Origin: Oscillospiraceae bacterium
GTDB lineage: Bacteria; Bacillota; Clostridia; Oscillospirales; Ruminococcaceae
Direction of reading: 5' to 3'
NCBI GenBank assembly: GCA_017828975.1
Contig: JAGAJN010000039.1
Span: 1 to 64,000 of the forward strand
Length of the DNA stretch: 64,000 bases
How positions within the stretch are numbered: the first letter of the stretch is position 1; each line of letters starts with the position of its first letter. The translations under genes were made by a program, and so were the position numbers. The notes below the pieces were generated by a model that made no database searches, was not told where the DNA came from, and saw only the letters and a program-made list of their open reading frames with translations. This document shows positions 1-64,000 of the stretch, in pieces.

Positions 1-105
1 ATATCTTCCCACTGATTTTGCCTTAAATACTTGCCGTTAGCCTTCTGATAGGCTCTTGCCATTTCATAGGTTATCGGAAAATCCCATTGTATAGCGATTT
101 TCTGA
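1..105. other. Window-edge region downstream of ppdK; no supported gene
   Basis: This stretch follows the ppdK stop on the minus strand. Minus-strand frame reading gives a short open stretch containing MARAYQKANGKYL that runs off the left edge, but it has no recognisable ribosome binding site and only about 20 codons are visible. It could be the beginning of another minus-strand gene or simply non-coding. No clear terminator was seen. Confidence 0.3.
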
Positions 106-2745
106 TTAATCCCTATTACTAATAGCTGCCTGAGCAGCAGCCAGTCTAGCAATAGGCACACGGAAAGGTGAGCAGGATACATAGTCAAGGCCGATCTTGT
201 GGCAGAACTCTACGGATGTAGGATCGCCGCCGTGCTCGCCGCAGATACCGATGTGGAGCTTGGGGTTAACAGGCTTGCCGAGCTTGATGGACATTTCCAT
301 CAGCTTGCCGACACCTGTCTGGTCCAGCTTAGCAAAGGGATCGTTCTCGAAGATCTTTGTATCATAGTAAGCGCTGAGGAACTTGCCTGCGTCATCTCTG
401 GAGAAGCCGAAGGTCATCTGAGTCAGGTCGTTAGTACCGAAGCAGAAGAAGTCAGCTTCCTTAGCGATCTCGTCAGCTGTGAGAGCAGCACGAGGAATCT
501 CGATCATTGTACCAACTTCGTATGTGAGGTCAGAGCCTGCAGCAGCGATCTCAGCATCAGCAGTCTTAACAACAATATCCTTAACGAACTTAAGCTCCTT
601 GACCTCGCCTACGAGAGGGATCATGATCTCGGGCTTAACGTTCCAGTCGGGGTGAGCCTTCTTAACGTTGATAGCAGCCTTGATAACAGCCTTTGTCTGC
701 ATCTTAGCGATCTCGGGATATGTTACAGCCAGACGGCAGCCACGGTGACCCATCATGGGGTTGAACTCGTGGAGGCCTGCAATGATGTTCTTGATAGCTT
801 CAACGGACTTGCCCTGAGCCTTAGCAAGAGCCTCAATGTCAGCTTCCTCTGTGGGAACGAATTCGTGGAGAGGAGGATCCAGGAATCTGATAGTAACGGG
901 GCAGCCCTCGAGAGCTTCGTAGAGTGCCTCAAAGTCAGCCTGCTGCATAGGTTCGATCTTAGCAAGAGCTGCTTCTCTTTCTTCAACTGTATCGGAGCAG
1001 ATCATCTCACGGAATGCAGCGATTCTGGAGGGTTCAAAGAACATGTGCTCAGTACGGCAAAGACCGATACCCTCAGCGCCCAGCTCTCTGGCCTTCTTAG
1101 CGTCAGCGGGAGTATCAGCGTTTGTTCTAACCTTCAGAACTCTGTACTTGTCAGCCCAAGCCATAACTCTGCCGAACTCGCCTGCGATCTGAGCGTCAAC
1201 GGTGGGGATAGCCTCGCCGTAGATGTTACCGGTAGAACCGTCGATGGAGATAACGTCGCCTTCAACGAAGGTCTTTCCGCCAAGCTCGAACTTCTTGTTC
1301 TCTTCGTCCATCTTAATGTCGCCGCAGCCGGATACGCAGCATGTACCCATACCACGAGCAACAACAGCAGCGTGAGAGGTCATACCGCCGCGAACTGTCA
1401 GGATACCCTGAGCAACCTTCATACCTGTGATGTCCTCGGGAGATGTTTCCAGACGAACGAGGATAACCTTTTCGCCCTTAGCGTCCCAAGCCTCAGCGTC
1501 ATCAGCAGTGAATACTACCTTACCGCAAGCAGCTCCGGGAGATGCACCCAGACCCTTGCCCAGAGGTGTAGCAGCCTTAAGAGCCTTAGCATCGAACTGG
1601 GGGTGAAGCAGTGTGTCGAGGTTACGAGGATCGATCATAGCAACTGCTTCCTGCTCTGTCTTATGACCTTCGTCTACGAGGTCGCAAGCGATCTTGAGAG
1701 CAGCCTGAGCGGTTCTCTTACCGTTACGGCACTGGAGCATGTAGAGCTTCTTGTTCTCAACAGTGAACTCCATGTCCTGCATATCGTGATAGTGGTTTTC
1801 GAGAGTTTCGCAAACCTGAATGAACTGTGCATAAGCCTCGGGGAACTCCTGCTCCATCTGAGCGATAGGCATAGGAGTACGAACGCCTGCAACAACGTCC
1901 TCGCCCTGTGCGTTCTTAAGGAACTCACCCATGAGCTTCTTTTCGCCTGTTGCGGGATCACGAGTAAATGCAACGCCTGTACCGGACTCGTTGTTGAGGT
2001 TACCGAATACCATGGGCATTACGTTTACAGCAGTACCCCAGGAGTAAGGAATGTCGTTGTCACGACGGTATACGTTTGCACGAGGATTGTCCCAAGAACG
2101 GAAAACAGCCTCGATAGCGAGCTTCAGCTGCTCAACAGGATCGGAGGGGAAGTCCTTGCCAAGCTGCTTCTTATATTCAGCCTTGAACTGCTCAGCCAGA
2201 GTCTTGAGGTCGGCAGCGGTCAGGTCAACGTCGTACTGAACGCCCTTTTCTTCCTTCATCTTGTCGATGAGCTGCTCAAAATACTTCTTGCCGACTTCCA
2301 TAACAACGTCGGAGAACATCTGGATAAATCTTCTGTAAGAGTCGTAAACGAATCTCTCAAAAGCGGGGTCGGGGTTGCCTGCGATCATTGCAGCAACAAC
2401 GTCGTCGTTAAGACCGAGGTTGAGGATAGTATCCATCATACCGGGCATGGAAGCTCTTGCGCCGGAACGTACGGAAACGAGAAGGGGGTTCTTGAGATCG
2501 CCGAACTTCTTGCCGTTGACCTCTTCCATCCACTTAACGCCTTCCATAGCCTGAGCCATGATCTCGTCGTTGATCTTTCTGCCGTCCTCATAGTACTGAG
2601 TACAAGCTTCTGTTGTGATAGTAAAGCCCTGAGGAACGGGGAGACCGATCTCAGTCATCTCAGCGAGGTTTGCACCCTTACCGCCGAGCAGGTTTCTCAT
2701 AGTCATATTACCTTCTTTAAAGGTGTAGACCCATTTCTTTGCCAT
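106..2745 (-). CDS. ppdK: Pyruvate, phosphate dikinase
   Basis: It interconverts pyruvate, ATP and phosphate with PEP, AMP and pyrophosphate in the cytosol. In rumen and gut anaerobes it usually works with PPi-linked glycolysis. The N-terminal nucleotide-binding domain begins with the conserved NLLGGKGANLAEM. The central phosphohistidine swivel domain carries GGMTSHAAVVARGMG with the catalytic His, and the C-terminal TIM-barrel has GICGEHGGDP with the active-site Cys. The start chosen is MAKKWVYTF at 2745, because GGAGG lies about 10 nt upstream. A longer reading from 2784 (MVKEIKING) has no such site. The resulting 879 residues match the usual family length of about 875. It is monocistronic and divergent from glmU. 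Identity is very secure; only the start choice is open. Confidence 0.97.
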   Translation of the reverse strand: MAKKWVYTFKEGNMTMRNLLGGKGANLAEMTEIGLPVPQGFTITTEACTQYYEDGRKINDEIMAQAMEGVKWMEEVNGKKFGDLKNPLLVSVRSGARASMPGMMDTILNLGLNDDVVAAMIAGNPDPAFERFVYDSYRRFIQMFSDVVMEVGKKYFEQLIDKMKEEKGVQYDVDLTAADLKTLAEQFKAEYKKQLGKDFPSDPVEQLKLAIEAVFRSWDNPRANVYRRDNDIPYSWGTAVNVMPMVFGNLNNESGTGVAFTRDPATGEKKLMGEFLKNAQGEDVVAGVRTPMPIAQMEQEFPEAYAQFIQVCETLENHYHDMQDMEFTVENKKLYMLQCRNGKRTAQAALKIACDLVDEGHKTEQEAVAMIDPRNLDTLLHPQFDAKALKAATPLGKGLGASPGAACGKVVFTADDAEAWDAKGEKVILVRLETSPEDITGMKVAQGILTVRGGMTSHAAVVARGMGTCCVSGCGDIKMDEENKKFELGGKTFVEGDVISIDGSTGNIYGEAIPTVDAQIAGEFGRVMAWADKYRVLKVRTNADTPADAKKARELGAEGIGLCRTEHMFFEPSRIAAFREMICSDTVEEREAALAKIEPMQQADFEALYEALEGCPVTIRFLDPPLHEFVPTEEADIEALAKAQGKSVEAIKNIIAGLHEFNPMMGHRGCRLAVTYPEIAKMQTKAVIKAAINVKKAHPDWNVKPEIMIPLVGEVKELKFVKDIVVKTADAEIAAAGSDLTYEVGTMIEIPRAALTADEIAKEADFFCFGTNDLTQMTFGFSRDDAGKFLSAYYDTKIFENDPFAKLDQTGVGKLMEMSIKLGKPVNPKLHIGICGEHGGDPTSVEFCHKIGLDYVSCSPFRVPIARLAAAQAAISNRD

Positions 2746-3060
2746 TGGTTGTTTACCTCCGTTAATTTTGATTTCTTTCACCATTAGGGCAGAATGACCC
2801 CATAGTGAACATAACTATATTATAACAGATAATTGTGAATTTTACCATACCTTTTGGTATTAGAATTTTGCATAACATTTTCGTGCAATTTGACTATATT
2901 TTATCCAAAACGCCTAAGATTGCAAAATACTATTGAACTATTCATACTTTTCTGTCATAATATAAGGTATGGGATATTTTCCGTGTAAGATTTATGTAAA
3001 ATTCGATATTTGACATATGAACGATAAATACATACAGTATTCCGCAAAGGGGATAATACT
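2746..3060. promoter_or_regulatory. Divergent ppdK/glmU regulatory region
   Basis: This AT-rich interval separates two divergent genes. For ppdK (minus) a perfect -10 TATAAT lies at 2819-2824 with only a weak -35 (TGGTAA) at 2842-2847. That -35 overlaps a small palindrome, ATACC-TTTT-GGTAT, at 2847-2860, a possible operator. The glmU promoter is listed separately. No open reading frame or riboswitch was recognised here. Confidence 0.5.
2933..2961 (+). promoter_or_regulatory. Sigma-A-type promoter for glmU-prs
   Basis: The -35 TTGAAC (2933-2938) and -10 CATAAT (2956-2961) are separated by 17 bp. They place transcription start near 2968, leaving a leader of about 90 nt before the glmU ATG. Confidence 0.6.
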
Positions 3061-4452
3061 ATGAGTAATAACTGTGCAATAATTCTGGCGGGCGGTCAGG
3101 GCAAGCGTATGAAAACCGAGCTGCCGAAGCCCTTGTTAAAGGTGTTGGGCGAGCCTATGCTCCAATGGGTCGTCAGAGCCTGCGAGGACTCGGGCGTGGA
3201 GGATATGTGCATCGTCAAGGGCTTTAACGCCGAAGCTATCGACAAATGGGCAGACGGACGGTACAAGACCGTTTTCCAGCAGGAGAGAAAGGGTACGGGA
3301 CATGCCGTTATGACTGCGTCCGACTTCATTCGTGAGCATTCGGGCGGAAATGTGCTTATCCTCAACGGAGATGCGCCCTTTATCGACTCCGAAACTATCA
3401 GAAAGTCCCTTGAAGCGCATATTTCCGAGGGGAACGCCGTTACGGTCATCACCTCCGAAATTGACGAGCCAAAGGGCTACGGACGTATCCTTAGAAATCC
3501 CGACGGAAACGGAATCACGGGAATTGTTGAGGAAAAGGACGCTACATTCGAGCAGAAGAAGATAAAAGAAATAAATTCCGGGGCTTATTGGTTCAATGCG
3601 GAGCGTCTGCTTTATGCGCTGGGCGAGCTGAAGCCGAATAATTCTCAGGGCGAATATTATCTGACCGACTCTGTGTTTATACTGCTTTCGGCGGGGGACA
3701 GAGCGGGTGCTTTCGTTTCGGAAAATCCCGATGCAGTCCTCGGCGCAAACGACAGAAAGGGCATGCTGATGCTCAACGATGTGGCAAGAAAGCGTGTTAT
3801 TGAGAAGCTGATGGACGAGGGCGTTGAGTTCCTCTGCACCGACGGCGTAACTATCGGCAGAGATGTAAAGGTCGGCGCAAACACCTGTATCCTGCAGGGC
3901 ACTATCCTGACGGGAAACACCGTTATCGGAGAAAACTGCGTTATCGGTCCCAACTGCCTTATTGACAATACTACGGTCGGGAACGGCACGCATCTGAATA
4001 CCGTTCAGGCGTATGATTCGCAGATCGACAACAACGTTAAGATAGGACCGTTCGTTCAGCTTAGACCGGGCAGCCGTATCAGGGACGGCGTTAAGATAGG
4101 CGATTTCGTCGAGATAAAGAACTCCGACATAGGCGAGGACACTTCCGTTTCCCATCTCACATATGTGGGGGACAGCGACGTCGGAAAGCACGTAAACTTC
4201 GGCTGCGGCACGGTAACGTCCAACTATGACGGCGCAAACAAGTACCGCACGACTATCGGCGACGAAGCGTTTATCGGCTGCAATACCAATCTTATTGCCC
4301 CCGTAACGGTCGGAAACGGCGCATATACGGCGGCGGGAACTACCGTTACAAAGAATGTTCCCGATGATGCTCTTGCTATCGAGCGGGGCGAGCTTCGGTT
4401 CATCGAGGGATATGCCGCAAGAAAGCTCAAGGCAAGAAAACTTAAAAAGTAA
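3061..4452 (+). CDS. glmU: Bifunctional UDP-GlcNAc pyrophosphorylase / GlcN-1-phosphate acetyltransferase
   Basis: It makes UDP-N-acetylglucosamine for peptidoglycan and wall polymers: the C-terminal domain acetylates glucosamine-1-phosphate and the N-terminal domain transfers UMP. The nucleotidyltransferase signature [18 protein letters not shown] is at residues 10-27, followed by the Rossmann-like domain to about residue 230. From about residue 250 to 440 there is a left-handed beta-helix of hexapeptide repeats (for example [13 protein letters not shown]), including the acetyltransferase segment with GDFVEIKNS and NYDGANK. At 463 residues it is full length. AAGGGG lies about 10 nt before the ATG. 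prs follows after 53 bp, the same order as glmU-prs in Bacillus. Confidence 0.97.
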
Positions 4453-4505
4453 CCTTCAGCCGTTTCAAGGCTGAAAATATTTTTAAAATTCAAAGGAGAA
4501 TAAAA

Positions 4506-5468
4506 ATGAATCTTCACGGCAAGGATATCAAGATCTTCACTGCAAATGCAAACCCGTCCGTGGCTGCGGACATTGCAAGGGCACTGGGACTTCCTCTGGG
4601 AATGTCCGAGGTTGTGACCTTTTCCGACGGAGAGATCTCCGTTTCCATCAAGGAGAGCGTAAGAGGCTCGGACGTTTTCGTGGTACAGTCCACAAGCACT
4701 CCCGTAAATGACCATATGATGGAGCTGCTCATTATGCTGGACGCTTTCAAGAGAGCTTCCGCAGGACGCATTACCGCAGTTATCCCCTATATGGGCTATG
4801 CAAGACAGGACAGAAAGGCAAAGGCAAGAGATCCCATCTCCGCAAAGCTGGTTGCCGACCTGCTGACAACTGCGGGTGCAGACAGAATTCTTACCATGGA
4901 CCTTCACGCTGCACAGATTCAGGGCTTCTTCAATATCCCCGTGGATCATCTGCTGGGCGTGCCTATCCTTGTTCCCTATTTTGTTGAGAAGTTCAAGGAC
5001 GTTCACGATGATATTATGGTAGTATCTCCCGACCTTGGCTCCGTTACAAGAGCAAGAAACTTCGCACAGCGTTTCGATGCTCCTCTTGCTATCGTTGACA
5101 AGCGCCGTCAGAAGGCTAATGTCTGCGAGGTTATGAACATAATCGGTGACGTTAAGGGCAAGAAGGTCATTCTCGTTGACGATATGATAGACACCGCAGG
5201 AACTCTCTGCAACGCTGCAAAGGCTATCATCGAGATAGGCGGCGCTGAGGAGGTCTACGCTTGTGCTACTCACGGCGTTCTGTCGGGCCCCGCTATCGAG
5301 AGGATCCAGGCAAGCCCCATCAAGGAGCTGGTACTGCTGGATACTATCGTTCTGCCTAAGGAAAAGCAGATAGACAAGATAGTTACTCTGCCTGTTGCTC
5401 CCGTATTTGCACAGGCTATCCAGCGCATTTACGCAGATAAGCCCGTTTCTACACTGTTTAACAACTGA
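4506..5468 (+). CDS. prs: Ribose-phosphate pyrophosphokinase (PRPP synthetase)
   Basis: It converts ribose-5-phosphate and ATP to PRPP for nucleotide, His and Trp synthesis. The protein is 320 residues, typical of class I enzymes. It has the N-terminal [15 protein letters not shown] region, the flexible-loop segment [19 protein letters not shown], and the PRPP-binding loop [14 protein letters not shown] near residue 220. AAAGGAG lies 9 nt before the ATG. It lies directly downstream of glmU, probably co-transcribed, and is followed by a hairpin before pth. Identity is secure. Confidence 0.97.
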
Positions 5469-5502
5469 CAAGCGGCGAATTATTACAATGTAAATAAAAA
5501 CA

Positions 5503-5546
5503 GCCTACCCCACCCGTATATCACGGCGTGGGGATAAGGCTTTTTG
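5503..5546 (+). terminator. Intrinsic terminator after prs
   Basis: AGCCTACCCCAC pairs with GTGGGG-ATA-AGGCT, followed by TTTTT. It sits between prs and pth and so probably ends or attenuates the glmU-prs transcript. Confidence 0.7.
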
Positions 5547-5582
5547 TGCCGATTTGTGCAAAAAGGAGGAAAATGTCGGAAA

Positions 5583-6212
5583 ATGAGCGTTTTTGATATT
5601 TTAAATAAGCTGAATGCAGAGAAAGAACAGAAAGCGTCGGGACCCGTGGAATTCATCATCTGCGGTCTGGGAAATCCCGGGTTACAGTATGAGAACACAC
5701 GTCACAATGCGGGATTTATGGCGGTGGACACCATTGCGCAGAAGTACAATGTCGAGATAAAAAAGCTTAGGTTCAAGTCGCTGACGGGTGAGGTGACTCT
5801 CGGCGGGAAAAAGTGCCTGCTGATGAAGCCGTCCACCTTTATGAACAACAGCGGCGAGGCGGTCAGGGAGGCTATGCAGTTTTACAAGCTGCCCATTGAG
5901 AATGTGCTTGTTATTTACGATGACATTTCCCTTGAACCGGGCAAGCTGCGTATAAGAAGAAAAGGCAGCGCAGGTGGACACAACGGCATAAAATCCATCA
6001 TATATTTAACGGGGGAGGACACTTTTCCTCGGATAAAGCTGGGAGTCGGGGCGAAACCGCACCCCGATTATAATCTGGCGGATTGGGTGCTGAGCAATTT
6101 CAAGAAGGAAGAGATAGAGGGAATGCACGTTTCCTGCGATAATGCGGTGAAGTGTGCAGAGCTGATAGTTTCGGGGAAAACCGATGAAGCGATGAACAGG
6201 TACAATGCGTAA
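5583..6212 (+). CDS. pth: Peptidyl-tRNA hydrolase
   Basis: It hydrolyses peptidyl-tRNA released from stalled ribosomes. The motifs are GLGNPGLQYENTRHNAGFM with the catalytic His, KPSTFMNNSGEAV, and YDDISLEPGKLRIRRKGSAG followed by GHNG. The start chosen is MSVFDILNK at 5583, because AAGGAGGA lies 11 nt upstream. A longer reading from 5544 would begin inside the preceding terminator. The 209-residue length suits the family, with an unusual N-terminal extension of about 20 residues (NAEKEQKASG) before the core. pth between prs and mfd matches Bacillus synteny (spoVC), but ctc is absent. Confidence 0.95.
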   Translation: MSVFDILNKLNAEKEQKASGPVEFIICGLGNPGLQYENTRHNAGFMAVDTIAQKYNVEIKKLRFKSLTGEVTLGGKKCLLMKPSTFMNNSGEAVREAMQFYKLPIENVLVIYDDISLEPGKLRIRRKGSAGGHNGIKSIIYLTGEDTFPRIKLGVGAKPHPDYNLADWVLSNFKKEEIEGMHVSCDNAVKCAELIVSGKTDEAMNRYNA

Positions 6213-6272
6213 TGTTGAGTGATGAGTGTTGAATTTTTCGGGCACAATAATTATCATTCAAATCTCAACATT
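6211..6272. repeat. Heptad-type intergenic repeat (pth-mfd gap)
   Basis: Just past the pth stop is a run of 7-nt units (TGTTGAG, TGATGAG, TGTTGAA). An inverted partner, CTCAACATTG, lies at the end of the gap upstream of the mfd ribosome binding site. The same unit recurs at 9768-9846 and 27361-27510. Confidence 0.55.
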
Positions 6273-6290
6273 GATCGAAAGAGGTGTTTT

Positions 6291-9200
6291 ATGAATATTT
6301 TTGACAGCATACTGAACGAACTGCCCGGATTTGCCGAGCTGAAAAATGCCCTTTCGGAGGGACTTTCCCCGCTTGGCGTCACAGGCGTTGCGGGAATACA
6401 CAAGGCGCACTTTATCTCCGCTCTGTCGGGCGAACGGGAGAAAATTCTCGTTATCACCGAGGACGAAGCAGCCGCAAAGCGTATCTGCGATGACATTAAC
6501 TCTCTCTCGGGCGAGGAATGTGCTGTTCTCTATCCTGCGAAAGATTTCACATTTACAAATGTTGAGGGCGTTTCCCGTGAGTATGAACAGGCGAGACTTT
6601 CAGTCCTAGCCTCCCTTTCGGGGCTGAACACTCACCCCTGCAAGGTGGTGGTTTCCTCGGCGGAAGCGGCTATGCAGCGGACTATCCCGCCCCATGCGCT
6701 GAAGGACCGCTCTATCACCCTTGCCCCGGGTATGGAAATCGCCGTTGACGAGCTGGTAAAGCGTCTGACGGCGGCGGGATATTCCCGAACAGACAAGGTG
6801 GAGGGTGCGGGACAGTTCTCCGTCAGGGGCGCAATTGCGGATATTTTCCCCGTTTCGGAAACATTTCCCATTCGTATCGAATATTGGGGCGATGAGATCG
6901 ACACGGTTTCCGCCTTTGATATAGAATCTCAGCGCCGTTCGGACACGCTGAAAAGGATAACCGTTGCCCCTGCGATAGAGGTGCTGTTTGACGATGCGCA
7001 AGCGTTTATACGGAAGATAGAGGAGCTGTCCAAGGGCGTCAGGGGCAAGAGGACGGAGCTTATCCGCACTAAGCTTTCGGCGGATATTGACCGTTTAAGC
7101 AGCGGGCTATCTCTCGGAAATATTGACAAATATCTCCCCGCCGCCTACGAAAAGCCTGCGACGATCTTTGACTATTTCCCCGAAGATGCGCTTCTCATTT
7201 TCAGCGAACGCCACAACTGCTATGAGAAAATGAAAAGCGTCAGGTCGCAGCATAACGAGGACGTGAAAATTCTCCTTGAAGAGGGCGAGCTGTTCAAGGG
7301 CTTGGAGGATTATATCCTCGAACAGGGGGATTTTGACCTGTCGGCGGAAAGGCTGAACACCGTTTACCTTGACACCTTTATGCGGGGCAGCGGCGGTATT
7401 GCGTTCAAAAAGCTTATCTCCGTGACCGCAAATCAGACTGCGCCCTGGGGCGGCGAGATACGTCAGCTTATCGAGGAACTTAGAAGCTTTTGTTCGAGAA
7501 GCTACAAGACGGTCGTTATGGCGGGCTCGGAGAAAACTCTGCCCATTATCGCAAACGACCTGCGTGAGGAAGGGATTCCCTGCGACATTATCACCGAGAG
7601 GACAGAGCTGAAAAACGGTCGTGTTTACCTGATGAACGGTGCGGTTTCTGCGGGCTTTGAGTATCCCGACGGAAAGGCTGCCCTTATCACTCAGGCAAAG
7701 GCAATGACCGCAAAACGCCGTCTGAAAAAGCGGAAAAAGGGCGAGGAGATAAAGTCCTTGTCGGACATTTCAAGCGGTGACCTAGTTGTTCACGCACTTC
7801 ACGGCATCGGACGGTTTGTGGGTATCCGAAAGCTTGAATTAGAGGGCGTTACAAAGGATTATATCACCATTCAGTATGCGGGGACGGACGTACTGTATGT
7901 TCCCGTTACACAGCTTGACCTTGTTTCAAAATATATCGGTCCTCGGGACGACAGCGGAGTTAAGCTGAATAAGCTGTCCTCTCAGGAATGGCAAAAGACT
8001 CGTTCACGGGTCAAAAAGGCTGTCAAGGATATGGCTGACGAGCTTATTGCCCTGTATGCAAAGCGAAGTCAGACCCCGGGACATGCATTTCCCGAGGACG
8101 ACGATTTTCAGGTGGAATTTGAGGAACGTTTTGATTACACCGAAACGGACGACCAGCTGCGTTCCGTTATGGAGATAAAAGAGGATATGCAGAAGCCCGT
8201 GCCTATGGACAGACTGCTTTGCGGAGATGTTGGATTCGGCAAAACGGAGGTTGCATGGCGGGCGGCGTTTAAGTGCATCGAGGACGGAAAGCAGTGCGCC
8301 GTGCTTGTGCCTACAACGGTTCTGGCATGGCAGCATTATCAGAGTGCGGTAAAGAGGTTTGAGCATTTCCCCATAAAGGTGCAGCTGCTGTCGAGATTCC
8401 GCAATTCCAAGGAGCAGGCGGATATTGTCAGACAGGTGAAAAGGGGAGAGATCGACCTTATCATCGGCACTCACAGGCTTGTGCAGAAGGACGTTGGGTT
8501 CAAGGACCTGGGGCTTGTTATCGTGGACGAGGAGCAGCGTTTCGGTGTTGCGCATAAGGAGCGGTTCAAGGAGCTGTTTGCGGGGGTGGACGTTCTTACG
8601 CTGTCCGCAACGCCTATCCCCAGGACGCTTAACATGGCTATGAGCGGAATTCGTGATATGTCGGTCATTGAGGAGCCGCCCGTTGACCGCTATCCCGTCC
8701 AGACCTATGTTATCGAGCATAATCAGGGCGTTATCATTCAGGCGATAAACAAGGAGCTGCGCCGTGGGGGACAGGTGTACTATATCCACAACCGCATTGA
8801 TACTATCGAGCGGTGCGCTGCGAAAATTGCCGAGTCCCTGCCCGATGCACGGATAGGCGTTGCTCACGGTCAGATTGGCGAGGAGGCGCTTTCGGAGATA
8901 TGGCGGCAGCTTGTGGAGCATGAGATAGACATTTTAGTCTGCACGACACTTATTGAAACGGGCGTTGATGTTCCCAACTGCAACACCCTTATCATCGAGG
9001 ACGCCGACAGGCTGGGACTTTCTCAGCTTTATCAGCTCAGAGGACGTGTGGGACGCTCCAATCGAAGGGCGTTTGCATATTTCACATTCCATAAAGGAAA
9101 AGTGCTGACGGAAATTGCGTCAAAGCGTCTGGAAGCAATAAGAGAATTTACGCAGTTCGGCAGCGGCTTCAGGATCGCTTTGCGTGATCTGGAAATTCGT

Positions 9201-9779
9201 GGTGCGGGAAGTCTTTTGGGCGGAAAGCAGCATGGGCATATGGAGGCTGTCGGGTATGATATGTATCTCCAGCTTTTGAATGAAGCTATTGCCGAGGGAA
9301 AGGGTGAAGCGCCGCCGCCGTCCCCCGAGGAATGTCTGGTCGATTTGCAGATAGAAGCGCATATTCCCGAAAATTATATCGAAAGCCTGTCGGGACGGCT
9401 GGACATTTACCGAAAGATAGCCGCCGTCCGCACTCCCGAGGACAGTATTGACCTGACAGACGAGCTTATCGACCGTTACGGCGAGCCGCCGAAGGCTATC
9501 ATAGGTCTGATAACCGTTGCGCTGACGAGAAATATGGCAAGTGCGTCGGGCGTGACGGAAATTTCCCAGAAAAACGGCTGTCTGCTGTTCTATATGAAGA
9601 GCGGGTCCATCGAGCAGATACAGGCTGTTGTGGCGGCGTACAGGGGAAGAGTTACCGTCAGCGGTTCGGAGAAGCCGTATATTTCCGTAAAGCTGAAGCC
9701 CGAGGAGAAAACCGTGGATATTATGGAAGCGGTGGTCAAGATACTGTTTGAGAACAGGGAACGTAATGCTGAGTGTTGA
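6291..9779 (+). CDS. mfd: Transcription-repair coupling factor
   Basis: It is an ATP-dependent translocase that removes RNA polymerase stalled at DNA damage and recruits UvrA. The start chosen is MNIFDSILNELPG at 6291, after GAAAGAGGTG; a longer in-frame extension from 6219 covers repeat DNA. Domains in order are the UvrB-homology module (1-400), the CarD-like polymerase-interaction domain (about 495-560, GDLVVHALHGIGRF), the SF2 translocase with Walker A GDVGFGKTE near residue 645 and DEEQ near 746, a helicase C-terminal domain with QLRGRVGRS, and a TRCF domain. At 1162 residues it is full length. It is followed by a heptad-repeat element and not by a classical terminator. Confidence 0.97.
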   Translation: MNIFDSILNELPGFAELKNALSEGLSPLGVTGVAGIHKAHFISALSGEREKILVITEDEAAAKRICDDINSLSGEECAVLYPAKDFTFTNVEGVSREYEQARLSVLASLSGLNTHPCKVVVSSAEAAMQRTIPPHALKDRSITLAPGMEIAVDELVKRLTAAGYSRTDKVEGAGQFSVRGAIADIFPVSETFPIRIEYWGDEIDTVSAFDIESQRRSDTLKRITVAPAIEVLFDDAQAFIRKIEELSKGVRGKRTELIRTKLSADIDRLSSGLSLGNIDKYLPAAYEKPATIFDYFPEDALLIFSERHNCYEKMKSVRSQHNEDVKILLEEGELFKGLEDYILEQGDFDLSAERLNTVYLDTFMRGSGGIAFKKLISVTANQTAPWGGEIRQLIEELRSFCSRSYKTVVMAGSEKTLPIIANDLREEGIPCDIITERTELKNGRVYLMNGAVSAGFEYPDGKAALITQAKAMTAKRRLKKRKKGEEIKSLSDISSGDLVVHALHGIGRFVGIRKLELEGVTKDYITIQYAGTDVLYVPVTQLDLVSKYIGPRDDSGVKLNKLSSQEWQKTRSRVKKAVKDMADELIALYAKRSQTPGHAFPEDDDFQVEFEERFDYTETDDQLRSVMEIKEDMQKPVPMDRLLCGDVGFGKTEVAWRAAFKCIEDGKQCAVLVPTTVLAWQHYQSAVKRFEHFPIKVQLLSRFRNSKEQADIVRQVKRGEIDLIIGTHRLVQKDVGFKDLGLVIVDEEQRFGVAHKERFKELFAGVDVLTLSATPIPRTLNMAMSGIRDMSVIEEPPVDRYPVQTYVIEHNQGVIIQAINKELRRGGQVYYIHNRIDTIERCAAKIAESLPDARIGVAHGQIGEEALSEIWRQLVEHEIDILVCTTLIETGVDVPNCNTLIIEDADRLGLSQLYQLRGRVGRSNRRAFAYFTFHKGKVLTEIASKRLEAIREFTQFGSGFRIALRDLEIRGAGSLLGGKQHGHMEAVGYDMYLQLLNEAIAEGKGEAPPPSPEECLVDLQIEAHIPENYIESLSGRLDIYRKIAAVRTPEDSIDLTDELIDRYGEPPKAIIGLITVALTRNMASASGVTEISQKNGCLLFYMKSGSIEQIQAVVAAYRGRVTVSGSEKPYISVKLKPEEKTVDIMEAVVKILFENRERNAEC

Positions 9780-9846
9780 ATGTTGAGAGTTGAGTGTTGA
9801 ATTATTTGAAAGCTGAATAAATTCAACACTTATAACTCAACACTAT
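9768..9846. repeat. Heptad-type inverted repeat after mfd
   Basis: The TGTTGAG/TGTTGAA-like heptads begin in the last codons of mfd. GTTGAGTGTTGAAT (9789-9802) is partnered by the inverted ATTCAACACT and ACTCAACACT units at 9821-9844. A hairpin is possible and could serve as a transcript end. Confidence 0.6.
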
Positions 9847-9915
9847 TTCCCGCTTGCATTTCTTGTCGGAACGTGTTAAAATAGTATAAATACTAAAAAA
9901 AGGACTGTGATTCTA

Positions 9916-10527
9916 ATGAAAGGTTATAGAATAAGTATGCTCCGACACGGCAGAACAAGGGGAAATGACCAAGGGCTGTATATAGGAAAGACCGACCTTC
10001 CGCTGACCGAGGAGGGCAAGGAGGAGCTTCGTGACCTGTATGCGTCCTACGAATACCCCAGAGTGCATCGGGTGTATTCAAGCCCGCTGGAAAGAGCCGT
10101 TCAGTCTGCGGAGATACTGTTCCCCGACACGGACATCACCATTGCCGAGGACCTTCGGGAGATGGATTTCGGCGTTTTCGAGGGACTTCCCGCCGAGGAG
10201 CTTGTAAAGCTGGACAGCTACCGCAATTGGCTAAAGGGCGGTCTGGACAATCCCGCACCCAACGGCGAAAGCATGCGTGAAGTAATGGTCCGCTGCTACT
10301 CCGCCATGAACGCCATTATCCTCGATATGATGAAAAACGGCATCACCCACGCAGGCATTATGACACATTCGGGAATACTGATGAACACCCTTTCCTGCTT
10401 CGGTCTGCCGAAAATGAAGCCTATGGAATTCAACTGCCGCATGGGCTTCGGCTATGAGATAATGGTGACCGCAAATATGTGGCAGAACGGCAATACATTT
10501 GAGATACTCGGACGAATTCCCGAGTAA
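9916..10527 (+). CDS. Histidine phosphatase family protein (phosphoglycerate-mutase-like)
   Basis: This is a member of the branch-1 histidine phosphatase superfamily. SMLRHGRTRGN near the N-terminus holds the phosphorylated His and Arg, SSPLERAVQSAEIL is the second conserved segment, and a C-terminal MTHSGILM supplies the second His. The family includes cofactor-dependent phosphoglycerate mutases, alpha-ribazole phosphatase (CobC) and broad phosphatases. No cobalamin genes are nearby, so the substrate is open. The ATG at 9916 was preferred over a GTG at 9907, which sits only 3 nt from AAAGGA. The next gene starts 13 bp downstream, so they are probably co-transcribed. Confidence 0.85.
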   Translation: MKGYRISMLRHGRTRGNDQGLYIGKTDLPLTEEGKEELRDLYASYEYPRVHRVYSSPLERAVQSAEILFPDTDITIAEDLREMDFGVFEGLPAEELVKLDSYRNWLKGGLDNPAPNGESMREVMVRCYSAMNAIILDMMKNGITHAGIMTHSGILMNTLSCFGLPKMKPMEFNCRMGFGYEIMVTANMWQNGNTFEILGRIPE

Positions 10528-10540
10528 TGGGGGACGGCTT

Positions 10541-11359
10541 ATGAACGCTGACATCAAATCTGTAAAAAAGCTCGCCTACGACAAGCTGAGAGGCTGCTGG
10601 GGCGACGAAATAATGGTTTTTCTGTTAAATTCGGCGGTCATGGTGCTTTGCTTTGGAGTGTTCCTGACTGTGTACGCATGCTTCCTGAGAAACGACATTA
10701 TTTCGGGTGATATTCGCAGGATATTTTCCGAAAGCCCTGTTTTCGTGGGTATCTCCGCTTTAGTCGGGATACTTGCTTATATGGTTTCCGCTCCCGCATA
10801 CATCGGCAGCTGCTGGTGGACGATACACTATGTCAGGGACGACAGCAAGGACGTAAAATGTCTGCTTTCCTGCTATTCAACGCCCAGAGTGTTTTTCAGG
10901 TCCATGCAGATGAAGCTTGCGTCGGATATTCCCTGCACGCTGCTGCTGGCGGCGGTTTTCGGGGTGTATTTCCTATGCGATACGCTGATCTCGCCCCTTG
11001 ACGGCACCGGCTATGTTATTGCCTCTGTGTTTAAGTGGGTAATAACTCTGGCTGCCCTTTTGGCGGTTTTCGGGCTTATTCTCAGATTTGCCGCTGTGCC
11101 TTACATATACTGCCTTAACCATGACGACGGCTGCATTGAAAATATAAAGCATTGTTTCCGTCTGACAAGTCAGAACAAGCAGCTTATGCGGGATACTGCC
11201 GCCGTTTTTCTCAAAAGCTTCCCAATAATTGCAATAGTTATCAGCTGTATTTTCATTTTCCCCTATTGCTGCACGCTGTTTGCGGCGGTCTGTCTGAAAA
11301 TGTCGGAGGCTGAGAACATTCCCGAAAAGGCTGATGAAAATGACGTCAAGGACGATTGA
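10541..11359 (+). CDS. Polytopic membrane protein, DUF975-like
   Basis: The 272-residue protein starts at 10541 after GGGGGAC. A longer frame from 10499 overlaps the preceding gene and is not preferred. The N-terminus (KSVKKLAYDKLRGCWGDEI) resembles the amphipathic start of DUF975 integral membrane proteins. About five to six hydrophobic segments follow, and the C-terminus is acidic and soluble (ENIPEKADENDVKDD). No catalytic motif is visible. It overlaps the downstream rluA-type gene by 26 bp, implying translational coupling. The function is unknown and the family assignment is tentative. Confidence 0.7.
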   Translation: MNADIKSVKKLAYDKLRGCWGDEIMVFLLNSAVMVLCFGVFLTVYACFLRNDIISGDIRRIFSESPVFVGISALVGILAYMVSAPAYIGSCWWTIHYVRDDSKDVKCLLSCYSTPRVFFRSMQMKLASDIPCTLLLAAVFGVYFLCDTLISPLDGTGYVIASVFKWVITLAALLAVFGLILRFAAVPYIYCLNHDDGCIENIKHCFRLTSQNKQLMRDTAAVFLKSFPIIAIVISCIFIFPYCCTLFAAVCLKMSEAENIPEKADENDVKDD

Positions 11360-12200
11360 GTTTGTCATCTCTCCCAAAGAGGACGGTATGAGAACGGGAG
11401 AAATACTGCGTCTGAGGGGATTTTCCGCAAGGCGCACCGCCAAGATCAAGCGGACGGAAAACGGTCTGACGGTAAACGGTGCAGCCGTCGGTACGGGAAA
11501 TGTCCTTCATTCGGGGGACGTTCTTTCGGTGTATATGCCCGAGGAGGGTAAGGCGCCGAGATGTTCGCCCCGTCTTATGGGACTTGCCCCCGTCAGGTAC
11601 GAGGACGACGATGTTATCGTGTTTGCAAAGCCCGTGAATATGCCCGTACACACCTCTCAGGGACACAGGGACGACGCTCTGGAAAACCTGTTTGCCGCCG
11701 TCTGCCCGGGAATGGCGTTTCGTCCCATATACAGGCTGGACAAGGACACTTCGGGGCTTGTTCCCGTGGCGAAGAATTCTCATGCGGCACGGCTTTTGCA
11801 GAATAACATTAATAAGGTATATTTCGCCGCCGCCGAGGGTATCCTTGAGCGGGACGGCGTTATAGATGCGCCTGTCGGGCGGGAGGACGGTTCGGTGATA
11901 CGCCGATGTGTCCGTCCCGACGGGCAGTATGCGAGGACTGTCTATACTATTATAAAGGGAAATGGTTCGCACACGCTGGTGAGAGTTGTTCCCGAAACGG
12001 GCAGGACGCATCAGATAAGAGTGCATTTTGCGCATATTGGGCACCCTCTTGCGGGGGACGACCTGTATGGGGGGAGCCGTGAACGGATAGGTTTTCAGGC
12101 GCTTCACTGCGGTGAGATAAGCTTTGTAAGTCCGGTCAGCGGGAAAGAAGTCGTTTTATCCGAAAATATCAGAGATGATATGGCAGGGTTGTTTGAATAA
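11334..12200 (+). CDS. RluA-family pseudouridine synthase
   Basis: It isomerises specific uridines in rRNA or tRNA. The N-terminal S4-like RNA-binding domain (about residues 15-75, including LTVNGAAV) precedes the catalytic domain with YRLDKDTSGLVPVAK, where the first Asp is the nucleophile. The C-terminal RTHQIRVHFAHIGHPLAGD is typical of the RluA/RluC/RluD group. At 288 residues it is complete. Which uridine is modified cannot be read from sequence. It overlaps the upstream membrane-protein gene by 26 bp; luxS starts 17 bp downstream. Confidence 0.93.
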   Translation: MKMTSRTIEFVISPKEDGMRTGEILRLRGFSARRTAKIKRTENGLTVNGAAVGTGNVLHSGDVLSVYMPEEGKAPRCSPRLMGLAPVRYEDDDVIVFAKPVNMPVHTSQGHRDDALENLFAAVCPGMAFRPIYRLDKDTSGLVPVAKNSHAARLLQNNINKVYFAAAEGILERDGVIDAPVGREDGSVIRRCVRPDGQYARTVYTIIKGNGSHTLVRVVPETGRTHQIRVHFAHIGHPLAGDDLYGGSRERIGFQALHCGEISFVSPVSGKEVVLSENIRDDMAGLFE

Positions 12201-12217
12201 TGAAAGGTTGATGAAAA

Positions 12218-12682
12218 ATGGAAAGAATAGCAAGCTTCAGCGTAGACCACAGAAAGATCGGTGTAGGTATGTATATCTCCCGAATTGACGGGGATATTGT
12301 GACATATGACGTAAGAATGTGCAAGCCCAACGGCGGAGAGTATCTTTACGGTCCCGCTGCGCATACTATCGAGCACCTGTTTGCAACATATGCGAGGAAT
12401 TCCACCGTTTCGGACAAGGTGGTATATGTCGGTCCTATGGGCTGTATGACGGGATTTTATCTGCTGACAAGAGATCTTCCCCACGAGAAGGCGATCGAGC
12501 TTGTGCGGGATTCTATGCAGTTTATTATGGAATATGAAGGTGAGATCCCCGGTAACAGTGAGGCTGAATGCGGCAACTATCTCTACCATGACCTGAGAGG
12601 AGCAAAGAAGGCTGTGCTGCCTATCTTCTTTGAACTCGGAGGATATACCGTGGAAATGCTGAATTATGATGCGCATAATTAA
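12218..12682 (+). CDS. luxS: S-ribosylhomocysteine lyase
   Basis: LuxS cleaves S-ribosylhomocysteine to homocysteine and DPD, the precursor of autoinducer-2, in the activated methyl cycle. The protein is 154 residues, the family length. The metal-binding HTIEH motif near residue 50 and the later Cys in SEAECGNYLYHDL form the iron/zinc site, and GPMGCMTGFYL is the conserved central segment. AAAGGTTGAT precedes the ATG. No pfs gene is present nearby. Identity is very secure; whether AI-2 is used as a signal is not shown here. Confidence 0.97.
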   Translation: MERIASFSVDHRKIGVGMYISRIDGDIVTYDVRMCKPNGGEYLYGPAAHTIEHLFATYARNSTVSDKVVYVGPMGCMTGFYLLTRDLPHEKAIELVRDSMQFIMEYEGEIPGNSEAECGNYLYHDLRGAKKAVLPIFFELGGYTVEMLNYDAHN

Positions 12683-12754
12683 CAAAAATATCTGTTGAAA
12701 GTTGTATAACTGCACAAAAAGAATGAACAAATTTAAGCAAATCATCGAAAGTGG

Positions 12755-12782
12755 TTGATTTTTTCGGGAAATGAGTTATAAT
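12755..12782 (+). promoter_or_regulatory. Promoter for the M23 peptidase gene
   Basis: The -35 TTGATT (12755-12760) and -10 TATAAT (12777-12782) have a 16-bp spacer, about 60 bp upstream of the start codon. Confidence 0.6.
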
Positions 12783-12841
12783 TGTAACTGTTGTAACCAC
12801 TTTGTAATCATTTTGTTCCTTTTCCGAAAGGAGTTGTGCAG

Positions 12842-14653
12842 ATGAGGACGGAACAGATGTCTAAAGAAAATGAAACGTTTAAGTCAAATGAAAATAGATC
12901 GAATCCCGTCGTTATAGCAAATGCTGTCGGCAAATGCGTAAGCGACACGGCATATTTCGCAGCCCTCACCGCTGTCGGCGCAGTAAGGACAGGCGCTGCT
13001 TTCCTTGCAAAAAGGCTTGCTCCCAAGCTGAAAGAGGTTTTCGGCTCTCTGAGGAAGGCTATCGGCACATCTGCGGGAAATACGGCTTCCGTGTTTACCG
13101 CTTTCCTTAAAAGGAGAAAAGAGGTCGGCACACGTCAGGCTCTCGCTATGATCGCCGACGAGGTAAGAGAAAGCAAGGAAACTAAGAGAAAGCTTGCTGT
13201 TACCGCTGTAAATTACGGTCTGCCCATTGCTTCGGTCTGCGCTCTTGCAGCCGTTATCTCCGCCGAAACAAGCGTTGATTACGCTGTTGCCGTTGAGTAT
13301 AAGGGTCAGGAGCTGGGACTTGTAGCGGCTGATTCCATTATGGAGGAGGCAAAGCAGGAGGTCCAGAGCAAGATAACATATTACGATGTTGATGAAAACG
13401 TATACCAATCCGCTTCTATTGCTGTAAAGGCTGTTTCCGCTCAGGACGAGGTCATCAGCAGAGAACAGCTGGCTCAGAAGCTGGAGGAACAGCTCCCCGA
13501 GCTTGCAACTGCCGTTACCACCGCAGAGCAGGAGGAGAAAAAGGCAGTTTCCGTTGAGCCTACAAAGACTATGGAGGACAACAGCGGCAAGGTAAGGGCA
13601 TATTCTGTTACCGTTGACGGCGAGTTTATCGGTGCTGTTGAGGATTACAGCAGGCTGGAGGCTTACTTTGAGGAGCTGAAGTCCGAATATGCGGACGAGA
13701 ATGTTGTGGACGTTGAATTCAATAAGGATATTGAGTATGACACCGAAAGCTTTGTAAAGCCCGAGGAAGTCCGCAGCAGCGATTATTATATCAATATTTT
13801 CAATTCCGTTGTAAGCGAGCCTGTTTATTATGAAGTTCAGCTGGGAGATAATCCCTGGAATATCGCAAGAGATAACGATATGACCTTGGACGAGCTTAAA
13901 CAGTGCGTTGCTACAAACGACGGCGAGATCGTCCCCGATATTACAAAGAAGTGCAATGTGGGAACGGTCATTCAGCTCAGTCAGGAGGTCAAGTATCTCC
14001 AGCCTGAGATAATCAAAGAAGAAACCTTCCAGGTCGGCTATCATCTCCCCGAGATACAGGTAAAGGACGACACCATGTTCGTCGGTATGGAAAGAGTTGA
14101 TACCGAGGGCACATCGGGCATTATGGAATATCATGTTTACGCCACCTATGCGGACGGCGTTAAGGTTTCCGAGGAAAATATCGACGAGCCTAAGGTCATA
14201 GAGGAAGCTACCGCAAGAGTTGTAAGAGTCGGCACTATTGAGCCTTCTACATATGTAAGCAAGGGCACAGGCGGTTCGGGCGAATACTACTGGCCTGTAA
14301 GCGGCGGCAAGATCACCTCTTATATGGGCGACGGCAGAGGACACAAGGGCATCGACATCGGCGCTCCTTACGGTACTCCCATCTACGCCGCAGAAGAGGG
14401 CAAGGTCATCGAAACGGGAAGCGGCTGGAACGGCGGCTACGGCAACTGTATCAGAATTCAGCATCCCGACGGAAATGTTACCGTTTATGCCCACCAGAGC
14501 AGTCTGGCTGTCGGCTACGGCGAATATGTTGTCAAGGGACAGCTTATCGGCTATGTAGGAAGCACGGGCGATTCCAGCGGAAATCATCTCCATTTTGAGG
14601 TGCGTTCAAACGGACGTTATCTCGACCCCCTGAATTATGTTTCACAGTATTAA
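12842..14653 (+). CDS. Membrane-anchored LysM-G5-M23 cell wall endopeptidase
   Basis: This is a predicted peptidoglycan endopeptidase, 603 residues from the ATG at 12842 (AAAGGAG 9 nt upstream). A cytosolic, basic N-terminal region of about 115 residues precedes a membrane segment near 118-141. An outside linker with coiled-coil tendency follows, then a LysM domain (VYYEVQLGDNPWNIARDNDM), a G5-like region (EIIKEETFQVGYHLPEIQV), and a C-terminal M23 domain. The M23 metal ligands are in GHKGIDIGAPYG and GNHLHFEVRSNG. The domain order is typical of clostridial morphogenesis or sporulation peptidases. It has its own promoter and a strong terminator. The exact biological role is not known. Confidence 0.92.
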   Translation: MRTEQMSKENETFKSNENRSNPVVIANAVGKCVSDTAYFAALTAVGAVRTGAAFLAKRLAPKLKEVFGSLRKAIGTSAGNTASVFTAFLKRRKEVGTRQALAMIADEVRESKETKRKLAVTAVNYGLPIASVCALAAVISAETSVDYAVAVEYKGQELGLVAADSIMEEAKQEVQSKITYYDVDENVYQSASIAVKAVSAQDEVISREQLAQKLEEQLPELATAVTTAEQEEKKAVSVEPTKTMEDNSGKVRAYSVTVDGEFIGAVEDYSRLEAYFEELKSEYADENVVDVEFNKDIEYDTESFVKPEEVRSSDYYINIFNSVVSEPVYYEVQLGDNPWNIARDNDMTLDELKQCVATNDGEIVPDITKKCNVGTVIQLSQEVKYLQPEIIKEETFQVGYHLPEIQVKDDTMFVGMERVDTEGTSGIMEYHVYATYADGVKVSEENIDEPKVIEEATARVVRVGTIEPSTYVSKGTGGSGEYYWPVSGGKITSYMGDGRGHKGIDIGAPYGTPIYAAEEGKVIETGSGWNGGYGNCIRIQHPDGNVTVYAHQSSLAVGYGEYVVKGQLIGYVGSTGDSSGNHLHFEVRSNGRYLDPLNYVSQY

Positions 14654-14659
14654 AAATCA

Positions 14660-14692
14660 GCCTCTCCCGAGGATCTTCGGGGGAGGCTTTTT
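14660..14692 (+). terminator. Strong intrinsic terminator after M23 gene
   Basis: GCCTCTCCCGAG pairs with TTCGGGGGAGGC around a short loop and is followed by TTTTT. A heptad-like run (GCGGAGA GCGGAAA GCGGAA) lies just downstream at about 14708-14728. Confidence 0.85.
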
Positions 14693-14761
14693 GCTTGAAT
14701 GTGAAGTGCGGAGAGCGGAAAGCGGAATTATGAAAATGCCGATAAATTGGTGTTTTTTGTC

Positions 14762-14790
14762 TTTACAAACGGGGAAATGTGTGTTATAAT
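14762..14790 (+). promoter_or_regulatory. Consensus promoter for amidohydrolase gene
   Basis: The -35 TTTACA and -10 TATAAT are separated by exactly 17 bp, 30 bp before the start codon. Confidence 0.7.
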
Positions 14791-14819
14791 ATAGGCAAAT
14801 AAAATAGGAGCATTTTTAT

Positions 14820-15611
14820 ATGATAATAGATTTTCACACCCACGCTTTTGCGGACAGTATTGCCGAACGTGCTATTTCGTCCCTTGAAAAAAATGCCATG
14901 TCCCGTGCTCACACAAGGGGGACGCTTGACGGTCTTATTGAAAAGATGGACATCTGCGGCGTTGACAAATCGGTGCTGCTGACAATTGCCACAAAGCCCA
15001 CTCAGCAGACGGTCATCAACAACTGGGCGGCAGAGGTAAAGTCGGAGCGGATACTCCCCTTCGGCAGTGTTCACCCCGATGCAGAGGACGCTCTTTCCGA
15101 ATTGGAGCGCATCAAGGCTCTGGGACTTTACGGAGTCAAGCTGCACCCGGAATACCAGAACTTTTTCGTCGGTGAAGAGAGAATGATGCCTATCTATCGG
15201 AAATGTGCGGAGCTTAGGCTGCCCGTTATCTTCCATGCGGGAATGGACGCCGTTTCCCCGAAGGTCGTCAGATGTATGCCCGAGGAGGCTTTGAAGGTGC
15301 ACAGGTCAGTCCCCGAAATGACCATGATACTCGCCCATTTCGGCGGAAACTGCCGCTGGGACGAGGTGGAAAAGCATCTGGTGGGGGAGGACATTTACTT
15401 CGACATCGCCTACTGCGGCGGACGTATCCCCGATAAAACGGCGGAGCGCATTATCCGTAACCACGGCTCGGACAAGATACTGTTTGCCAGCGATATGCCC
15501 TGGCAGCTGCCGTCGGAGATAATGCTCATGCTCTCAAGGCTGGATATTTCCGATTCCGACCGTGAAAATATTTGTCACAAAAATGCAGAGAAAATTCTCG
15601 GACTTGGCTGA
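14820..15611 (+). CDS. Amidohydrolase-2 family metal-dependent hydrolase
   Basis: This is a TIM-barrel metal-dependent hydrolase of 263 residues. MIIDFHTHAF supplies the N-terminal HxH metal ligands, GVKLHPEYQ and VIFHAGM hold later barrel residues, AHFGG is a further His, and LFASDMPW carries the conserved Asp. This is the pattern of the amidohydrolase-2 group (decarboxylases and lactonases such as ACMSD). TAGGAG lies upstream of the ATG. It is monocistronic with its own promoter. The substrate cannot be inferred from the neighbours. Confidence 0.85.
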   Translation: MIIDFHTHAFADSIAERAISSLEKNAMSRAHTRGTLDGLIEKMDICGVDKSVLLTIATKPTQQTVINNWAAEVKSERILPFGSVHPDAEDALSELERIKALGLYGVKLHPEYQNFFVGEERMMPIYRKCAELRLPVIFHAGMDAVSPKVVRCMPEEALKVHRSVPEMTMILAHFGGNCRWDEVEKHLVGEDIYFDIAYCGGRIPDKTAERIIRNHGSDKILFASDMPWQLPSEIMLMLSRLDISDSDRENICHKNAEKILGLG

Positions 15612-15738
15612 AAAAGTTCAATTTTTTTATTATTTAGCATATAATATACCAAAAACCCAGATAGCGTTTAGTGCATTTTAACAGCATATTTGTTAATATG
15701 TGCTTATATTCTCGGTACAATTTGTTCAAAATTACATA

Positions 15739-15767
15739 TTGCTAAAAAGTTGCAAAAATGTTATAAT
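15739..15767 (+). promoter_or_regulatory. Promoter of the type IV pilus operon
   Basis: The -35 TTGCTA (15739-15744) and -10 TATAAT (15762-15767) are 17 bp apart. The predicted leader to pilC is about 90 nt. I looked for a c-di-GMP riboswitch in it and did not recognise the class I or class II consensus. Confidence 0.65.
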
Positions 15768-15863
15768 CATATAGTATCATAGGCAGGAAGTATCTGTCAG
15801 CCGTGCGCCCGGCGTTTGACATATCCTGTCGGGTAAAAATATCCACTTCGGAGGTGTCGGATT

Positions 15864-17054
15864 ATGAAGACTTTTATCTATACTGCCACTGACGTTCAGG
15901 GAAATACCGTCAAAAATGCAAGGATGCAGGCGGAGGACGTCAATGACTTTCTGGATAAAATCAACGAAAAAGGACTTTTCTGTTCGAGCTATAAAGAAAC
16001 GAACTCAAAAGGTGACAAAAATATTTATAAGTTCAAGACAAAGGAGCTTTCATTCAACTGCCGTCAGCTCAGTGCAATGATCAGCTCCGGACTTACCCTT
16101 GTAAAGGCGCTGGACATTCTCTATAAGGAGCAGCCCAAGGAAGCGACAAAGCGAGTATTCCGAGAGGTTTACGATGAGGTTCAGAAGGGTCGTTCCTTCT
16201 CCGATGCGCTTAAAATGCAGGACGGTGCTTTCCCTGACTTCTTTATCAGTATGATCGCTGCGGGCGAAGCTTCCGGTCAGCTGGACGTTATCATGAAGCG
16301 ACTTGAAGACCACTACGCAAAGGAAGGTAAGCTTGCCAACAAGATCAGAGGCGCACTTATGTATCCTATTATTCTGTTGGTTCTTCTGATCGCGGTTATC
16401 ATCGTTCTGGCGGTAATGGTTTTCCCTGTTTTCCGTGATATGGCGGGCGACGATGTAAACGCTATCGCAAAGTTCCTGTTCGCTTTCTCGGACAGCCTTA
16501 TTGCTCACTGGTATGTTTATCTGCTGGTAATCGGTATCGTGATATTCGTTGTCAACTATCTGCTGAAGATCGAAACTGTGCGGCTTAAATGGGATAAATT
16601 CCTTATTAAGATGCCTGCGGTAGGCAAGCTTCTCGTTAAGGTGTATACAGGACGTTTCGCAAGAACTCTGTCTTCTCTTTACTCAAGCGGTATCCCCATG
16701 GTAGAATCCCTCGAAAGATCCTCCAGGATCCTCGGAAATACATTTATCGTCAAGTCCTTTGAAACGGTTGTTGACGAAGTAAAGCAGGGTGATCAGCTCT
16801 CCGCTGCTATCCAGAGAACAGGCATTTTCGAGTCAATGTTCTGCTCTATCATCTATGTCGGTGAGGAATCCGGTGCGCTGGACTCCATTCTTGAAAAGAC
16901 TTCCGACTTCTACGAGGAAGAATCCGATGCTGCTATCGGTCAGCTGGTAGGTATGATCGAGCCTGTAATGCTTATCATCATGGGTGTTGTTATCGGTCTG
17001 GTACTGGCAGGCGTATTCCCGCTGCTCTACTCCGGTCTGGACGAAGTTTCGTAA
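15864..17054 (+). CDS. pilC: Type IV pilus inner-membrane platform protein
   Basis: PilC/GspF is the polytopic platform on which assembly ATPases act. The 396-residue protein has two T2SSF domains, each followed by hydrophobic segments: FNCRQLSAMISSGLTLVKAL starts the first, and the second includes RFARTLSSLYSSGIPMVESL. Membrane segments lie near residues 165-190, 215-235 and 365-390. The length is typical. The start is supported by GGAGGTG upstream. It is the first gene of the pilus operon, followed by the PilM-PilN fusion after 76 bp. Confidence 0.94.
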   Translation: MKTFIYTATDVQGNTVKNARMQAEDVNDFLDKINEKGLFCSSYKETNSKGDKNIYKFKTKELSFNCRQLSAMISSGLTLVKALDILYKEQPKEATKRVFREVYDEVQKGRSFSDALKMQDGAFPDFFISMIAAGEASGQLDVIMKRLEDHYAKEGKLANKIRGALMYPIILLVLLIAVIIVLAVMVFPVFRDMAGDDVNAIAKFLFAFSDSLIAHWYVYLLVIGIVIFVVNYLLKIETVRLKWDKFLIKMPAVGKLLVKVYTGRFARTLSSLYSSGIPMVESLERSSRILGNTFIVKSFETVVDEVKQGDQLSAAIQRTGIFESMFCSIIYVGEESGALDSILEKTSDFYEEESDAAIGQLVGMIEPVMLIIMGVVIGLVLAGVFPLLYSGLDEVS

Positions 17055-17130
17055 AACCAAGGATAAATTTGCCGAGGGCTACGGCTTTAAGGCAATGCTA
17101 TTATAATTAAAAATTAGTGAGGTGACGAGT

Positions 17131-18705
17131 ATGCTTTCATTTGATATTACAGACAGACATATCCGGATCGTTCGCGGTATTGAGAACCGTGGACGTATCA
17201 AGATCTACGACGCTTCTACCATCGAGGTAAGCGAAGGTCTGATTGTAAATGGTCATATAAAAGATATACCCAAGGTTGCAACTCTTATTAACGAAGAGTT
17301 GAAGGCAAAGAAAATGAGCGACAAGGACGCAGTTGTTAGTATCTCCTCGAACCTTGTTATCTTCAAGGAGCTGCACATTCCTAAAGCAAAGGGTATGCAG
17401 CTGCTGACAATGGTACAGAACCAGATGCAGCACACAATGGGTATCAGCGACGATTACAGTATCTCCTATACCATTGCGGGCGATATTGAGGAGGACGGCG
17501 TTCAGGCGCAGAGAATTCTCGCAACAGCTTGTCCTTTTGAAATTGTTGACTGCTTCAGAAAGGTATTCAACTTCTTAGGTATAGACCTGAGATCAATCGC
17601 AGTTTCCTGTAACTGTATCTCCCGTCTGATACTGAACGATATGAAGATCAGAGCTAAAATGCCTCTGCTGGTCGTTCAGATCGACCCCAACTTCGTAAGC
17701 CTTAACCTTTACGAAAATCATCAGCTTTCATTCTCCAGATTCGCTTCCATTGACCCCGCAGACTACGAAAACTCCGAAGACTATGTTTACGAGGCTGTCA
17801 ATGAGAACATCTTCAGAATGTTCCAGTTCCATAAATCCAAGAACAACGGTGCTCAGATCTCCAATGTAATCTTCTACGGCGACACCTCCGATTACAAGCG
17901 TCTGACCGATTCTCTGGAGGGTATGGACATCAACTGCAACATTCTCCAGGTGCCCAGCGTAATCTCCGGTTATGAGAATATCGAATTCTCGCACTATGCA
18001 AACGCTATCGGTGCAATGTTCAAGCGTCAGAGGGACGTTGAGCGTATCAACCTGCTGGAAGTAGACGCTTCCTCCGGACGTACCGCCGCAGGTGCTTCCT
18101 TCTTCGCAACAGTCGGCATTACATTCGGTATTTCCGCAGCTCTCGTTGCTGTTGCAGCTCTCGGTCTTAACATCAACATCACAGGTATGGAGAAGGAGAT
18201 CGGCGAGATAGATGCTTACATAAACAGCCCCGAGGTCCTCGAGCAGATCGCTGAGGTCGATAAGACCGACGAGCAGATCGGCAAGGTAGCTAAGTATAAG
18301 GATCAGGCTATTCTCGTTAAGACAGCGTTTGAGAGCCTTCCCGTTCTCAAGACTGAGGTGTTCAACGACGTTGCAGAGTCCTTCGATGCGGTTGACGATA
18401 CCTATTGGAATGAGGTCGCTTATGAGGACGGCGTAGTTGTCATCACGGGCGTATCTACCGACGTGAACGGTCCTTATCAGGTAGCACAGAATCTGTTTGA
18501 CCTCGATAAGTATGACAACATCGAATATGTGGGCTTCGGCGAGCCTGACGACAATGATGGTGAGAACGCTGTTGCTGAGCTTATGGGTCTGCATGAGTTT
18601 GAAATGAACTTCAGACTTCGCCAGAATATCGATCCCGATGAACAAAAACCGGAAGAGGAAACACCCGCAGAGGAAACTCCTGCTGAGGAAGGCGGTGCTG
18701 CATAA
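17131..18705 (+). CDS. PilM-PilN fusion (GspL-like) pilus assembly protein
   Basis: The protein is 524 residues with start ATG at 17131 after GTGAGGTGA; a GTG at 17122 would destroy that site. Residues 1-300 resemble the actin-like PilM fold (LSFDITDRHIRIVRG, with a central VVQIDPNFVSLNLYEN). At about 305-309 comes INLLE, like the PilN N-terminal INLLP motif that normally docks into PilM. A membrane helix follows near 322-347, then a coiled linker and a PilN-like outside domain, ending in a Glu/Pro-rich tail. Most type IV pilus systems encode PilM and PilN separately, whereas T2SS GspL is a comparable fusion. It overlaps the next gene by one base (TAATG). Confidence 0.85.
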   Translation: MLSFDITDRHIRIVRGIENRGRIKIYDASTIEVSEGLIVNGHIKDIPKVATLINEELKAKKMSDKDAVVSISSNLVIFKELHIPKAKGMQLLTMVQNQMQHTMGISDDYSISYTIAGDIEEDGVQAQRILATACPFEIVDCFRKVFNFLGIDLRSIAVSCNCISRLILNDMKIRAKMPLLVVQIDPNFVSLNLYENHQLSFSRFASIDPADYENSEDYVYEAVNENIFRMFQFHKSKNNGAQISNVIFYGDTSDYKRLTDSLEGMDINCNILQVPSVISGYENIEFSHYANAIGAMFKRQRDVERINLLEVDASSGRTAAGASFFATVGITFGISAALVAVAALGLNINITGMEKEIGEIDAYINSPEVLEQIAEVDKTDEQIGKVAKYKDQAILVKTAFESLPVLKTEVFNDVAESFDAVDDTYWNEVAYEDGVVVITGVSTDVNGPYQVAQNLFDLDKYDNIEYVGFGEPDDNDGENAVAELMGLHEFEMNFRLRQNIDPDEQKPEEETPAEETPAEEGGAA

Positions 18706-19415
18706 TGAAACTTTCACAGAGAGATAAAGTCATTTTCCTTGCTGTTGTGGCATTCCTTACTATCTTACTGGGCGGCGTTCTGTTTGTTAAGCCTAAGTAT
18801 GAGGAAATGAAATCCACTGAGGTCACACTTGAGGAAAAGAGAAACGAAAAGACAGCTACCGACGATAAGATCGGCACGCTTGAATCCAAGAAGGAAGAGC
18901 TGAAAAAGGCTGTCAAGGACGTTGAAGAAATTCAGGAAATGTTCATTCCCCATCTGGAAACCTTTGAGGTTGAACCCTTCCTCTTCGAGATAATTTCCGA
19001 GAGCGATATTGAGATCACTGCGTCTGAGTATGAGCTTATGACCGCTTCGGAGCTTAAGAATTATGTTTACCAGAAAAATGCAGTTGCATACCCCATGCGA
19101 ATGGACGCTGACCTTAACGGCGAGCTTCCTCAGGAGGTAGTTGACGCATACAATCAGGTAAAGGTTTCTGCTCCCGCAGGCGTTAAGGTAGGTCTTACAA
19201 CAGCTAAGATAAGCTTCAGAGGTCCCTTTGAGGACATCGAAGCTGCTCTCGACAACTTTGCTTCTCAGGATAAGACCGTTATTGTAACAGGTCTTGAGGG
19301 CAAGAGCTCCGATGCTAAGGAAGCCAACGCAGGAGAAGCAGAGGAAAAGGGTCCCGAGGGTATCCTTACTGTTTACGTATTCCACATTGAACATATGGCA
19401 GAGGTCAAGGACTAA
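18705..19415 (+). CDS. pilO: PilO-like pilus alignment protein
   Basis: The 236-residue protein has an N-terminal membrane helix (about residues 8-27, VIFLAVVAFLTILLGG). A heptad-rich coiled coil follows (about 33-75, EEKRNEKTATDDKIGTLESK and onward), then an extracytoplasmic alpha/beta domain. This is the PilO architecture, and its position immediately after a PilN-like protein agrees. Translation is coupled to the upstream gene by a TAATG overlap. Sequence similarity to PilO is low, so the call rests on architecture and order. A 190-bp gap with two stable hairpins follows. Confidence 0.75.
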   Translation: MKLSQRDKVIFLAVVAFLTILLGGVLFVKPKYEEMKSTEVTLEEKRNEKTATDDKIGTLESKKEELKKAVKDVEEIQEMFIPHLETFEVEPFLFEIISESDIEITASEYELMTASELKNYVYQKNAVAYPMRMDADLNGELPQEVVDAYNQVKVSAPAGVKVGLTTAKISFRGPFEDIEAALDNFASQDKTVIVTGLEGKSSDAKEANAGEAEEKGPEGILTVYVFHIEHMAEVKD

Positions 19416-19433
19416 AGCTGTGACTATTGTACG

Positions 19434-19551
19434 CAGGGTCCCGATTAGGGGCTCTGCCGTGCAGTCAGTATTTTTATTCAGTTAATTCTGCGTAGAGATA
19501 CTGATTTCCAATGCGTCCGGACCTTTGCGGAGGTATCGGAAATCAGTATCC
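19434..19551 (+). ncRNA. Intra-operon structured RNA region, two hairpins
   Basis: Hairpin 1 (19434-19458) is GCAGGGTCCC/GGGGCTCTGC. Hairpin 2 (19498-19551) has perfect 13-bp arms, GATACTGATTTCC and GGAAATCAGTATC, with a possible inner ACCT/AGGT stem. Neither is followed by a U-tract, so these are not ordinary terminators. RNA stabilisation, processing or a regulatory element are possible. No known riboswitch class was recognised. Confidence 0.5.
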
Positions 19552-19606
19552 CTCAATGTGCGATACCGATTAAAAAATAACAATAAACAAGAAAGGTGGT
19601 ATTTAT

Positions 19607-21778
19607 ATGTCGTACAGAAATGCAGGACGGCGCAGGCAGACGAAGGGTATTGTACTTTTCACAGTAGTTGCCATTATGCTATTTCTATTAATCATGGTTA
19701 TGTCTACCCTTTCGGTTGTTTCGTCCGCTCAAAGGCGTACATATACAAAATTTAAGGAAAATCAGGCTTATTTTACTGCCCGTTCGGGTATAGCTTCCTT
19801 CCTGAGAGCCGGTTCTGCCGGCCCCAGTGAAACTGCACTTGTAGGTTTTCACGATGAGTTCCTCGATCTGTGCCAGAACGGTAATGTTTATAACGACACG
19901 GGCAAAAGCTTCGATGACATGGAAGGCTCCTCCGATGTTATGAAGGTTACTGTTGAATTCCCTCAGCCCCCTCAGAGCGGCGGTGACCTGAAATACCTTT
20001 ACGGTTCATGTAAGATCTATGTTTACAAAACAGGTGTTGATAAGGCAAAGATCGTTTCCAGGGCTGCCATCGGCGGATTCGATAGCGGCGAACCCGAGAG
20101 CGTTGTAACTCTTTACATCAGCGTTCCTACTCCAAAGCCTGAGCTTTTCAAGAACGCTATGACTTCCTTTGCTAACGTTACCAACTCTACTGTCGGTATT
20201 CTCGGCGGTATGGGTGCTTACGTTGACCCCGCTAACGGTTCAAAGGCATCGTCGGACAAAGCTGAAGCAAGTACAATGACATATGTAAACAACGGCTTTG
20301 TTTCCAGAAATGTTGTTATCGGAAGCGGTGCTACACTTCATACCCAGGCTGAGTTCGTTTTCCAGGACGTAGTAGGCAAGCTGAAATCGGACGGAACCTA
20401 TGAGGCCTCCGAACCTCAGTATATGGGACTTACTGTAATGGGTGATGCAAAATTCACCGATATGTTCACGGTATACGGTGACAGCACCAGCAAGACTCCT
20501 TATGTTTATGTTGACGGAAATCTTGCCATCAGCACAGGTACTAAGATAGGTGCAGATTTTGATTCCGGAAGCATTTCGGACAGTGCCGATAATGCGGTCA
20601 ATGTTTACTGCAATACCATTAACATCAGTAACACTCCTACCATCAACGGCGATCTTTACATCTATGGTGAATCTCAGGACACAGATTATGCTTATATGAC
20701 CTCTGCAGGCGCTGATACGACTGCAAATTCAATAGCCGGCGGAACATATTACGGCGATATATACTGCAACGGCGATCTCGTTCTCGGTGCAGGCGGTCAG
20801 ACACCTACTATTGAGGGTGATGTTTACTGTACCGGAACTCTGACTGTAAATAGTGCTAATATCAACGGCACCCTTTATGCAGCTGCATATGCCGGTTCAA
20901 ACCCCGTTTTAGCAGATGCTACAATAGCACAGGTGTACAGCGATATGCCCTCCGATTTTATCGAAAAGGATTATGTAAAGGAAAACATTATTGCAAATCC
21001 CGGTTCACAGTTTGATAACTTCGTAGGCGTAACCCAGGACAATCAGCCTGTTGCCGGCACAATGTATCCCGCTCTGGGCTACTACACCGATGATTCCGGT
21101 AATTGGGTGGAAAGAACCACTGTTGACTCCAGCTGGAGTATCTGGAATCCCTATGACTATTTCCAGATGAACGACAGCGGCAAGGTCGCTTATATTGATG
21201 CGACAGAAAACAGCCTGAATATCGTTGTTCCCAACGGCTTCTTCCCCACAAATACACAGAACAACAAGATCGTTATCAAGGGCGACAAGCGTGTTGACTT
21301 CTACATTGTTGAACACACTCCCAATCCTTGGGTTTGGAACGATGATACGACATATACATCTTCGTCCAATCAGAACAGTGCAAGAAACAATATGGTCATC
21401 ACCGAGGACTTTTACAGAGCACTTACAAACGGTGACCAGATTCATATTGCCTGCCCCGGTGCAACAGACAATATCTCTCTGAATGTTTACTACAATATTC
21501 AGGACGGAATGACCTATAATATCGAAGGCGACCTGCTGATGGGTTATATCTACGGACCCAATGCTGTTGTCAATATGAACAACGGCGTAAGCATCGACAA
21601 TATCAATTACGACGGCACAAGCTATGGTACGGTTAGCAATATGCAGTTTATCGGCTCCTGCGTAACTTCGAATATCACCACAAGCAACAGCGTTCAGGGC
21701 ATCTTCCTTCCTCCCGCAAAGGCAAACAATAGCGGTGAGAACAAGTTCTGGGAAGACCTCTACTATCTGAATTATTGA
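19607..21778 (+). CDS. Large PilX-like pilus-associated protein with beta-solenoid repeats
   Basis: The 723-residue protein starts at 19607 after AAAGGTGG. A basic start (RRRQTKG) leads into a single membrane helix (IVLFTVVAIMLFLLIMVMST, about residues 18-37), followed by QAYFTARSG, as in PilX N-terminal regions. Unlike classical prepilins, position +5 after the Gly is Thr, not Glu. The rest is secreted and rich in Gly, Asn, Ser and Thr. It contains repeats of the GDLYIYG, GDIYCNGDLVLG and GDVYCTGTLTV type that suggest a right-handed beta-helix like polymer-forming (bactofilin-like) domains. Position in the pilus operon suggests a minor, possibly tip-located, subunit or adhesin. The ligand is unknown. 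Confidence 0.75.
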   Translation: MSYRNAGRRRQTKGIVLFTVVAIMLFLLIMVMSTLSVVSSAQRRTYTKFKENQAYFTARSGIASFLRAGSAGPSETALVGFHDEFLDLCQNGNVYNDTGKSFDDMEGSSDVMKVTVEFPQPPQSGGDLKYLYGSCKIYVYKTGVDKAKIVSRAAIGGFDSGEPESVVTLYISVPTPKPELFKNAMTSFANVTNSTVGILGGMGAYVDPANGSKASSDKAEASTMTYVNNGFVSRNVVIGSGATLHTQAEFVFQDVVGKLKSDGTYEASEPQYMGLTVMGDAKFTDMFTVYGDSTSKTPYVYVDGNLAISTGTKIGADFDSGSISDSADNAVNVYCNTINISNTPTINGDLYIYGESQDTDYAYMTSAGADTTANSIAGGTYYGDIYCNGDLVLGAGGQTPTIEGDVYCTGTLTVNSANINGTLYAAAYAGSNPVLADATIAQVYSDMPSDFIEKDYVKENIIANPGSQFDNFVGVTQDNQPVAGTMYPALGYYTDDSGNWVERTTVDSSWSIWNPYDYFQMNDSGKVAYIDATENSLNIVVPNGFFPTNTQNNKIVIKGDKRVDFYIVEHTPNPWVWNDDTTYTSSSNQNSARNNMVITEDFYRALTNGDQIHIACPGATDNISLNVYYNIQDGMTYNIEGDLLMGYIYGPNAVVNMNNGVSIDNINYDGTSYGTVSNMQFIGSCVTSNITTSNSVQGIFLPPAKANNSGENKFWEDLYYLNY

Positions 21779-21792
21779 TTGGAGGGGCGTTT

Positions 21793-22140
21793 ATGAAAGC
21801 TAAAAAAATTAAGGGTATGACACTCGTCGAGGTACTCGTTGCAATGACTATCTTGGGCATCGGCGGTATGATGCTTTGTACCGGCTTTGCTCAGGTAAAC
21901 AAAATGAATGCCGAAAATTACGATTTTAACCAGCGTATGTCCGACCAGATAAAGCTGGCTGAAAATCAGGAAACCGATGCAGACAGAACAACAGATACAA
22001 CGGGCAGTGTTAAGCTCACGGTCAATGGCGTAGATTACAGTGTTTCGGGAAAAAGCACATGGATAGACACAACTACCGAGGACGGACATGACAAGGTAGA
22101 TGTCGATTTCAAATACTTCGTTCCCGATCCTATCCCGTAA
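21793..22140 (+). CDS. Type IV prepilin-like minor pseudopilin (PilV/GspI-like)
   Basis: The 115-residue protein starts at 21793 after GGAGGGGCG. It has a short basic leader (MKAKKIKG), the prepilin peptidase site G|MTLVEV with Glu at +5, and a hydrophobic helix to about residue 30. A small polar domain of about 80 residues follows. The leader and helix place it among minor pilins. It is followed 18 bp later by a second prepilin-like gene. The specific minor-pilin role cannot be assigned from the divergent C-terminus. Confidence 0.85.
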   Translation: MKAKKIKGMTLVEVLVAMTILGIGGMMLCTGFAQVNKMNAENYDFNQRMSDQIKLAENQETDADRTTDTTGSVKLTVNGVDYSVSGKSTWIDTTTEDGHDKVDVDFKYFVPDPIP

Positions 22141-22158
22141 GAGCAGAGGGGTGAACTT

Positions 22159-23067
22159 ATGAAGCTTAAAAAACTAAAGGGCTTTACCCTTATCGAGCTT
22201 ATTATCGTACTGGCTATCTTCGTTTCGGTTCTTACCGCAATATTGCAGCTTATGGAGCCTGTAAACGAGGTCTATGCCGATACGGTAATGTATGAAAGTC
22301 AGCGTACTGCTGAGCAGGGTATTGCCGATTATATTACCGAGAGTCTGAGATACTCTCAGCGTGCTTCCATTATAGATCATGGTGAAACTGTGACATATCG
22401 TGACGGTTCGACTACTCGTACCGTCAGCAGCGAAGCAGATGCAGTTGATTACTTTGCCAACAAGAATGAGCTGGACCTTACCGATCCCGACGTTGCTGAA
22501 AGAATAAACGTCATCAGGATCGACAGAACCACCACCTATACCGACAAGGGCTACACCTACACAGGCAGACTTATCAGGCGTAAGGGCTGGGATCCGTCGG
22601 TTTCACCGCTTACAGGTACTGTTGACATCGCTGATGTAAAAACCAACTACACGACTTCAAGCCTGTATATGGCACTTGGTCCCGACTATTACGGCAAGGA
22701 TTCTTACAGCATCTATCTGCCCAACAATTACACGGCAGATTATGAGCATTTCGACGATCTGGGAAATTCTCTCGGAACCTATGCCGACCCCATCAATCAG
22801 CAGCAGAAGGGCTTTGACGTAATTTGTGAGTCATTCAATCTGGGCGGAACTATGGCAAACACACTCCGCTCCAACAGAAAGATCTCCAGCATTACCTCCA
22901 GCTCCGTTACTGCTATGAACTACCTTATCAAGATCGATATGCTTGATTATCAGACCAATGCCCAGGTGGATTTCGGTAAATACGGAACCTCCACAGGCTA
23001 CGGTGCAACTCCTAAGGATACTTACATAGTATTCGTTCGTCCCGACGTTTCAAATCCTAACGGTTAA
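22159..23067 (+). CDS. Type IV prepilin-like minor pilin (PilW-like)
   Basis: The 302-residue protein starts with leader MKLKKLKG, cleavage site G|FTLIEL and a hydrophobic N-terminal helix (IIVLAIFVSVLTAIL). The long C-terminal domain of about 270 residues is larger than a major pilin. That matches PilW/GspJ-type minor pilins, which prime pilus assembly. It is the last plus-strand gene before the convergent pilD. AGAGGGGTG lies before the ATG. The function is inferred from leader, size and place. Confidence 0.85.
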   Translation: MKLKKLKGFTLIELIIVLAIFVSVLTAILQLMEPVNEVYADTVMYESQRTAEQGIADYITESLRYSQRASIIDHGETVTYRDGSTTRTVSSEADAVDYFANKNELDLTDPDVAERINVIRIDRTTTYTDKGYTYTGRLIRRKGWDPSVSPLTGTVDIADVKTNYTTSSLYMALGPDYYGKDSYSIYLPNNYTADYEHFDDLGNSLGTYADPINQQQKGFDVICESFNLGGTMANTLRSNRKISSITSSSVTAMNYLIKIDMLDYQTNAQVDFGKYGTSTGYGATPKDTYIVFVRPDVSNPNG

Positions 23068-23073
23068 TTAACG

Positions 23074-23116
23074 CCGCAAAAAGCTTGCAGGCAAATTTGT
23101 CTGCAAGCTTTAGCGG
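23074..23116 (+). terminator. Hairpin after pilW-like gene
   Basis: CCGC-AAAGCTTGCAG pairs with CTGCAAGCTTT-GCGG just after the stop codon. It lacks a following T-run on the plus strand, so termination efficiency is uncertain. Confidence 0.55.
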
Positions 23117-23145
23117 AGTATTTTGTACCTGTAAAATATTATTTT

Positions 23146-23247
23146 TTCGGGAAATTTGCTTGCGCTATCTGTAAAGTTTCGTCAAAATCATAAAAAATAC
23201 CGCCGCAAAGCATTTGCTTTACAGCGGTTCAAAACAAATTTCCCGAA
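23146..23247. repeat. Long inverted repeat between convergent pilus genes
   Basis: Perfect 13-bp arms (TTCGGGAAATTTG at 23146-23158 and CAAATTTCCCGAA at 23235-23247) enclose about 76 bp. Inside is a further imperfect CCGCCGCAAAGC/GCTTTACAGCGG stem. It lies between the convergent pilW-like and pilD genes and may be a bidirectional transcript end or a small mobile relic. Confidence 0.55.
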
Positions 23248-23260
23248 AGAACAATATCTG

Positions 23261-24268
23261 TCAGGCAGTCATTTCGGTAATAGGGAATGTGAGCAGCTTC
23301 GAGTACCAATCAACGATCTCATTTCCAAAGAATATGGCGATCGCTATTCCGATAGCAAGCCATGGACCGAATGCAAACTGCGATTCGCTGCTGCGTTTCT
23401 TCTGGATAAGTCCGTAAACGGCTCCGATAAGTATTCCGGCACCTGCTGCCACTATGCTTCTCTTCCAGCCGAGGTAAATTCCCGCAGCTGCCATCAGCAC
23501 GACGTCGCCCATTCCGAAGCCGAATACGGGTGGCTGCTCCTTTATCTCAGCTTCGACCCTTGCAAGCTCGGTTTCCACCTTCTGAATCTCCCGCTTGTCC
23601 TTGACAGAAACCGAATTCAGCTCCTTCAGACGCTTGCGGAGCTTCCGAGCAGCAGAACGGTCCTCATCTGTAAACAGCGCAAAAAGCGGTGTCAGCACAA
23701 ATCCTATCAGAAGGAAGGGGACGCTTATTGCCGCCGCACCAATGAGGCTTTCCTTCAAGCTTACCATACCCCAGCGGATAACGTTTATCTGCGGGAGGGC
23801 GAGTACAGCGGCAATCACGTTGATAACCGCCATAACTATCAGTACGCCGACAGTCATTTCCTGAGTGTCATAATCCTCAAAGCCGATGACGATAAGCGTC
23901 GATATGAACAGGCAGGTGAGTATGGGAAGCATAGCTCCCGTGCTGAACATATCAAACTTCATAAACACAAATACATAAAGTATTCCGTTTAAGAATTCGA
24001 CCAGCGGGTATCTGCCCGAGATCTTTTCTCCGCAGCTGCGGCATTTGCCCTTTAAGACAAACAGCCAGCTGATGATGGGGATAAGGTCATAACGCTTGAT
24101 CTCCGCTCCGCAGGTCATACAGTGGGAATTCTTCTTGGTAAGGGACTCCCCCGCAGGCAGGCGGAAGATACATACATTCAGAAAGCTGCCTATACATATC
24201 CCGAAGATGAACACGACTATGTAGACCGCGATCTGACCGATAAGCCCCATTAGCATTACATTGTCCAT
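23261..24268 (-). CDS. pilD: Prepilin peptidase / N-methyltransferase with an inserted coiled-coil segment
   Basis: PilD removes the leader of prepilins at the Gly|Phe bond and N-methylates the new terminus. The 335-residue protein has the N-terminal domain with two CxxC pairs (CMTCGAE and CRSCGEK), as in classical bifunctional enzymes. The catalytic aspartates appear in FEDYDTQ and in FGFGMGDVVL. Hydrophobic segments give about seven to eight membrane passes. It differs from typical PilD in a charged insertion of about 45 residues (ARKLRKRLKELNSVSVKDKR onward) between transmembrane segments. AAGGAGTG precedes the ATG. It is divergent from pilB and convergent with the minor pilins. Confidence 0.92.
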   Translation of the reverse strand: MDNVMLMGLIGQIAVYIVVFIFGICIGSFLNVCIFRLPAGESLTKKNSHCMTCGAEIKRYDLIPIISWLFVLKGKCRSCGEKISGRYPLVEFLNGILYVFVFMKFDMFSTGAMLPILTCLFISTLIVIGFEDYDTQEMTVGVLIVMAVINVIAAVLALPQINVIRWGMVSLKESLIGAAAISVPFLLIGFVLTPLFALFTDEDRSAARKLRKRLKELNSVSVKDKREIQKVETELARVEAEIKEQPPVFGFGMGDVVLMAAAGIYLGWKRSIVAAGAGILIGAVYGLIQKKRSSESQFAFGPWLAIGIAIAIFFGNEIVDWYSKLLTFPITEMTA

Positions 24269-24403
24269 AAGCCAAACACTCCTTAAATGTTATTGTACAT
24301 TCCATTTTAACATATATTTCGCATAAATACAAGTGTATTTTCCATAACAACGTGAAAAAACCTGAATCTGCACAGGTAATCTATTATTTAGGAGGCAAAT
24401 TCA

Positions 24404-26089
24404 ATGAAAAACGTGCCAATAGGTCAGTATATGGTCAATAAGGGCATCATTACCGAGGAGCAGCTCCAGAATGTCCTTGAAGCCAAGAAAAAGGAAAATG
24501 TGCCCGGAAAATTTTTCGGTGATTATCTGCTTGAGCTGAAGTATGTTACCGATGTTCAGTTTGCACAGGTGCTTTCGGAAAAGCTGAATGTTCCTTTCGT
24601 TGACCTTACCGACCCGAACCTCGCCATTTCTCAGGAGGCCGTTAAGAAGATCCCCGAGGCTCTGGCGAAAAAGCATAATGTTATCGCTATCAAGATAACG
24701 GGCAAAAGACTTACCGTCGCTACAAACGACCCCGTTAACTTCTATATTTTCGAGGACATCAAGGTTACAACGGGTATGGACGTTGTGCCTGTTATCGCTA
24801 CTAAGGACGCTATCACTAAGGCTATCGGTAAAAACTACTCCATGCAGAATACCGACAGCATTCTCGACAGCGTTAATGAACAGTTCAGCGGCGAACAGGG
24901 CAGCAGTGATGACGACGCTGAGGGTCGTATCGACAACGCTCCTATCGTTAAGCTGGCACAGACCATCGTTGAAAACTCCTTCCGTGCAGAAGCAACGGAT
25001 ATTCATATCGAGCCGTTCAAGAGCTTTACTCGTATCAGAATCAGAGTTAACGGCGACCTTATCGAGCTGATGAACGTTTCCAACGTCGTTCATAACTCTC
25101 TCGTAACACGTCTGAAGATCATCAGCGGTATGAATATCGCCGAGAAGCGTGTTCCTCAGGACGGTCGTTTCTCTCAGGTAGTTGACGGAACAACCCTTGA
25201 CGTCCGTGTATCTAACCTGCCGACAGTCAACGGCGAAAAGGTCGTTATCCGTATCCTCTCCACCGGTGACGTTGCGCTGAGAAAGATCACCGAGCTGGGT
25301 ATGTCCGACTATAACTATAAGAAGTTTGAATCAATGCTGAAGGTTCCTCAGGGCGTTATGCTGGTTACGGGACCTACCGGTTCAGGTAAAACAACCACCC
25401 TTTACGCTGCCCTCGGTGAAATGGCTAAGCCAAACGTTAACGTTATCACCGTTGAGGACCCTGTCGAAAAGAATATCGAAGGCATCAATCAGTGTCAGAT
25501 CAACGATAAGGCGGGTATGACATTCGCTGCTGCCCTTCGTTCTATCCTCCGTCAGGACCCCGACATCATAATGGTCGGAGAAATGCGTGACCAGGAAACT
25601 GCCGAGATCGCTATCAGAGCGGCTATCACCGGTCATATGGTGCTCTCCACACTGCATACAAACTCTGCTTCCGCTACTATCACTCGTCTTGTTGATATGG
25701 GCGTTCAGGCGTACATGGTCGCTACCTCCCTTATCGGTATCATCGCTCAGCGTCTTACCAAGAAGATCTGTATGGAGTGCCGTACACCGAGAATGTCCAC
25801 CGAGGAAGAAAACGAACTGATGGGTATCACCGGCTCTATCCAGATCTACGATGCCTGCGGCTGCCCCGCCTGCAATAACACAGGTTACAGAGGACGTACC
25901 GCTATCCACGAGATACTTCTCTGTACTCCCGAAATGTCCTCCTGTATCGCTAACGGCGGTGACGCTGAGGAAATTCAGAAGCTGGCTAAGAGTCAGGGTA
26001 CAAAGCTGCTCCGTGACAACGTTTCTGACCTGGTTCAGGAAGGTGTTACCACTATGGACGAGCTTATTCGTGTTACATACGCGGTTTGA
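24404..26089 (+). CDS. pilB: Type IV pilus assembly ATPase
   Basis: This hexameric ATPase drives pilus extension from the cytosolic side of PilC. The N-terminal 150 residues form a T2SSE-N/MshEN-like domain (GQYMVNKGIITEEQLQNVLE and GDYLLELKYV), related to domains that bind c-di-GMP in some PilB/MshE proteins. The usual leading Arg is replaced here, so binding is uncertain. The core has Walker A GPTGSGKTTT near residue 325, Asp box VEDPVE, Walker B IIMVGEMRD and the His box. The tetra-Cys zinc motif CMEC...CGCPAC near 455-489 marks assembly ATPases and is absent from PilT. TAGGAGG precedes the ATG. Confidence 0.96.
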   Translation: MKNVPIGQYMVNKGIITEEQLQNVLEAKKKENVPGKFFGDYLLELKYVTDVQFAQVLSEKLNVPFVDLTDPNLAISQEAVKKIPEALAKKHNVIAIKITGKRLTVATNDPVNFYIFEDIKVTTGMDVVPVIATKDAITKAIGKNYSMQNTDSILDSVNEQFSGEQGSSDDDAEGRIDNAPIVKLAQTIVENSFRAEATDIHIEPFKSFTRIRIRVNGDLIELMNVSNVVHNSLVTRLKIISGMNIAEKRVPQDGRFSQVVDGTTLDVRVSNLPTVNGEKVVIRILSTGDVALRKITELGMSDYNYKKFESMLKVPQGVMLVTGPTGSGKTTTLYAALGEMAKPNVNVITVEDPVEKNIEGINQCQINDKAGMTFAAALRSILRQDPDIIMVGEMRDQETAEIAIRAAITGHMVLSTLHTNSASATITRLVDMGVQAYMVATSLIGIIAQRLTKKICMECRTPRMSTEEENELMGITGSIQIYDACGCPACNNTGYRGRTAIHEILLCTPEMSSCIANGGDAEEIQKLAKSQGTKLLRDNVSDLVQEGVTTMDELIRVTYAV

Positions 26090-26170
26090 TCACAGGATTA
26101 TTGCGGCGATGCCGTCTGATAATAAAATTCAAGGTTTTCCCACGGGCAAACCCGAAAACGGAGGTTATTT

Positions 26171-27283
26171 ATGGAACTGGATACAAGTAAAGGTCTGGGC
26201 ACCAAACAGGAAAAGATAATTCTCAATATCGACAAGATCCTGGACGAGGCTCGTGTTCTCGGCTGCTCCGACGTTCATTTCACTGCGAAGATCGCTCCTA
26301 TCGTAAGACTTCACGGTTCTTTGAGAAAGCTCAGCTCATATCCCGAAATGACAGAGCCTGCTATTCAGAAGATCTGCGAGCAGATGTGTACTGCAAAGCA
26401 GCTGACAAACATCAAGGAGCATATCGATACCGACTTCTCCTACACCACAAGAAGAGGTTACCGTCACAGAGTTAATATCTATCATCAGAGAGGAAACACG
26501 GCTATCGCTATCCGTCTGCTGAGAAACGATATTCCTACTCTGGAGGACCTTGATCTGCCGCCTATCCTTGCAGATTTCGTAATGCGTCCCAGAGGACTTA
26601 TACTCATCACAGGACCTACGGGTTCCGGTAAGTCCACAACTCTGGCGGCTATGATCGACTATGTAAATGTAAATCGTTCCGCACATATCATCACCATTGA
26701 GGACCCTATCGAGTACGTTCACGAGCATAAGAGATGTATGATCAATCAGAGAGAGGTCGGCGACGACGTTGAGAACTTCGCTATGGCTCTCCGTGCCGCA
26801 CTCCGTGAAGACCCCGATGTTATCCTCGTAGGAGAGATGCGTGACTTTGAAACCATCAACGCAGCCGTAACCGCCGCTGAAACAGGACACCTTGTTATGT
26901 CCACACTTCATACGACCTCGGCTTCGGATACTATCAACCGTATCATCGACGTATTCCCCGCACATCAGCAGGGTCAGATCAGAACTCAGCTTGCGACCGT
27001 TCTCGTAGGCATCGGTTCTCAGACCCTTATCCCCAAGGCTGACGGTTCGGGACGAGTTGCTGCTCTTGAGATACTCAACTGCACAGACGCTATTTCCGCT
27101 ATGATCCGTGATAATAAGGTGCATCTTATCCAGACCGCTATCCAGACAGGCAGACAGCAGGGAATGGTATGCCTTGACCAGGAGCTTGCCCGTATGGTTA
27201 AGGAAGGTATTATCACCGACGATGCCGCAAGAGAAAAGGTAAGCGATCCCTCCGAATACGAGAGATACCTTAAAGCAAAATAA
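26171..27283 (+). CDS. pilT: Type IV pilus retraction ATPase
   Basis: PilT powers pilus retraction and hence twitching or surface pulling. The 370-residue protein lacks the N-terminal domain and Cys motif of PilB. Walker A GPTGSGKSTT is near residue 150, followed by IEDPIEYVHEH, Walker B VILVGEMRDFET and STLHTTSASDT. The length is slightly above the usual 345-350. Start ATG at 26171 after CGGAGG. It follows pilB by 81 bp and is probably co-transcribed. A strong terminator follows. Presence of PilT suggests dynamic and not static pili. Confidence 0.95.
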   Translation: MELDTSKGLGTKQEKIILNIDKILDEARVLGCSDVHFTAKIAPIVRLHGSLRKLSSYPEMTEPAIQKICEQMCTAKQLTNIKEHIDTDFSYTTRRGYRHRVNIYHQRGNTAIAIRLLRNDIPTLEDLDLPPILADFVMRPRGLILITGPTGSGKSTTLAAMIDYVNVNRSAHIITIEDPIEYVHEHKRCMINQREVGDDVENFAMALRAALREDPDVILVGEMRDFETINAAVTAAETGHLVMSTLHTTSASDTINRIIDVFPAHQQGQIRTQLATVLVGIGSQTLIPKADGSGRVAALEILNCTDAISAMIRDNKVHLIQTAIQTGRQQGMVCLDQELARMVKEGIITDDAAREKVSDPSEYERYLKAK

Positions 27284-27313
27284 TATCTATCATCCTTTCA
27301 TACTTTTTTCACC

Positions 27314-27358
27314 GAGCCTGTCCCGCCTTCGCAATGTTGGCGGGACAGGTTCTTTTTT
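27314..27358 (+). terminator. Strong intrinsic terminator after pilT
   Basis: GAGCCTGTCCCGCC pairs with GGCGGGACAGGTTC (one G-U), loop of 11, then TTTTTT. Confidence 0.88.
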
Positions 27359-27360
27359 AG

Positions 27361-27510
27361 TGATGAATGTTGAGTGATGAAAGTTGAATTGAATGTGGAA
27401 AGTGAAATTTTTGCAATTTTGTGGGGGACGGGTTCCCCCCACAGCATCGGCAAACCGATTTTCGGGTTTCATATAATTCAACACTCAACTTTCATCACTC
27501 AACACTAATT
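27361..27510. mobile_element. MITE-like element with heptad terminal inverted repeats
   Basis: The two ends are inverted copies sharing an uninterrupted 20-bp identity (core TGAGTGATGAAAGTTGA, left arm about 27366-27394, right arm about 27476-27506). Each end is built from 7-nt TGTTGAG/TGATGAA-like units. The roughly 80-bp centre holds a GTGGGGG/CCCCCCAC hairpin (27421-27442) and ATCGG/CCGAT. There is no coding capacity. Shorter relatives lie at 6211-6272 and 9768-9846. It is called a mobile element only by structure; no transposase or target duplication was established. Confidence 0.5.
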
Positions 27511-27726
27511 GCGCCATCACTAAAAAAATGATATTTTTTTGTTTCCTAATTGCTCCGAATTACTTAAACGTTTTATATAGATTAAAAAACAAACTGTGAA
27601 TATGTGCATTTTGTCACATCTTAGTTCATTTATTGTTCAATGTGATGAAAAAATCACTAAATATTATAGTTTTTTAGCCTTGACTGCCAAATTCACAAAA
27701 TTAGAGAAAAAAATCTCAGATTTCTA

Positions 27727-27755
27727 TTGACAAATTGGAATTCATAGTATATAAT
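27727..27755 (+). promoter_or_regulatory. Consensus promoter of the pilin pair
   Basis: TTGACA (27727-27732), 17 bp, TATAAT (27750-27755). This is a perfect sigma-A match, consistent with high pilin expression. The roughly 200 bp before it is AT-rich and contains no gene. Confidence 0.85.
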
Positions 27756-27761
27756 GTAATT

Positions 27762-27879
27762 ACAGTAAGAGATACGAAAGAGTTAAAACAAAAAACTTAC
27801 AGTATCTCGGGTTCGCAAAGAACTGCCTTGGAGGATCTTCCAAAGTGTGCTGAGTTTTATAATTCCGGGAGGGAGTCCA
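27762..27879 (+). ncRNA. Structured 5' leader of the pilin transcript
   Basis: About 118 nt lie between the predicted start of transcription and the ATG. They contain GAGATAC/GTATCTC (27769-27775 with 27802-27808), GTTC/GAAC near 27811-27823, and TTGGA/TTCCAA near 27828-27842. No known riboswitch consensus, including class I c-di-GMP, was recognised. A regulatory or stabilising role is inference only. Confidence 0.35.
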
Positions 27880-28458
27880 ATGGAGAAGAAACTGAAGGGC
27901 TTTACGATTATCGAGCTTTTAATAGTTATTACTATTATAAGTGTGCTCTGTGCGATCGGTGTGCCCGCAGCATTAACTTGGGTAAGAGATGCTAAGGTCA
28001 GAGATGCCAATGAAGAAGCACGAATTGTGTATTCTGCGGTTCAGGATTATCTCACCGAGATGGAGATCAAGAATATTCAGCTTGAAGACCCAAGAGGCAA
28101 TATCACAATTATGTACTCAAAATCAAATGTTGGTACAACATTGCCGAGTATTGATGCGGCTCTTCAAAATCAAAATTCATCGACCTATGGCGGATTCAAC
28201 TCAGGAGCATGGATCAACGGCACTGTTGCCGGAAAGCTGGTTGATTTTTCCGATGCACTTACCGAAGACTTCAAGGGTGCATGGGCAGCACGGATCAACA
28301 CAGAAACATATACTGTAATAAGTGCATATTGGATGCCAATGCCAAATGGCTCTTGCACACTTATTGATACAGGTGTTGCTGACGGCTTTGCAGATGCCTC
28401 GGCACAGGAAACATATTATAGCAGTAACGGCATACTTTTTGGCAGATACCCCATCTAA
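27880..28458 (+). CDS. Type IV pilin-like protein
   Basis: The 192-residue prepilin starts at 27880 after GGGAGGG. Leader MEKKLKG, cleavage site G|FTIIEL, and the hydrophobic helix LIVITIISVLCAIGVPA are canonical. A C-terminal domain of about 150 residues carries paired Cys late in the protein only weakly (GSCTLIDTG). It lies directly behind a perfect promoter and ahead of the likely major pilin, from which an intervening hairpin separates it. It may be a second major or minor subunit. Its composition is AT-richer than the following gene. Confidence 0.88.
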   Translation: MEKKLKGFTIIELLIVITIISVLCAIGVPAALTWVRDAKVRDANEEARIVYSAVQDYLTEMEIKNIQLEDPRGNITIMYSKSNVGTTLPSIDAALQNQNSSTYGGFNSGAWINGTVAGKLVDFSDALTEDFKGAWAARINTETYTVISAYWMPMPNGSCTLIDTGVADGFADASAQETYYSSNGILFGRYPI

Positions 28459-28464
28459 CAATGG

Positions 28465-28503
28465 AAAAGCGTTCAGTCGTTTGTTTACAGACTGAGCTTT
28501 TTA
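28465..28503 (+). terminator. Hairpin with U-tract between the two pilin genes
   Basis: AAAGC-TTCAGTC pairs with GACTGA-GCTTTTT. It could terminate most transcripts or set the ratio of the two pilins if partly read through. Confidence 0.7.
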
Positions 28504-28540
28504 TACAAAACTATATTAATTATTTAAGGAGGAATTTCAA

Positions 28541-29026
28541 ATGAGAAATTCAAAGATCAAAGGCTTTACCCTCATCGAGCTCATCGTTGTTATCGCTATC
28601 ATCGGTGTTCTCGCAGCTATCCTCGTTCCCTCTATGATGGGCTTCGTTAAGGATTCCAAGTACTCCACAGCTAACTCTAACGCTAAGCTGGTTCACACCA
28701 ACCTTTGCACATACGCTACAAAGGCTGAGACAGCCGGTTACCCCATCGTTGACATCACTGCTTCCAATTCAGGTCTTGAAATTCCCGCAAGAACATCTAC
28801 TCTTGCTGCAATCGCAGCACAGCCCGATCAGACTGCTTGCCTCAATGCTCTCGGTTACTACATGGGTACAGATACAGCTGGTAAGGCTGGTTACTGCTCC
28901 TTCACTGTTACAGATGGTGCTCCCGTAAAGGCTTGGTGGGCTAAGACTGGTTCCGATCCTATCGTTGGTAGATACCCTGATCCTACATCTGCTTCCGATA
29001 ACCCTGCTGTTACTTTCGGTGCATAA
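28541..29026 (+). CDS. Probable major type IV pilin
   Basis: The 161-residue prepilin has leader MRNSKIKG, the site G|FTLIEL and an ideal pilin helix (IVVIAIIGVLAAILVPSMMG). A compact domain of about 120 residues rich in Ala, Thr and Ser follows, with single Cys residues spaced through it (HTNLCTYA, TACLNAL, GYCSFTV). Codon use is highly biased, as in abundant proteins. AGGAGG is 9 nt before the ATG. Length, codon bias and the following strong terminator make it the best major pilin candidate. Ruminococcus albus is known to use glycosylated Pil-type proteins in adhesion to cellulose; the link here is inference. Confidence 0.88.
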   Translation: MRNSKIKGFTLIELIVVIAIIGVLAAILVPSMMGFVKDSKYSTANSNAKLVHTNLCTYATKAETAGYPIVDITASNSGLEIPARTSTLAAIAAQPDQTACLNALGYYMGTDTAGKAGYCSFTVTDGAPVKAWWAKTGSDPIVGRYPDPTSASDNPAVTFGA

Positions 29027-29064
29027 TTTAAGACTAACAGTCAGAATTAAAGCATGATCAATTG

Positions 29065-29099
29065 CCGCTCGGCTGCTTGAAGCAGTCGGGCGGTTTTTT
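29065..29099 (+). terminator. Strong intrinsic terminator after major pilin
   Basis: CCGCTCGGCTGCTT pairs with AAGCAGTCGGGCGG, followed by TTTTTT. Confidence 0.9.
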
Positions 29100-29114
29100 A
29101 GTCGGAGTGGTGAT

Positions 29115-30320
29115 ATGAATAAGGATCTACTGAAAAAGGATCTCACATTAAAGGAGATCGCCGTAAATATCTGCTTTGGCAAACCGCTGAACATTTTTAT
29201 ATTTCTGACTGCGGTTTCACTGGTTCTAAGGGTGTACTATTCTATCCTGACAGGGATAAGAGTGCCAAGGGGAAACGCAGGAAATGATGCGGATTTCTTC
29301 ATTCCTGCTGCGGAGCTGCTGCTTTCGTCGCCTGCCCAATATCTGAAGGAGTTTATAAAAATGCCTTTTTACATAGGCTATACCTCGGCAATTGCTGCAA
29401 TTTATGCAGTTTCGGGGCATAGCAACACCGCTGTCTGCATTGTTCAGATAATTTTTTCCTCTCTCTGCCCGTTCCTGATGTGGAAAAGCTGCGAAAATTT
29501 CTTTGGCGACAGGAGAATCAGCATTATCTGCGCTTTGATGACAGCTGTCCTGCCCATAAATTACCGCTGGGATTCCCAACTTACGTCGGACAGCTTCGGA
29601 ATGTTCTCCTCGGTGCTGTGCATTTTTGCGCTTTCCGTATACTATTCCGCGGAAAAAGGAAACCGCCGACGTGAGATCTCACTGCTGCTTCTCTCCCTTC
29701 TGGGATTTTTCCTGATGCGCACGACTGCGGGAACGGTCATTGCCGTAATCCTGATTGCAATGATAATGGAGCTTTCTTCGAAAAAACGTGCGATTATTTT
29801 CGGCGGACTGATAGCTGCGCTGGTCGGTGCAGTGCTTTTCCTGCTGACGGGGGACGGCGTCCATTCGCTGGAGGGAAATTTTGACTATTTCAGGAAGCTT
29901 TATGAAAACGGCGAAGTCGTTCAGGCACACTATTTCTACGATTTGAAGGGCGACGCTTCTGATATTTTCGGAATAATTTTCTATCGTTCGCTCTACTATT
30001 TTTGTCCGCTCGACATCGGTGTCGGCATAATCGGAGGACATCGCCTGTCATATCAGCTGCTGCATTATCTGCCTCTGTTCCCTGTGTTCATCTTCGCTTT
30101 TATGGGCAGTATCAGGGGATTTGCAGAGAAAAACCGTATTGCCTCTATCATCTCTTGGGTGATAATTTTTTCTGCGCTGGTGCAGTCGGTTACGGAAATT
30201 CAGTTCGACCTGCGCTATCGTGACCCGATCCTGCCATATTTCTATATGCTGTCTGCATGCGAAATGGTAAGGTTTTTCTCCGGTATAAAAAAGGAAAACA
30301 ATGCTCCTGCCCTTGAATAA
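29115..30320 (+). CDS. GT-C-type membrane glycosyltransferase (PMT/ArnT-like)
   Basis: The 401-residue protein has about ten hydrophobic segments. An acidic loop after the first membrane helix (NAGNDADFFIPA) contains the Asp residues expected in GT-C enzymes that use lipid-linked sugars. The spacing of membrane helices resembles GT39/ArnT-like proteins, but family similarity is weak. It starts 15 bp after the major pilin terminator, and the next gene is a GT2/HAD protein. Modification of pilin or other surface protein outside the membrane is a reasonable inference. An oligosaccharide polymerase or ligase of the same fold is an alternative. The sugar donor is unknown. Confidence 0.65.
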   Translation: MNKDLLKKDLTLKEIAVNICFGKPLNIFIFLTAVSLVLRVYYSILTGIRVPRGNAGNDADFFIPAAELLLSSPAQYLKEFIKMPFYIGYTSAIAAIYAVSGHSNTAVCIVQIIFSSLCPFLMWKSCENFFGDRRISIICALMTAVLPINYRWDSQLTSDSFGMFSSVLCIFALSVYYSAEKGNRRREISLLLLSLLGFFLMRTTAGTVIAVILIAMIMELSSKKRAIIFGGLIAALVGAVLFLLTGDGVHSLEGNFDYFRKLYENGEVVQAHYFYDLKGDASDIFGIIFYRSLYYFCPLDIGVGIIGGHRLSYQLLHYLPLFPVFIFAFMGSIRGFAEKNRIASIISWVIIFSALVQSVTEIQFDLRYRDPILPYFYMLSACEMVRFFSGIKKENNAPALE

Positions 30321-30418
30321 TTCATAAAAATGTTGTATCATAAATATAGTTGATTTCGGTGCGTCGGTTTACGACATGAAATAATAGGAAAATTTATGCA
30401 GATACAAGGAGTGTCACT

Positions 30419-33400
30419 ATGCCCGATATGGGGAAAATATCCATAATCGTTCCGCTGTACAACACGGAAAAATACATAAAACGCTGTCTTGACTCGCTGA
30501 CGGCACAGACCTATAAAAATATTGAGATAATTGTTGTGAACGACGGCAGCACGGACGGTTCGGCGAAGCTTGTATCGGAGGCAGCCGCCGCAGATGACCG
30601 TATCAGGCTCATTTCACACGATAAAAACAAGGGCTTGTACCATGCCCGCATAACAGGCGTTGAAAATGCGACGGGGGATCACATCGGTTTTACCGACAGT
30701 GATGACTATGTTTCCTGCGATTATTTTCGGGCTATGCTTTGCCGTTCGGCGGAAACGGGTGCGGATATTGTTTTCGGAAAAATTGTACACGAAAATCAGT
30801 CGGGATATAGATATTTTCATAACCTCTACCATTTTTACGACATTGGCGAATTGGACGGCGAACGTGCTTTTCGGGAATTCTGGCGGCAGGAGGGCAGATG
30901 CTTTGCCTGGCACACCGTCTGGAACAAGCTCTACTCCGCCGCACTATGGCGGAAGGCTCTGCCAATTCTCAAAACGCAGGAAAAGCGGCTGGTCATGGCG
31001 GAGGACTTTGTGTTCAGCTCGGTGCTTTTCAGCTTTGTGAACAAGGCGGCTGCCACGGAATACGGCTGCTGCTTCTACTATCAGCACGACGGGGCGTCCA
31101 CAAGCTCGGCGGGGGACAGGGGCAAGTATGAGCGGAATATAGCCGACCTGAAAACCGCATTTTCGTTTGTGGAGAAGTTCGTAAATTCTCCCGACTGCAG
31201 GGGCGATGTTTCGGAGAATTTCAGGAACTGGCGGCGTTTGTACAGGCATTTCTGGGAGGATAATATTGCGCCCTTTAGCGGAAATGACAGGAAGGTTTTG
31301 GAGAAATGCCTTAATGACGCTTTCCCCTGCGACGGTGATGTGAAGTATCCCGGGTGGTTTTACGCTGTCACCACCGAATTTGACAACCGATATAACGTTA
31401 TTTCGGACATGATAGCTTCGGACGACATAAAGTGCGTCAGCTTTGACATTTTTGATACTGCGGTTTTGCGTCCGTTTTACAGCCCGACAGACCTGTTTTA
31501 CACGCTGGACGGTCTGTTCAGCGAAATTTGTCCCGAGGAAACACGCAGCTTTCACGACATTCGGGTAAAGGCGGAGAGCGTCGCAAGGACGGAAAAACAG
31601 GGCGGCGGGGAAGTCACTCTGTCGGAGATATATGAGAGTCTTCGGAGGATAACGGGCATTTCTTCCGAAAATTCGGACAGACTTGCCAAGGCGGAAAGGG
31701 CTGCGGAGCTGCGTTTCTGCAAGCCGAGAAAAAGCTGCCTGAACCTGTTCAATGCGGCAAAATGCTGCGGAAAAAGGATTTTCTTCACGTCGGATATGTA
31801 TCTTGACAGGGATTTTTTGGCGGAAATGCTAAAAAAATGCGGATATAACGACTTTGAGGATATTCTGGTTTCCTGCTGCGAAAAATCGACCAAGTGCCGA
31901 GGAGAGCTTTTCGATGTTCTTATAAAGCGGGTGGCGGTATCTCCCGAAAGCATTATGCACATTGGCGATATTTGGGGAAGTGACGTAGTTTTGGCGAGGG
32001 AGCATGGGCTGAGCACTGTGTTTTTCCCGAAGCCTGTGAACTGTCTGCAATATGATATTTCGGATATAAAGACGACACATTCCTGCTGCCCCTACACTGA
32101 GCCGTCCCATAGTATGGTAAATCTTGAAAAGGGAATTAACTTTCTGGGAACAAGAACGGCTCTGGCAGTGGCTGCGAACCATATTTACGATAACCCGTTT
32201 ATCAGCTTCAACGAGTGGTCGGAAATGAACTGTTCTCCCGAATTTTTCGGCTATTATGCGCTGGGAATGCACCTGCTGGGGTTTACGAAATGGATATGCG
32301 AAAAATCGTCGGAGCTGTCCGTTGAGCGGCTGCTTTTTGTGGCTCGGGACGGAAGTCTGCCCATGGAAGCGTACAAAATTTTGCGGCGGTGTTTCCCGAA
32401 TTCGCCCGATTTTTCTTATCTGCACACTTCACGGAAGGCGGCGCTGGCGGCTGGGATCGTCCGTGCCGAGGACATTTTTTCGGTATGGGACTGCATTAAC
32501 GGGGACGCTTGCACGCCCGATATGCTGGCAGGACTGCTTGCTCCCGTGCTGGACGGATACAATTCCCGAATTTTGGCAAAATCAGGCATTTCCCCCGACA
32601 AGCCCATTGGAAATTACTCCCGTTTTTGCAGGCTGGCGGAGATATTCGGGGAAAAATTCTTCTCTCCCGAAAAGGCTGCGGCGTACCGAAAGGCTGTGGG
32701 TGAGTACCTTTCCGGGCAGATGGACGGTCACTGCGCTTGCGTTGATGTCGGTTACAGCGGCAGGACTCAGGAGATGCTTTATCGGCTGACGGGCAGGTCC
32801 GCAGACGCCTTCTATATTCACACAAACGGCGGTGAATGTTGCGAAAAACAGCGCAGATACGGCTTCGGAGAGCATAGCTTTTACGAGTTCACGCCGTCGG
32901 TGACAGGCAGCGTTCGTGAGCTGATGTTCTCGGAATATGCGCCCTCCTGTATCGGCTACAAGGTCGGGGAGAAGGGCGGGTCGCCGCTGTTTGAGAAGTT
33001 TTCCGAGGAATATCCGAGGGCGTATATGATGGAACGGCTGCGGGAAAATGCGCTGCGGTTCCTGTCGGACTTCTGTGCGGATTTTGGTGAATTTATGGAT
33101 ATTATGGATATGCGGAACTTTGATGTTTCCTATCCTTACGAATATTTCCTGCATAATCTCACCGATGCGGATTCCCATATGTTTGACTGCTTCGAGTTTG
33201 AGGATGATATGTGGGCGGGCGGCAGCTTCACCCTGACCGAATATTGGAAGCAAGCTATCGCCTACCACGGGACGGTGCCCTTCTTCAAGGTCGGGAACAA
33301 TACCGTAAATCAGGAAGAATATGTCAGCGGAGATAAGGCGTACCGACTGTATGTGCAGAGCGGAATGGAGCATAAGAGCCTGTTTCGCAAGGCGCTTTTC

Positions 33401-33460
33401 TGGCTGGCTGTGGACAAGGATTTCTTCAAAAAGCGGCTCATCGACCATCTGAAAAAGTAA
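30419..33460 (+). CDS. GT2 glycosyltransferase fused to HAD-type hydrolase (COG5610-like)
   Basis: The 1013-residue cytosolic protein has three parts. Residues about 5-220 are a GT-A family 2 glycosyltransferase (IIVPLYNTEKYIKRCLDSL, VVNDGSTDGS, FTDSDDYVS). Residues about 335-545 are a HAD domain with nucleophile motif SFDIFDTAV, FFTSDMYLD and HIGDIWGSDVV. The remaining 450 residues include LLFVARDGSLPMEAYKIL and VDVGYSGRTQEML, a conserved tail seen behind HAD domains in surface-glycan gene clusters. No signal peptide or membrane span is present. CAAGGAGTG precedes the ATG. Its neighbours suggest synthesis of a glycan for pilin or cell surface. The donor and acceptor are not readable from sequence. 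Confidence 0.8.
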   Translation: MPDMGKISIIVPLYNTEKYIKRCLDSLTAQTYKNIEIIVVNDGSTDGSAKLVSEAAAADDRIRLISHDKNKGLYHARITGVENATGDHIGFTDSDDYVSCDYFRAMLCRSAETGADIVFGKIVHENQSGYRYFHNLYHFYDIGELDGERAFREFWRQEGRCFAWHTVWNKLYSAALWRKALPILKTQEKRLVMAEDFVFSSVLFSFVNKAAATEYGCCFYYQHDGASTSSAGDRGKYERNIADLKTAFSFVEKFVNSPDCRGDVSENFRNWRRLYRHFWEDNIAPFSGNDRKVLEKCLNDAFPCDGDVKYPGWFYAVTTEFDNRYNVISDMIASDDIKCVSFDIFDTAVLRPFYSPTDLFYTLDGLFSEICPEETRSFHDIRVKAESVARTEKQGGGEVTLSEIYESLRRITGISSENSDRLAKAERAAELRFCKPRKSCLNLFNAAKCCGKRIFFTSDMYLDRDFLAEMLKKCGYNDFEDILVSCCEKSTKCRGELFDVLIKRVAVSPESIMHIGDIWGSDVVLAREHGLSTVFFPKPVNCLQYDISDIKTTHSCCPYTEPSHSMVNLEKGINFLGTRTALAVAANHIYDNPFISFNEWSEMNCSPEFFGYYALGMHLLGFTKWICEKSSELSVERLLFVARDGSLPMEAYKILRRCFPNSPDFSYLHTSRKAALAAGIVRAEDIFSVWDCINGDACTPDMLAGLLAPVLDGYNSRILAKSGISPDKPIGNYSRFCRLAEIFGEKFFSPEKAAAYRKAVGEYLSGQMDGHCACVDVGYSGRTQEMLYRLTGRSADAFYIHTNGGECCEKQRRYGFGEHSFYEFTPSVTGSVRELMFSEYAPSCIGYKVGEKGGSPLFEKFSEEYPRAYMMERLRENALRFLSDFCADFGEFMDIMDMRNFDVSYPYEYFLHNLTDADSHMFDCFEFEDDMWAGGSFTLTEYWKQAIAYHGTVPFFKVGNNTVNQEEYVSGDKAYRLYVQSGMEHKSLFRKALFWLAVDKDFFKKRLIDHLKK

Positions 33461-33474
33461 CAAAATCCCCCCTT

Positions 33475-33507
33475 TGACATAGAATGATTTATGAACAAAT
33501 TCTGTGT
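33475..33507. promoter_or_regulatory. Inverted repeat with embedded TTGACA upstream of 33523 gene
   Basis: GACATAGAAT and ATTCTGTGTC form a 10-bp imperfect palindrome around a 13-nt spacer. TTGACA at the left edge is a possible -35, but the matching -10 is poor. It may be an operator or an mRNA hairpin just ahead of the ribosome binding site. Confidence 0.35.
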
Positions 33508-33522
33508 CAGGAGGGATTTTTT

Positions 33523-34161
33523 ATGAATTCTGATATAATGCAGCGGTATATGTCCCAGGCAATGAAGATGTATAAGGCGCATTTGCAGGCGGAAAACAAG
33601 GAGGAGGCTGCGCCCGTTTTGGCGGAGATGGAAAACGTCCCCGAACGGTCGCCCGATGAGGCAAATCAGGAGAGTGCGCCACTGCCTGTTCCCGAGGCAA
33701 ATGAAAACGAGCCGCCTGTGCCCATGGGAATTCCCGAAATTGCGCCGCCCGCCGATATTTCCGAGCAGCTTAAGGAGGAAAAATCCTACGGGACGCTGAC
33801 GGTGAATGTCAGCTTAACAAGGGGGCTGTTTCCCGTTGCGGGGGCGACGGTTCGGGTGTTTTTCGGACCCTATGAGAATTACGCTTTGGTGGGTGAGGAG
33901 CAGACGGACGAAAGCGGCAAGGCTGTTTTCCGCCTTGAAACGCCCTCTGCGGAGCTGTCCGAAACGCCCGATAGTGCGCAGAAGCCTTATGCGACGTACA
34001 GCGTGGTGGTAGATGCACCGGGGTATCTGCGGCATATAAACCTCGGTGTTCCTGTGTTTGCGGGGATAAATTCCGTTCAGGACGTGGTGCTGACTGCTCC
34101 CTCGGCGGCGAACGGTACGGAAGATATTGTGGTCCCCGATGAGTCGGACTACGACCTGTAA
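33523..34161 (+). CDS. Protein with acidic Pro/Glu-rich linker and carboxypeptidase-regulatory-like domain
   Basis: The 212-residue protein starts at 33523 (AGGAGGG 7 nt upstream); a longer frame from 33484 lacks a site. The N-terminus is a short amphipathic region (MQRYMSQAMKMYKAHLQAE) without a signal peptide. A Pro/Glu/Asn-rich linker follows to about residue 85. The C-terminal 110 residues (GTLTVNVSLTRGLFPVAGAT, then YATYSVVVDAPGYL) look like a beta-sandwich of the CarboxypepD-reg type. The SpoIID-like gene starts 12 bp later, so the two probably act together at the envelope or spore. The function is unknown. Confidence 0.7.
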   Translation: MNSDIMQRYMSQAMKMYKAHLQAENKEEAAPVLAEMENVPERSPDEANQESAPLPVPEANENEPPVPMGIPEIAPPADISEQLKEEKSYGTLTVNVSLTRGLFPVAGATVRVFFGPYENYALVGEEQTDESGKAVFRLETPSAELSETPDSAQKPYATYSVVVDAPGYLRHINLGVPVFAGINSVQDVVLTAPSAANGTEDIVVPDESDYDL

Positions 34162-34173
34162 GGGGGTGAGCCT

Positions 34174-35547
34174 ATGCCGATAGTGAATTACCCTTACATT
34201 CCCGAAACCATCACCGTTCATCTGGGACCGCCCAACTCGCCTGCGGAAAATGTCACGGTGCCGTTTATCGACTATGTGAAAAATGTGGCGTCCAGCGAGA
34301 TTTTCCCCACATGGCCCGAAAGTGCGCTGCGGGCGAATATTTACGTTATCATTACATATGCGCTCAACCGTATTTACACCGAGTGGTATCGTTCGAGGGG
34401 CTTCGATTTTGATATTACCGGCAGCACTCAGTTCGACCAGGCTTTTGTTAAGGATAGGGAGATTTTCGGTAATATCAGCGACATAGTTGACGAAATTTTC
34501 GACAGCTATGTTGTCCGCAGAGGGTCTATTGAGCCGTTTTTTACGCAATTTTGCAACGGTACTACGGTAAAATGCAAGGGCTTGTCCCAATGGGGGACGG
34601 TTGACCTTGCAAATCAAGGCTTAACACCGTACGAAATTTTGCAGTATTATTACGGAGATGATATTGACATTGTAACGAATGTTCCCGTTGCAGGCATTGA
34701 GGAAAGCTTTCCCGGTTATCCCCTGCGGCTGGGAGATTCGGAGAATAATGTTAAAATTATCCAGACAGAGCTTAACAGAATTGCGGATAACTATCCCGCT
34801 ATACCGAAAATATCTCCCGTAAACGGCGTTTTCGGCGTGTCTACGGAAAATGCGGTGAAAAAATTTCAGGAGATATTCGACCTGCCTGTGACGGGCGTGG
34901 TTGACAAGGCGACGTGGTATCTCATTAAACGGTATTACACCGCAGTCAAGAAGCTGACGGAGCTTATTTCCGAGGGCATCAGCTACGAGGAGGCGGAGGT
35001 GCCGTACACGGAGGAGGTTTCCCTGGGAATGTCGGGGCTGCCCGTGACGGTCATTCAGTACTATCTCAGCATTATTGGGTATTTCAATCCCGCTCTCGAT
35101 ATGCCGCCTGTGGACGGATATTTCGGGGAATCCACCCTGGACGCTGTGAAAACCTTCCAGCAGTATTACGGGCTGCCTGTGACGGGCGTTGTTGCCGAGC
35201 AGACATGGCTCAAGCTGAACGAGGTTTACAGGGACATTCTGGGGGGTCTGCCCGAGGGCTATGAGGGCAGCACTTATGCGAAGCTGTACCCCGGCTATGT
35301 TCTGTCCGAGGGAATGAGAGGGCAGGACGTGACCGATTTGCAGACTTATCTTTCCTTCATCGGGAAATACTACCGTGACCTTCCGCAGATCCCCGTAACG
35401 GGCTATTTCGGTCCCCAGACACGGGACGCTGTTTACACCTTCCAGCGGCTGTTCGGGCTGCCAATATCGGGTGTGGTCAGCCCTGTGACTTGGCGGGAGA
35501 TCGCAAGGCAGTATAATTTCCTGAAAACCACGGAAGCGTCCGGCTGA
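34174..35547 (+). CDS. SpoIID-like domain protein with three peptidoglycan-binding repeats
   Basis: The 457-residue protein has an N-terminal SpoIID/LytB-like domain (about residues 1-175: VPFIDYVKNVASSEIFPTWP, then ESALRANIY), where the Glu in ASSEIF corresponds to the catalytic Glu of the SpoIID lytic transglycosylase. Three PG-binding-1 repeats follow, each with FG-x-x-T-x-x-AVKxFQ and LPVTGVV (FGVSTENAVKKFQ, FGESTLDAVKTFQ, FGPQTRDAVYTFQ). Unlike SpoIID it has no N-terminal membrane helix or signal peptide, so it might act in the mother cell or spore coat or leave by a nonclassical route. GGGGGTGA precedes the ATG. A bidirectional terminator follows. Confidence 0.82.
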   Translation: MPIVNYPYIPETITVHLGPPNSPAENVTVPFIDYVKNVASSEIFPTWPESALRANIYVIITYALNRIYTEWYRSRGFDFDITGSTQFDQAFVKDREIFGNISDIVDEIFDSYVVRRGSIEPFFTQFCNGTTVKCKGLSQWGTVDLANQGLTPYEILQYYYGDDIDIVTNVPVAGIEESFPGYPLRLGDSENNVKIIQTELNRIADNYPAIPKISPVNGVFGVSTENAVKKFQEIFDLPVTGVVDKATWYLIKRYYTAVKKLTELISEGISYEEAEVPYTEEVSLGMSGLPVTVIQYYLSIIGYFNPALDMPPVDGYFGESTLDAVKTFQQYYGLPVTGVVAEQTWLKLNEVYRDILGGLPEGYEGSTYAKLYPGYVLSEGMRGQDVTDLQTYLSFIGKYYRDLPQIPVTGYFGPQTRDAVYTFQRLFGLPISGVVSPVTWREIARQYNFLKTTEASG

Positions 35548-35564
35548 CGGCTTTTCTAACTAGA

Positions 35565-35614
35565 CAAAAGCTCCCGCAGCGCATGGCTTGATGTGCTGCG
35601 GGAGCCGGCTTTTG
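35565..35614. terminator. Bidirectional terminator between convergent genes
   Basis: AAAAGCTCCCGCAGC pairs with GCTGCGGGAGC...CTTTT, with A-run and T-run on either side. It serves the SpoIID-like gene (plus) and the Rpn gene (minus). Confidence 0.8.
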
Positions 35615-35618
35615 TGAG

Positions 35619-35849
35619 CTATTTGGATTTGATTTTCTTTGCCAATGCCTGAACTTCTTCTAAGGAAAGCTTAGTTAATCTGGCTATATCTTCATCATTC
35701 ATAGTACCCATTTCTATTAAGCCATTAGCAATTTCTATTGAATTTTCCATTCTGCCTTCCATTCTGCCTTCTATTCTGCCTTCCATTCTGCCTTCTATTC
35801 TGCCTTCCATTCTGGCTTCATTGCACATCTCTTCATTAATTCTGCACAT
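35619..35849 (-). CDS. Candidate intragenic C-terminal product of the Rpn gene
   Basis: An in-frame ATG at 35849 (MCRINEEMCNEA) is preceded by AAGGAG (35858-35863) at an ideal 8-nt distance. The resulting 76-residue protein would hold only the MEGR-repeat and helical C-terminus and lack the nuclease core. The E. coli Rpn proteins have a comparable internally started short form that opposes the full-length toxin. Translation here is untested, and the purine-rich codons (Glu-Gly) can create such a site by chance. Confidence 0.45.
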   Translation of the reverse strand: MCRINEEMCNEARMEGRIEGRMEGRIEGRMEGRMENSIEIANGLIEMGTMNDEDIARLTKLSLEEVQALAKKIKSK

Positions 35850-36494
35850 AAATCTCACTCCTTCATTGGTTTCTTTGAAATACTTCGTTCTTTCTGCCAT
35901 CAGGTCAAAATTCATTTCATTTGCTTTTGAACAGCGGAAATCGTGCATCAATCTTGCAATATCGGAGGTGTCGTCCTCCTTATTATATGCCGCATTTACA
36001 TAGATGATATGCGTCCCGTCATTTAATGGACGGCTTGTTTCCGTGTCCCTCATCTCAAAATGATAGATCGCTCTGTCCTCGCCCAGAATGTCATTTTCCG
36101 TGATGAAAATAACGTATGTAATGGGCAGCTTCTCGAAATCGTCGCCCGAGTTCAGAAACTCTATGTCCATTGCACTTGAATGGTATCTTGCTCTTTTGGC
36201 GGGTGCGCCCTTGTCGGAACGCTGTATTTCAAGATTATAGAGCCTGCCCTCGCTGTCCGTTGCGAAAACATCAAGGCAGATCGAACGTGTCCCCAAAAGC
36301 CGCTTCATATCAAACTGAGTTTCCTGAGAGGTTATCTTCAGGTCATTTATTCCCGTAATAATGCGGAGAACCATTTCCGAAAGGGGAATATTATCCCGGA
36401 AAAGCTCCCGCATAAAATCATCGTCCAAAGGTCTGTACTGTTCAAGACGCTTTAAATGCGCCCTGTAACGCTTTTCGTCAATATTCATGTCCAT
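35619..36494 (-). CDS. Rpn/PD-(D/E)XK nuclease family protein with MEGR repeats
   Basis: The 291-residue protein starts at MDMNIDEKRY (36494; AAGGGGTGA upstream). The PD-(D/E)XK core has CLDVFATDSEGRLYNLEIQRSD (Asp, then Glu-x-Gln), the signature of the Rpn / transposase-31-like nuclease family. YHSSAMDIEFLNSGDDF and VIFITENDILG follow. The C-terminus contains tandem MEGR/IEGR tetrapeptides encoded by 12-bp DNA repeats (35750-35820) and a helical end (DIARLTKLSLEEVQALAKK). There is an internal in-frame AAGGAG-N8-ATG at 35849, listed separately. Family members in E. coli act in recombination and phage defence; the role here is inferred. Confidence 0.85.
   Translation of the reverse strand: MDMNIDEKRYRAHLKRLEQYRPLDDDFMRELFRDNIPLSEMVLRIITGINDLKITSQETQFDMKRLLGTRSICLDVFATDSEGRLYNLEIQRSDKGAPAKRARYHSSAMDIEFLNSGDDFEKLPITYVIFITENDILGEDRAIYHFEMRDTETSRPLNDGTHIIYVNAAYNKEDDTSDIARLMHDFRCSKANEMNFDLMAERTKYFKETNEGVRFMCRINEEMCNEARMEGRIEGRMEGRIEGRMEGRMENSIEIANGLIEMGTMNDEDIARLTKLSLEEVQALAKKIKSK
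35750..35820 (-). repeat. 12-bp tandem repeat in the Rpn gene
   Basis: Six or so copies of a CTGCCTTCCATT-like unit (plus-strand view) alternate TTCCATT and TTCTATT. They encode Met/Ile-Glu-Gly-Arg tetrapeptides. The unit length is a multiple of three, so copy-number change would keep frame. Confidence 0.8.
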
Positions 36495-36603
36495 AGGTAT
36501 CACCCCTTGCAATACTATTATAGCATATTTTTTCGGGATAATCAAGGGGCTTTTATCTGTACATTTTTCGGCAGTTTACGGACAATAAAAATTTTCGCAA
36601 ATC

Positions 36604-36632
36604 TTGACTTATTTTGTAGGATATGGTAAAAT
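36604..36632 (+). promoter_or_regulatory. Promoter for sensor-GGDEF gene
   Basis: TTGACT, 17 bp, TAAAAT, about 52 bp upstream of the start codon. Confidence 0.65.
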
Positions 36633-36684
36633 TAAATAAAAGGCAGATCGTCAGAAACAAAAATAAGAAAGGAAATGCTCGGTA

Positions 36685-38595
36685 ATGTTCAAGGGTGTCA
36701 GAAGCGAATACAAAATACTTGGTATCTGCTATTCAAATATCTCCAGTGAGGACGTAAGCAATACAGTCACCTCGGTGTGCAATGCAGCTATGGCAGAGGG
36801 TTATAAGATAATGCTTTTTTCCAGCTTTGTCGATCTTTATTTCGACAACAGCGATACACGGGGAGAAGCGGCTGTTTTTGAACTCGTAAATCCCGATATG
36901 CTCGATGCCCTTGTTATACTTCCCGAATCCATCAAATCGGACAAGCTTGTGGACAGGCTTATTGCGTATGCAAAGAGCTGCGATCTGCCTACTGTTGTCA
37001 TCGACAGGGATTTCAAGGATTCCGCCTGCATACTTTTCGATTATACATCTACCTTTGAGAAAATCGTCCGACACGTTATTGAGGACCACGGCTGCAGAAA
37101 GGTCAACTTCATTGCGGGAGTAAAGGACAATGAGTTCTCCGAAAACCGTGTTGACTGCTATAAGCGTGTTCTGGCGGAAAACGGAATTCCCTTTGAGGAA
37201 GAACGGCTGGGCTACGGAAATTTCTGGGAAACGCCCACCATCGACGTTATGGACGCATTTATGGCGAGCAAGCTGCCGTTTCCCGAAGCGATAATCTGTT
37301 CCAACGATTCTATGGCGATAGCAGCGTGCAAATATCTGGCACAAAGAGGCTATAAGGTGCCCGGGGACGTTATCGTTACGGGCTTTGACGGCATTGAGCT
37401 GGAGAGATACTTTTCTCCCAGACTTACCACGGGTGCGGTAGATTTTTCCGCTATCGGCAATATTGCCATGCAGCTTATCGAAAAGCAGAAAAATCACGAG
37501 GAATATCCCCATATTACCGAGATACCCTACTCAATGAGAATATCTCAGTCCTGCAACTGTGAAAAACCCGATCCCGAAAATGCCGCCAATAAGATACAGG
37601 AGCTTTATGACCGTGTTATAAATGCCGAGAGGCACGAAAGCTTTATGTTCTCCTATCTTGCGAAAACGATGGAGTGTTCTTCCCTCAAAGAGATAGCCGA
37701 GATAATGGTGGATTACGGCGATTACAACGAATGGTTCTGCCTGAACACCGACCTGTTATCCGATAAAAAGGAGGAGAACCGTTTCAATAACGTTTACACG
37801 CAAAATATGAATGCTTTCCTTATCAGGACGGGGGACAGAATGTTTATCAATACAGATGGTGTCATTTTCCCCGCAAAAGAGATGCTGCCCGACCTTGAAA
37901 GCATTTTGGAAAGTGAAAATATCATTTTCTTCTCGCCGCTGCATTTCCGTGATGAAGTGCTGGGCTATGCAGCTGTGGCTGTGGGTTCGTATTTTTTCCT
38001 CTTTGCAAACCGCAGGCGCTATATTAGCAACACCAACCAGATACTGGAGAATTTCATCAACAGGCAGAAGCTGGAAAAGGTAAATGCCGAGCTTGCGGAC
38101 CTTCACGTTCATGACCCAATGACGGGACTTTATAACCGCCGCGGATTCTATAAGTATGTTCGGGAGATCTCCGCTGCGGAGAATTCGGGGAACAAGGTCT
38201 GGCTGTTTTCCATTGATATGGATTATCTCAAATATATCAACGACACCTTCGGGCATACCGAGGGCGACGCCGCTATCAAGACTGCGGCAAATGCTCTCAT
38301 ATACGCCTGCTGCGGCAAGGAGATATGCGCACGGTTCGGCGGTGACGAATTTGCCGTTGCGGGTATCGGCGGAGATGGCTATCCCGAGGAGTATATGGGA
38401 CGTGTTAAGGCGTATCTTGACGAGTTCAATATTTCGGGAGGAAAACCCTATAAGGTCGGAATGAGCTGCGGCTGGGCTGAGGTCACGGGCAGTCTTGCAA
38501 ACGGCATTGACGAGTTTATCCGAACCGCTGACGCAAGAATGTACGAGGATAAGCGCAGGAGAAAGTCCGTCAGAGGGCAAAAACCCGAGGTTTGA
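36685..38595 (+). CDS. Cytosolic LacI-like substrate-binding / GGDEF diguanylate cyclase
   Basis: The 636-residue protein has no signal peptide or membrane span. Residues about 8-290 have the LacI/periplasmic-binding-protein type I fold (EAIICSNDSMAIAACKYLA and VIVTGFDGIELERYFSPRLT). No DNA-binding helix-turn-helix precedes it. A linker and GAF-like region (about 300-460) lead to a C-terminal GGDEF domain with FSIDMDYLKYINDTFGHTEG and ARFGGDEFAVAG, which is an intact active site. The inhibitory RxxD motif is not present at its usual place. It probably makes c-di-GMP in response to an intracellular small molecule, perhaps a sugar. A paralogue is on the other strand at 42923-44800. Confidence 0.88.
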   Translation: MFKGVRSEYKILGICYSNISSEDVSNTVTSVCNAAMAEGYKIMLFSSFVDLYFDNSDTRGEAAVFELVNPDMLDALVILPESIKSDKLVDRLIAYAKSCDLPTVVIDRDFKDSACILFDYTSTFEKIVRHVIEDHGCRKVNFIAGVKDNEFSENRVDCYKRVLAENGIPFEEERLGYGNFWETPTIDVMDAFMASKLPFPEAIICSNDSMAIAACKYLAQRGYKVPGDVIVTGFDGIELERYFSPRLTTGAVDFSAIGNIAMQLIEKQKNHEEYPHITEIPYSMRISQSCNCEKPDPENAANKIQELYDRVINAERHESFMFSYLAKTMECSSLKEIAEIMVDYGDYNEWFCLNTDLLSDKKEENRFNNVYTQNMNAFLIRTGDRMFINTDGVIFPAKEMLPDLESILESENIIFFSPLHFRDEVLGYAAVAVGSYFFLFANRRRYISNTNQILENFINRQKLEKVNAELADLHVHDPMTGLYNRRGFYKYVREISAAENSGNKVWLFSIDMDYLKYINDTFGHTEGDAAIKTAANALIYACCGKEICARFGGDEFAVAGIGGDGYPEEYMGRVKAYLDEFNISGGKPYKVGMSCGWAEVTGSLANGIDEFIRTADARMYEDKRRRKSVRGQKPEV

Positions 38596-38603
38596 ACAAT
38601 TTT

Positions 38604-38635
38604 CGCCGCAGTTTTTCACATCTGCGGCGATTTTT
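38604..38635 (+). terminator. Intrinsic terminator after sensor-GGDEF gene
   Basis: CGCCGCAG/CTGCGGCG with a 10-nt loop, then ATTTTT. The ribosome binding site of the deformylase follows immediately. Confidence 0.75.
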
Positions 38636-38648
38636 CGGAGGAATTTTT

Positions 38649-39062
38649 GTGGTAAAGGAAATAGTAAAGGACCCCGTTTTTCTATCCCAAAAGGCGGAAA
38701 AGGCGAATAAAAACGATATGCAGACAGTCACCGACCTGTGCGATACGCTGACTGCTAACGCCGACCGCTGTGTTGGGCTTGCGGCAAATATGATAGGTGT
38801 AAACAAGACTGTTCTGGCGGCGTTTATCGGGGACAAGCTTACGGTGATGATAAATCCCGATATGGTAAACAAGTCAAAGAAAACCTATGAGGCGGAGGAG
38901 GGCTGTCTGTCCCTGACGGGCAAGCGGACGGTCACTCGGTTCGAGGTCATTGAGGTTGAGTATCTTGACAAGCGGTTCAAGCGGAAAAAACAGGTTTTCA
39001 AGGGATTCGATGCGGAGATAATCCAGCATGAGATGGACCATTTTGAGGGAAAGTTGATTTAA
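38649..39062 (+). CDS. def: Peptide deformylase-like protein (variant motif 1)
   Basis: It removes N-formyl groups from nascent proteins. The 137-residue protein uses a GTG start at 38649 (CGGAGGA about 8 nt upstream); the frame is open further upstream but runs through the terminator hairpin. Motif 2 EEGCLSL (metal Cys) and motif 3 QHEMDH (metal His and catalytic Glu) are intact. Motif 1 reads GLAANMIG, where typical enzymes have a Gln two residues later (GxGLAAxQ), so that oxyanion-stabilising Gln is replaced. It is shorter than E. coli PDF (about 168). It may be a housekeeping or accessory deformylase. The alpha/beta hydrolase gene starts 12 bp downstream. Confidence 0.85.
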   Translation: MVKEIVKDPVFLSQKAEKANKNDMQTVTDLCDTLTANADRCVGLAANMIGVNKTVLAAFIGDKLTVMINPDMVNKSKKTYEAEEGCLSLTGKRTVTRFEVIEVEYLDKRFKRKKQVFKGFDAEIIQHEMDHFEGKLI

Positions 39063-39074
39063 GAGGGGAATACT

Positions 39075-39839
39075 ATGCGATTTCACACATTCGGCAGCAG
39101 CGAAAACAAAATTATGATACTCATTCACGGCGTTCTCACCCCGTGGCAGATATGGCAGGAGCAGATAGACTATTTTTCCGGGAAATACTTTGTTATCGTT
39201 CCCGCTCTGGACGGTCATATTGAGGAAGAAGCAAGCGAATACAAGTCCGTTTCCGATGAGGCTGATAAGATAGCCGACTATGTTCTGGACAATTACGGCA
39301 GGGACGTTGATGCGGTATGCGGGCTGTCTATGGGCGGCGTTATCGCTTACAAAATATTCGAGGGCGGACGGCTGAACATTAAAAACCTTGTAATTGACGG
39401 CGGTCCGCTGACGCCCGTACCCAAGCTGTCCGTGTGGTTTATGGAAAAGTCCTACACGTCCATTATCCACAAATGCAAGGAGCGTGACAAGAAAACTCTT
39501 GAGAGCTTCAAGAAGGATTTTCTGCCCGAAAAATATCTTGAAAGCTTTCTGAAATTCGCAGACACTATGTCCGACGAAACCATAAAAAATATGATAACCG
39601 GCGTTTTCGGCACAAGGCTCATAAAATGCCCCGACCGTGAGCATATCAATATTTTATATCTGCACGGGACAAAGGCGAATGAGGTCATTTCCGAAAAGGC
39701 TGCAGGGAAAATGAAGGAGTTGTATCCGCAGACGGAGATAAAATGCTTCAAGGGCTATCTCCACGGCGAACTGGCTATTTATCACGGCGGCGAATGGATT
39801 AGGCAGGTGGACGATTTTTTGTGCAGACATTCCGGTTGA
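39075..39839 (+). CDS. Alpha/beta hydrolase
   Basis: The 254-residue cytosolic protein has an N-terminal LIHGVLTPWQIW (HG oxyanion region) and nucleophile elbow CGLSMGGVIAYKIF (G-x-S-x-G). A C-terminal segment LYLHGTKANE and GYLHGEL supplies the likely catalytic His. This fits small esterase or acyl hydrolase types. It is probably co-transcribed with the deformylase. It is convergent with the LuxC gene and could in principle act as a thioesterase for it, like LuxD, but the overall sequence does not identify it as LuxD. Confidence 0.75.
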   Translation: MRFHTFGSSENKIMILIHGVLTPWQIWQEQIDYFSGKYFVIVPALDGHIEEEASEYKSVSDEADKIADYVLDNYGRDVDAVCGLSMGGVIAYKIFEGGRLNIKNLVIDGGPLTPVPKLSVWFMEKSYTSIIHKCKERDKKTLESFKKDFLPEKYLESFLKFADTMSDETIKNMITGVFGTRLIKCPDREHINILYLHGTKANEVISEKAAGKMKELYPQTEIKCFKGYLHGELAIYHGGEWIRQVDDFLCRHSG

Positions 39840-39843
39840 GTGG

Positions 39844-39886
39844 AAAAAGGCAGTCAATGTGAAACTATCGCATTGACCGCCTTTTT
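39844..39886. terminator. Bidirectional terminator (hydrolase / luxC)
   Basis: AAAAAGGC-GTCAATG pairs with CATTGAC-GCCTTTTT, with A and T runs on each side. Confidence 0.88.
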
Positions 39887-41128
39887 CTATCCCACAATTT
39901 TCACATACCTCCGCAAAGCAAACTCCCCGTCGTGTGGCTCTCCCGTGAATAAGGCGGACATTTCGGCGGGACGGCGCACCTTCACCGCCCCCGCCCGAAT
40001 GAGCAGTTCGGAAAGCAGTTCACGCTCGTTTTCGGCGCAGATAAGACCCGCTGTCTGCATATGCCCCCTGTCCCCGAAAAAGTGGGAAACCATCTCCGAA
40101 CGGGGCAGCAGCTTCACCAGCGGATTTCCGAACATTTTCGACAGCTCGGGACACGGCTTTCCGCCAAGAGTTACGCTGACGCCCTTTCCGCAAAATAACT
40201 TGTTTTCGGCATTTTCGGGATAGGCAAGCGCTTCAAGCCGTTCGCAGTAAAGCTCCAATGCCGCCCCCGCACCGAAGCCGTTTGCCGAATGATCATGTTT
40301 TTTCGCCGCTGTTTCGAGAATTTTCAGAAAGCGTTCGCAGAATTTTTCCGCTTTGGAAATGTCGGAAATATCAAGGTAGATCGTCTGACAGGAGCTGCAC
40401 AAAAGCTGGTCTGTCAGGATAATATGCTCCGCAAGTTCCCATAATTCGGCGGTGTTTTCCATTCCGATCTCCGAAATATAGCAAAAACTCAGCTTGTGAC
40501 CCCACTCAATAAGCCGCTGATGGGGTGCCGCCAGCTGCCTGACTGCCTTCACCGCTTCATCGCCGCCCCAGAGAACGATACCGTCCGACAGCGCCGCCAG
40601 ACGCTTCATTCCCTCAATATCCGAGGACGGCGTGTCAAACACATACACAAAGGGCGCAAGGGACGGTTCCTCTTTTATCAGCTCGTGGAGAATGGAAACG
40701 GACAATCCGCTGTCCGCCTGCGGAAGCTTCAAAATGTTCACATTTCCCGTCAGAAGCCCCTCCACAACGCTGTAAGCAGGCAGACCGTCCGCATTTCCTG
40801 CCGCAATATGGAAAAGAACGCCCAGCGGCTTTGATCTGTGAATGTCATTTCCGAGTTCGGCGGAAAGTCGGGCGTTAAGGCTGTCCGCACTAAGCATTTC
40901 GGCGGCGGACAGTATCTGTTCCGAGGAAACCGTTCCGCCTGTCAGCTGTGCGGCTATCTCGCTGAATTCGCCGTCTGCAATGCGTTTTCCAAGACGGTCA
41001 CAAGCAGAAATAAGCTTAGTTCGGTCAATATTTTTTTCGCTGAGTGTGGAAATAATGTCGTTTTTCATGGCGGCAAGGAGTTCCACACTTTTTTCATTTC
41101 CGAAAATTTTACCGTTTGCCAGTATCAT
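39887..41128 (-). CDS. luxC: LuxC-like acyl-CoA / fatty acid reductase
   Basis: LuxC-family proteins reduce activated fatty acyl groups to aldehydes with NADPH. The 413-residue protein has KPLGVLFHIAAGNADGLPAY (nucleotide-binding region of the aldehyde dehydrogenase superfamily) and ILTDQLLCSSCQTIYLD with the candidate acyl-accepting Cys. The length is a little below marine LuxC (about 480). It overlaps the LuxE-like gene by 20 bp and is last in a HAD-LuxE-LuxC operon. No luciferase (luxAB) or clear luxD is present, so aldehyde or alcohol formation is likely used for something other than light. Confidence 0.85.
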   Translation of the reverse strand: MILANGKIFGNEKSVELLAAMKNDIISTLSEKNIDRTKLISACDRLGKRIADGEFSEIAAQLTGGTVSSEQILSAAEMLSADSLNARLSAELGNDIHRSKPLGVLFHIAAGNADGLPAYSVVEGLLTGNVNILKLPQADSGLSVSILHELIKEEPSLAPFVYVFDTPSSDIEGMKRLAALSDGIVLWGGDEAVKAVRQLAAPHQRLIEWGHKLSFCYISEIGMENTAELWELAEHIILTDQLLCSSCQTIYLDISDISKAEKFCERFLKILETAAKKHDHSANGFGAGAALELYCERLEALAYPENAENKLFCGKGVSVTLGGKPCPELSKMFGNPLVKLLPRSEMVSHFFGDRGHMQTAGLICAENERELLSELLIRAGAVKVRRPAEMSALFTGEPHDGEFALRRYVKIVG

Positions 41129-42233
41129 TTAAAATGTCCTCCGCTCCCGCCGCACAGGTTTTAATGCCCTTAACGCCTGTCCGTCCGATAATTTCAAGAT
41201 AGGGAGATGAAATGCCGCAGCCGCATTCGTCCGCTTCGTGAATTATCCCCAAGTCGTCGGTCATAACGCTTAAAAGGGGCATTCCCAAAGTCATTGGGGT
41301 GACAAGGTTCACCATACCAACGCTCCCCGTGGGCAAGATGGAAAGATCGGCAGGGTCACGAATGAAAACACGGCTGTAAATGGGGATATGGAAGTGGTGA
41401 TTGTCGCAGTCGGTGTACAAAATAGGATGCTCCGCAGCCCCGAAAAACTCCGTTATAGCTGTTTCGGGGATACCGAGGTATTCCTCCGCCATTTCGTAAA
41501 TGACCGTTTTCTCCACCGCCTCCGTGTAAAACTGTTTCCAGCCGCCGCCCAGAAACAGCCGTGAGCCTTTGGGCAGACGCAGCCTGATCCCACGCTCCGC
41601 AAGCAGCTTCAGCATAAAATAGGTGTAGGACGGAAATCCCATAAAACGCACGGGAAACGGCTGCTTTTCAAATTTAACAAGCGCTTTTGCAACGCCCTCA
41701 ATGTCCGCCTTATAGCCGTCGTTTTCGTATTTCAGGGCGTAGACACGTTTCAGGGCGGGGGCGAAAAAGGTGGAACCGAAGGCGGTTTTCGTGACGGCGG
41801 TGTTGTTCCCCTTGTGGGGCTTATAGCCGAGAATTATGTAGTTTGCGGGCATTTTCGAGAACAGTCCGTGAGTTTTTCCCATAGTCAGGACCATATCAAG
41901 ACCGCAGAGCATTCCCGCATTGTCAAAGCCCACGAAGCTTTGCCGACCGCCCGTACCCGAGGAGGTCGCCTTGATAAGCATATGACTTTCGGGGATAGCC
42001 GTCAGCCTGTGCCGCTTGAAAAACAGGGTAGGCAGGGGAGGTATCGCCTGAATGTCCTCCATAGTCCGAATATTGTACGGCGAAAATCCGCAGCCGTCAA
42101 GTATCTTTTTGTATTCGGGACAGTTTTCGTACTGAAAGATACAGTTATCCCGCATTGCTTCGATGAAAAGCGGTTCTGTTCCCTGCAAATCGTAGGGATT
42201 TTTGTGGCGGAAAAGCTTTTTTCTTGCGGTCAT
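41109..42233 (-). CDS. luxE: LuxE-like acyl-protein synthetase
   Basis: LuxE activates a fatty acid as acyl-AMP and hands it to LuxC through an acylated Cys. The 374-residue protein has the ANL-type nucleotide loop KATSSGTGGRQSF near residue 90, then ITEFFGAAEHPILY and the C-terminal GMVNLVTPMTLGMPLLS region, like the LuxE/PaaK group. It overlaps both neighbours (4 bp with the HAD gene, 20 bp with luxC), implying tight coupling. The fatty-acid or aromatic-acid substrate is unknown. Confidence 0.85.
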   Translation of the reverse strand: MTARKKLFRHKNPYDLQGTEPLFIEAMRDNCIFQYENCPEYKKILDGCGFSPYNIRTMEDIQAIPPLPTLFFKRHRLTAIPESHMLIKATSSGTGGRQSFVGFDNAGMLCGLDMVLTMGKTHGLFSKMPANYIILGYKPHKGNNTAVTKTAFGSTFFAPALKRVYALKYENDGYKADIEGVAKALVKFEKQPFPVRFMGFPSYTYFMLKLLAERGIRLRLPKGSRLFLGGGWKQFYTEAVEKTVIYEMAEEYLGIPETAITEFFGAAEHPILYTDCDNHHFHIPIYSRVFIRDPADLSILPTGSVGMVNLVTPMTLGMPLLSVMTDDLGIIHEADECGCGISSPYLEIIGRTGVKGIKTCAAGAEDILNDTGKR

Positions 42234-42868
42234 TCCAACAGTCCTCTCAAATCCGTCATTATCCTGACATAGGGATATTTCTCAAACTCTTCCGCCGAGG
42301 TTTCCCCCGTGGTCACGGCGGCAAAGTCAACGCCCGCACGGAAAGCGGCTTCGGCGTCGGTCAGACTGTCCCCCACGTAAAGTATCTCGGACAGATCTGC
42401 GGGACAGCCCGACGCAGCTGTCAGAACGCCCTCGGGGTCGGGCTTCTGACGGCTTACATCGTCCCCGCCGACGATAATTCCCATAAGGTCATCGTCGCCT
42501 GTCAGCTTCATAATATCCGTTATCCGTCGGTGGAATTTCGTTGTGCAAATGCCGAGAAAAACGCCGTTTTCTTTGAGCTTTAGCAGCGTTTCACGGGCAT
42601 GGGGCAGCCATTTTGCGGAGGGCGTCATTATCCTGTCCGCTTCTTCCACGAACAGGTCGTGAAATATCCTTGCATTTTCGGGGGACGCATCTCCCGTCAG
42701 CGTTTCATAGGTCTTTACAAGACTCAGCCCGATGGTTTTCCGAATCTCCATCTCCGACCGGGACGGTCTGCCCATCTCCGAAAGCGCATATCGTACGCTG
42801 CCGATTATGCCGCCTGTGGTATCTCCCAAAGTAAAGTCATAGTCGAAAATCATTGCTTTGTAGTTCAT
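42230..42868 (-). CDS. HAD-family phosphatase (phosphoglycolate phosphatase-like)
   Basis: The 212-residue protein has HAD motif I FDYDFTLGDTT, motif II GICTTKFH, motif III with Lys (RQKPDPEG) and motif IV VGDSLTDAEAA. It belongs to the subfamily with phosphoglycolate phosphatase and beta-phosphoglucomutase. Start at 42868 after AGAGAGGAC. It is the first gene in the operon with LuxE and LuxC; its stop overlaps the LuxE start. It may detoxify or produce a metabolite for the pathway, but the substrate is open. Confidence 0.85.
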   Translation of the reverse strand: MNYKAMIFDYDFTLGDTTGGIIGSVRYALSEMGRPSRSEMEIRKTIGLSLVKTYETLTGDASPENARIFHDLFVEEADRIMTPSAKWLPHARETLLKLKENGVFLGICTTKFHRRITDIMKLTGDDDLMGIIVGGDDVSRQKPDPEGVLTAASGCPADLSEILYVGDSLTDAEAAFRAGVDFAAVTTGETSAEEFEKYPYVRIMTDLRGLLE

Positions 42869-42892
42869 AGAAAGTCCTCTCTGTTATATCAA

Positions 42893-42920
42893 AAAACGGG
42901 GCTGTAAAAAACCCCGTTTT
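42893..42920 (-). terminator. Terminator of second sensor-GGDEF gene
   Basis: AAAACGGGG/CCCCGTTTT hairpin lying just past the stop codon (minus strand), with U-run on that strand. Confidence 0.8.
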
Positions 42921-42922
42921 AA

Positions 42923-44800
42923 TCATTTGCTTCTCCGATTTTTCTTCTTGGACTTGTCCATATACATAAGCTCATCGGATTTTTTCAGCAGCTCCTCAAA
43001 ATCACGGCTTTCACCGGGAGGCGATATGTAAATGCCCACGCTTGCCGAAACCTCATAGGGCTTGCCGGAACAGCTGTTGTAAACCGCAAGCTGGTCGGAA
43101 ATACGCTGCTTGACAGAACCGTCCTCTGCGCCCTCGTAAACTGCCAGCATTTCATCTCCGCCGATACGGACGCAGAGAGAATTTTCGGGGCAGGCATATT
43201 TCAGCACAGCCGCAGCGGTGCTGATGGCGTTATCTCCCTCGTCATGCCCATATGTGTCGTTGATAGGCTTTAGTCCGTCAAGGTCGGAGAGAACCACCGA
43301 GATAGAAGCATTTTCGTCCAGATTATCGAGAAATTCCCTGTATTTGACGAGAAATCCTCCACGGTTATAAAGCCCCGTAAGAGCGTCCAGCTGATACATT
43401 TTCTCAATTCGGGTGATAAGATACTGCTGATAACGGATACTTTTAAAGCCACCGATAGAATTGTTCAGACCCATTACCACCTGGGGTATCCTTATATAAT
43501 TTTCTCTGTTGTAGTCGTGATGCTGGAAGCAGGCATACCCCATGGGCACATCAAGGAAATTCAGTGCCGCAAAAATGATCGGGTGAGTATGCTTCAGCCT
43601 GTCCGCCAGATCGGGAATAAGTTCATCTGCGCTGAAATTTATGACAGGCTCGGGCTGATGGGTATTGGTGTCAAACAGCAGGTGCATTTTCCCGCCGAAG
43701 GGTGCACCTGTGGACTTGGTATGGGGCTCAACGGTTTCATTTACGCAGTCGTCGGTAAGCATACAGCAGGTATCATAGATATATTCGTTGAAAAAGCAGG
43801 AAGCAAGCTTGTCGAGAGTGCCGCTGTTCTGGGCTTTTGCGGCGATCTCAACAAATGCCCGCTCCTCCTCCTGATAGCGGTAGAGGATATTTCCGACCTC
43901 GTTGAGATATTCCGTAACATCAAAGGTCTGCTCGTCGGGACAGCCGCAGGATTCGGAGATGATAAGGGACGGCACCACAAAATGCTCGCCGCAGATGTTT
44001 TTTCCGTCAAATTTATTGTCGATAAGCTCTGCTATCCTTGCGGCAAGCTCGCCGTAATCGCAGCCGCAGGAGGTCATTTTCGGGATAGAATACAATATCT
44101 CACGAATTCCGTCAAAGCCCGACACCTTTACATCATCGGGGACGTTTACGCCGTGGTGTCTGAAAACGCTGCATACGGTTACCGCCATGGTGTCGTTAGC
44201 GCAGATAATGGCTTCGGGCAGCTTCGGACGTTTCAGCAGCTCCTCGGCAACGGCTATGGTGGGACGTGACCAGAATTCGCCGTAGCTTATCATATCTTCG
44301 GTGACGGTAACACCGTGCTCAGCCATTACCTTGCGGAACACGTTTATTCGGTTATCGGAAAATTCGTTGTTTTTCAGCCCTGCAACGAAATGGCAGTCGG
44401 TGTAGCCGTGGTCGTCTATCATATGCCGAACGGTCTTTTCAAAGCCCTTTTCATAGTCAAAGCTGATATTTGCGCAGCCCTCACGGTTCCCGCCGATGGA
44501 TATAACGGGGACATTTTTTTTGGTAGCCGTTGAAATAATATCATCGATCGCTTCGTCGCTTTTAATGCGCTCGCTGAAAACCACCAGCGCATCAAGTATA
44601 TCATAGTTGATAAGTTCAAAAATAGAACGCTCGCCCTGTTCGCTGGGAGAACCCCAGTAAAGGTCGGAGCAGGTGGTAAATACCAGAAGGCGGCAGCCCA
44701 TTTCCGTAAGCTTAGTATTTAGCGCAGTGATAAAGTCGTGATTTACGTCGTCATGAATTCTGGCGGTACAAAGAGCTACCATTTTGTATTTACCTAACAT
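42923..44800 (-). CDS. Cytosolic LacI-like substrate-binding / GGDEF protein, paralogue 2
   Basis: The 625-residue protein starts at MLGKYKMVALC (44800, AGAGGTGA upstream); a longer frame from 44848 has no site. It is the same architecture as the 36685 gene: PBP-I sensor (AIICANDTMAVTVCSVFR, KVSGFDGIREILYSIPKMTS), central linker, and a C-terminal GGDEF domain with DALTGLYNRGGF, LSDLDGLKPINDTYGHDEGD and RIGGDEMLA. The last motif residue is Met, not Phe (GGDEM); catalytic residues are kept, so activity is likely. No membrane span. It has its own promoter and terminator. Confidence 0.88.
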   Translation of the reverse strand: MLGKYKMVALCTARIHDDVNHDFITALNTKLTEMGCRLLVFTTCSDLYWGSPSEQGERSIFELINYDILDALVVFSERIKSDEAIDDIISTATKKNVPVISIGGNREGCANISFDYEKGFEKTVRHMIDDHGYTDCHFVAGLKNNEFSDNRINVFRKVMAEHGVTVTEDMISYGEFWSRPTIAVAEELLKRPKLPEAIICANDTMAVTVCSVFRHHGVNVPDDVKVSGFDGIREILYSIPKMTSCGCDYGELAARIAELIDNKFDGKNICGEHFVVPSLIISESCGCPDEQTFDVTEYLNEVGNILYRYQEEERAFVEIAAKAQNSGTLDKLASCFFNEYIYDTCCMLTDDCVNETVEPHTKSTGAPFGGKMHLLFDTNTHQPEPVINFSADELIPDLADRLKHTHPIIFAALNFLDVPMGYACFQHHDYNRENYIRIPQVVMGLNNSIGGFKSIRYQQYLITRIEKMYQLDALTGLYNRGGFLVKYREFLDNLDENASISVVLSDLDGLKPINDTYGHDEGDNAISTAAAVLKYACPENSLCVRIGGDEMLAVYEGAEDGSVKQRISDQLAVYNSCSGKPYEVSASVGIYISPPGESRDFEELLKKSDELMYMDKSKKKNRRSK

Positions 44801-44859
44801 TTTGTTCACCTCTGTTTCGGTATCACCCGTTACAGCGGATAATACCATATATATTTGTT

Positions 44860-44888
44860 ATTATAACACATTTTATATCGAATTTCAA
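44860..44888 (-). promoter_or_regulatory. Promoter for sensor-GGDEF paralogue 2
   Basis: Minus strand -35 TTGAAA (44883-44888), 17 bp, -10 TATAAT (44860-44865). Confidence 0.7.
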
Positions 44889-45012
44889 GACTTTTTTGTG
44901 TGTTTTTGCTTGAATTATTGGGAAGTTTATGGGAATATATGGAAATATCGGCAGAATCGTGCTGTGAATGTCCTAAAATTTACACATTCAGTATCAATTT
45001 AGAAAATAAGTG

Positions 45013-45041
45013 TTGACATTATCGTATTATTCTGCTAAAAT
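45013..45041 (+). promoter_or_regulatory. Promoter for cell-wall-binding protein gene
   Basis: TTGACA (45013-45018), 17 bp, TAAAAT (45036-45041). Confidence 0.75.
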
Positions 45042-45217
45042 TAATGCAGAAATACTTAAGTAACTTCTAAGAAATCTACGATCAATGCGTTATTTTCACG
45101 GAAAACAGATTAAAATGACAAATTGATTTGTAATTTTCTAAAAATCAGCTTTTTTTTTCAAAGATATGTACAAAAGCAGAAAAGCCGGCAGCTGCTTATA
45201 ATATGGAGGTAAAATGT

Positions 45218-46324
45218 ATGAAAAAATCAACAAAAGCAGCAATATCATTATTAATGGCAGCATCATTTACATTCGGGGCAGCGGCTTTTCCTCAGGAATA
45301 TAGTTGTCCAATCTCAACTATATGTGCAGAGGCGGTAGCTAAATTACCTGCGCCGGAAAATATTTCATTTTCCGTTTCTGCAAATTCGGTTACTATCACT
45401 TGGGACGAACTTAAAGGCGCAGATGCTTATCGTGTATACATGTATAATGAATCTGAAAAGAAATATGTAATATACAAAAACGTTTCGGGTACGGCTTGTA
45501 AGGTTACTGACCTTACTAAAAACAAGACATATTATTTCAAGGTAGCAGCGCTTATTGAGAAAAACGGAAAATATACAGAGCAAACCCGTTCCGCACAAAT
45601 AACAGCAAAAACAAAAAGTGCTGCTTTGCCTGCTTCACCGTCTGCGAATTATACCGGATTTGCTTCTTCCGGCAATAAAAAGTATTATTTTGCAAACGGA
45701 AAAGCTTGTGTAGGTTTCAAACAGATCAATAAGAAATATTACTATTTTACAGATGAAGGAGTTATGCTGACAGGTTGGCTCAACTATTACGGAAGATATT
45801 ACTATTTCTTTTCCGATGGTACAATGGCAGCAGGAGTATCGCTAAAGTTCGGTGATAAAACATATACTTTCAGCGGCAACGGCGTTATGGAATGGGAAAA
45901 TGATATGGAGGAACCGACTGCAAGCTACACTATAATGGGTGAAGAACCTAATATATATCTGGAGCTGAGCAGTAAAACGAAGTATTCAAGTGTGGTTGGT
46001 GTCGGAATTACTAATAAAGGAAATAAATCGGTGAAAATTTATAAGGTCGGTGAGCTGATCGACAGCACAACCTCATCATTCGACAGAACACTTGGATTGG
46101 CATTTCGTGATGATGAAGAATTTACCGATTTCAGAGATATGACAATTAAACCGGGCGATTCCTCTTACTTGGGTTGGGTATGTGTACCTGATGACACTTG
46201 GTATGACAAGAAATCCATCATTAAATTCTATTTCAAATATGATAATGTATGTTATCGTGCTATATGCAGTGATTATTATGGATCATATTATGAGGTAATA
46301 CATTTCGACCCTGATAACATTTAA
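45218..46324 (+). CDS. Secreted FN3 / cell-wall-binding-repeat protein
   Basis: The 368-residue protein starts at MKKSTKAAISLL (45218; GGAGG 8 nt upstream). It has a signal peptide (hydrophobic to about residue 22, then AAAFPQ). One fibronectin type III domain (about 45-135: PAPENISFSVSANSVTITWD and YYFKVAAL) precedes two to three glucan/choline-binding-like repeats (KKYYFANGKACVGFKQI, KKYYYFTDEGVMLTGWLNYY, RYYYFFSDGTMA) that usually bind wall or glucan. A C-terminal 130-residue domain is unrecognised. The gene is markedly AT-richer than its neighbours, in line with horizontal gain. No sortase motif was seen. Confidence 0.82.
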   Translation: MKKSTKAAISLLMAASFTFGAAAFPQEYSCPISTICAEAVAKLPAPENISFSVSANSVTITWDELKGADAYRVYMYNESEKKYVIYKNVSGTACKVTDLTKNKTYYFKVAALIEKNGKYTEQTRSAQITAKTKSAALPASPSANYTGFASSGNKKYYFANGKACVGFKQINKKYYYFTDEGVMLTGWLNYYGRYYYFFSDGTMAAGVSLKFGDKTYTFSGNGVMEWENDMEEPTASYTIMGEEPNIYLELSSKTKYSSVVGVGITNKGNKSVKIYKVGELIDSTTSSFDRTLGLAFRDDEEFTDFRDMTIKPGDSSYLGWVCVPDDTWYDKKSIIKFYFKYDNVCYRAICSDYYGSYYEVIHFDPDNI

Positions 46325-46349
46325 TGCTGTAATCGCCTGAACAAAACGC

Positions 46350-46484
46350 AAACCCCCGCCGCACCCCGAAGGGGCGACCCCTTTGTCAATTCGTTCTATA
46401 AATAACGGAATGAACAAAGATCGTCGCTCGGTACCGATAAAGAGCATTTATCGGTACCTTCCTAACGGGATACGGCGGGGTTTT
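46350..46484. ncRNA. Cloverleaf-like structured intergenic element
   Basis: Outer arms AACCCCCGCCG (46351-46361) and CGGCGGGGTT (46473-46482) enclose three hairpins: CCCCGAAGGGG (46364-46374), CTTTGT..ATTC/GAATGAACAAAG (46381-46419), and a perfect 12-bp GGTACCGATAAA/TTTATCGGTACC stem with a 5-nt loop (46430-46458). A-run and T-run flank the outer stem, so it can end both convergent transcripts. The branching is more elaborate than a terminator needs. It could be a small RNA or a small mobile element. Confidence 0.5.
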
Positions 46485-46486
46485 AT

Positions 46487-46750
46487 TCAGTCCTCATAAT
46501 GCCCTTTACAGGCGATAATAAGCAGATTACCATGTTCGCCAATGTTATAGACAAGTCTGTTGCCGTGGTCGATATGTCTGCTCCATGCTTTGCGGTATTT
46601 CAGCGGCTCGGGGTGCCCGATGCCGTTTTGCAGACCGTTTCGCTCAATGTCCTTGACAAGCTCGTTTATCTTTTTTACGATTTTCTTATCCTGCAGCTGC
46701 CAATAAAGATAATCGTCCCAAGCACGGTCAGACCAAAGCTTATTCATCAT
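46487..46750 (-). CDS. yoeB: YoeB-family mRNA interferase toxin
   Basis: YoeB is a RelE-fold ribosome-dependent endoribonuclease. The 87-residue protein has the family signature: WSDRAWDDYLYWQLQDKKI at the N-terminus, GHPEPLKYRKAWSRHID in the middle, the RLVYNI strand, and the C-terminal ACKGHYED, with catalytic Glu, Arg and His/Tyr residues as in E. coli YoeB. It overlaps the yefM stop by 11 bp. It is the second gene of a classic type II toxin-antitoxin operon. Confidence 0.95.
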   Translation of the reverse strand: MMNKLWSDRAWDDYLYWQLQDKKIVKKINELVKDIERNGLQNGIGHPEPLKYRKAWSRHIDHGNRLVYNIGEHGNLLIIACKGHYED

Positions 46751-47000
46751 CCACCTCTATCAGCTCATGCTGCTGACCTTTTCCCGATTCCAGCTGAGCC
46801 ATTGAACGGTCAATCATGGCAAGATATTCGGCATTTCGGGCGGCTTTCATAAGGCGGTTATATTCGGACAGGCTTATGATAACGACATTTTTTTCGTCCT
46901 TGCGTGTAACAATGACCGTTTCATCATTGTCGGTAACGGTGTCACAATAATCCTTCAGATTGTTTCTTAATGTAGTATAATTTACCGCTAACATTGACAT
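46740..47000 (-). CDS. yefM: YefM-family antitoxin
   Basis: The 86-residue Phd/YefM-type antitoxin begins MSMLAVNYTTLRNNLKDYCD, with the N-terminal DNA-binding fold, followed by VIVTRKDEKNVVIISLSEY and an acidic C-terminal tail that would wrap YoeB. AAGGAAGG is just before the start; either of two nearby ATGs may be used. It autoregulates in other species by binding TGTACA palindromes, and two such motifs lie directly upstream here. Confidence 0.94.
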   Translation of the reverse strand: MSMLAVNYTTLRNNLKDYCDTVTDNDETVIVTRKDEKNVVIISLSEYNRLMKAARNAEYLAMIDRSMAQLESGKGQQHELIEVDDE

Positions 47001-47018
47001 CAGCCTTCCTTTCGTAAA

Positions 47019-47048
47019 TGTACAATATCCTGTTCAATTTTCTGTACA
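47019..47048 (-). promoter_or_regulatory. Paired TGTACA operator of yefM-yoeB
   Basis: Two TGTACA palindromes (47019-47024 and 47043-47048) lie between the promoter and yefM, 24 bp centre to centre. TGTACA is the known core of the E. coli YefM-YoeB operator palindromes, so this is a likely autoregulatory site. Confidence 0.7.
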
Positions 47049-47053
47049 TATCT

Positions 47054-47082
47054 ATTATATCACATATCAGCAAAGATGTCAA
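47054..47082 (-). promoter_or_regulatory. Consensus promoter of yefM-yoeB
   Basis: Minus strand TTGACA (47077-47082), 17 bp, TATAAT (47054-47059); a perfect match. Confidence 0.88.
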
Positions 47083-47094
47083 TGGAATAATTAG

Positions 47095-47136
47095 CAAACA
47101 AAAACCGCCGTATCTTGACATTTCAAGACACGGCGG
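47095..47136 (-). terminator. Intrinsic terminator of fba
   Basis: On the minus strand CCGCCGTGTCTTGA pairs with TCAAGATACGGCGG, followed by a U-rich tract. It separates fba from the toxin-antitoxin promoter. Confidence 0.88.
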
Positions 47137-47167
47137 GAAATTTTATGCCATATTAAAATCCAAAGAA

Positions 47168-48031
47168 TTAAGCCTTGCCAACGGAACCGAAGATCTCCAT
47201 CTTCTCCTTGACCTTTACCTTGATAGCCTCGAAGCCGGGAGCGAGAAGCTTTCTGGGGTCGAAGCCCTTGCCCTGGAGGTCCTTGCCTGCTTCGATGTAA
47301 GCTCTTGTAGCTTCCTGGAATACCAGCTGGCACTCTGTGTTAACGTTGATCTTTGCAACGCCGAGGGAGATAGCCTTCTTGATCATATCGTCGGGGATAC
47401 CTGTGCCGCCGTGGAGAACCAGAGGCATATCTCCGACTTCCTTCTTAACGTTTTCGAGAACGTCGAAGCGGAGTCCGGGCCAGTTCTCGGGATACTTACC
47501 GTGAATGTTACCGATACCGGCAGCCAGCATTGTAACGCCGAGATCAGCGATCATCTTGCACTCCTTGGGGTCAGCGCACTCGCCCATACCAACAACGCCG
47601 TCCTCTTCGCCGCCGATGGAACCAACCTCAGCCTCCAGAGAAAGACCGAGAACGTCACAGGTGTTTACCAGAGCGGTTGTCTTAGCGATGTTTTCCTCAA
47701 TGGGATAGTGAGAACCGTCAAACATGATGGAAGAGAAGCCTGCGTTGATGCAAGCCTTTGCGCCTTCAAATGTTCCGTGGTCAAGGTGAAGAGCAACGGG
47801 AACGGTGATGTTCAGGCTGTCCAGCATACCGTTTACCATGCCAACGATGGTCTTGTAGCCGCACATATACTTGCCTGCGCCCTCGGAAACACCGAGGATA
47901 ACGGGGGACTTCATCTCCTCAGCAGTGAGAAGGATAGCCTTTGTCCATTCGAGATTGTTGATGTTGAACTGACCAACAGCGTACTTGCCGTCACGAGCCT
48001 TGTTTAACATATCCTTAGCAGAAACTAACAT
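47168..48031 (-). CDS. fba: Class II fructose-bisphosphate aldolase
   Basis: This zinc enzyme splits fructose-1,6-bisphosphate in glycolysis. The 287-residue protein has LHLDHGTFEGAKACINAGFS (zinc His and catalytic Asp region), SLEAEVGSIGGEEDG (metal Glu), GIGNIHGKYP, LVLHGGTGIPDD and KINVNTECQ. This is the class IIA pattern of Firmicutes (FbaA/GatY-like). GGAGG precedes the ATG. Biased codons point to high expression. Tagatose-bisphosphate or related aldolase activity cannot be excluded by sequence alone. Confidence 0.95.
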   Translation of the reverse strand: MLVSAKDMLNKARDGKYAVGQFNINNLEWTKAILLTAEEMKSPVILGVSEGAGKYMCGYKTIVGMVNGMLDSLNITVPVALHLDHGTFEGAKACINAGFSSIMFDGSHYPIEENIAKTTALVNTCDVLGLSLEAEVGSIGGEEDGVVGMGECADPKECKMIADLGVTMLAAGIGNIHGKYPENWPGLRFDVLENVKKEVGDMPLVLHGGTGIPDDMIKKAISLGVAKINVNTECQLVFQEATRAYIEAGKDLQGKGFDPRKLLAPGFEAIKVKVKEKMEIFGSVGKA

Positions 48032-48091
48032 AATTTTATACCTCCAAGCATTTTATGATGCCCGACCGCAGCCGAACACTCATTCAAATAT

Positions 48092-48120
48092 ATTATACTA
48101 CATTTCCGTGTAAAATGCAA
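48092..48120 (-). promoter_or_regulatory. Promoter of fba
   Basis: Minus strand -35 TTGCAT (48115-48120), 17 bp, -10 TATAAT (48092-48097). Confidence 0.7.
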
Positions 48121-48146
48121 TAGTTTTTTCGGAAAAAATGCCATAT

Positions 48147-48800
48147 TCATCGGAAGATACCGTTAAGCTTCAGAGTAATTTCGGTAAGCGCCGCCTGACG
48201 CTCCTTGTAATCGGGGAGAGTGTCCGCCACTATTTTCCAGAATCTCGGGCTGTGATTAAGCTCCGTAAGATGTGCCAGCTCGTGGACGACCACGTAATCT
48301 ATGGACTCGGGAGATGCAGCCATCAGCCGCCATGAGAAATTTATCGTCCCTCGTCCCGAACAGCTGCCCCAGCGTTTTTCCGCCCCGTTTATCTTCACGC
48401 AAGACGGTGAAACACCCATTATCTCAGAAAAATATCGGACACGCTTCGGGAGATGTTCTGCCGCCGCCTTACGGTAAACATATTCCAGCTGCGGCAGACA
48501 TTCCTTTATGCTTCTGCCTTTCGGTATTGTAAAACCCGTTTCCGCCGAAAACATAAAGCAGTCCCCCTCGGTGACGGGCAGCTGTTTCCCCATAAACGGG
48601 ATAGTCCCCGAAAACCTGTACTGCTCGGCTTTTGCTTTGTTTTCGGTGACATATTTTTCTATCCAATCGGACTTTTCGGTCAGAAACTTTTCAATGCGCT
48701 CCTTTGAACAGTTCAGCGGGGCTTTGACCTCCACGGTTCCGTCCGACCTAACCGTTATGGAAAGTGTTTTTCGGCGGCTTCTTGTTAGAATGTAGTCCAT
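48147..48800 (-). CDS. YgjP-type (DUF45/M48-like) zinc metallopeptidase
   Basis: The 217-residue protein contains VVHELAHLTELNHSPRFW, with the HExxH zinc site and a third ligand His, and the preceding RWGSCSGRGTINFSWRL that typifies the YgjP/DUF45 family. The N-terminal half forms a beta-rich region (RKTLSITVRSDGTVEVKAP). It is cytosolic. The family is often found near restriction or defence genes, but its substrate is not known. AAAGGAG lies 8 nt before the ATG. Confidence 0.9.
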   Translation of the reverse strand: MDYILTRSRRKTLSITVRSDGTVEVKAPLNCSKERIEKFLTEKSDWIEKYVTENKAKAEQYRFSGTIPFMGKQLPVTEGDCFMFSAETGFTIPKGRSIKECLPQLEYVYRKAAAEHLPKRVRYFSEIMGVSPSCVKINGAEKRWGSCSGRGTINFSWRLMAASPESIDYVVVHELAHLTELNHSPRFWKIVADTLPDYKERQAALTEITLKLNGIFR

Positions 48801-48831
48801 TTTATTTTCTCCTTTGGGAGATAGGTGAGGG

Positions 48832-49038
48832 TCAGGACAAAAGTGCCTTTATCTCGCTTTCGCTCATGCCTTTTGCGCGGAGCTTGGATATTATTTCTGC
48901 TTTGCCTTGTGCAATACCCTCATCTCTCGCTGCTTTCATCTGTGATGCTTCATCATGGAGGGCTTTTTCTCTTATTCTCGCTATTTCTCTAAGCTTGGCA
49001 TTGTCGCTCATATCGTATAACATTTTCGGCTTTTTCAC
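48832..49038 (-). pseudogene. Truncated tandem copy of the Rpn C-terminus
   Basis: A 68-codon frame (GTG at 49038) is almost identical to the last 70 residues of the neighbouring Rpn protein (YDMSDNAKLREIARIREKAL, then HDEASQMKAARDEG and EIISKLRAKGMSESEIKALL), with about 18 residues of the IAQG/ISQG repeat missing. Similarity continues upstream with indels (GTGAAAAA-GCCG against ATGAAAAAAGCCG) and then fades near the intragenic start of the parent gene. It has only a weak ribosome binding site. It is either a decayed duplication or a stand-alone antitoxin-like product. Confidence 0.7.
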
Positions 49039-49087
49039 CCGTTTCTGTAAGCAAATTCAATTTCTCCCTTTGGGTGATAATGGAAGG

Positions 49088-49384
49088 TCATGACAAAAGT
49101 GCTTTTATCTCGCTTTCGCTCATGCCTTTTGCGCGGAGCTTGGATATTATTTCGGTTTCCCTTTCGATTCTGCCTTTTTCCATGCCTTGTGAAATGCCTT
49201 GTTCAATACCTTGTGCAATACCTATGGAAATACCCTCATCTCTCGCCGCTTTCATCTGCGATGCTTCATCATGGAGGGCTTTTTCTCTTATTCTCGCTAT
49301 TTCTCTAAGCTTGGCATTGTCGCTCATATCGTAGATAATATTTACGGCTTTTTTCATTGCCGGGTCGCCTGTTCCTGCGATCAT
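49088..49384 (-). CDS. Candidate intragenic RpnS-like C-terminal protein
   Basis: Within the Rpn gene AAGGAGG (49393-49399) precedes an in-frame ATG at 49384 by exactly 8 nt. It would yield a 98-residue protein (MIAGTGDPAMKKAVNII and onward) made of only the C-terminal helical region. In E. coli the corresponding short Rpn product is translated from an internal start and blocks the full-length toxin. Here the motif and its place are seen directly; translation and function are inferred. The nearly perfect site is part of codons for S-K-E-E-F-D. Confidence 0.55.
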   Translation of the reverse strand: MIAGTGDPAMKKAVNIIYDMSDNAKLREIARIREKALHDEASQMKAARDEGISIGIAQGIEQGISQGMEKGRIERETEIISKLRAKGMSESEIKALLS

Positions 49385-49939
49385 ATCAAATTCCTCCTTG
49401 CTGTCCGCCCTGATAAATTGCAGCCACATTTCACGGCGGTTGTTGCTGTTAAATTTTTTCCCCAGCTTACGCAGTTCAAAAAAGTGGATATGGAATTTGT
49501 CGTAAAACAGCTCATTTGTGTCCTTGAACACTGTCACCGCTTCCGCATGATAGTCCGTTCTGTCGGGGAAAAGAATAAAATCCAGAATATTAATGGTTAT
49601 TGTCTGCTTCAGCTCGCTGTAATTTTCTCCCTTTTCAAGCTCCGAAGAGAACAGCTTCGACCAATAAAACATTGCTCTGTCACGATAATTAGGGTCGTTA
49701 TTCACCTGTATCTCAACATTTACAAGCTTGTCGTCAACAATTAGATTAAGGTCAAGCCTGCTGAATTTTCCGTCAATATCTTCGGGAGTAAGCTCGGGGT
49801 TTGTCGGTACAACACTATTTATTCTGTCTATGGGAATTTCCAGTATCTCCGAAAGAAAATCTTTAAGCAGATCGAGGTTTTCGGAGAAAAACTTTTTGAA
49901 GATAACGTCAAGCTTTGCGGATACCACTTCTCTTGCCAT
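49088..49939 (-). CDS. Rpn family recombination-promoting nuclease / PD-(D/E)XK transposase-like protein
   Basis: The 283-residue protein starts at MAREVVSAKLDVIFKKFF (49939; AAAGGAGG 8 nt before). The N-terminus is the typical Rpn opening (KLDVIFKKFFSENLDLLKDF). The nuclease core has RLDLNLIVDDKLVNVEIQVN (Asp, then Glu-x-Gln), followed by RAMFYWSKLFSSELEKGENY. The C-terminal third is helical with a GISIGIAQGIEQGISQGMEK repeat and ends ESEIKALLS. Homologues act as DNases in recombination and phage defence. A strong internal ribosome binding site lies in frame (see 49384). It starts 53 bp after the histidine kinase stop and may be transcribed with the ABC operon. Confidence 0.9.
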   Translation of the reverse strand: MAREVVSAKLDVIFKKFFSENLDLLKDFLSEILEIPIDRINSVVPTNPELTPEDIDGKFSRLDLNLIVDDKLVNVEIQVNNDPNYRDRAMFYWSKLFSSELEKGENYSELKQTITINILDFILFPDRTDYHAEAVTVFKDTNELFYDKFHIHFFELRKLGKKFNSNNRREMWLQFIRADSKEEFDMIAGTGDPAMKKAVNIIYDMSDNAKLREIARIREKALHDEASQMKAARDEGISIGIAQGIEQGISQGMEKGRIERETEIISKLRAKGMSESEIKALLS

Positions 49940-49992
49940 TGCCATCGCCCTCCTTTGCTTTATTATACCACGATTTTGGGAACTTTTCAACC

Positions 49993-50952
49993 CTATCTTT
50001 TTCTGTATCTCACCGACGTTCCCCCGTCAATAGGTATCTGCGGCTTCAATGCGGGGAATTCAATAGTAATGCAGAAAAATCCGTTATCCAGCGACGCAGA
50101 GATTTTTCCGCCCATTTTCGTGACAAATTTCTTTGCGATGGACAATCCAAGCCCCGTGGTTTTCTTGTTGCGGGATTTGTCGGTGGTGTAAAATCTCTCG
50201 AAAACCTGAGAAATATCCTGCTCGGAAACGGTATCGGTGCGGTTTTTGAAGGTAATTCGGCAGACGCCGTTTATCTCCTCGCTTTTCAAGGAGAAATCGT
50301 CCCCGCCGTGGATAAGTGCGTTGCTGACGATATTTGACACGGTGCGCTCCAGCATATCGGCATTTCCGCTGATATAGCAGGGCGTTTCGGGAATACTGAT
50401 GTCCGGTTCGATGCCTTTTTGCTGAAATCTGTCAAAAAAGAGAATGATAACGTCACGCAGGAGATTGTTCACATTCAGGCGTTCACATTCAAAGGTAAGC
50501 TCGTCCGCCTCTATTCTCGAAAATTCAAAAAGCTGCTCCAGCATTTTCTGTACGGCGCTTATTTTCTGGGATATTACCCCTACATATTCCCGCCGTTTTT
50601 CGTCGGAAATATCCCCACAAAGCATCTGAATGTAACCGCTGGCGGCTGTGAGGGGAGTTCTCAGGTCGTGGGAGATGGAGGTGATGTTCTCGCGGAAGTT
50701 CTTGTTCTGACGCATTATCTCGCTGCCCGCCGACTTGTAGTGTTTCAGAAGCGTGTTTATCTGCAGGGACAGCCTCCTGACGCTTTTGCTCTTTGAGCCT
50801 GTGGTGACCTCCATATTTGTGTCATTTTCGGAGATGAATTCTATCTGCTCGGACAGGGAACGTATCTCACTCCTGACGGCAAAAAGCGCAATTCCCAGAA
50901 TACCAATGACAATTACCGAGATAATGAGCAGGATAATAAGCACAAGCTCCAT
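49993..50952 (-). CDS. Sensor histidine kinase (orphan in this window)
   Basis: The 319-residue protein has a single N-terminal membrane helix (LVLIILLIISVIVIGILGIA), a short linker, the phosphoacceptor box ITSISHDLRTPLTAASGY near residue 95, and an HATPase domain with N box VSNIVSNALIHGG and G2 region TTGLGLSIAKKF. There is almost no extracellular sensor domain, as in intramembrane-sensing kinases linked to ABC exporters. It begins 1 bp after the permease stop. No response regulator gene is present in this window. Confidence 0.92.
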   Translation of the reverse strand: MELVLIILLIISVIVIGILGIALFAVRSEIRSLSEQIEFISENDTNMEVTTGSKSKSVRRLSLQINTLLKHYKSAGSEIMRQNKNFRENITSISHDLRTPLTAASGYIQMLCGDISDEKRREYVGVISQKISAVQKMLEQLFEFSRIEADELTFECERLNVNNLLRDVIILFFDRFQQKGIEPDISIPETPCYISGNADMLERTVSNIVSNALIHGGDDFSLKSEEINGVCRITFKNRTDTVSEQDISQVFERFYTTDKSRNKKTTGLGLSIAKKFVTKMGGKISASLDNGFFCITIEFPALKPQIPIDGGTSVRYRKR

Positions 50953-50953
50953 T

Positions 50954-51877
50954 TTATATATCCTTTCTCGAAAAAACGGTTATTCCCACAAGGCTTGACA
51001 GGACGATATACGCCGCCGACGCAATGACAGCCGCCGCCGCAAGCCAGGTGTTGTCGTAATATTTCGCCGTGAGATTCATAGCGGTCCCCGGCCATGCAAA
51101 GGTCATATCAAGGCTTGTTGCGGAGGACGCAAGCTGAAAGATCAGTCCGCCGAACATTACAATAATGATGTTGACAGCCGTTGAGCCGCCTGTTCTTACG
51201 CAAAAAGAGATCGCCGTGAAAATGCTTATGAACGCAAGGTAGGGGAACATTCCCAGCAGCAGCCCGATTATGGATTTTACCATTTTATCCGCATCAAATA
51301 CGCCCGGTTCCCAGATAATAAGCTCGGTCAGCAGCAGGGCAAGCATTTCCGCCGCAAGTATGATAACGGAAAATGCCATACAGGTCAGCAGCTTTGAAAT
51401 GTACAGCTGGATTCGGGAAACGCCCCTTGCGGCGGAGTTTTTGATAGTTCCGTGGATAAATTCGCCCGATATGAAAATGGACGTAAATATGGCTGTGAGC
51501 ATGGTAATAAGGCTGTTTCCGTAGAGCGGGTCAAGCATACCCTCGAAAACGGTGGGGTAGTCGAACTCCATTTCAAGGAAATCCTGTCCCGTCTGCTGCT
51601 CGCTGGCGTTTATGCTTGCCTCCATTCCGCTCTGAAAGCCAAGGCGCATGCCTTCCATAAAGCTGTCCTCGGCGGCAGCTGCGATGGGGTCTTTTGGGGC
51701 GGTTTCTCCGCTTTCGGCTTCGATACGCTTCTGTTCCTGATATTCAAGCGTAGTTTTTACGGAGAAATTTACGAAAAATACCGAAAAAACGCATATTACC
51801 GCAGCCGTTATCAGCAGCACACGAAAGCTTACGGAGCGGAACATTTTATACATATCCGAACGGAGCATATTTATCAT
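50954..51877 (-). CDS. ABC-2-type transporter permease
   Basis: The 307-residue protein has about six membrane helices: one near residue 15-35, a large external loop (about 36-105), then five more in the C-terminal half. It begins MLRSDMYKMFRS or MINMLRSD after GGGAGG. This matches the ABC-2 membrane protein family of drug, lantibiotic or lipid exporters (NatB/BcrB-like). It overlaps the ATPase stop by 4 bp. The transported compound is unknown. Confidence 0.88.
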   Translation of the reverse strand: MINMLRSDMYKMFRSVSFRVLLITAAVICVFSVFFVNFSVKTTLEYQEQKRIEAESGETAPKDPIAAAAEDSFMEGMRLGFQSGMEASINASEQQTGQDFLEMEFDYPTVFEGMLDPLYGNSLITMLTAIFTSIFISGEFIHGTIKNSAARGVSRIQLYISKLLTCMAFSVIILAAEMLALLLTELIIWEPGVFDADKMVKSIIGLLLGMFPYLAFISIFTAISFCVRTGGSTAVNIIIVMFGGLIFQLASSATSLDMTFAWPGTAMNLTAKYYDNTWLAAAAVIASAAYIVLSSLVGITVFSRKDI

Positions 51878-52782
51878 TTCTTGAAACCTCCCATCTTCTC
51901 AATGAAATATTCTTCCAGATCTGCACCTGCCGAGGTCAGGGACTTGACGTTCACGCCGTTTTTCACAAGCTCGGAGTTTATCCGTCCCGCATCGTCAAGG
52001 AAATCGAAAATTCGCACTACGTTATCGGGGAGAACGTCGTAATTCTGCGTGTGAAGGGCGTTTTCGAGAATGGACGCTGTTTTTGCGGTGTCGTCCACGG
52101 TAATTTTCAGGCAGCGCTTGCAGCGGACGGAAAGCTCGTCGGCAGTTATTTCCTCCATAAGCTGACCGTCCTTGATAATGCCGTAGCAGGTGGCAATTTT
52201 GGAAAGCTCGCCCAGAATGTGGCTGGAAATTAGCATGGTGATGTTGTTCTCGGTGTTCAGGCGTATGAGCAGGTCACGGATCTCGGTGATGCCCTCGGGG
52301 TCAAGACCGTTGGTGGGTTCGTCCAGCAGGAGAAAATCGGGATTTCCGAGGAGTGCGGCGGCAATTCCCAGACGCTGCTTCATACCCAGGGAAAACGCCT
52401 TTGCGGGCTTTTTGCCTACATCGCCCAGACCTACTGCATCGAGTATCCTGTCAATGGCGTTTACATCGGGGATACCGTAAAGACGGCGGTAGACCTCAAG
52501 GTTCTGCCGCGCGCTCAGGTTGGGATAAACCGAGGGATATTCGATTATAGTGCCTATACGCTTCCTTTGCAGATTAAGGTCATTGCTGCCGAACAGTTCT
52601 ATTGAACCGCCCGTGGGAGCGGCAATTCCCGAAACAAGCTTGATAAGCGTGGTCTTTCCTGCGCCGTTTCTGCCGATAAAGCCGTAGATATCGCCCTTGC
52701 GGACGTTGATATTTACGTTTTCCAGCACGTTTTTCTTTTTATATGCCTTTGATAAACCAAAGGTTCGGAGGACGTAATCCAT
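51874..52782 (-). CDS. ABC transporter ATP-binding protein (BcrA/NatA-like)
   Basis: The 302-residue ATPase has Walker A GRNGAGKTTLIK near residue 40, signature FSLGMKQRLGIAAALLG, Walker B FLLLDEPTNGLDPEG and the H-loop LISSHILGEL. The C-terminal 80-residue extension is as in BcrA-type subunits of ABC-2 exporters. It is the first gene of the ATPase-permease-kinase operon. Such modules often give resistance to bacitracin-like or lantibiotic peptides, though the substrate is not evident here. The upstream interval has a TATAAT but a weak -35. Confidence 0.93.
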   Translation of the reverse strand: MDYVLRTFGLSKAYKKKNVLENVNINVRKGDIYGFIGRNGAGKTTLIKLVSGIAAPTGGSIELFGSNDLNLQRKRIGTIIEYPSVYPNLSARQNLEVYRRLYGIPDVNAIDRILDAVGLGDVGKKPAKAFSLGMKQRLGIAAALLGNPDFLLLDEPTNGLDPEGITEIRDLLIRLNTENNITMLISSHILGELSKIATCYGIIKDGQLMEEITADELSVRCKRCLKITVDDTAKTASILENALHTQNYDVLPDNVVRIFDFLDDAGRINSELVKNGVNVKSLTSAGADLEEYFIEKMGGFKK

Positions 52783-52879
52783 ATTGTTCTATCCTTTCAT
52801 TGAGATTTGTCATTCTATAATGTCATTATAAAGCAAAAACCTTAAGAAAGCCTGTGAAAAGTATAAAGTTTTTCTAAGG

Positions 52880-52914
52880 AAAAAAATCTCCGCCCCCAAA
52901 AACGGGAACGGAGA
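52880..52914 (-). terminator. Terminator of CBM-like paralogue 1
   Basis: Minus strand TCTCCGTTCCCG pairs with the GGGGGCGGAGA arm, followed by U-run (A-run at 52880-52886 on plus). It is duplicated with the gene. Confidence 0.75.
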
Positions 52915-52919
52915 GAATA

Positions 52920-53597
52920 TCAATAGTATCTCTTGCGGTTTTTAAGTACGAGAACAACTACAACAGCAGCTATCACCACAACTGCGATAACAACGATAAG
53001 TACGACATTGATGCCGCCCGATTCGCTTTCTTCCTCGCTGTCGGCAGCGGCGGTTTGCTCCGATTTGTCCTTATCGTCGGATTTTTCCTCCTCAGCGGGA
53101 GCATCTCCGATACCATCGCCGTCAATATCGAAGGTAACTTTTTTCACCAGAAGCTCATTATCGGTATCGCCCACATAAATCGAATCAATATCCGACAGAT
53201 CGTCGTGTCCCACCGCTTCTATCATAGATGGATAATCGAAAACAGCAACGCCGTCCTTAATATCTGCGGGAGCGACTCTTGCCCATATGGATTCCACATC
53301 TTCGGTTTTCCGCCTGTACAGGATAAATTCCAGACCGACATATTCCTCGGGCGGTTCACTTTCAAGTACAAATTCAACATAAAGCTTGGTGTTTTCGTTC
53401 ATATCCGAAAGGGAGAAGGGTATGCTTTCTTCTCCGTTAAAGTTATAGGCAAAAGCCTGTCCCCAGCTTCTGGGAGATCTGCATTCGCCTTCAAACAGGC
53501 AGATGTCATCATCTGCGGCAAATGCTGTCACGGCGGACATTATGACTGCAAGCATTGTCACGGCTGCCGCAGAAAGCCATTTGGAAATTTTGCGCAT
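52920..53597 (-). CDS. Membrane-anchored CBM-like surface protein, paralogue 1
   Basis: The 225-residue protein has a signal peptide (MRKISKWLSAAAVTMLAVIM to AFA), then mature DDDICLFEGECRSPRSWGQA. A beta-sandwich-like domain follows with FILYRR, WARVAPADIKDGVAVFDYPS and IDSIYVGDTDNELLVKKVTF. An acidic linker leads to a C-terminal membrane helix and KNRKRYY tail. The SWGQA and DGVAxFDY motifs resemble carbohydrate-binding modules found with Ruminococcus glycoside hydrolases; this likeness is from memory and not a search. It is the most diverged of three tandem copies and has its own promoter and terminator. Binding target is unknown. Confidence 0.75.
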   Translation of the reverse strand: MRKISKWLSAAAVTMLAVIMSAVTAFAADDDICLFEGECRSPRSWGQAFAYNFNGEESIPFSLSDMNENTKLYVEFVLESEPPEEYVGLEFILYRRKTEDVESIWARVAPADIKDGVAVFDYPSMIEAVGHDDLSDIDSIYVGDTDNELLVKKVTFDIDGDGIGDAPAEEEKSDDKDKSEQTAAADSEEESESGGINVVLIVVIAVVVIAAVVVVLVLKNRKRYY

Positions 53598-53659
53598 ATC
53601 AACAGCTCCTTTAATTATGACGTAATATTACTGCAAAAAGATAAAGCAGCTTTATTTTT

Positions 53660-53688
53660 ATTTTACATCAATTTTGCATAATTGTCAA
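53660..53688 (-). promoter_or_regulatory. Promoter of paralogue 1
   Basis: Minus strand TTGACA (53683-53688), 17 bp, TAAAAT (53660-53665). Nearly the same block occurs before paralogue 3. Confidence 0.78.
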
Positions 53689-53756
53689 TAATGATATGGT
53701 GATTTTTCACAAGATTTTCATTTTTTATACTTCATGACAATGGGGAACATTGGCGC

Positions 53757-53790
53757 AAAAAATCCCCGCCCCCGAAAACGGAAGCGGAGA
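53757..53790 (-). terminator. Terminator of CBM-like paralogue 2
   Basis: The same hairpin as at 52880 (CTCCGCTTCCG with CGGGGGCGG), followed by U-run on the minus strand. Confidence 0.75.
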
Positions 53791-53795
53791 GAACA

Positions 53796-54533
53796 TCAAT
53801 AATATTTCTTGCGGTTCTTCAGAACAAGAACGACTACAACAGCCGCTATGACCACAACTGCGATAACAACGATAAGCACGACATTGATGCCGCCAGAGCT
53901 GCTTTCTTCCTCGTTCTCCTCGGCTTTGTCCTTGTCGTCAGCCTTTTGGGAAGTGGTTTCCTCTTCCTTGTCATCATCAGGAGCAGAGGTTTCCTCTGCT
54001 TTGTCCTCGCTTTTGATTTCGGGAATTTCTACTGTGTCGCCGTTGATACCGTCGCCGTTGATGTCGAATACGACCTTTGTTACCTTAAGTACAGCACCCG
54101 TGTCGCCGACATATATCTGGTCAACGGTGGAGAGATCGTCGGAGCCGTATGTATCGACCATGGAAGCGTAATCGAAGGCCGCCACACCGTCTGTGATGTC
54201 TGTGGGCGGCGTCTGTGCCCATATCTGGTCGCCGCCTTCCTTTTCCCATTTCTGGAGGATAAAGGTAAGTCCCTGAGTATTTGCAGCAGGCGTGCCTTCC
54301 AGTTCAAAATCCACATACACCTTGCTGCTTTCGTTCAGCATAAGGATAAGCTGAGCGTATTTTTCGTCTGAACGGATATTGAGGTTATAAGCCTGTCCCC
54401 AGCTTCCGTTTGATTTGCCCTCGCCCTCAAACAGGCAGATGTCATCGTCTGCTGCGGCTGCGGTCACTGCGGACATTATGACTGCCAGAAGCATCACGGC
54501 TGCCGCAGAAAGCCATTTGGAAAATTTTCTCAT
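53796..54533 (-). CDS. Membrane-anchored CBM-like surface protein, paralogue 2
   Basis: The 245-residue protein has the same plan as paralogue 1: signal peptide, ICLFEGEGKSNGSWGQAYNL, the LTFILQKWEKEGGDQIWAQT segment, IYVGDTGAVLKVTKVVFDI, a longer acidic linker rich in Glu/Asp/Lys/Thr, then a membrane helix and KNRKKYY. The ectodomain is closer to paralogue 3 than to 1. Only 58 bp separate it from paralogue 3, and no separate consensus promoter was found, so they are probably co-transcribed. Confidence 0.75.
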   Translation of the reverse strand: MRKFSKWLSAAAVMLLAVIMSAVTAAAADDDICLFEGEGKSNGSWGQAYNLNIRSDEKYAQLILMLNESSKVYVDFELEGTPAANTQGLTFILQKWEKEGGDQIWAQTPPTDITDGVAAFDYASMVDTYGSDDLSTVDQIYVGDTGAVLKVTKVVFDINGDGINGDTVEIPEIKSEDKAEETSAPDDDKEEETTSQKADDKDKAEENEEESSSGGINVVLIVVIAVVVIAAVVVVLVLKNRKKYY

Positions 54534-54591
54534 GTTAAAAACTCCTTTAATTATAATATTTAGGGAGAGATACCCTGATCATGAAACAACA

Positions 54592-55392
54592 TCAGTAATA
54601 TTTCTTACGTGTCCTGTCTATGATAACAATTATAACAGCTGCAACAAATGTAACGGAAATGATAACGATAACTACGACTGCTTCTGTGGTGAGCGAGCCG
54701 TTTTTTTCTTCGCTGACGGCGGTGGTTTCTTCGGTCTGCTCGGAAGCTTTGGGAGTTGCGGACTCCTCGGTGATTTTTTCGTCGGCGGCTGCTGTGGTTT
54801 CCTCAGGCTTGTCGTCAAGGTCAGCTGCGGAGGTTTCCTCTGCTGTGGTTTCCGGCGGGGCTAAGACTGCGCCCACTTCGGGGACATCTGCGGTATCACC
54901 GTTGATGCCGTCGCCGTATATGTCGAATACCACTCTTGTCACCTTGATAACAGCATGTGTATCGCCGATATATATCTGGTCAACGCCGGAAAGATCATCG
55001 CTGCCGAAGGTTTTCACAAGTGAAGCATAATCAAATGTGGCAACGCCGTCCGTTACATCTATGGGAGGTGTCTGCGCCCAGACAGAATCTCCCCCTTGCT
55101 TTTCCCATTTCTGGAGGATAAATTCAATGCCCTGAGTGTTCGGCGAAGGTGTGCCTTCAAGGCTGAAATCCACATATATCTTGCTGTTTTCATTAAGCAT
55201 CGTCATAAGCTGAGCGTATTTGTCATTTGCACGGATATTGAGGGAATACGCCTGTCCCCATTTTCCGTTTGATCTGCCCTCGCCCTCAAACAGGCATATG
55301 TCATCGTCTGCTGCGGCTGCGGTCACTGCGGACATTATGAATGCCGTAATTATGGCAGCTGCCGCAGAAAACCATTTCGATATCTTTCTCAT
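54592..55392 (-). CDS. Membrane-anchored CBM-like surface protein, paralogue 3
   Basis: The 266-residue protein has signal peptide MRKISKWFSAAAAIITAFIM to TAAA, ectodomain ICLFEGEGRSNGKWGQAYSL through IYIGDTHAVIKVTRVVFDI, the longest linker of the three (Thr/Glu/Ala-rich), then a membrane helix (VVVIVIISVTFVAAVIIVII) and DRTRKKYY. It is first in the probable paralogue 3-2 operon with its own promoter. The linker is the least conserved part, which suggests selection mainly on the ectodomain and anchor. Confidence 0.75.
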   Translation of the reverse strand: MRKISKWFSAAAAIITAFIMSAVTAAAADDDICLFEGEGRSNGKWGQAYSLNIRANDKYAQLMTMLNENSKIYVDFSLEGTPSPNTQGIEFILQKWEKQGGDSVWAQTPPIDVTDGVATFDYASLVKTFGSDDLSGVDQIYIGDTHAVIKVTRVVFDIYGDGINGDTADVPEVGAVLAPPETTAEETSAADLDDKPEETTAAADEKITEESATPKASEQTEETTAVSEEKNGSLTTEAVVVIVIISVTFVAAVIIVIIDRTRKKYY

Positions 55393-55457
55393 TTGTACAG
55401 CTCCTTAAATAATGACGTATAATTGAAAAATGAAGCAGTGGGGAAACTTACCTTTTA

Positions 55458-55486
55458 ATTTTACACTGATTTTGCACATTTGTCAA
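55458..55486 (-). promoter_or_regulatory. Promoter of paralogue 3-2 operon
   Basis: Minus strand TTGACA (55481-55486), 17 bp, TAAAAT (55458-55463), with spacer sequence very like that at 53666-53682. Confidence 0.78.
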
Positions 55487-55543
55487 TAACGCCGCATTTG
55501 TTTTGGCGGATTTTCACAAGACTTTCATCTTGCACGAATAATA

Positions 55544-55579
55544 ATAGGTGTCCTCCCGTAAAATTGGGGGAACACCTAT
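55544..55579 (-). terminator. Probable terminator of GGDEF-EAL gene
   Basis: ATAGGTGTCCTCCC pairs with GGGGGAACACCTAT. The U-tract is weak (TATTATTATT on minus), so efficiency is uncertain. Confidence 0.6.
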
Positions 55580-55599
55580 GATAATTATTTTCCGTAAGG

Positions 55600-58500
55600 T
55601 CAGACAATTTTTGCATCGTCGGGAAGATAAACGCACAGCTCCTCCAGACCCTCGTCATTTTCGGCAACATAGCTGTAAGTGCCCTTGGAGGTCTTTATCT
55701 CCTTGTTGAACGGACCGTTCCATTTTATCTTCTGCATTTTAAGGCTGCTGCCAAACGGATCCACCGCATCAATATCATCAATGGTATTGCTGACGATATT
55801 TCCGCCGAAAATAACGGTTTTTCCGTTTGCGACGCCTGCCGCTTTTCCGTTTGCAGAAAGGATAAACAGGTTGACATATCCGCTTTCGATGGTAAGCGTG
55901 CCCTCGCCCGAGCTGTCGCCTAGGCCGTAAAGCATACCGCCCTCGCCATGGACGCTGACAGAACCGGAATGTATGATCGTTTTAAGGTCGGCACCAACTC
56001 CGCCGATGCCCGTGGCTTCCTTAGATTTGACATCGATCGCCACATTGCCCGAATTGATCTGGACAGTACCCGTACTTCCGCTATGCGCACCAACGCAGGA
56101 GCAGCTGTCGCCCGAGCATACCACATGCAGGTCGGCGCAGCTTTCCAGGCTGATATTTCCCTTCATAACGCCAAGACCTACCGCAGTTGCGCCGCAGGAT
56201 TCGATGTCCAGATTTCCCTTGATAAGGGAGATGATACCGTTTCCCTTGTAGAAGCCCATTCCGACGGTTTTTTCGCCTGTGGTCCTGATTTTCACATTGC
56301 CCTGTACCAGCTTTATCATCGATTCGTCAGCCACACCGCCGCCGATACCGACGCTGGCATCGCAGTTTGCAGAAACGTTAAGAACTCCCGTCATATTCAT
56401 GACGATCTCGCCGAAGTCCTCCGAAGAACCGCCGCCGATACAAGCCTTGCCGTTTATGTCACATTCCATTTCCAGCTCGCCGTCGCCGATAAGCAGCAGC
56501 CTTGCTCCCTTGGGAACTCTGATGCCCTCGCCCTTGATATGGTTTTTGCCCGTGACACCGATATTTGCCACAGCGCCCTCCTCCACCATAACAGCGGGTC
56601 TGTCCAGTCCCTCGATGAAAATATTATCAAAGATAATGTCGCAGTTAAGCCCCTTGGGAATTGTGATGCTGATGGGGACGCAGCGGCTGCTCTTGCTTGA
56701 GATAGTCGCCCTTCTGCCTGTGATGAGAATGTCGGTAAAGCCCGAAAGAGCGGTCTTTGTGCAGTCAACGGTTTCATTGTCCGCAACCTCGTAGACCTTT
56801 CTTTCTCCTCTTTTTTTCCTGAGATTTATCTCTGCGATAAGCTCCTTGACATCTGCGGAGATCTCACGGAGAATAACCGCCTGGGGACGGCAGGTGAAGA
56901 AGCCCTGGATAAGGTCAACGTCCAGATAGATGACCGTTTCCAGCTCCTCGGCAGTTTCGATGCCCTCGGCAATGACCTTGATGCCGTGCTTTGAAGCGAA
57001 GTTTATCATATTGGAAACGAGGTGCTGCTTCTGGGCGTTGGAGTCGATGCCCGTCAGGAGTGAACGGTCGATCTTTATGTAGTTAGGCTGGGATTTCAGC
57101 AGGTTTGACTCGTTTGAATAGCCCGTGCCGTAATCGTCCAGCGCAATAAGGGACTTGTGGGAAACAAAGCGTTCTCTCAGCTTTTCGATGGTTTTCAGGG
57201 ACATTTCGCTGCTTTCGGTTATCTCGATAACGAGGTAGTCGAACAGGGCAACGTAATTTTCCAGCAGATAGTTGTAGTCGTTATCGGAAAGACAGCAGCT
57301 GGGGATAGAGTTCAGGAACACCTTTCTGTCCTTGAAGAGGTCCTGATTTTCGTAGACCTTGGTGATGGTGTTGAAGAAGGTCAGACGCTCGATCTCGTCA
57401 AGCATATTCTGCTCCTGCGCCAGCGTCAGCACATCAAACGGCGTAAATCTCACGCCCTCGATAGTTCTGGGGCGCATAAGGGATTCATAGCCGTGTATCT
57501 CGCCTGTGCGTGCATCAACGATAGGCTGGAACCAGTAATCGATCTCGTTTCCCGAAATAAGGTCGTCGAATACCTGAATTCGGCGGTAATCCTCCTGCCT
57601 TTTTTCAAAGGAAACGGGGTTGAATTTCTGTGGGATAGAGGAGCCTGCACTTTCCGCTTCAAATGCGGCAAAGTCGGCGGCGGACAGTATGGAATTCAGC
57701 TCCGAAGCCTGTTCGGGGCATAGGCAGTAGCCGCAGTAGGTGTAGACGGGCAGCTTCAGCTCGTCGGAGCATTGAGCGGCATTTTTGTTGACTCTTGAGC
57801 ATATCTCCGACACCATATTCTTGACAGAATCGTGGTCGGGGCCGTTTATGAGCATAACGAACTCGTTGCTGTTTCGTATTCCTGCGACTATCTCGCTGGA
57901 AACGAAGCTTTTCAGGCAGTCGGAGATGGAGATTAGCACCCTTTCTGCGGCTGCATAGTCGAGTACGGAGGTAATTCTTTCCAGACCGTTTATGTGGAAC
58001 TGAACCACGCAGCAGCCCAGACCCTTTGCGGTCACGGCGGCAAGCGCTTCGGTAAATGCCTCATAGCTCAGAAGCTTTGTTACGGAGTCATAGCTGCGCA
58101 GGTCACGTATCATATCCCGTGAATGGACCTTGTCGGTAGCGTCGGTAACTATTGTATAGCTGCAATAGCCCGCATCAAAGGTGACAACGCTGTACCATCT
58201 TTCGCTGTTGAGGGGAGAGCGGTAAACGTTCCGGAACTCGTCCGAGGGGTCGGCGGTAAGGAGGGAAAGCAGCTTCACGTATCTGTCCCTCTCGGTATAT
58301 ACCATTTTGCCCGAAGCGTTTTCGGGGCTGCGGGTGATGTTTGCAATATCGCAGAATTCCTCGGGAACGACAGCGGTGTCCGTCGAGGCGTTGAACACCA
58401 GATACCTCAGGTCGGGGATATTCTCTTCAAGTGCTGCGATCAGCTTATTTGCCTGCTTTATAGCACCTATCTGCTTAAAAATGGGAATAAGGAGCAGCAG

Positions 58501-58650
58501 AAACACCGCTGCTGCGCCGATAAGTATAAGCTTTGCGCAGCCGTCGGCAAAAAATGCCCCAATAAGGCAAGTCACCGCAGCAGCCGGCTGGATACCGGTC
58601 AGCAGGAGAAGCGGTTTATAGTTCAACCCCAATTTATTTGAATCATTCAT
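55600..58650 (-). CDS. Membrane GGDEF-EAL protein with C-terminal beta-solenoid
   Basis: The 1016-residue protein starts with two membrane helices (about 13-33 and 37-56). A PAS-like region follows, then a degenerate GGDEF domain (about 190-340, RNSNEF in place of GGDEF, so probably inactive). The EAL domain (about 375-620) has YESLMRPR, IEITESSE, ALDDYGTGYSN, IKIDRSLL, IAEGIET and IQGFF, so catalytic residues appear intact. The last 380 residues are Gly-rich solenoid repeats (ACIGGGSSEDFGEI, SVGIGGGVADES, GTVQINSGNV) like extracellular carbohydrate-binding domains. With a two-helix hairpin this part would lie in the cytosol. It is predicted to degrade c-di-GMP. Confidence 0.88.
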   Translation of the reverse strand: MNDSNKLGLNYKPLLLLTGIQPAAAVTCLIGAFFADGCAKLILIGAAAVFLLLLIPIFKQIGAIKQANKLIAALEENIPDLRYLVFNASTDTAVVPEEFCDIANITRSPENASGKMVYTERDRYVKLLSLLTADPSDEFRNVYRSPLNSERWYSVVTFDAGYCSYTIVTDATDKVHSRDMIRDLRSYDSVTKLLSYEAFTEALAAVTAKGLGCCVVQFHINGLERITSVLDYAAAERVLISISDCLKSFVSSEIVAGIRNSNEFVMLINGPDHDSVKNMVSEICSRVNKNAAQCSDELKLPVYTYCGYCLCPEQASELNSILSAADFAAFEAESAGSSIPQKFNPVSFEKRQEDYRRIQVFDDLISGNEIDYWFQPIVDARTGEIHGYESLMRPRTIEGVRFTPFDVLTLAQEQNMLDEIERLTFFNTITKVYENQDLFKDRKVFLNSIPSCCLSDNDYNYLLENYVALFDYLVIEITESSEMSLKTIEKLRERFVSHKSLIALDDYGTGYSNESNLLKSQPNYIKIDRSLLTGIDSNAQKQHLVSNMINFASKHGIKVIAEGIETAEELETVIYLDVDLIQGFFTCRPQAVILREISADVKELIAEINLRKKRGERKVYEVADNETVDCTKTALSGFTDILITGRRATISSKSSRCVPISITIPKGLNCDIIFDNIFIEGLDRPAVMVEEGAVANIGVTGKNHIKGEGIRVPKGARLLLIGDGELEMECDINGKACIGGGSSEDFGEIVMNMTGVLNVSANCDASVGIGGGVADESMIKLVQGNVKIRTTGEKTVGMGFYKGNGIISLIKGNLDIESCGATAVGLGVMKGNISLESCADLHVVCSGDSCSCVGAHSGSTGTVQINSGNVAIDVKSKEATGIGGVGADLKTIIHSGSVSVHGEGGMLYGLGDSSGEGTLTIESGYVNLFILSANGKAAGVANGKTVIFGGNIVSNTIDDIDAVDPFGSSLKMQKIKWNGPFNKEIKTSKGTYSYVAENDEGLEELCVYLPDDAKIV

Positions 58651-58700
58651 TTATATACGTCCTTTGCTGTAAAGTACGAAGATTAACTCTAGATAGTAAT

Positions 58701-58729
58701 ATTATACAATGTTTTTGCCGTAAAGTCAA
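58701..58729 (-). promoter_or_regulatory. Promoter of GGDEF-EAL gene
   Basis: Minus strand TTGACT (58724-58729), 17 bp, TATAAT (58701-58706). Confidence 0.75.
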
Positions 58730-58887
58730 GTATTTTTTACATTACTATACTAAAAAATTAATTCGCATTTCACTTGGGATTAACCACCTTACATAATTTT
58801 CCTTCTAAAAACTGAAATTAAACGGTTTTGTTAATAAAGTCTGACTGCCGGTCTGATTTATGCAAAAATTCACGAATATATGCAATG

Positions 58888-59676
58888 TCAGCGTCGAAAA
58901 AATTCATTGATAGCCTTTGTAACACCACAGTTTTCGTTGGTATCGGTGCGGTATTTTGCGATCTTGAACATATCGGGGTGGGAATTTGCCATTGCATAGC
59001 TGAATTCGGCGTTCTGCAAAAGCTCCGTATCATTAAAATAGTCGCCGAACGCCATAGTTTCCTCACGGGAAACGCCCAGATGCTTCTGAATAATTTTCAG
59101 CGCCTCGCCCTTGTTTACACCTTGGTTCATAGCGTCCATCCAGAGCGGTCCCGAGGCGGCAAGGGAGAGGCTGTCCCCGAATCTCTCACGGAAAATGGGC
59201 AGGGAATGCTTCATGGGATTTCCCGAATCGCACAGTGCCACCTTGAAAATGTCGTCCTCCACCTTGGCGATGTCGTCCACACGGGTGAAATTCAGATAAA
59301 AACGGCTGACCTCCTCATAAAGCTCGGAGGTGCAGTCGTCGAAATATGTGCCGTTCATGCCGCAGAGAACGGGCGTCACGCCTTCCAGGGAGCGGCATAT
59401 TTTTATCAGCTCGGAAACGGTTTCCTTGGGGATAATGCTGACGCTGACGGGCTTTCCGTCAATGACGATGAATGCGCCGTTGTCGCAGATAAAATTCATT
59501 CTGTCCGTATATCCGTCGAAATTTATCTTTAGTGTTGTAAATGAACGTCCGCTGGCAATGCAGAAGCGGACGTTTTTGCTGTCCAGCATATCGAGAGTTT
59601 CCAGGAAATCGGGGGGAAGCTCCTTTTTTGAGTTTAGAAGAGTGCCGTCCATATCGGTGGCGATAAGCTTTACCAT
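58888..59676 (-). CDS. Cof-type HAD-IIB sugar phosphatase
   Basis: The 262-residue protein starts at MVKLIATDMDGTLLNSKKEL (59676; AAAGGAAAA upstream). The same frame continues open into the PBP gene but that extension is low-complexity and not coding. Motif I DMDGTLLN, motif II CIASGRSF, the late Lys in NKGEALKII, and motif IV GDYFNDTELL are typical of Cof/YkrA-like phosphatases acting on sugar phosphates, FMN or pyridoxal phosphate. It follows the PBP gene by 22 bp and is probably co-transcribed. Confidence 0.9.
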   Translation of the reverse strand: MVKLIATDMDGTLLNSKKELPPDFLETLDMLDSKNVRFCIASGRSFTTLKINFDGYTDRMNFICDNGAFIVIDGKPVSVSIIPKETVSELIKICRSLEGVTPVLCGMNGTYFDDCTSELYEEVSRFYLNFTRVDDIAKVEDDIFKVALCDSGNPMKHSLPIFRERFGDSLSLAASGPLWMDAMNQGVNKGEALKIIQKHLGVSREETMAFGDYFNDTELLQNAEFSYAMANSHPDMFKIAKYRTDTNENCGVTKAINEFFRR

Positions 59677-59698
59677 TGGGATAATTTTCCTTTCGGGT

Positions 59699-61819
59699 TT
59701 ATTCTTCGGGAACGGTGGTGACCGTCGTTTCTGCGGTGTCGGAGAGTGTTTCGGGAGTCGGTTCCTCGGCGGGGGCGGTGGTGACGATGCTGTCTGCGGT
59801 GATGGGCTTGCCGTCGCCCGTGCCGAAATACACGTCGATAATGGAGCGAACCATATATTTTGCGTACTCGCCCTCCTCAACGTAGCAGGCAAAGGCGATC
59901 TGCGGGTCGTCTGCGGGGGCAAAGCCGATGACTGCCGAGCTGCTGACGGTGGCGGTTTTCTGGGGCGAACCCGTCTTGATAGCCACCTCAAAGGGCAGAT
60001 TTGACAGGGAAACCTCAAAGGGCACCTTGCTGTTATGGGCACGGACGGTCTTGGACGCCGCTATCATGCCCTTTATTACTGTATCAAAGGTGATCCCCGT
60101 GTTGTCGGGGACAACTGCCGCCGTTACGGGCTGTGTCTTTTTGACAAGTTCTTCCATATTATAGGTATGTATACTGTCCACGATATAGGGACGGTAGCGC
60201 ACACCCTTATTGGCAATGGTAAGTGCCTGACCGCACATCTGGAGAGGTGTGATATTTGTTTCGGACTGTCCGATAGCCGCCTGGATAACATTACCCGTGT
60301 TCCATTCCCAGCCGAACCGCTCAAAGGTAGCGGGAGATGCCACATATCCCGTAGCACCGCCTATTTCCAGACCCGTAGGCTCGCCCAGACCGAACATGGA
60401 AGCGTATCTTGCAAGGGTGTCAATGCCCATCTGCCGTCCTGCGTCATAGAAGAAAATGTTGCAGGATTTTTCAAGGGCGGTTACAACATTTATGTTTCCG
60501 TGCCAGCCCAGACAGCCCGGGGGAGGCTGCCAGTCAGGGTAATAGGTGTACTTATGTCCGCAAAATATGGTTGAATTTTCGGTAATTATGCCTTCGTTCA
60601 GTGCAGCCGTTGCCGTGACCGTCTTAAAGGTGGAGCCGGGACGGTAAAGCCCGTTGACGGCACGGTTTGTCAGGGGCGAATTTTCTCTGCTTACGACTTC
60701 TTGGTAATTGTCCAGATAGTCGTTGATGTCGTAGGTGGGATAGGTCGCCATGCCCAGAACAGCGCCTGTTTTCACGTCCTGAACGACGATAGCGCCTGCA
60801 TTGGCGGTAAGTCCCTTGGCGTCGGGTTCGGTCTGATTTTGCAGATAGACAATGTGCCTTTCGAGAATTGCCTGAAGCTGCCGCTGGAAATCCGAGTCTA
60901 CCGTAAGCTGAACGGTATTCCCGGGGACAGCCTCCTCGGTAACGGTGTCGGAAACCACCTTTCCGTCAACCATTTCCAGCTGACGGACGCCGTCCCTTCC
61001 TCGAAGATAGTCCTCCATAGCCTTTTCAATGCCGCTTTTTCCGACCACATCGTTCAGACCGTAGCCCCTGTCCTTCAGAACGGCATATTCGTCCGCATCT
61101 ATTGCCCCGACGGTGCCGATTGCGTGGGGGAGAATGTCCCCGACCTCGTAGGTGCGCACAGCGTCCTCGATAACGTCAACGCCGGGAAGCTCGTAGGTAA
61201 GCTCCTTTATCTTGATTACCGTGTCCATCAGCACGTCCTCGGCGAGGGTGTAGCGGTTGGAAACGGAGAAGTTTTTCTGTGCCATTTCGTAGCGGATACC
61301 TGCGATAATACGGGCTTCCTCCACGGTGTATTCGGTGGAGATGCCGTAGCGGTCACGCATTTCCATAATGCAGTCCTCGGCGGTGGAATAGCTCTGGAGA
61401 TTGAGATTTTTCTGCACCTTTGCGACTGCCGTTTCTTGGTCGGGCAGGAAAACAAAGGGCTGCGCCGAGCTTATGGGGAGATTGTCTATCCAGTCCTCGC
61501 CGTCACGGGCAAGGAGGGAGGCTACACGGTGGATAATGCGGTTCTGTTCGTCGTTGGAGGTGGGGAAAAACGCCTTTTCCAGCACGATATTGAAGCCCAC
61601 CTTGTTCTTGACGATAAGATTTCCCGAGGAATCCACTATCTCACCTCGGGCGGCGCTGATAGGCTGATTGCCGTAGCTGCTTGTTTTGGACTGATTGAGG
61701 TAGTCCTCGCCCATAACTATCTGCAGCTTCATCAGACGGACTGCGCACAGTCCCAGAGCCGCCAAAGTTACGATTATGAAAAACCAGGCACGTATTGCCG
61801 AGATTATTTTTTTGAACAA
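59699..61819 (-). CDS. Class B penicillin-binding protein (PBP2/SpoVD-like transpeptidase)
   Basis: This DD-transpeptidase cross-links peptidoglycan outside the membrane. The 706-residue protein uses a TTG start at 61819 (GAAAGGAGG 8 nt upstream). It has an N-terminal membrane anchor (about 10-30), a dimerisation/pedestal region (GNQPISAARGEIVDSSG), and a transpeptidase domain with SxxK in RPGSTFKTV near residue 395, SxN in EKSCNIFFYDAGRQ and KTG in AIKTGSPQK. There are no PASTA repeats. The C-terminus ends in a Thr/Glu-rich tail (TPETLSDTAETTVTTVPEE). Whether it is for elongation or sporulation is not decidable; no mreBCD or fts genes are next to it. Confidence 0.93.
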   Translation of the reverse strand: MFKKIISAIRAWFFIIVTLAALGLCAVRLMKLQIVMGEDYLNQSKTSSYGNQPISAARGEIVDSSGNLIVKNKVGFNIVLEKAFFPTSNDEQNRIIHRVASLLARDGEDWIDNLPISSAQPFVFLPDQETAVAKVQKNLNLQSYSTAEDCIMEMRDRYGISTEYTVEEARIIAGIRYEMAQKNFSVSNRYTLAEDVLMDTVIKIKELTYELPGVDVIEDAVRTYEVGDILPHAIGTVGAIDADEYAVLKDRGYGLNDVVGKSGIEKAMEDYLRGRDGVRQLEMVDGKVVSDTVTEEAVPGNTVQLTVDSDFQRQLQAILERHIVYLQNQTEPDAKGLTANAGAIVVQDVKTGAVLGMATYPTYDINDYLDNYQEVVSRENSPLTNRAVNGLYRPGSTFKTVTATAALNEGIITENSTIFCGHKYTYYPDWQPPPGCLGWHGNINVVTALEKSCNIFFYDAGRQMGIDTLARYASMFGLGEPTGLEIGGATGYVASPATFERFGWEWNTGNVIQAAIGQSETNITPLQMCGQALTIANKGVRYRPYIVDSIHTYNMEELVKKTQPVTAAVVPDNTGITFDTVIKGMIAASKTVRAHNSKVPFEVSLSNLPFEVAIKTGSPQKTATVSSSAVIGFAPADDPQIAFACYVEEGEYAKYMVRSIIDVYFGTGDGKPITADSIVTTAPAEEPTPETLSDTAETTVTTVPEE

Positions 61820-61855
61820 GCAGAACGCCTCCTTTCGGTGAATTTTTGTTGTAAT

Positions 61856-62248
61856 TTAGCCGAGATGAAACCCTGTTATGGAAACGGCTGCGCACATTCT
61901 TCCGGTACCGTCCTTGACGTCAACACGGTAATAGCAGGTGCTTCTGCCGTCCTTTACGCAGACGGCTTCTGCGGTCAGGCGGTCGTCCTTGGGCTGTCCG
62001 AAAAAGCTTATCTCCGAAGTCAGGGAAACGGTGGACATTTTCTCGTTATTCGTGGCAACGGCAAAGGCAAAATCTGCCAGAGTGAAATAGACTGCACCCA
62101 TAACATTTCCCATAGCGTTGCGGTGGCGTGATGTCAGGGTCAGGGCACATACGGCGGTCTTTTCGCCGAAGGATTCCACAATTGCGCCGTTCTCGGTGGC
62201 ATAGCGGTCGGATTCAAATTCCTTTCTTACTTCCTCAAGGGTTTTCAT
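61856..62248 (-). CDS. PaaI-family hotdog thioesterase
   Basis: The 130-residue protein has the hotdog-fold core SRHRNAMGNVMGAVYFTLAD, with the Asn/Gly and Asp positions typical of the PaaI/YdiI group, and LTSEISFFGQPK. It hydrolyses acyl- or aryl-CoA thioesters; the substrate is not known. AAAGGAG precedes the ATG. It lies upstream of the PBP gene (36 bp gap) and has its own promoter. Confidence 0.88.
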   Translation of the reverse strand: MKTLEEVRKEFESDRYATENGAIVESFGEKTAVCALTLTSRHRNAMGNVMGAVYFTLADFAFAVATNNEKMSTVSLTSEISFFGQPKDDRLTAEAVCVKDGRSTCYYRVDVKDGTGRMCAAVSITGFHLG

Positions 62249-62287
62249 ATATGATTTCTCCTTTTTCTGAAAATGTCATTTGAAATA

Positions 62288-62316
62288 ATTATAGCACGTT
62301 TTTCGAAGCAAATCAA
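62288..62316 (-). promoter_or_regulatory. Promoter of PaaI thioesterase gene
   Basis: Minus strand TTGATT (62311-62316), 17 bp, TATAAT (62288-62293). Confidence 0.72.
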
Positions 62317-62538
62317 CGGATTTTTTTACTAAAATAGATGCCAAAGCAAAATAAATTATTGCGGTGCTGCCGTAAACATGGGAATCAATTTTCAAATTCT
62401 CCCAAAGAACCAAATTCTAATAATAGTAAGGATAAACACCCAAAAGCAGGCTCAAACTCTCCGAAGAACACTATCTTAACAAATCCCATCAAAATGCAAA
62501 GCGAGGAAAAGAGGGTGGGGTGAAAGGGAAAGGGGATT

Positions 62539-62627
62539 GCAAAGGGGAAAACCGTTAGGGGCGGGGGAAAGTCCTCGCTTTGTTGGGTTTTTTCTGTCCC
62601 CCGCCCCTATAAGGTTGTCCCCTTTGC
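62539..62627. repeat. Long GC-rich inverted repeat
   Basis: Outer arms GCAAAGGGGAaAACC and GGTTgTCCCCTTTGC, and inner arms TAGGGGCGGGGGA (62556-62568) and TCCCCCGCCCCTA (62597-62609), form a stem of about 27 bp with a 28-nt loop containing TTTTTT. It lies in a divergent promoter region, so it is not an ordinary terminator. It may be a MITE-like relic or a structured RNA. Confidence 0.65.
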
Positions 62628-62810
62628 GGGAGAGCCACAAGCCGACAGCGGTCACAAAGGCTGTGTAGAGAAATAAAGCAGGACAATCAAGGTGCATATT
62701 TTCCGCCCATACAGCAACTTGTTTATGTTTTTGTCAAAATCTAAGGTATGAAAGTATTATTCGTGCTTACGATGTAAAAAATGATTTCCGTGTGTCGCAA
62801 AGGGTTAGTG

Positions 62811-62839
62811 TTGACAGTCGGGCGTATAAGTGATATAAT
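62811..62839 (+). promoter_or_regulatory. Perfect consensus promoter of the Rpn-C-like mini-gene
   Basis: TTGACA (62811-62816), 17 bp, TATAAT (62834-62839). Confidence 0.88.
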
Positions 62840-62898
62840 AAAGCCTGTTAATTGAAGATTGGCTGAACCTTATCAATGCAGAAACGGAGGGTGATCTT

Positions 62899-63174
62899 AT
62901 GGCAATACAGCAGACAACGACAATTCCCGAAGTCAAGGATACGATAGTTATGCTCCGTCAGCTCAGTGCTGATGAGAAGGTGCGGCAGGAAGCCTATTAT
63001 CGGGAGAAACGTCTTCACGATGAAGCTACTGCATTAGGTCATGCCCGCAGAGAGGGTATGCTCAGCACCCTTGCGGGTCTTGTTAAAAAGGGAATTCTTA
63101 CCGTTGCTCAGGCAGCGGAAGAAGCAAATATGAGCGTTCCTGAGTTTGAAGCCAAAACAGGATTATCAATGTAA
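62899..63174 (+). CDS. Stand-alone C-terminal Rpn-like protein
   Basis: The 91-residue protein starts at 62899 after CGGAGGGTGA. Residues 12-54 align with the C-terminal part of the Rpn protein at 49088-49939, including REKRLHDEA against REKALHDEA and similar charged flanks. No nuclease core is present. It ends with a helical LTVAQAAEEANMSVPEFEAK, as many Rpn proteins do. It has a perfect promoter, a strong ribosome binding site and a terminator, so it looks like a real, expressed gene and not debris. It may be an antitoxin-like partner of Rpn nucleases. Confidence 0.75.
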   Translation: MAIQQTTTIPEVKDTIVMLRQLSADEKVRQEAYYREKRLHDEATALGHARREGMLSTLAGLVKKGILTVAQAAEEANMSVPEFEAKTGLSM

Positions 63175-63181
63175 ACAAAAG

Positions 63182-63216
63182 AGCCTTGATCGGTGTTCGT
63201 ATCAAGGCTTTTTTTC
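63182..63216 (+). terminator. Intrinsic terminator after the mini-gene
   Basis: AGCCTTGAT/ATCAAGGCT with a 10-nt loop, then TTTTTTT. Confidence 0.9.
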
Positions 63217-63268
63217 TTGCAAAAAAACAGCGAACAGCACATTAGCCGTTCGCCGTAATATTCAAAAA

Positions 63269-63976
63269 TTATTCCCCGCCGCCGTTAAGATCACGAATTT
63301 TAGCCTCACTATTCTTGATGATGTTCAGAATTGACGAGGACAAAGCGGGATATTTCTCCGAAAGCGTTGTTGACGTAATAACGGTCTCATCGCTGACAGC
63401 AGCAGTATCGCCGCCGCCGACCTTAACGCCCTTTGCAGCCGCCTCCGCATTTGCCGCACATAACGACATAGCCGCCGAAGCCGCACTGTCCGCCATGACC
63501 TCATTTACCGTGAAGAAATTCTGGTCATTCTTGGGATTTGAGGAATACACCTTGCGGAACATTCTGTACACCGCAAGCATAAGAAAGCTTGAAACCTCTT
63601 TCATAAGCGAGCTGCTTTCGGTTTTGCGGACAAGTGAAAAAAGCACATTTACCGAATTTACTATAAGCTTTTTGTTGAATGAAGCCATCATTCCGCCTGC
63701 GTCCTGATGCTCCTTTGCCATGGGGTCCTGTTCCTCAATGTCGTCAAAGGATATGGTCTTTCCCGCAGGCTCGGGGGAGCGTCCCAGAAGGTAATCACAG
63801 GAAACTCCGTAATAATCAGCGGCACGGACGATAAAATCAAGGCCGCATTCTCTTATTCCTTTTTCGTAATGGGACAGCAGAGCCTGTGAAACTCCCAAGT
63901 CCTGTGCAGCCTTTTTCTGGCTGATATTCCGTTCTTTTCTGAGGAGTGTTATCACCCTCGGAAAGTCTTTGTTCAC
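63269..63976 (-). CDS. XRE-family transcriptional regulator
   Basis: The 235-residue protein uses a GTG start at 63976 (GGGAGGTGA upstream). Residues about 6-65 are a Cro/C1-type helix-turn-helix (LRKERNISQKKAAQDLGVSQ, then LLSHYEKGIRECGLDF and YYGVSCDYLLGR). The remaining 165 residues are mostly helical with Ser/Ala-rich segments and a Gly-rich end; no known effector domain was recognised. The target is unknown. Its promoter lies beyond the window edge. Confidence 0.88.
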   Translation of the reverse strand: MNKDFPRVITLLRKERNISQKKAAQDLGVSQALLSHYEKGIRECGLDFIVRAADYYGVSCDYLLGRSPEPAGKTISFDDIEEQDPMAKEHQDAGGMMASFNKKLIVNSVNVLFSLVRKTESSSLMKEVSSFLMLAVYRMFRKVYSSNPKNDQNFFTVNEVMADSAASAAMSLCAANAEAAAKGVKVGGGDTAAVSDETVITSTTLSEKYPALSSSILNIIKNSEAKIRDLNGGGE

Positions 63977-64000
63977 TTCGTCACCTCCCGAAAAGCATAG

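What the first reader, a model, noticed from the sequence alone, without database searches (positions are those of the whole stretch)
49088..49939. Rpn nuclease gene with a near-perfect intragenic start: possible toxin and antitoxin in one gene
Seen: AAGGAGG at 49393-49399 lies exactly 8 nt from an in-frame ATG at 49384, inside the Rpn gene, just before its helical C-terminus. Known: in E. coli, Rpn nucleases are toxic defence proteins, and short C-terminal products translated from internal starts neutralise them. Inference: the same gene-within-gene toxin/antitoxin design operates here in a Gram-positive gut bacterium. The extra C-terminal-only copies nearby make it more than coincidence.
Basis: partly seen in the sequence, partly recalled or inferred. 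Interest (0 to 1): 0.82.

Follow-up and report, generated by a model that had tools for sequence, protein, structure and literature searches.

The report
Nuclease gene carrying its own antidote
A probable DNA-cutting defence gene of a bacterium whose relatives live in guts carries a second, hidden start signal inside it that very likely makes a short tail protein to hold the full protein in check; comparison with relatives shows that evolution keeps this inner start, at shifting places, beyond what the protein sequence requires.

Summary
In the 283-aa Rpn gene (49939-49088, minus strand) AAGGAGG at 49399-49393 lies 8 nt before an in-frame ATG at 49384 (98-aa product). Its predicted anti-SD pairing (-10.1) about equals that of the gene's own start (-10.3); the other 12 in-frame starts reach at most -3.5. 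Alone this proves little: K-E is written AAG-GAG about 28% of the time. Relatives decide. Where codon -4 is Glu, it is GAG in 63 of 63 homologues with the start and 5 of 27 without. Of 103 homologues 84 have exactly one strong inner start in a 23-codon zone, against about 22 expected from synonymous recoding. In 19 of them it sits 9 codons further on, in two separate clades, built from other amino acids. Detached C-terminal copies lie beside 14 of 93 genes; the solitary one at 62899-63174 has a 12/12 consensus promoter and its own SD. Best reading: a single-gene toxin/antitoxin like E. coli RpnL/RpnS (Zhong et al. 2023). Inner initiation is strongly supported; antitoxin activity is inferred. 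Known kind, new variant.

The parts
49962..49990 (-). promoter-like TTGAAA-17-TATAAT (with TG) of the rpn gene
   Evidence: 11 of 12 matches
49949..49955 (-). AAGGAGG, SD of the full-length gene
   Evidence: pairing -10.3
49088..49939 (-). rpn CDS, 283 aa, PD-(D/E)XK nuclease (RpnL), PF12784 / TIGR01784
   Evidence: PF12784 6.1e-47, 160.7 bits (cut-off 27.4); TIGR01784 131.6 bits (cut-off 52.1)
49706..49753 (-). probable catalytic residues D63, E76, Q78 (codons within this stretch)
   Evidence: D63 and E76 invariant, Q78 at least 90% in 60 aligned sequences, the window's included; catalytic role recalled from family knowledge
49393..49399 (-). internal SD AAGGAGG
   Evidence: synonymous constraint
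49382..49384 (-). internal in-frame start ATG (Met186)
   Evidence: ATG or GTG at residue 185-187 in 75 of 103 homologues
49088..49384 (-). predicted short product RpnS, 98 aa
   Evidence: homologous detached copies in relatives
49172..49243 (-). four-residue repeat tract RDEG ISIG IAQG IEQG ISQG MEKG
   Evidence: 6 units
48832..49038 (-). detached C-terminal copy just downstream, up to 68 aa, start uncertain; two deletions of 12 and 48 nt in the repeat tract relative to the parent; lacks the GGAGG-N8-ATG block
62811..62839 (+). promoter-like TTGACA-17-TATAAT (with TG) of the solitary copy
   Evidence: 12 of 12 matches
62886..62890 (+). GGAGG, 8 nt before ATG 62899, at the homologous place of the internal SD
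   Evidence: sequence; pairing -10.0
62899..63174 (+). solitary RpnS-like gene, 91 aa, no nuclease domain
   Evidence: 72-77% identical over 60-68 aa to long Rpn ORFs (250-328 aa) in G178 and G287

Best explanation
One gene makes two proteins in the same frame. Translation from 49939 gives RpnL, a 283-aa PD-(D/E)XK nuclease with its probable catalytic residues in place. Translation from the inner SD/ATG at 49384 gives RpnS, the last 98 residues, which holds the four-residue repeat tract but not the active site. RpnS most likely pairs with the same stretch in RpnL and holds the nuclease inactive until phage infection or another stress changes the balance. Shown here by sequence and evolution: the two start signals, the constraint on the inner one, its different places in different clades, and detached copies that begin at or carry it. 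Inferred from E. coli: that both proteins are made, that RpnL is toxic, that RpnS neutralises it, and that the purpose is defence.
For: Synonymous constraint in 75 genes with a start: codon -5 G-ending 66/75 (28.1 expected), codon -4 63/68 (25.4), controls -3 19/55 (18.0) and -1 17/48 (16.7); Glu at -4 GAG/GAA 63/0 with start, 5/22 without, Fisher 1.5e-16, relatedness not discounted. Ranks 1 and 2 of 53 columns in the 58 genes with the start at residue 186; thinned to 28 representatives below 60% identity -4 is 24/24, -5 25/27, -3 6/18, -1 6/10. Strong inner start in zone 178-200: 64/75 and 20/28, against 14.2 and 8.2 under synonymous recoding; elsewhere in the same genes 2/704 and 2/285 in-frame ATG/GTG; class level 12/30 against 3.1. 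Control ORFs: 42/2193. Start at residue 195 in 19 genes, in two places of a quick tree, both forced by starred branches. Second subfamily in the same genome: 20 of 24 genes strong at one Met, and 8 detached copies in 6 loci that keep the SD-ATG stretch. Precedent with protein-level proof: Zhong et al., PMC10327210, whole main text read.
Against: No expression, proteomic or toxicity data for this gene. 19 of 103 homologues have no strong inner ATG/GTG start in the zone. With relatedness discounted, start and GAG agree in 4 independent pairs, disagree in 0, tie in 2, p 0.125: too few pairs. The only promoter-like site on the gene's strand inside the gene (49407-49380, 9 of 12) overlaps the inner SD/ATG itself and cannot drive it, whereas E. 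coli rpn genes have an inner transcription start. The geometry differs from E. coli. The 3' end of 16S rRNA was not found in the held assembly, so the anti-SD was assumed. The -8 threshold was my choice and the zone was set.
Confidence: 0.75

Rival explanations
1. The inner start is used, but the short protein is not an antitoxin: it is an assembly or activating partner of the nuclease, as Cas11d is for Cas10d.
For: Nothing in the sequence distinguishes inhibition from assembly; Zhong et al. cite Cas10d/Cas11d as such a case. In 25 parent/detached-copy pairs the repeat count matches in only 1, so detached copies are not kept matched as the E. coli specificity rule would ask of an antitoxin for the neighbour.
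Against: In E. coli the same kind of arrangement is shown to relieve growth inhibition, SOS induction and DNA cleavage. Matching is no issue for the intragenic form, which is identical to the parent by construction.
Confidence: 0.15
2. The SD-like block is a by-product of the conserved acidic motif (K/E)EE(F/L)xM; no initiation occurs.
For: K-E gives AAG-GAG about 28% of the time with this window's codon use; one gene alone is not significant; the independent-pairs test lacks power.
Against: Third positions fixed to G only at the two SD codons and mainly in genes with a start; the 10 genes with the start one codon earlier (mostly T-E-G-(D/E)-L-M) keep GAG at -4 in 10/10 and ACG at -5 in 7/10 with other amino acids around; 19 genes have the SD at another place built from M-E-V-P-V-M-like or A-G-G-D-L-M sequences.
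Confidence: 0.06
3. The detached C-terminal copies are only debris of tandem duplication and say nothing about function (this can be true together with the best explanation).
For: The copy at 49038-48832 has no convincing start, arose by duplication of the 3' end with the spacer and an RBS-like stretch like that of the next gene and lacks the SD/ATG block; repeat counts differ from the neighbour in 24 of 25 pairs.
Against: The solitary copy has a 12/12 promoter-like site and an SD; in relatives copies begin at the inner Met (L019, L022) or carry the whole block behind a short remnant (L025, L105), others have an SD of their own (L013); 14 of 93 genes with at least 350 nt of downstream sequence have one. 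In E. coli the rpnE-ypaA copy is made as protein, although the RefSeq record calls ypaA a pseudogene.
Confidence: 0.35

Closest known systems
RpnL/RpnS of E. coli (RpnA-E, RpnP2), Zhong et al. 2023, PMC10327210
   Same: Nuclease gene of TIGR01784 (RpnA 160.9, RpnE 172.4 bits); in-frame SD and ATG inside the gene (rpnA AAGGAG-N6-ATG at Met244); C-terminal product with four-residue repeats; detached copy downstream (ypaA).
   Different: Different Pfam family (PF12784 against PF04754 for RpnA and RpnE); product 98 against 49 aa for RpnAS; repeats 47 residues after the Met against the stated 8-20; by rough extrapolation from the ends of the TIGR01784 matches the inner start lies some 40 profile positions earlier; start position differs between clades; a solitary copy with its own promoter-like site 13 kb from the rpn gene.
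C. difficile rpn tested in E. coli (same paper)
   Same: A Gram-positive rpn gene shown to make an RpnS from an internal start, so Gram-positive occurrence is not new.
   Different: Its start position is in the supplement, which I did not see; not compared.
Second Rpn-like subfamily of the same genome (G000:C21 8049-9071, C2, C34), PF12784 28.0 bits against cut-off 27.4 for the C21 gene
   Same: AAGGAGG-N8-ATG inside the gene, detached copies next to the C21 and C2 genes.
   Different: Inner Met about 8 residues before the repeats, as in E. coli; TIGR01784 37.6 bits, below the cut-off 52.1.

Membership tests
Rpn family nucleases (TIGR01784) | score over the curated cut-off | tested here: met
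   131.6 bits against 52.1
Rpn family nucleases (TIGR01784) | PD-(D/E)XK-type active-site residues | tested here: met
   D63, E76, Q78 present and conserved in 60 aligned sequences; their role is recalled, activity not testable
YhgA-like Rpn of E. coli (PF04754) | PF04754 domain | tested here: not met
   window protein matches PF12784 only, at E up to 1; RpnA and RpnE match PF04754 only, at E up to 0.01
RpnL/RpnS single-gene toxin-antitoxin | internal SD and in-frame start ahead of the C-terminal part | tested here: met
   constraint
RpnL/RpnS single-gene toxin-antitoxin | variable four-residue repeats in the C-terminal part | tested here: met
   6 units in the gene, 2 in the adjacent copy
[quoted passage not shown] for all RpnS with inserted repeats; an observation more than a definition) | tested here: not met
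   47 residues here (Met186, tract from residue 233; paper passage)
RpnL/RpnS single-gene toxin-antitoxin | transcription start within the gene | tested here: inconclusive
   simple scan found no usable promoter-like site upstream of 49384 inside the gene on the minus strand
RpnL/RpnS single-gene toxin-antitoxin | RpnL inhibits growth, RpnS neutralises it, the two form a complex | not testable with these tools
   needs bench work; structure prediction did not run, the queue was full at each of 14 tries (listed in Tried and rejected)

The most novel reading that the evidence does not exclude
The antitoxin reading frame behaves as a portable module defined at the nucleotide level: its start signal shifts along the nuclease gene, and copies of it break away at or near the SD, take on other repeat numbers and (62899-63174) can sit alone behind a strong promoter. 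Detached copies would then be a repertoire of antitoxins against other RpnL alleles, arriving or past, not spares for the neighbour.
Probability: 0.3. Interest if true: 0.78.

Novelty: new variant of a known kind. Interest (0 to 1): 0.56.

Why it matters
It gives a comparative test, needing no experiment, that separates a real gene-within-gene from a chance SD in coding sequence, and applies it to a gene kind for which E. coli proof exists. It predicts inner starts, at named places, in dozens of Clostridia rpn genes that a one-gene-one-protein annotation would miss, and makes the open question of what the detached copies neutralise directly testable by pairing copies with RpnL alleles of other repeat number.

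Tried and rejected
Single-gene statistics as proof: rejected, 28% by codon choice alone, 9 of 100 shuffles. Idea that genes without a strong inner start make up for it by a detached copy: 4 of 17 against 10 of 76, Fisher p 0.28, not supported; the small clade L111/L112/L116, where no strong inner start was found, has a copy in 2 of 3. Idea that repeat mismatch of detached copies is selected: only 1 of 25 pairs match (16 pairs, 9; left out: L105, whose parent is not in the locus, the second full-length gene of L025, and L110, which is the same locus as L154; the copies beside L099 and L080 were not scored), but counts vary so much that I cannot say mismatch exceeds free drift, only that matching is not kept. 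Relatedness-free test of start against GAG: 4-0-2, p 0.125, low power. Usable inner promoter: none found. Accessible SD: mean unpaired probability of the 18-nt SD-ATG stretch 0.64 against 0.53 for the 180 nt around it, a mild difference of no weight. Promoters upstream of 120 rpn genes: mean best score 9.3 of 12 against 8.2 for base-shuffled stretches, 12 of 120 with 12/12; I drew no conclusion from it. Solved structures: no sequence match to the full-length protein at E up to 10. PADLOC: the only hit of the window Rpn is candidate model C3a178 'putative invertase', 1.3e-7, residues 207-274, i.e. within the RpnS part. 16S 3' end not found in the held assembly. Structure prediction of alignment A1 was asked for 14 times and the queue was full each time, so domain boundary and dimer are not modelled.

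Rows dropped or missing: of 106 aligned full-length ORFs L108, L109 and L004 were left out because they do not align in the block; L102 (a 189-aa ORF with a large internal gap against the profile) was kept; identical ORFs were counted once (L117 = L015); one of the 103 was left out of the tree for a short nuclease part (102 rows). Two fragment places (G181:C47, G133:C108) were not fetched, and in many genomes the search scored only 8 of more candidates, so copies are undercounted. At class level I looked at 30 ORFs from the 30 fetched loci, not at every place that one search listed. L111, L112 and L116, counted as 'start present', have only a GTG at +1 without a strong SD; they are 'none'. Only ATG and GTG were scored; four of the genes without a strong start (L091, L095, L100, L101) have, by eye, an in-frame TTG after GGAG. 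Start positions of detached copies were judged by eye.

Full report
WHAT IS THERE. The gene at 49939-49088 (minus strand) encodes 283 aa. Its own SD is AAGGAGG (49955-49949) behind a promoter-like TTGAAA-17-TATAAT at 49990-49962. Inside it AAGGAGG (49399-49393) stands 8 nt before the in-frame ATG at 49384; the product from there is 98 aa. Predicted pairing with a standard anti-SD is -10.1 kcal/mol for the inner and -10.3 for the outer start; none of the other 12 in-frame ATG, GTG or TTG codons passes -3.5. The protein is PF12784 (160.7 bits) and TIGR01784, Rpn family (131.6 bits against a cut-off of 52.1). D63, E76 and Q78 are conserved in 60 aligned sequences, so the nuclease looks intact; which residues are catalytic is recalled.

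CHANCE IN ONE GENE. The motif encodes S-K-E-E-F-D-M. With the codon use of nine other genes of the window, K-E is written AAG-GAG 28% of the time. The window holds 3 such SD-ATG pairs against 0.96 expected, and 9 of 100 shuffles reach that.

RELATIVES. A search of 297 genomes of the same taxonomic family found rpn relatives (E up to 1e-15) in 40, the window's own included; a scan of GTDB contigs gave 11 loci, 9 of them strong matches in MAGs named Lapin (French for rabbit), labelled uncultured Clostridia or Ruminococcus. L117 there holds the same ORF as L015 of the family search, so the family includes a MAG labelled uncultured Ruminococcus; 'gut bacterium' rests on such labels. I aligned 106 full-length ORFs from both sources and counted on 103; three do not align in the block. 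75 have an in-frame ATG (68) or GTG (7) at residue 185-187, 28 do not.

NUCLEOTIDE-LEVEL SELECTION. In the 75, the third base of codons -5 and -4, the two synonymous positions inside GGAGG, is G in 66/75 (28.1 expected, mainly from each gene's own codon use) and 63/68 (25.4 expected). Codons -3 and -1 of the same genes, also often acidic but outside the SD, are at background: 19/55 (18.0) and 17/48 (16.7). Where codon -4 is Glu it is GAG 63, GAA 0 with a start; GAG 5, GAA 22 without. In the 58 genes with the start at residue 186, among all 53 columns with at least 30 Glu/Lys/Gln, these two columns rank first (52/52) and second (53/57) in G-ending; the next is 0.75. In genes without the start codons -4 and -5 rank 49th and 12th of 50. 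Thinning to 28 representatives under 60% identity leaves 24/24 and 25/27, with -3 at 6/18 and -1 at 6/10. Because neighbouring codons of the same sequences vary freely, shared ancestry alone does not explain it. Ten genes have the start one codon earlier (mostly T-E-G-(D/E)-L-M) and still keep GAG at -4 in 10/10 and ACG at -5 in 7/10. As a control, in 192 other ORFs Glu at -4 of an ATG is GAG in 35 of 80, like the background of 42%.

THE START SHIFTS. I scored every in-frame ATG/GTG for a strong SD (pairing -8 or better, spacing 4-10; threshold mine). In the zone of residues 178-200, set after seeing, 64 of the 75 and 20 of the 28 genes have one; random synonymous recoding gives 14.2 and 8.2. 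None of these 103 has two. Outside the zone (beyond residue 20) 2 of 704 and 2 of 285 start codons qualify. In the 192 control ORFs the rate is 42 of 2193. The 28 genes without a start at 185-187 thus mostly have one elsewhere: 19 carry it at residue 195, nine codons further, built from other amino acids (M-E-V-P-V-M-like or A-G-G-D-L-M; mostly GGAGGTG-N5/6-ATG), while the old SD place mostly reads GAA where the others read GAG. On a quick tree of the nuclease part (102 rows) the residue-195 group needs two changes, both forced by starred branches; one of its clades lies inside the window gene's own 19-gene clade. The tree is unrooted, so gain and loss cannot be told apart; that 186 is the older place is inference. 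At class level 12 of 30 more distant PF12784 ORFs have a strong start in the zone against 3.1 expected, and 0 of 240 elsewhere. Against: 19 of 103 genes have no strong ATG/GTG start in the zone, and the independent-pairs test of start against GAG gives 4 for, 0 against, 2 ties, p 0.125.

DETACHED COPIES. The copy at 49038-48832 looks like a tandem duplication of the C-terminal end with the spacer and an RBS-like stretch similar to that of the next gene. It lacks the SD/ATG block and has no convincing start; it has 2 repeat units against 6. The gene at 62899-63174 is different: 91 aa, no nuclease domain, 13 kb from the rpn gene, with no full-length rpn nearer on the contig; a TTGACA-17-TATAAT with TG, 12 of 12, at 62811-62839; and GGAGG-N8-ATG at the place where full-length relatives have their inner start, behind a short in-frame remnant ending L-I-N-A-E-T-E-G-D-L. 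By eye an inverted repeat followed by a run of T ends it near 63215; the scan, limited to loops of 3-8, did not list it. In relatives 14 of 93 full-length genes with at least 350 nt downstream have such a copy next to them. Copies in L019 and L022 begin at the inner Met, those in L025 and L105 carry the block behind a short remnant, others start 10-20 residues later, some with an SD of their own (L013) and some without a clear one.

A SECOND SUBFAMILY IN THE SAME GENOME. G000:C21, C2 and C34 hold a divergent Rpn-like gene (the C21 protein: PF12784 28.0 bits, cut-off 27.4; TIGR01784 37.6, below its cut-off). The C21 gene has AAGGAGG-N8-ATG just before its repeats. Of 24 aligned members 20 have a strong SD at this one Met; 2 further strong sites occur elsewhere. 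In six loci 8 detached copies can be set against the parent: likeness in the 15 nt before the ATG is 10-15 of 15, in the 45 nt above that 13-21 of 45; in L154 and L168 it reaches some 10-20 nt above the SD, in the other six it stops at or near the SD (one further ATG match in L154 is unrelated and not counted). In one L157 copy an in-frame TAG stands between SD and ATG, so nothing translated from upstream in that frame can pass and the ATG behind the SD is the natural start. The E. coli spacing (repeats 8-20 residues after the Met) fits this subfamily, not the window gene.

HOW IT WORKS, AND WHAT IS KNOWN. Zhong et al. (PMC10327210; whole main text read; supplement not seen) showed for E. coli that RpnS, made from an internal start, binds and blocks RpnL, that the match of repeat number matters (RpnC), that RpnP2 protects against some phages, that detached rpnS copies exist, and that a C. 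difficile rpn makes an RpnS. E. coli rpnA has AAGGAG-N6-ATG at Met244 and a 49-aa RpnS, in PF04754. By analogy the window gene is a single-gene toxin/antitoxin. The principle is the same and Gram-positive occurrence is already published. New here, as far as my searches go, are the evolutionary evidence for the inner start, the different layout, the shifts of the start, and the solitary copy behind its own promoter-like site. The searches listed no other research paper on RpnS; a review (PMC12707154, seen as a listing only) holds the terms. The library lacks most subscription journals.

REPEATS. In 25 parent/copy pairs (16, 9) repeat counts, by a simple count of G every fourth residue, are equal in one (L022). 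By the E. coli rule mismatched copies would not neutralise the neighbour. Either they are debris or they serve other RpnL alleles; the data do not decide.

Noticed in passing
window 46487-47000 (-): A YefM/YoeB-type toxin-antitoxin pair (PF06769 94.3 bits, PF02604 54.0 bits) about 2 kb downstream of the rpn gene.
   Followed up: partly
window 62811-63174 (+): Solitary RpnS-like gene with a 12/12 promoter-like site; its last 40-60 residues also match parts of other 315-343-aa ORFs (G240:C109, G287:C43), which I did not examine.
   Followed up: partly
L110 (G000:C21 8000-9600): Second Rpn-like subfamily with AAGGAGG-N8-ATG inside the gene, a tandem detached copy with fewer repeat units (6 against 9) and, by eye, a third remnant of the same stretch near 1477-1515.
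   Followed up: partly
window 49118-49321 (-), residues 207-274 of Rpn: PADLOC candidate model C3a178 'putative invertase' (90 positions) matches the RpnS part of the protein (1.3e-7); the model may itself describe detached RpnS-like proteins.
   Followed up: no
L129 (G561:C1 2078579-2084367): Array of six rpn genes with nearly the same PF12784 score (228.8-228.9 bits) and a C-terminal-only ORF between two of them.
   Followed up: no
window 52920-55392 (-): Three tandem ORFs of like sequence with a signal-like N-terminus (MRKxSKW) and a hydrophobic segment near the C-terminus.
   Followed up: no
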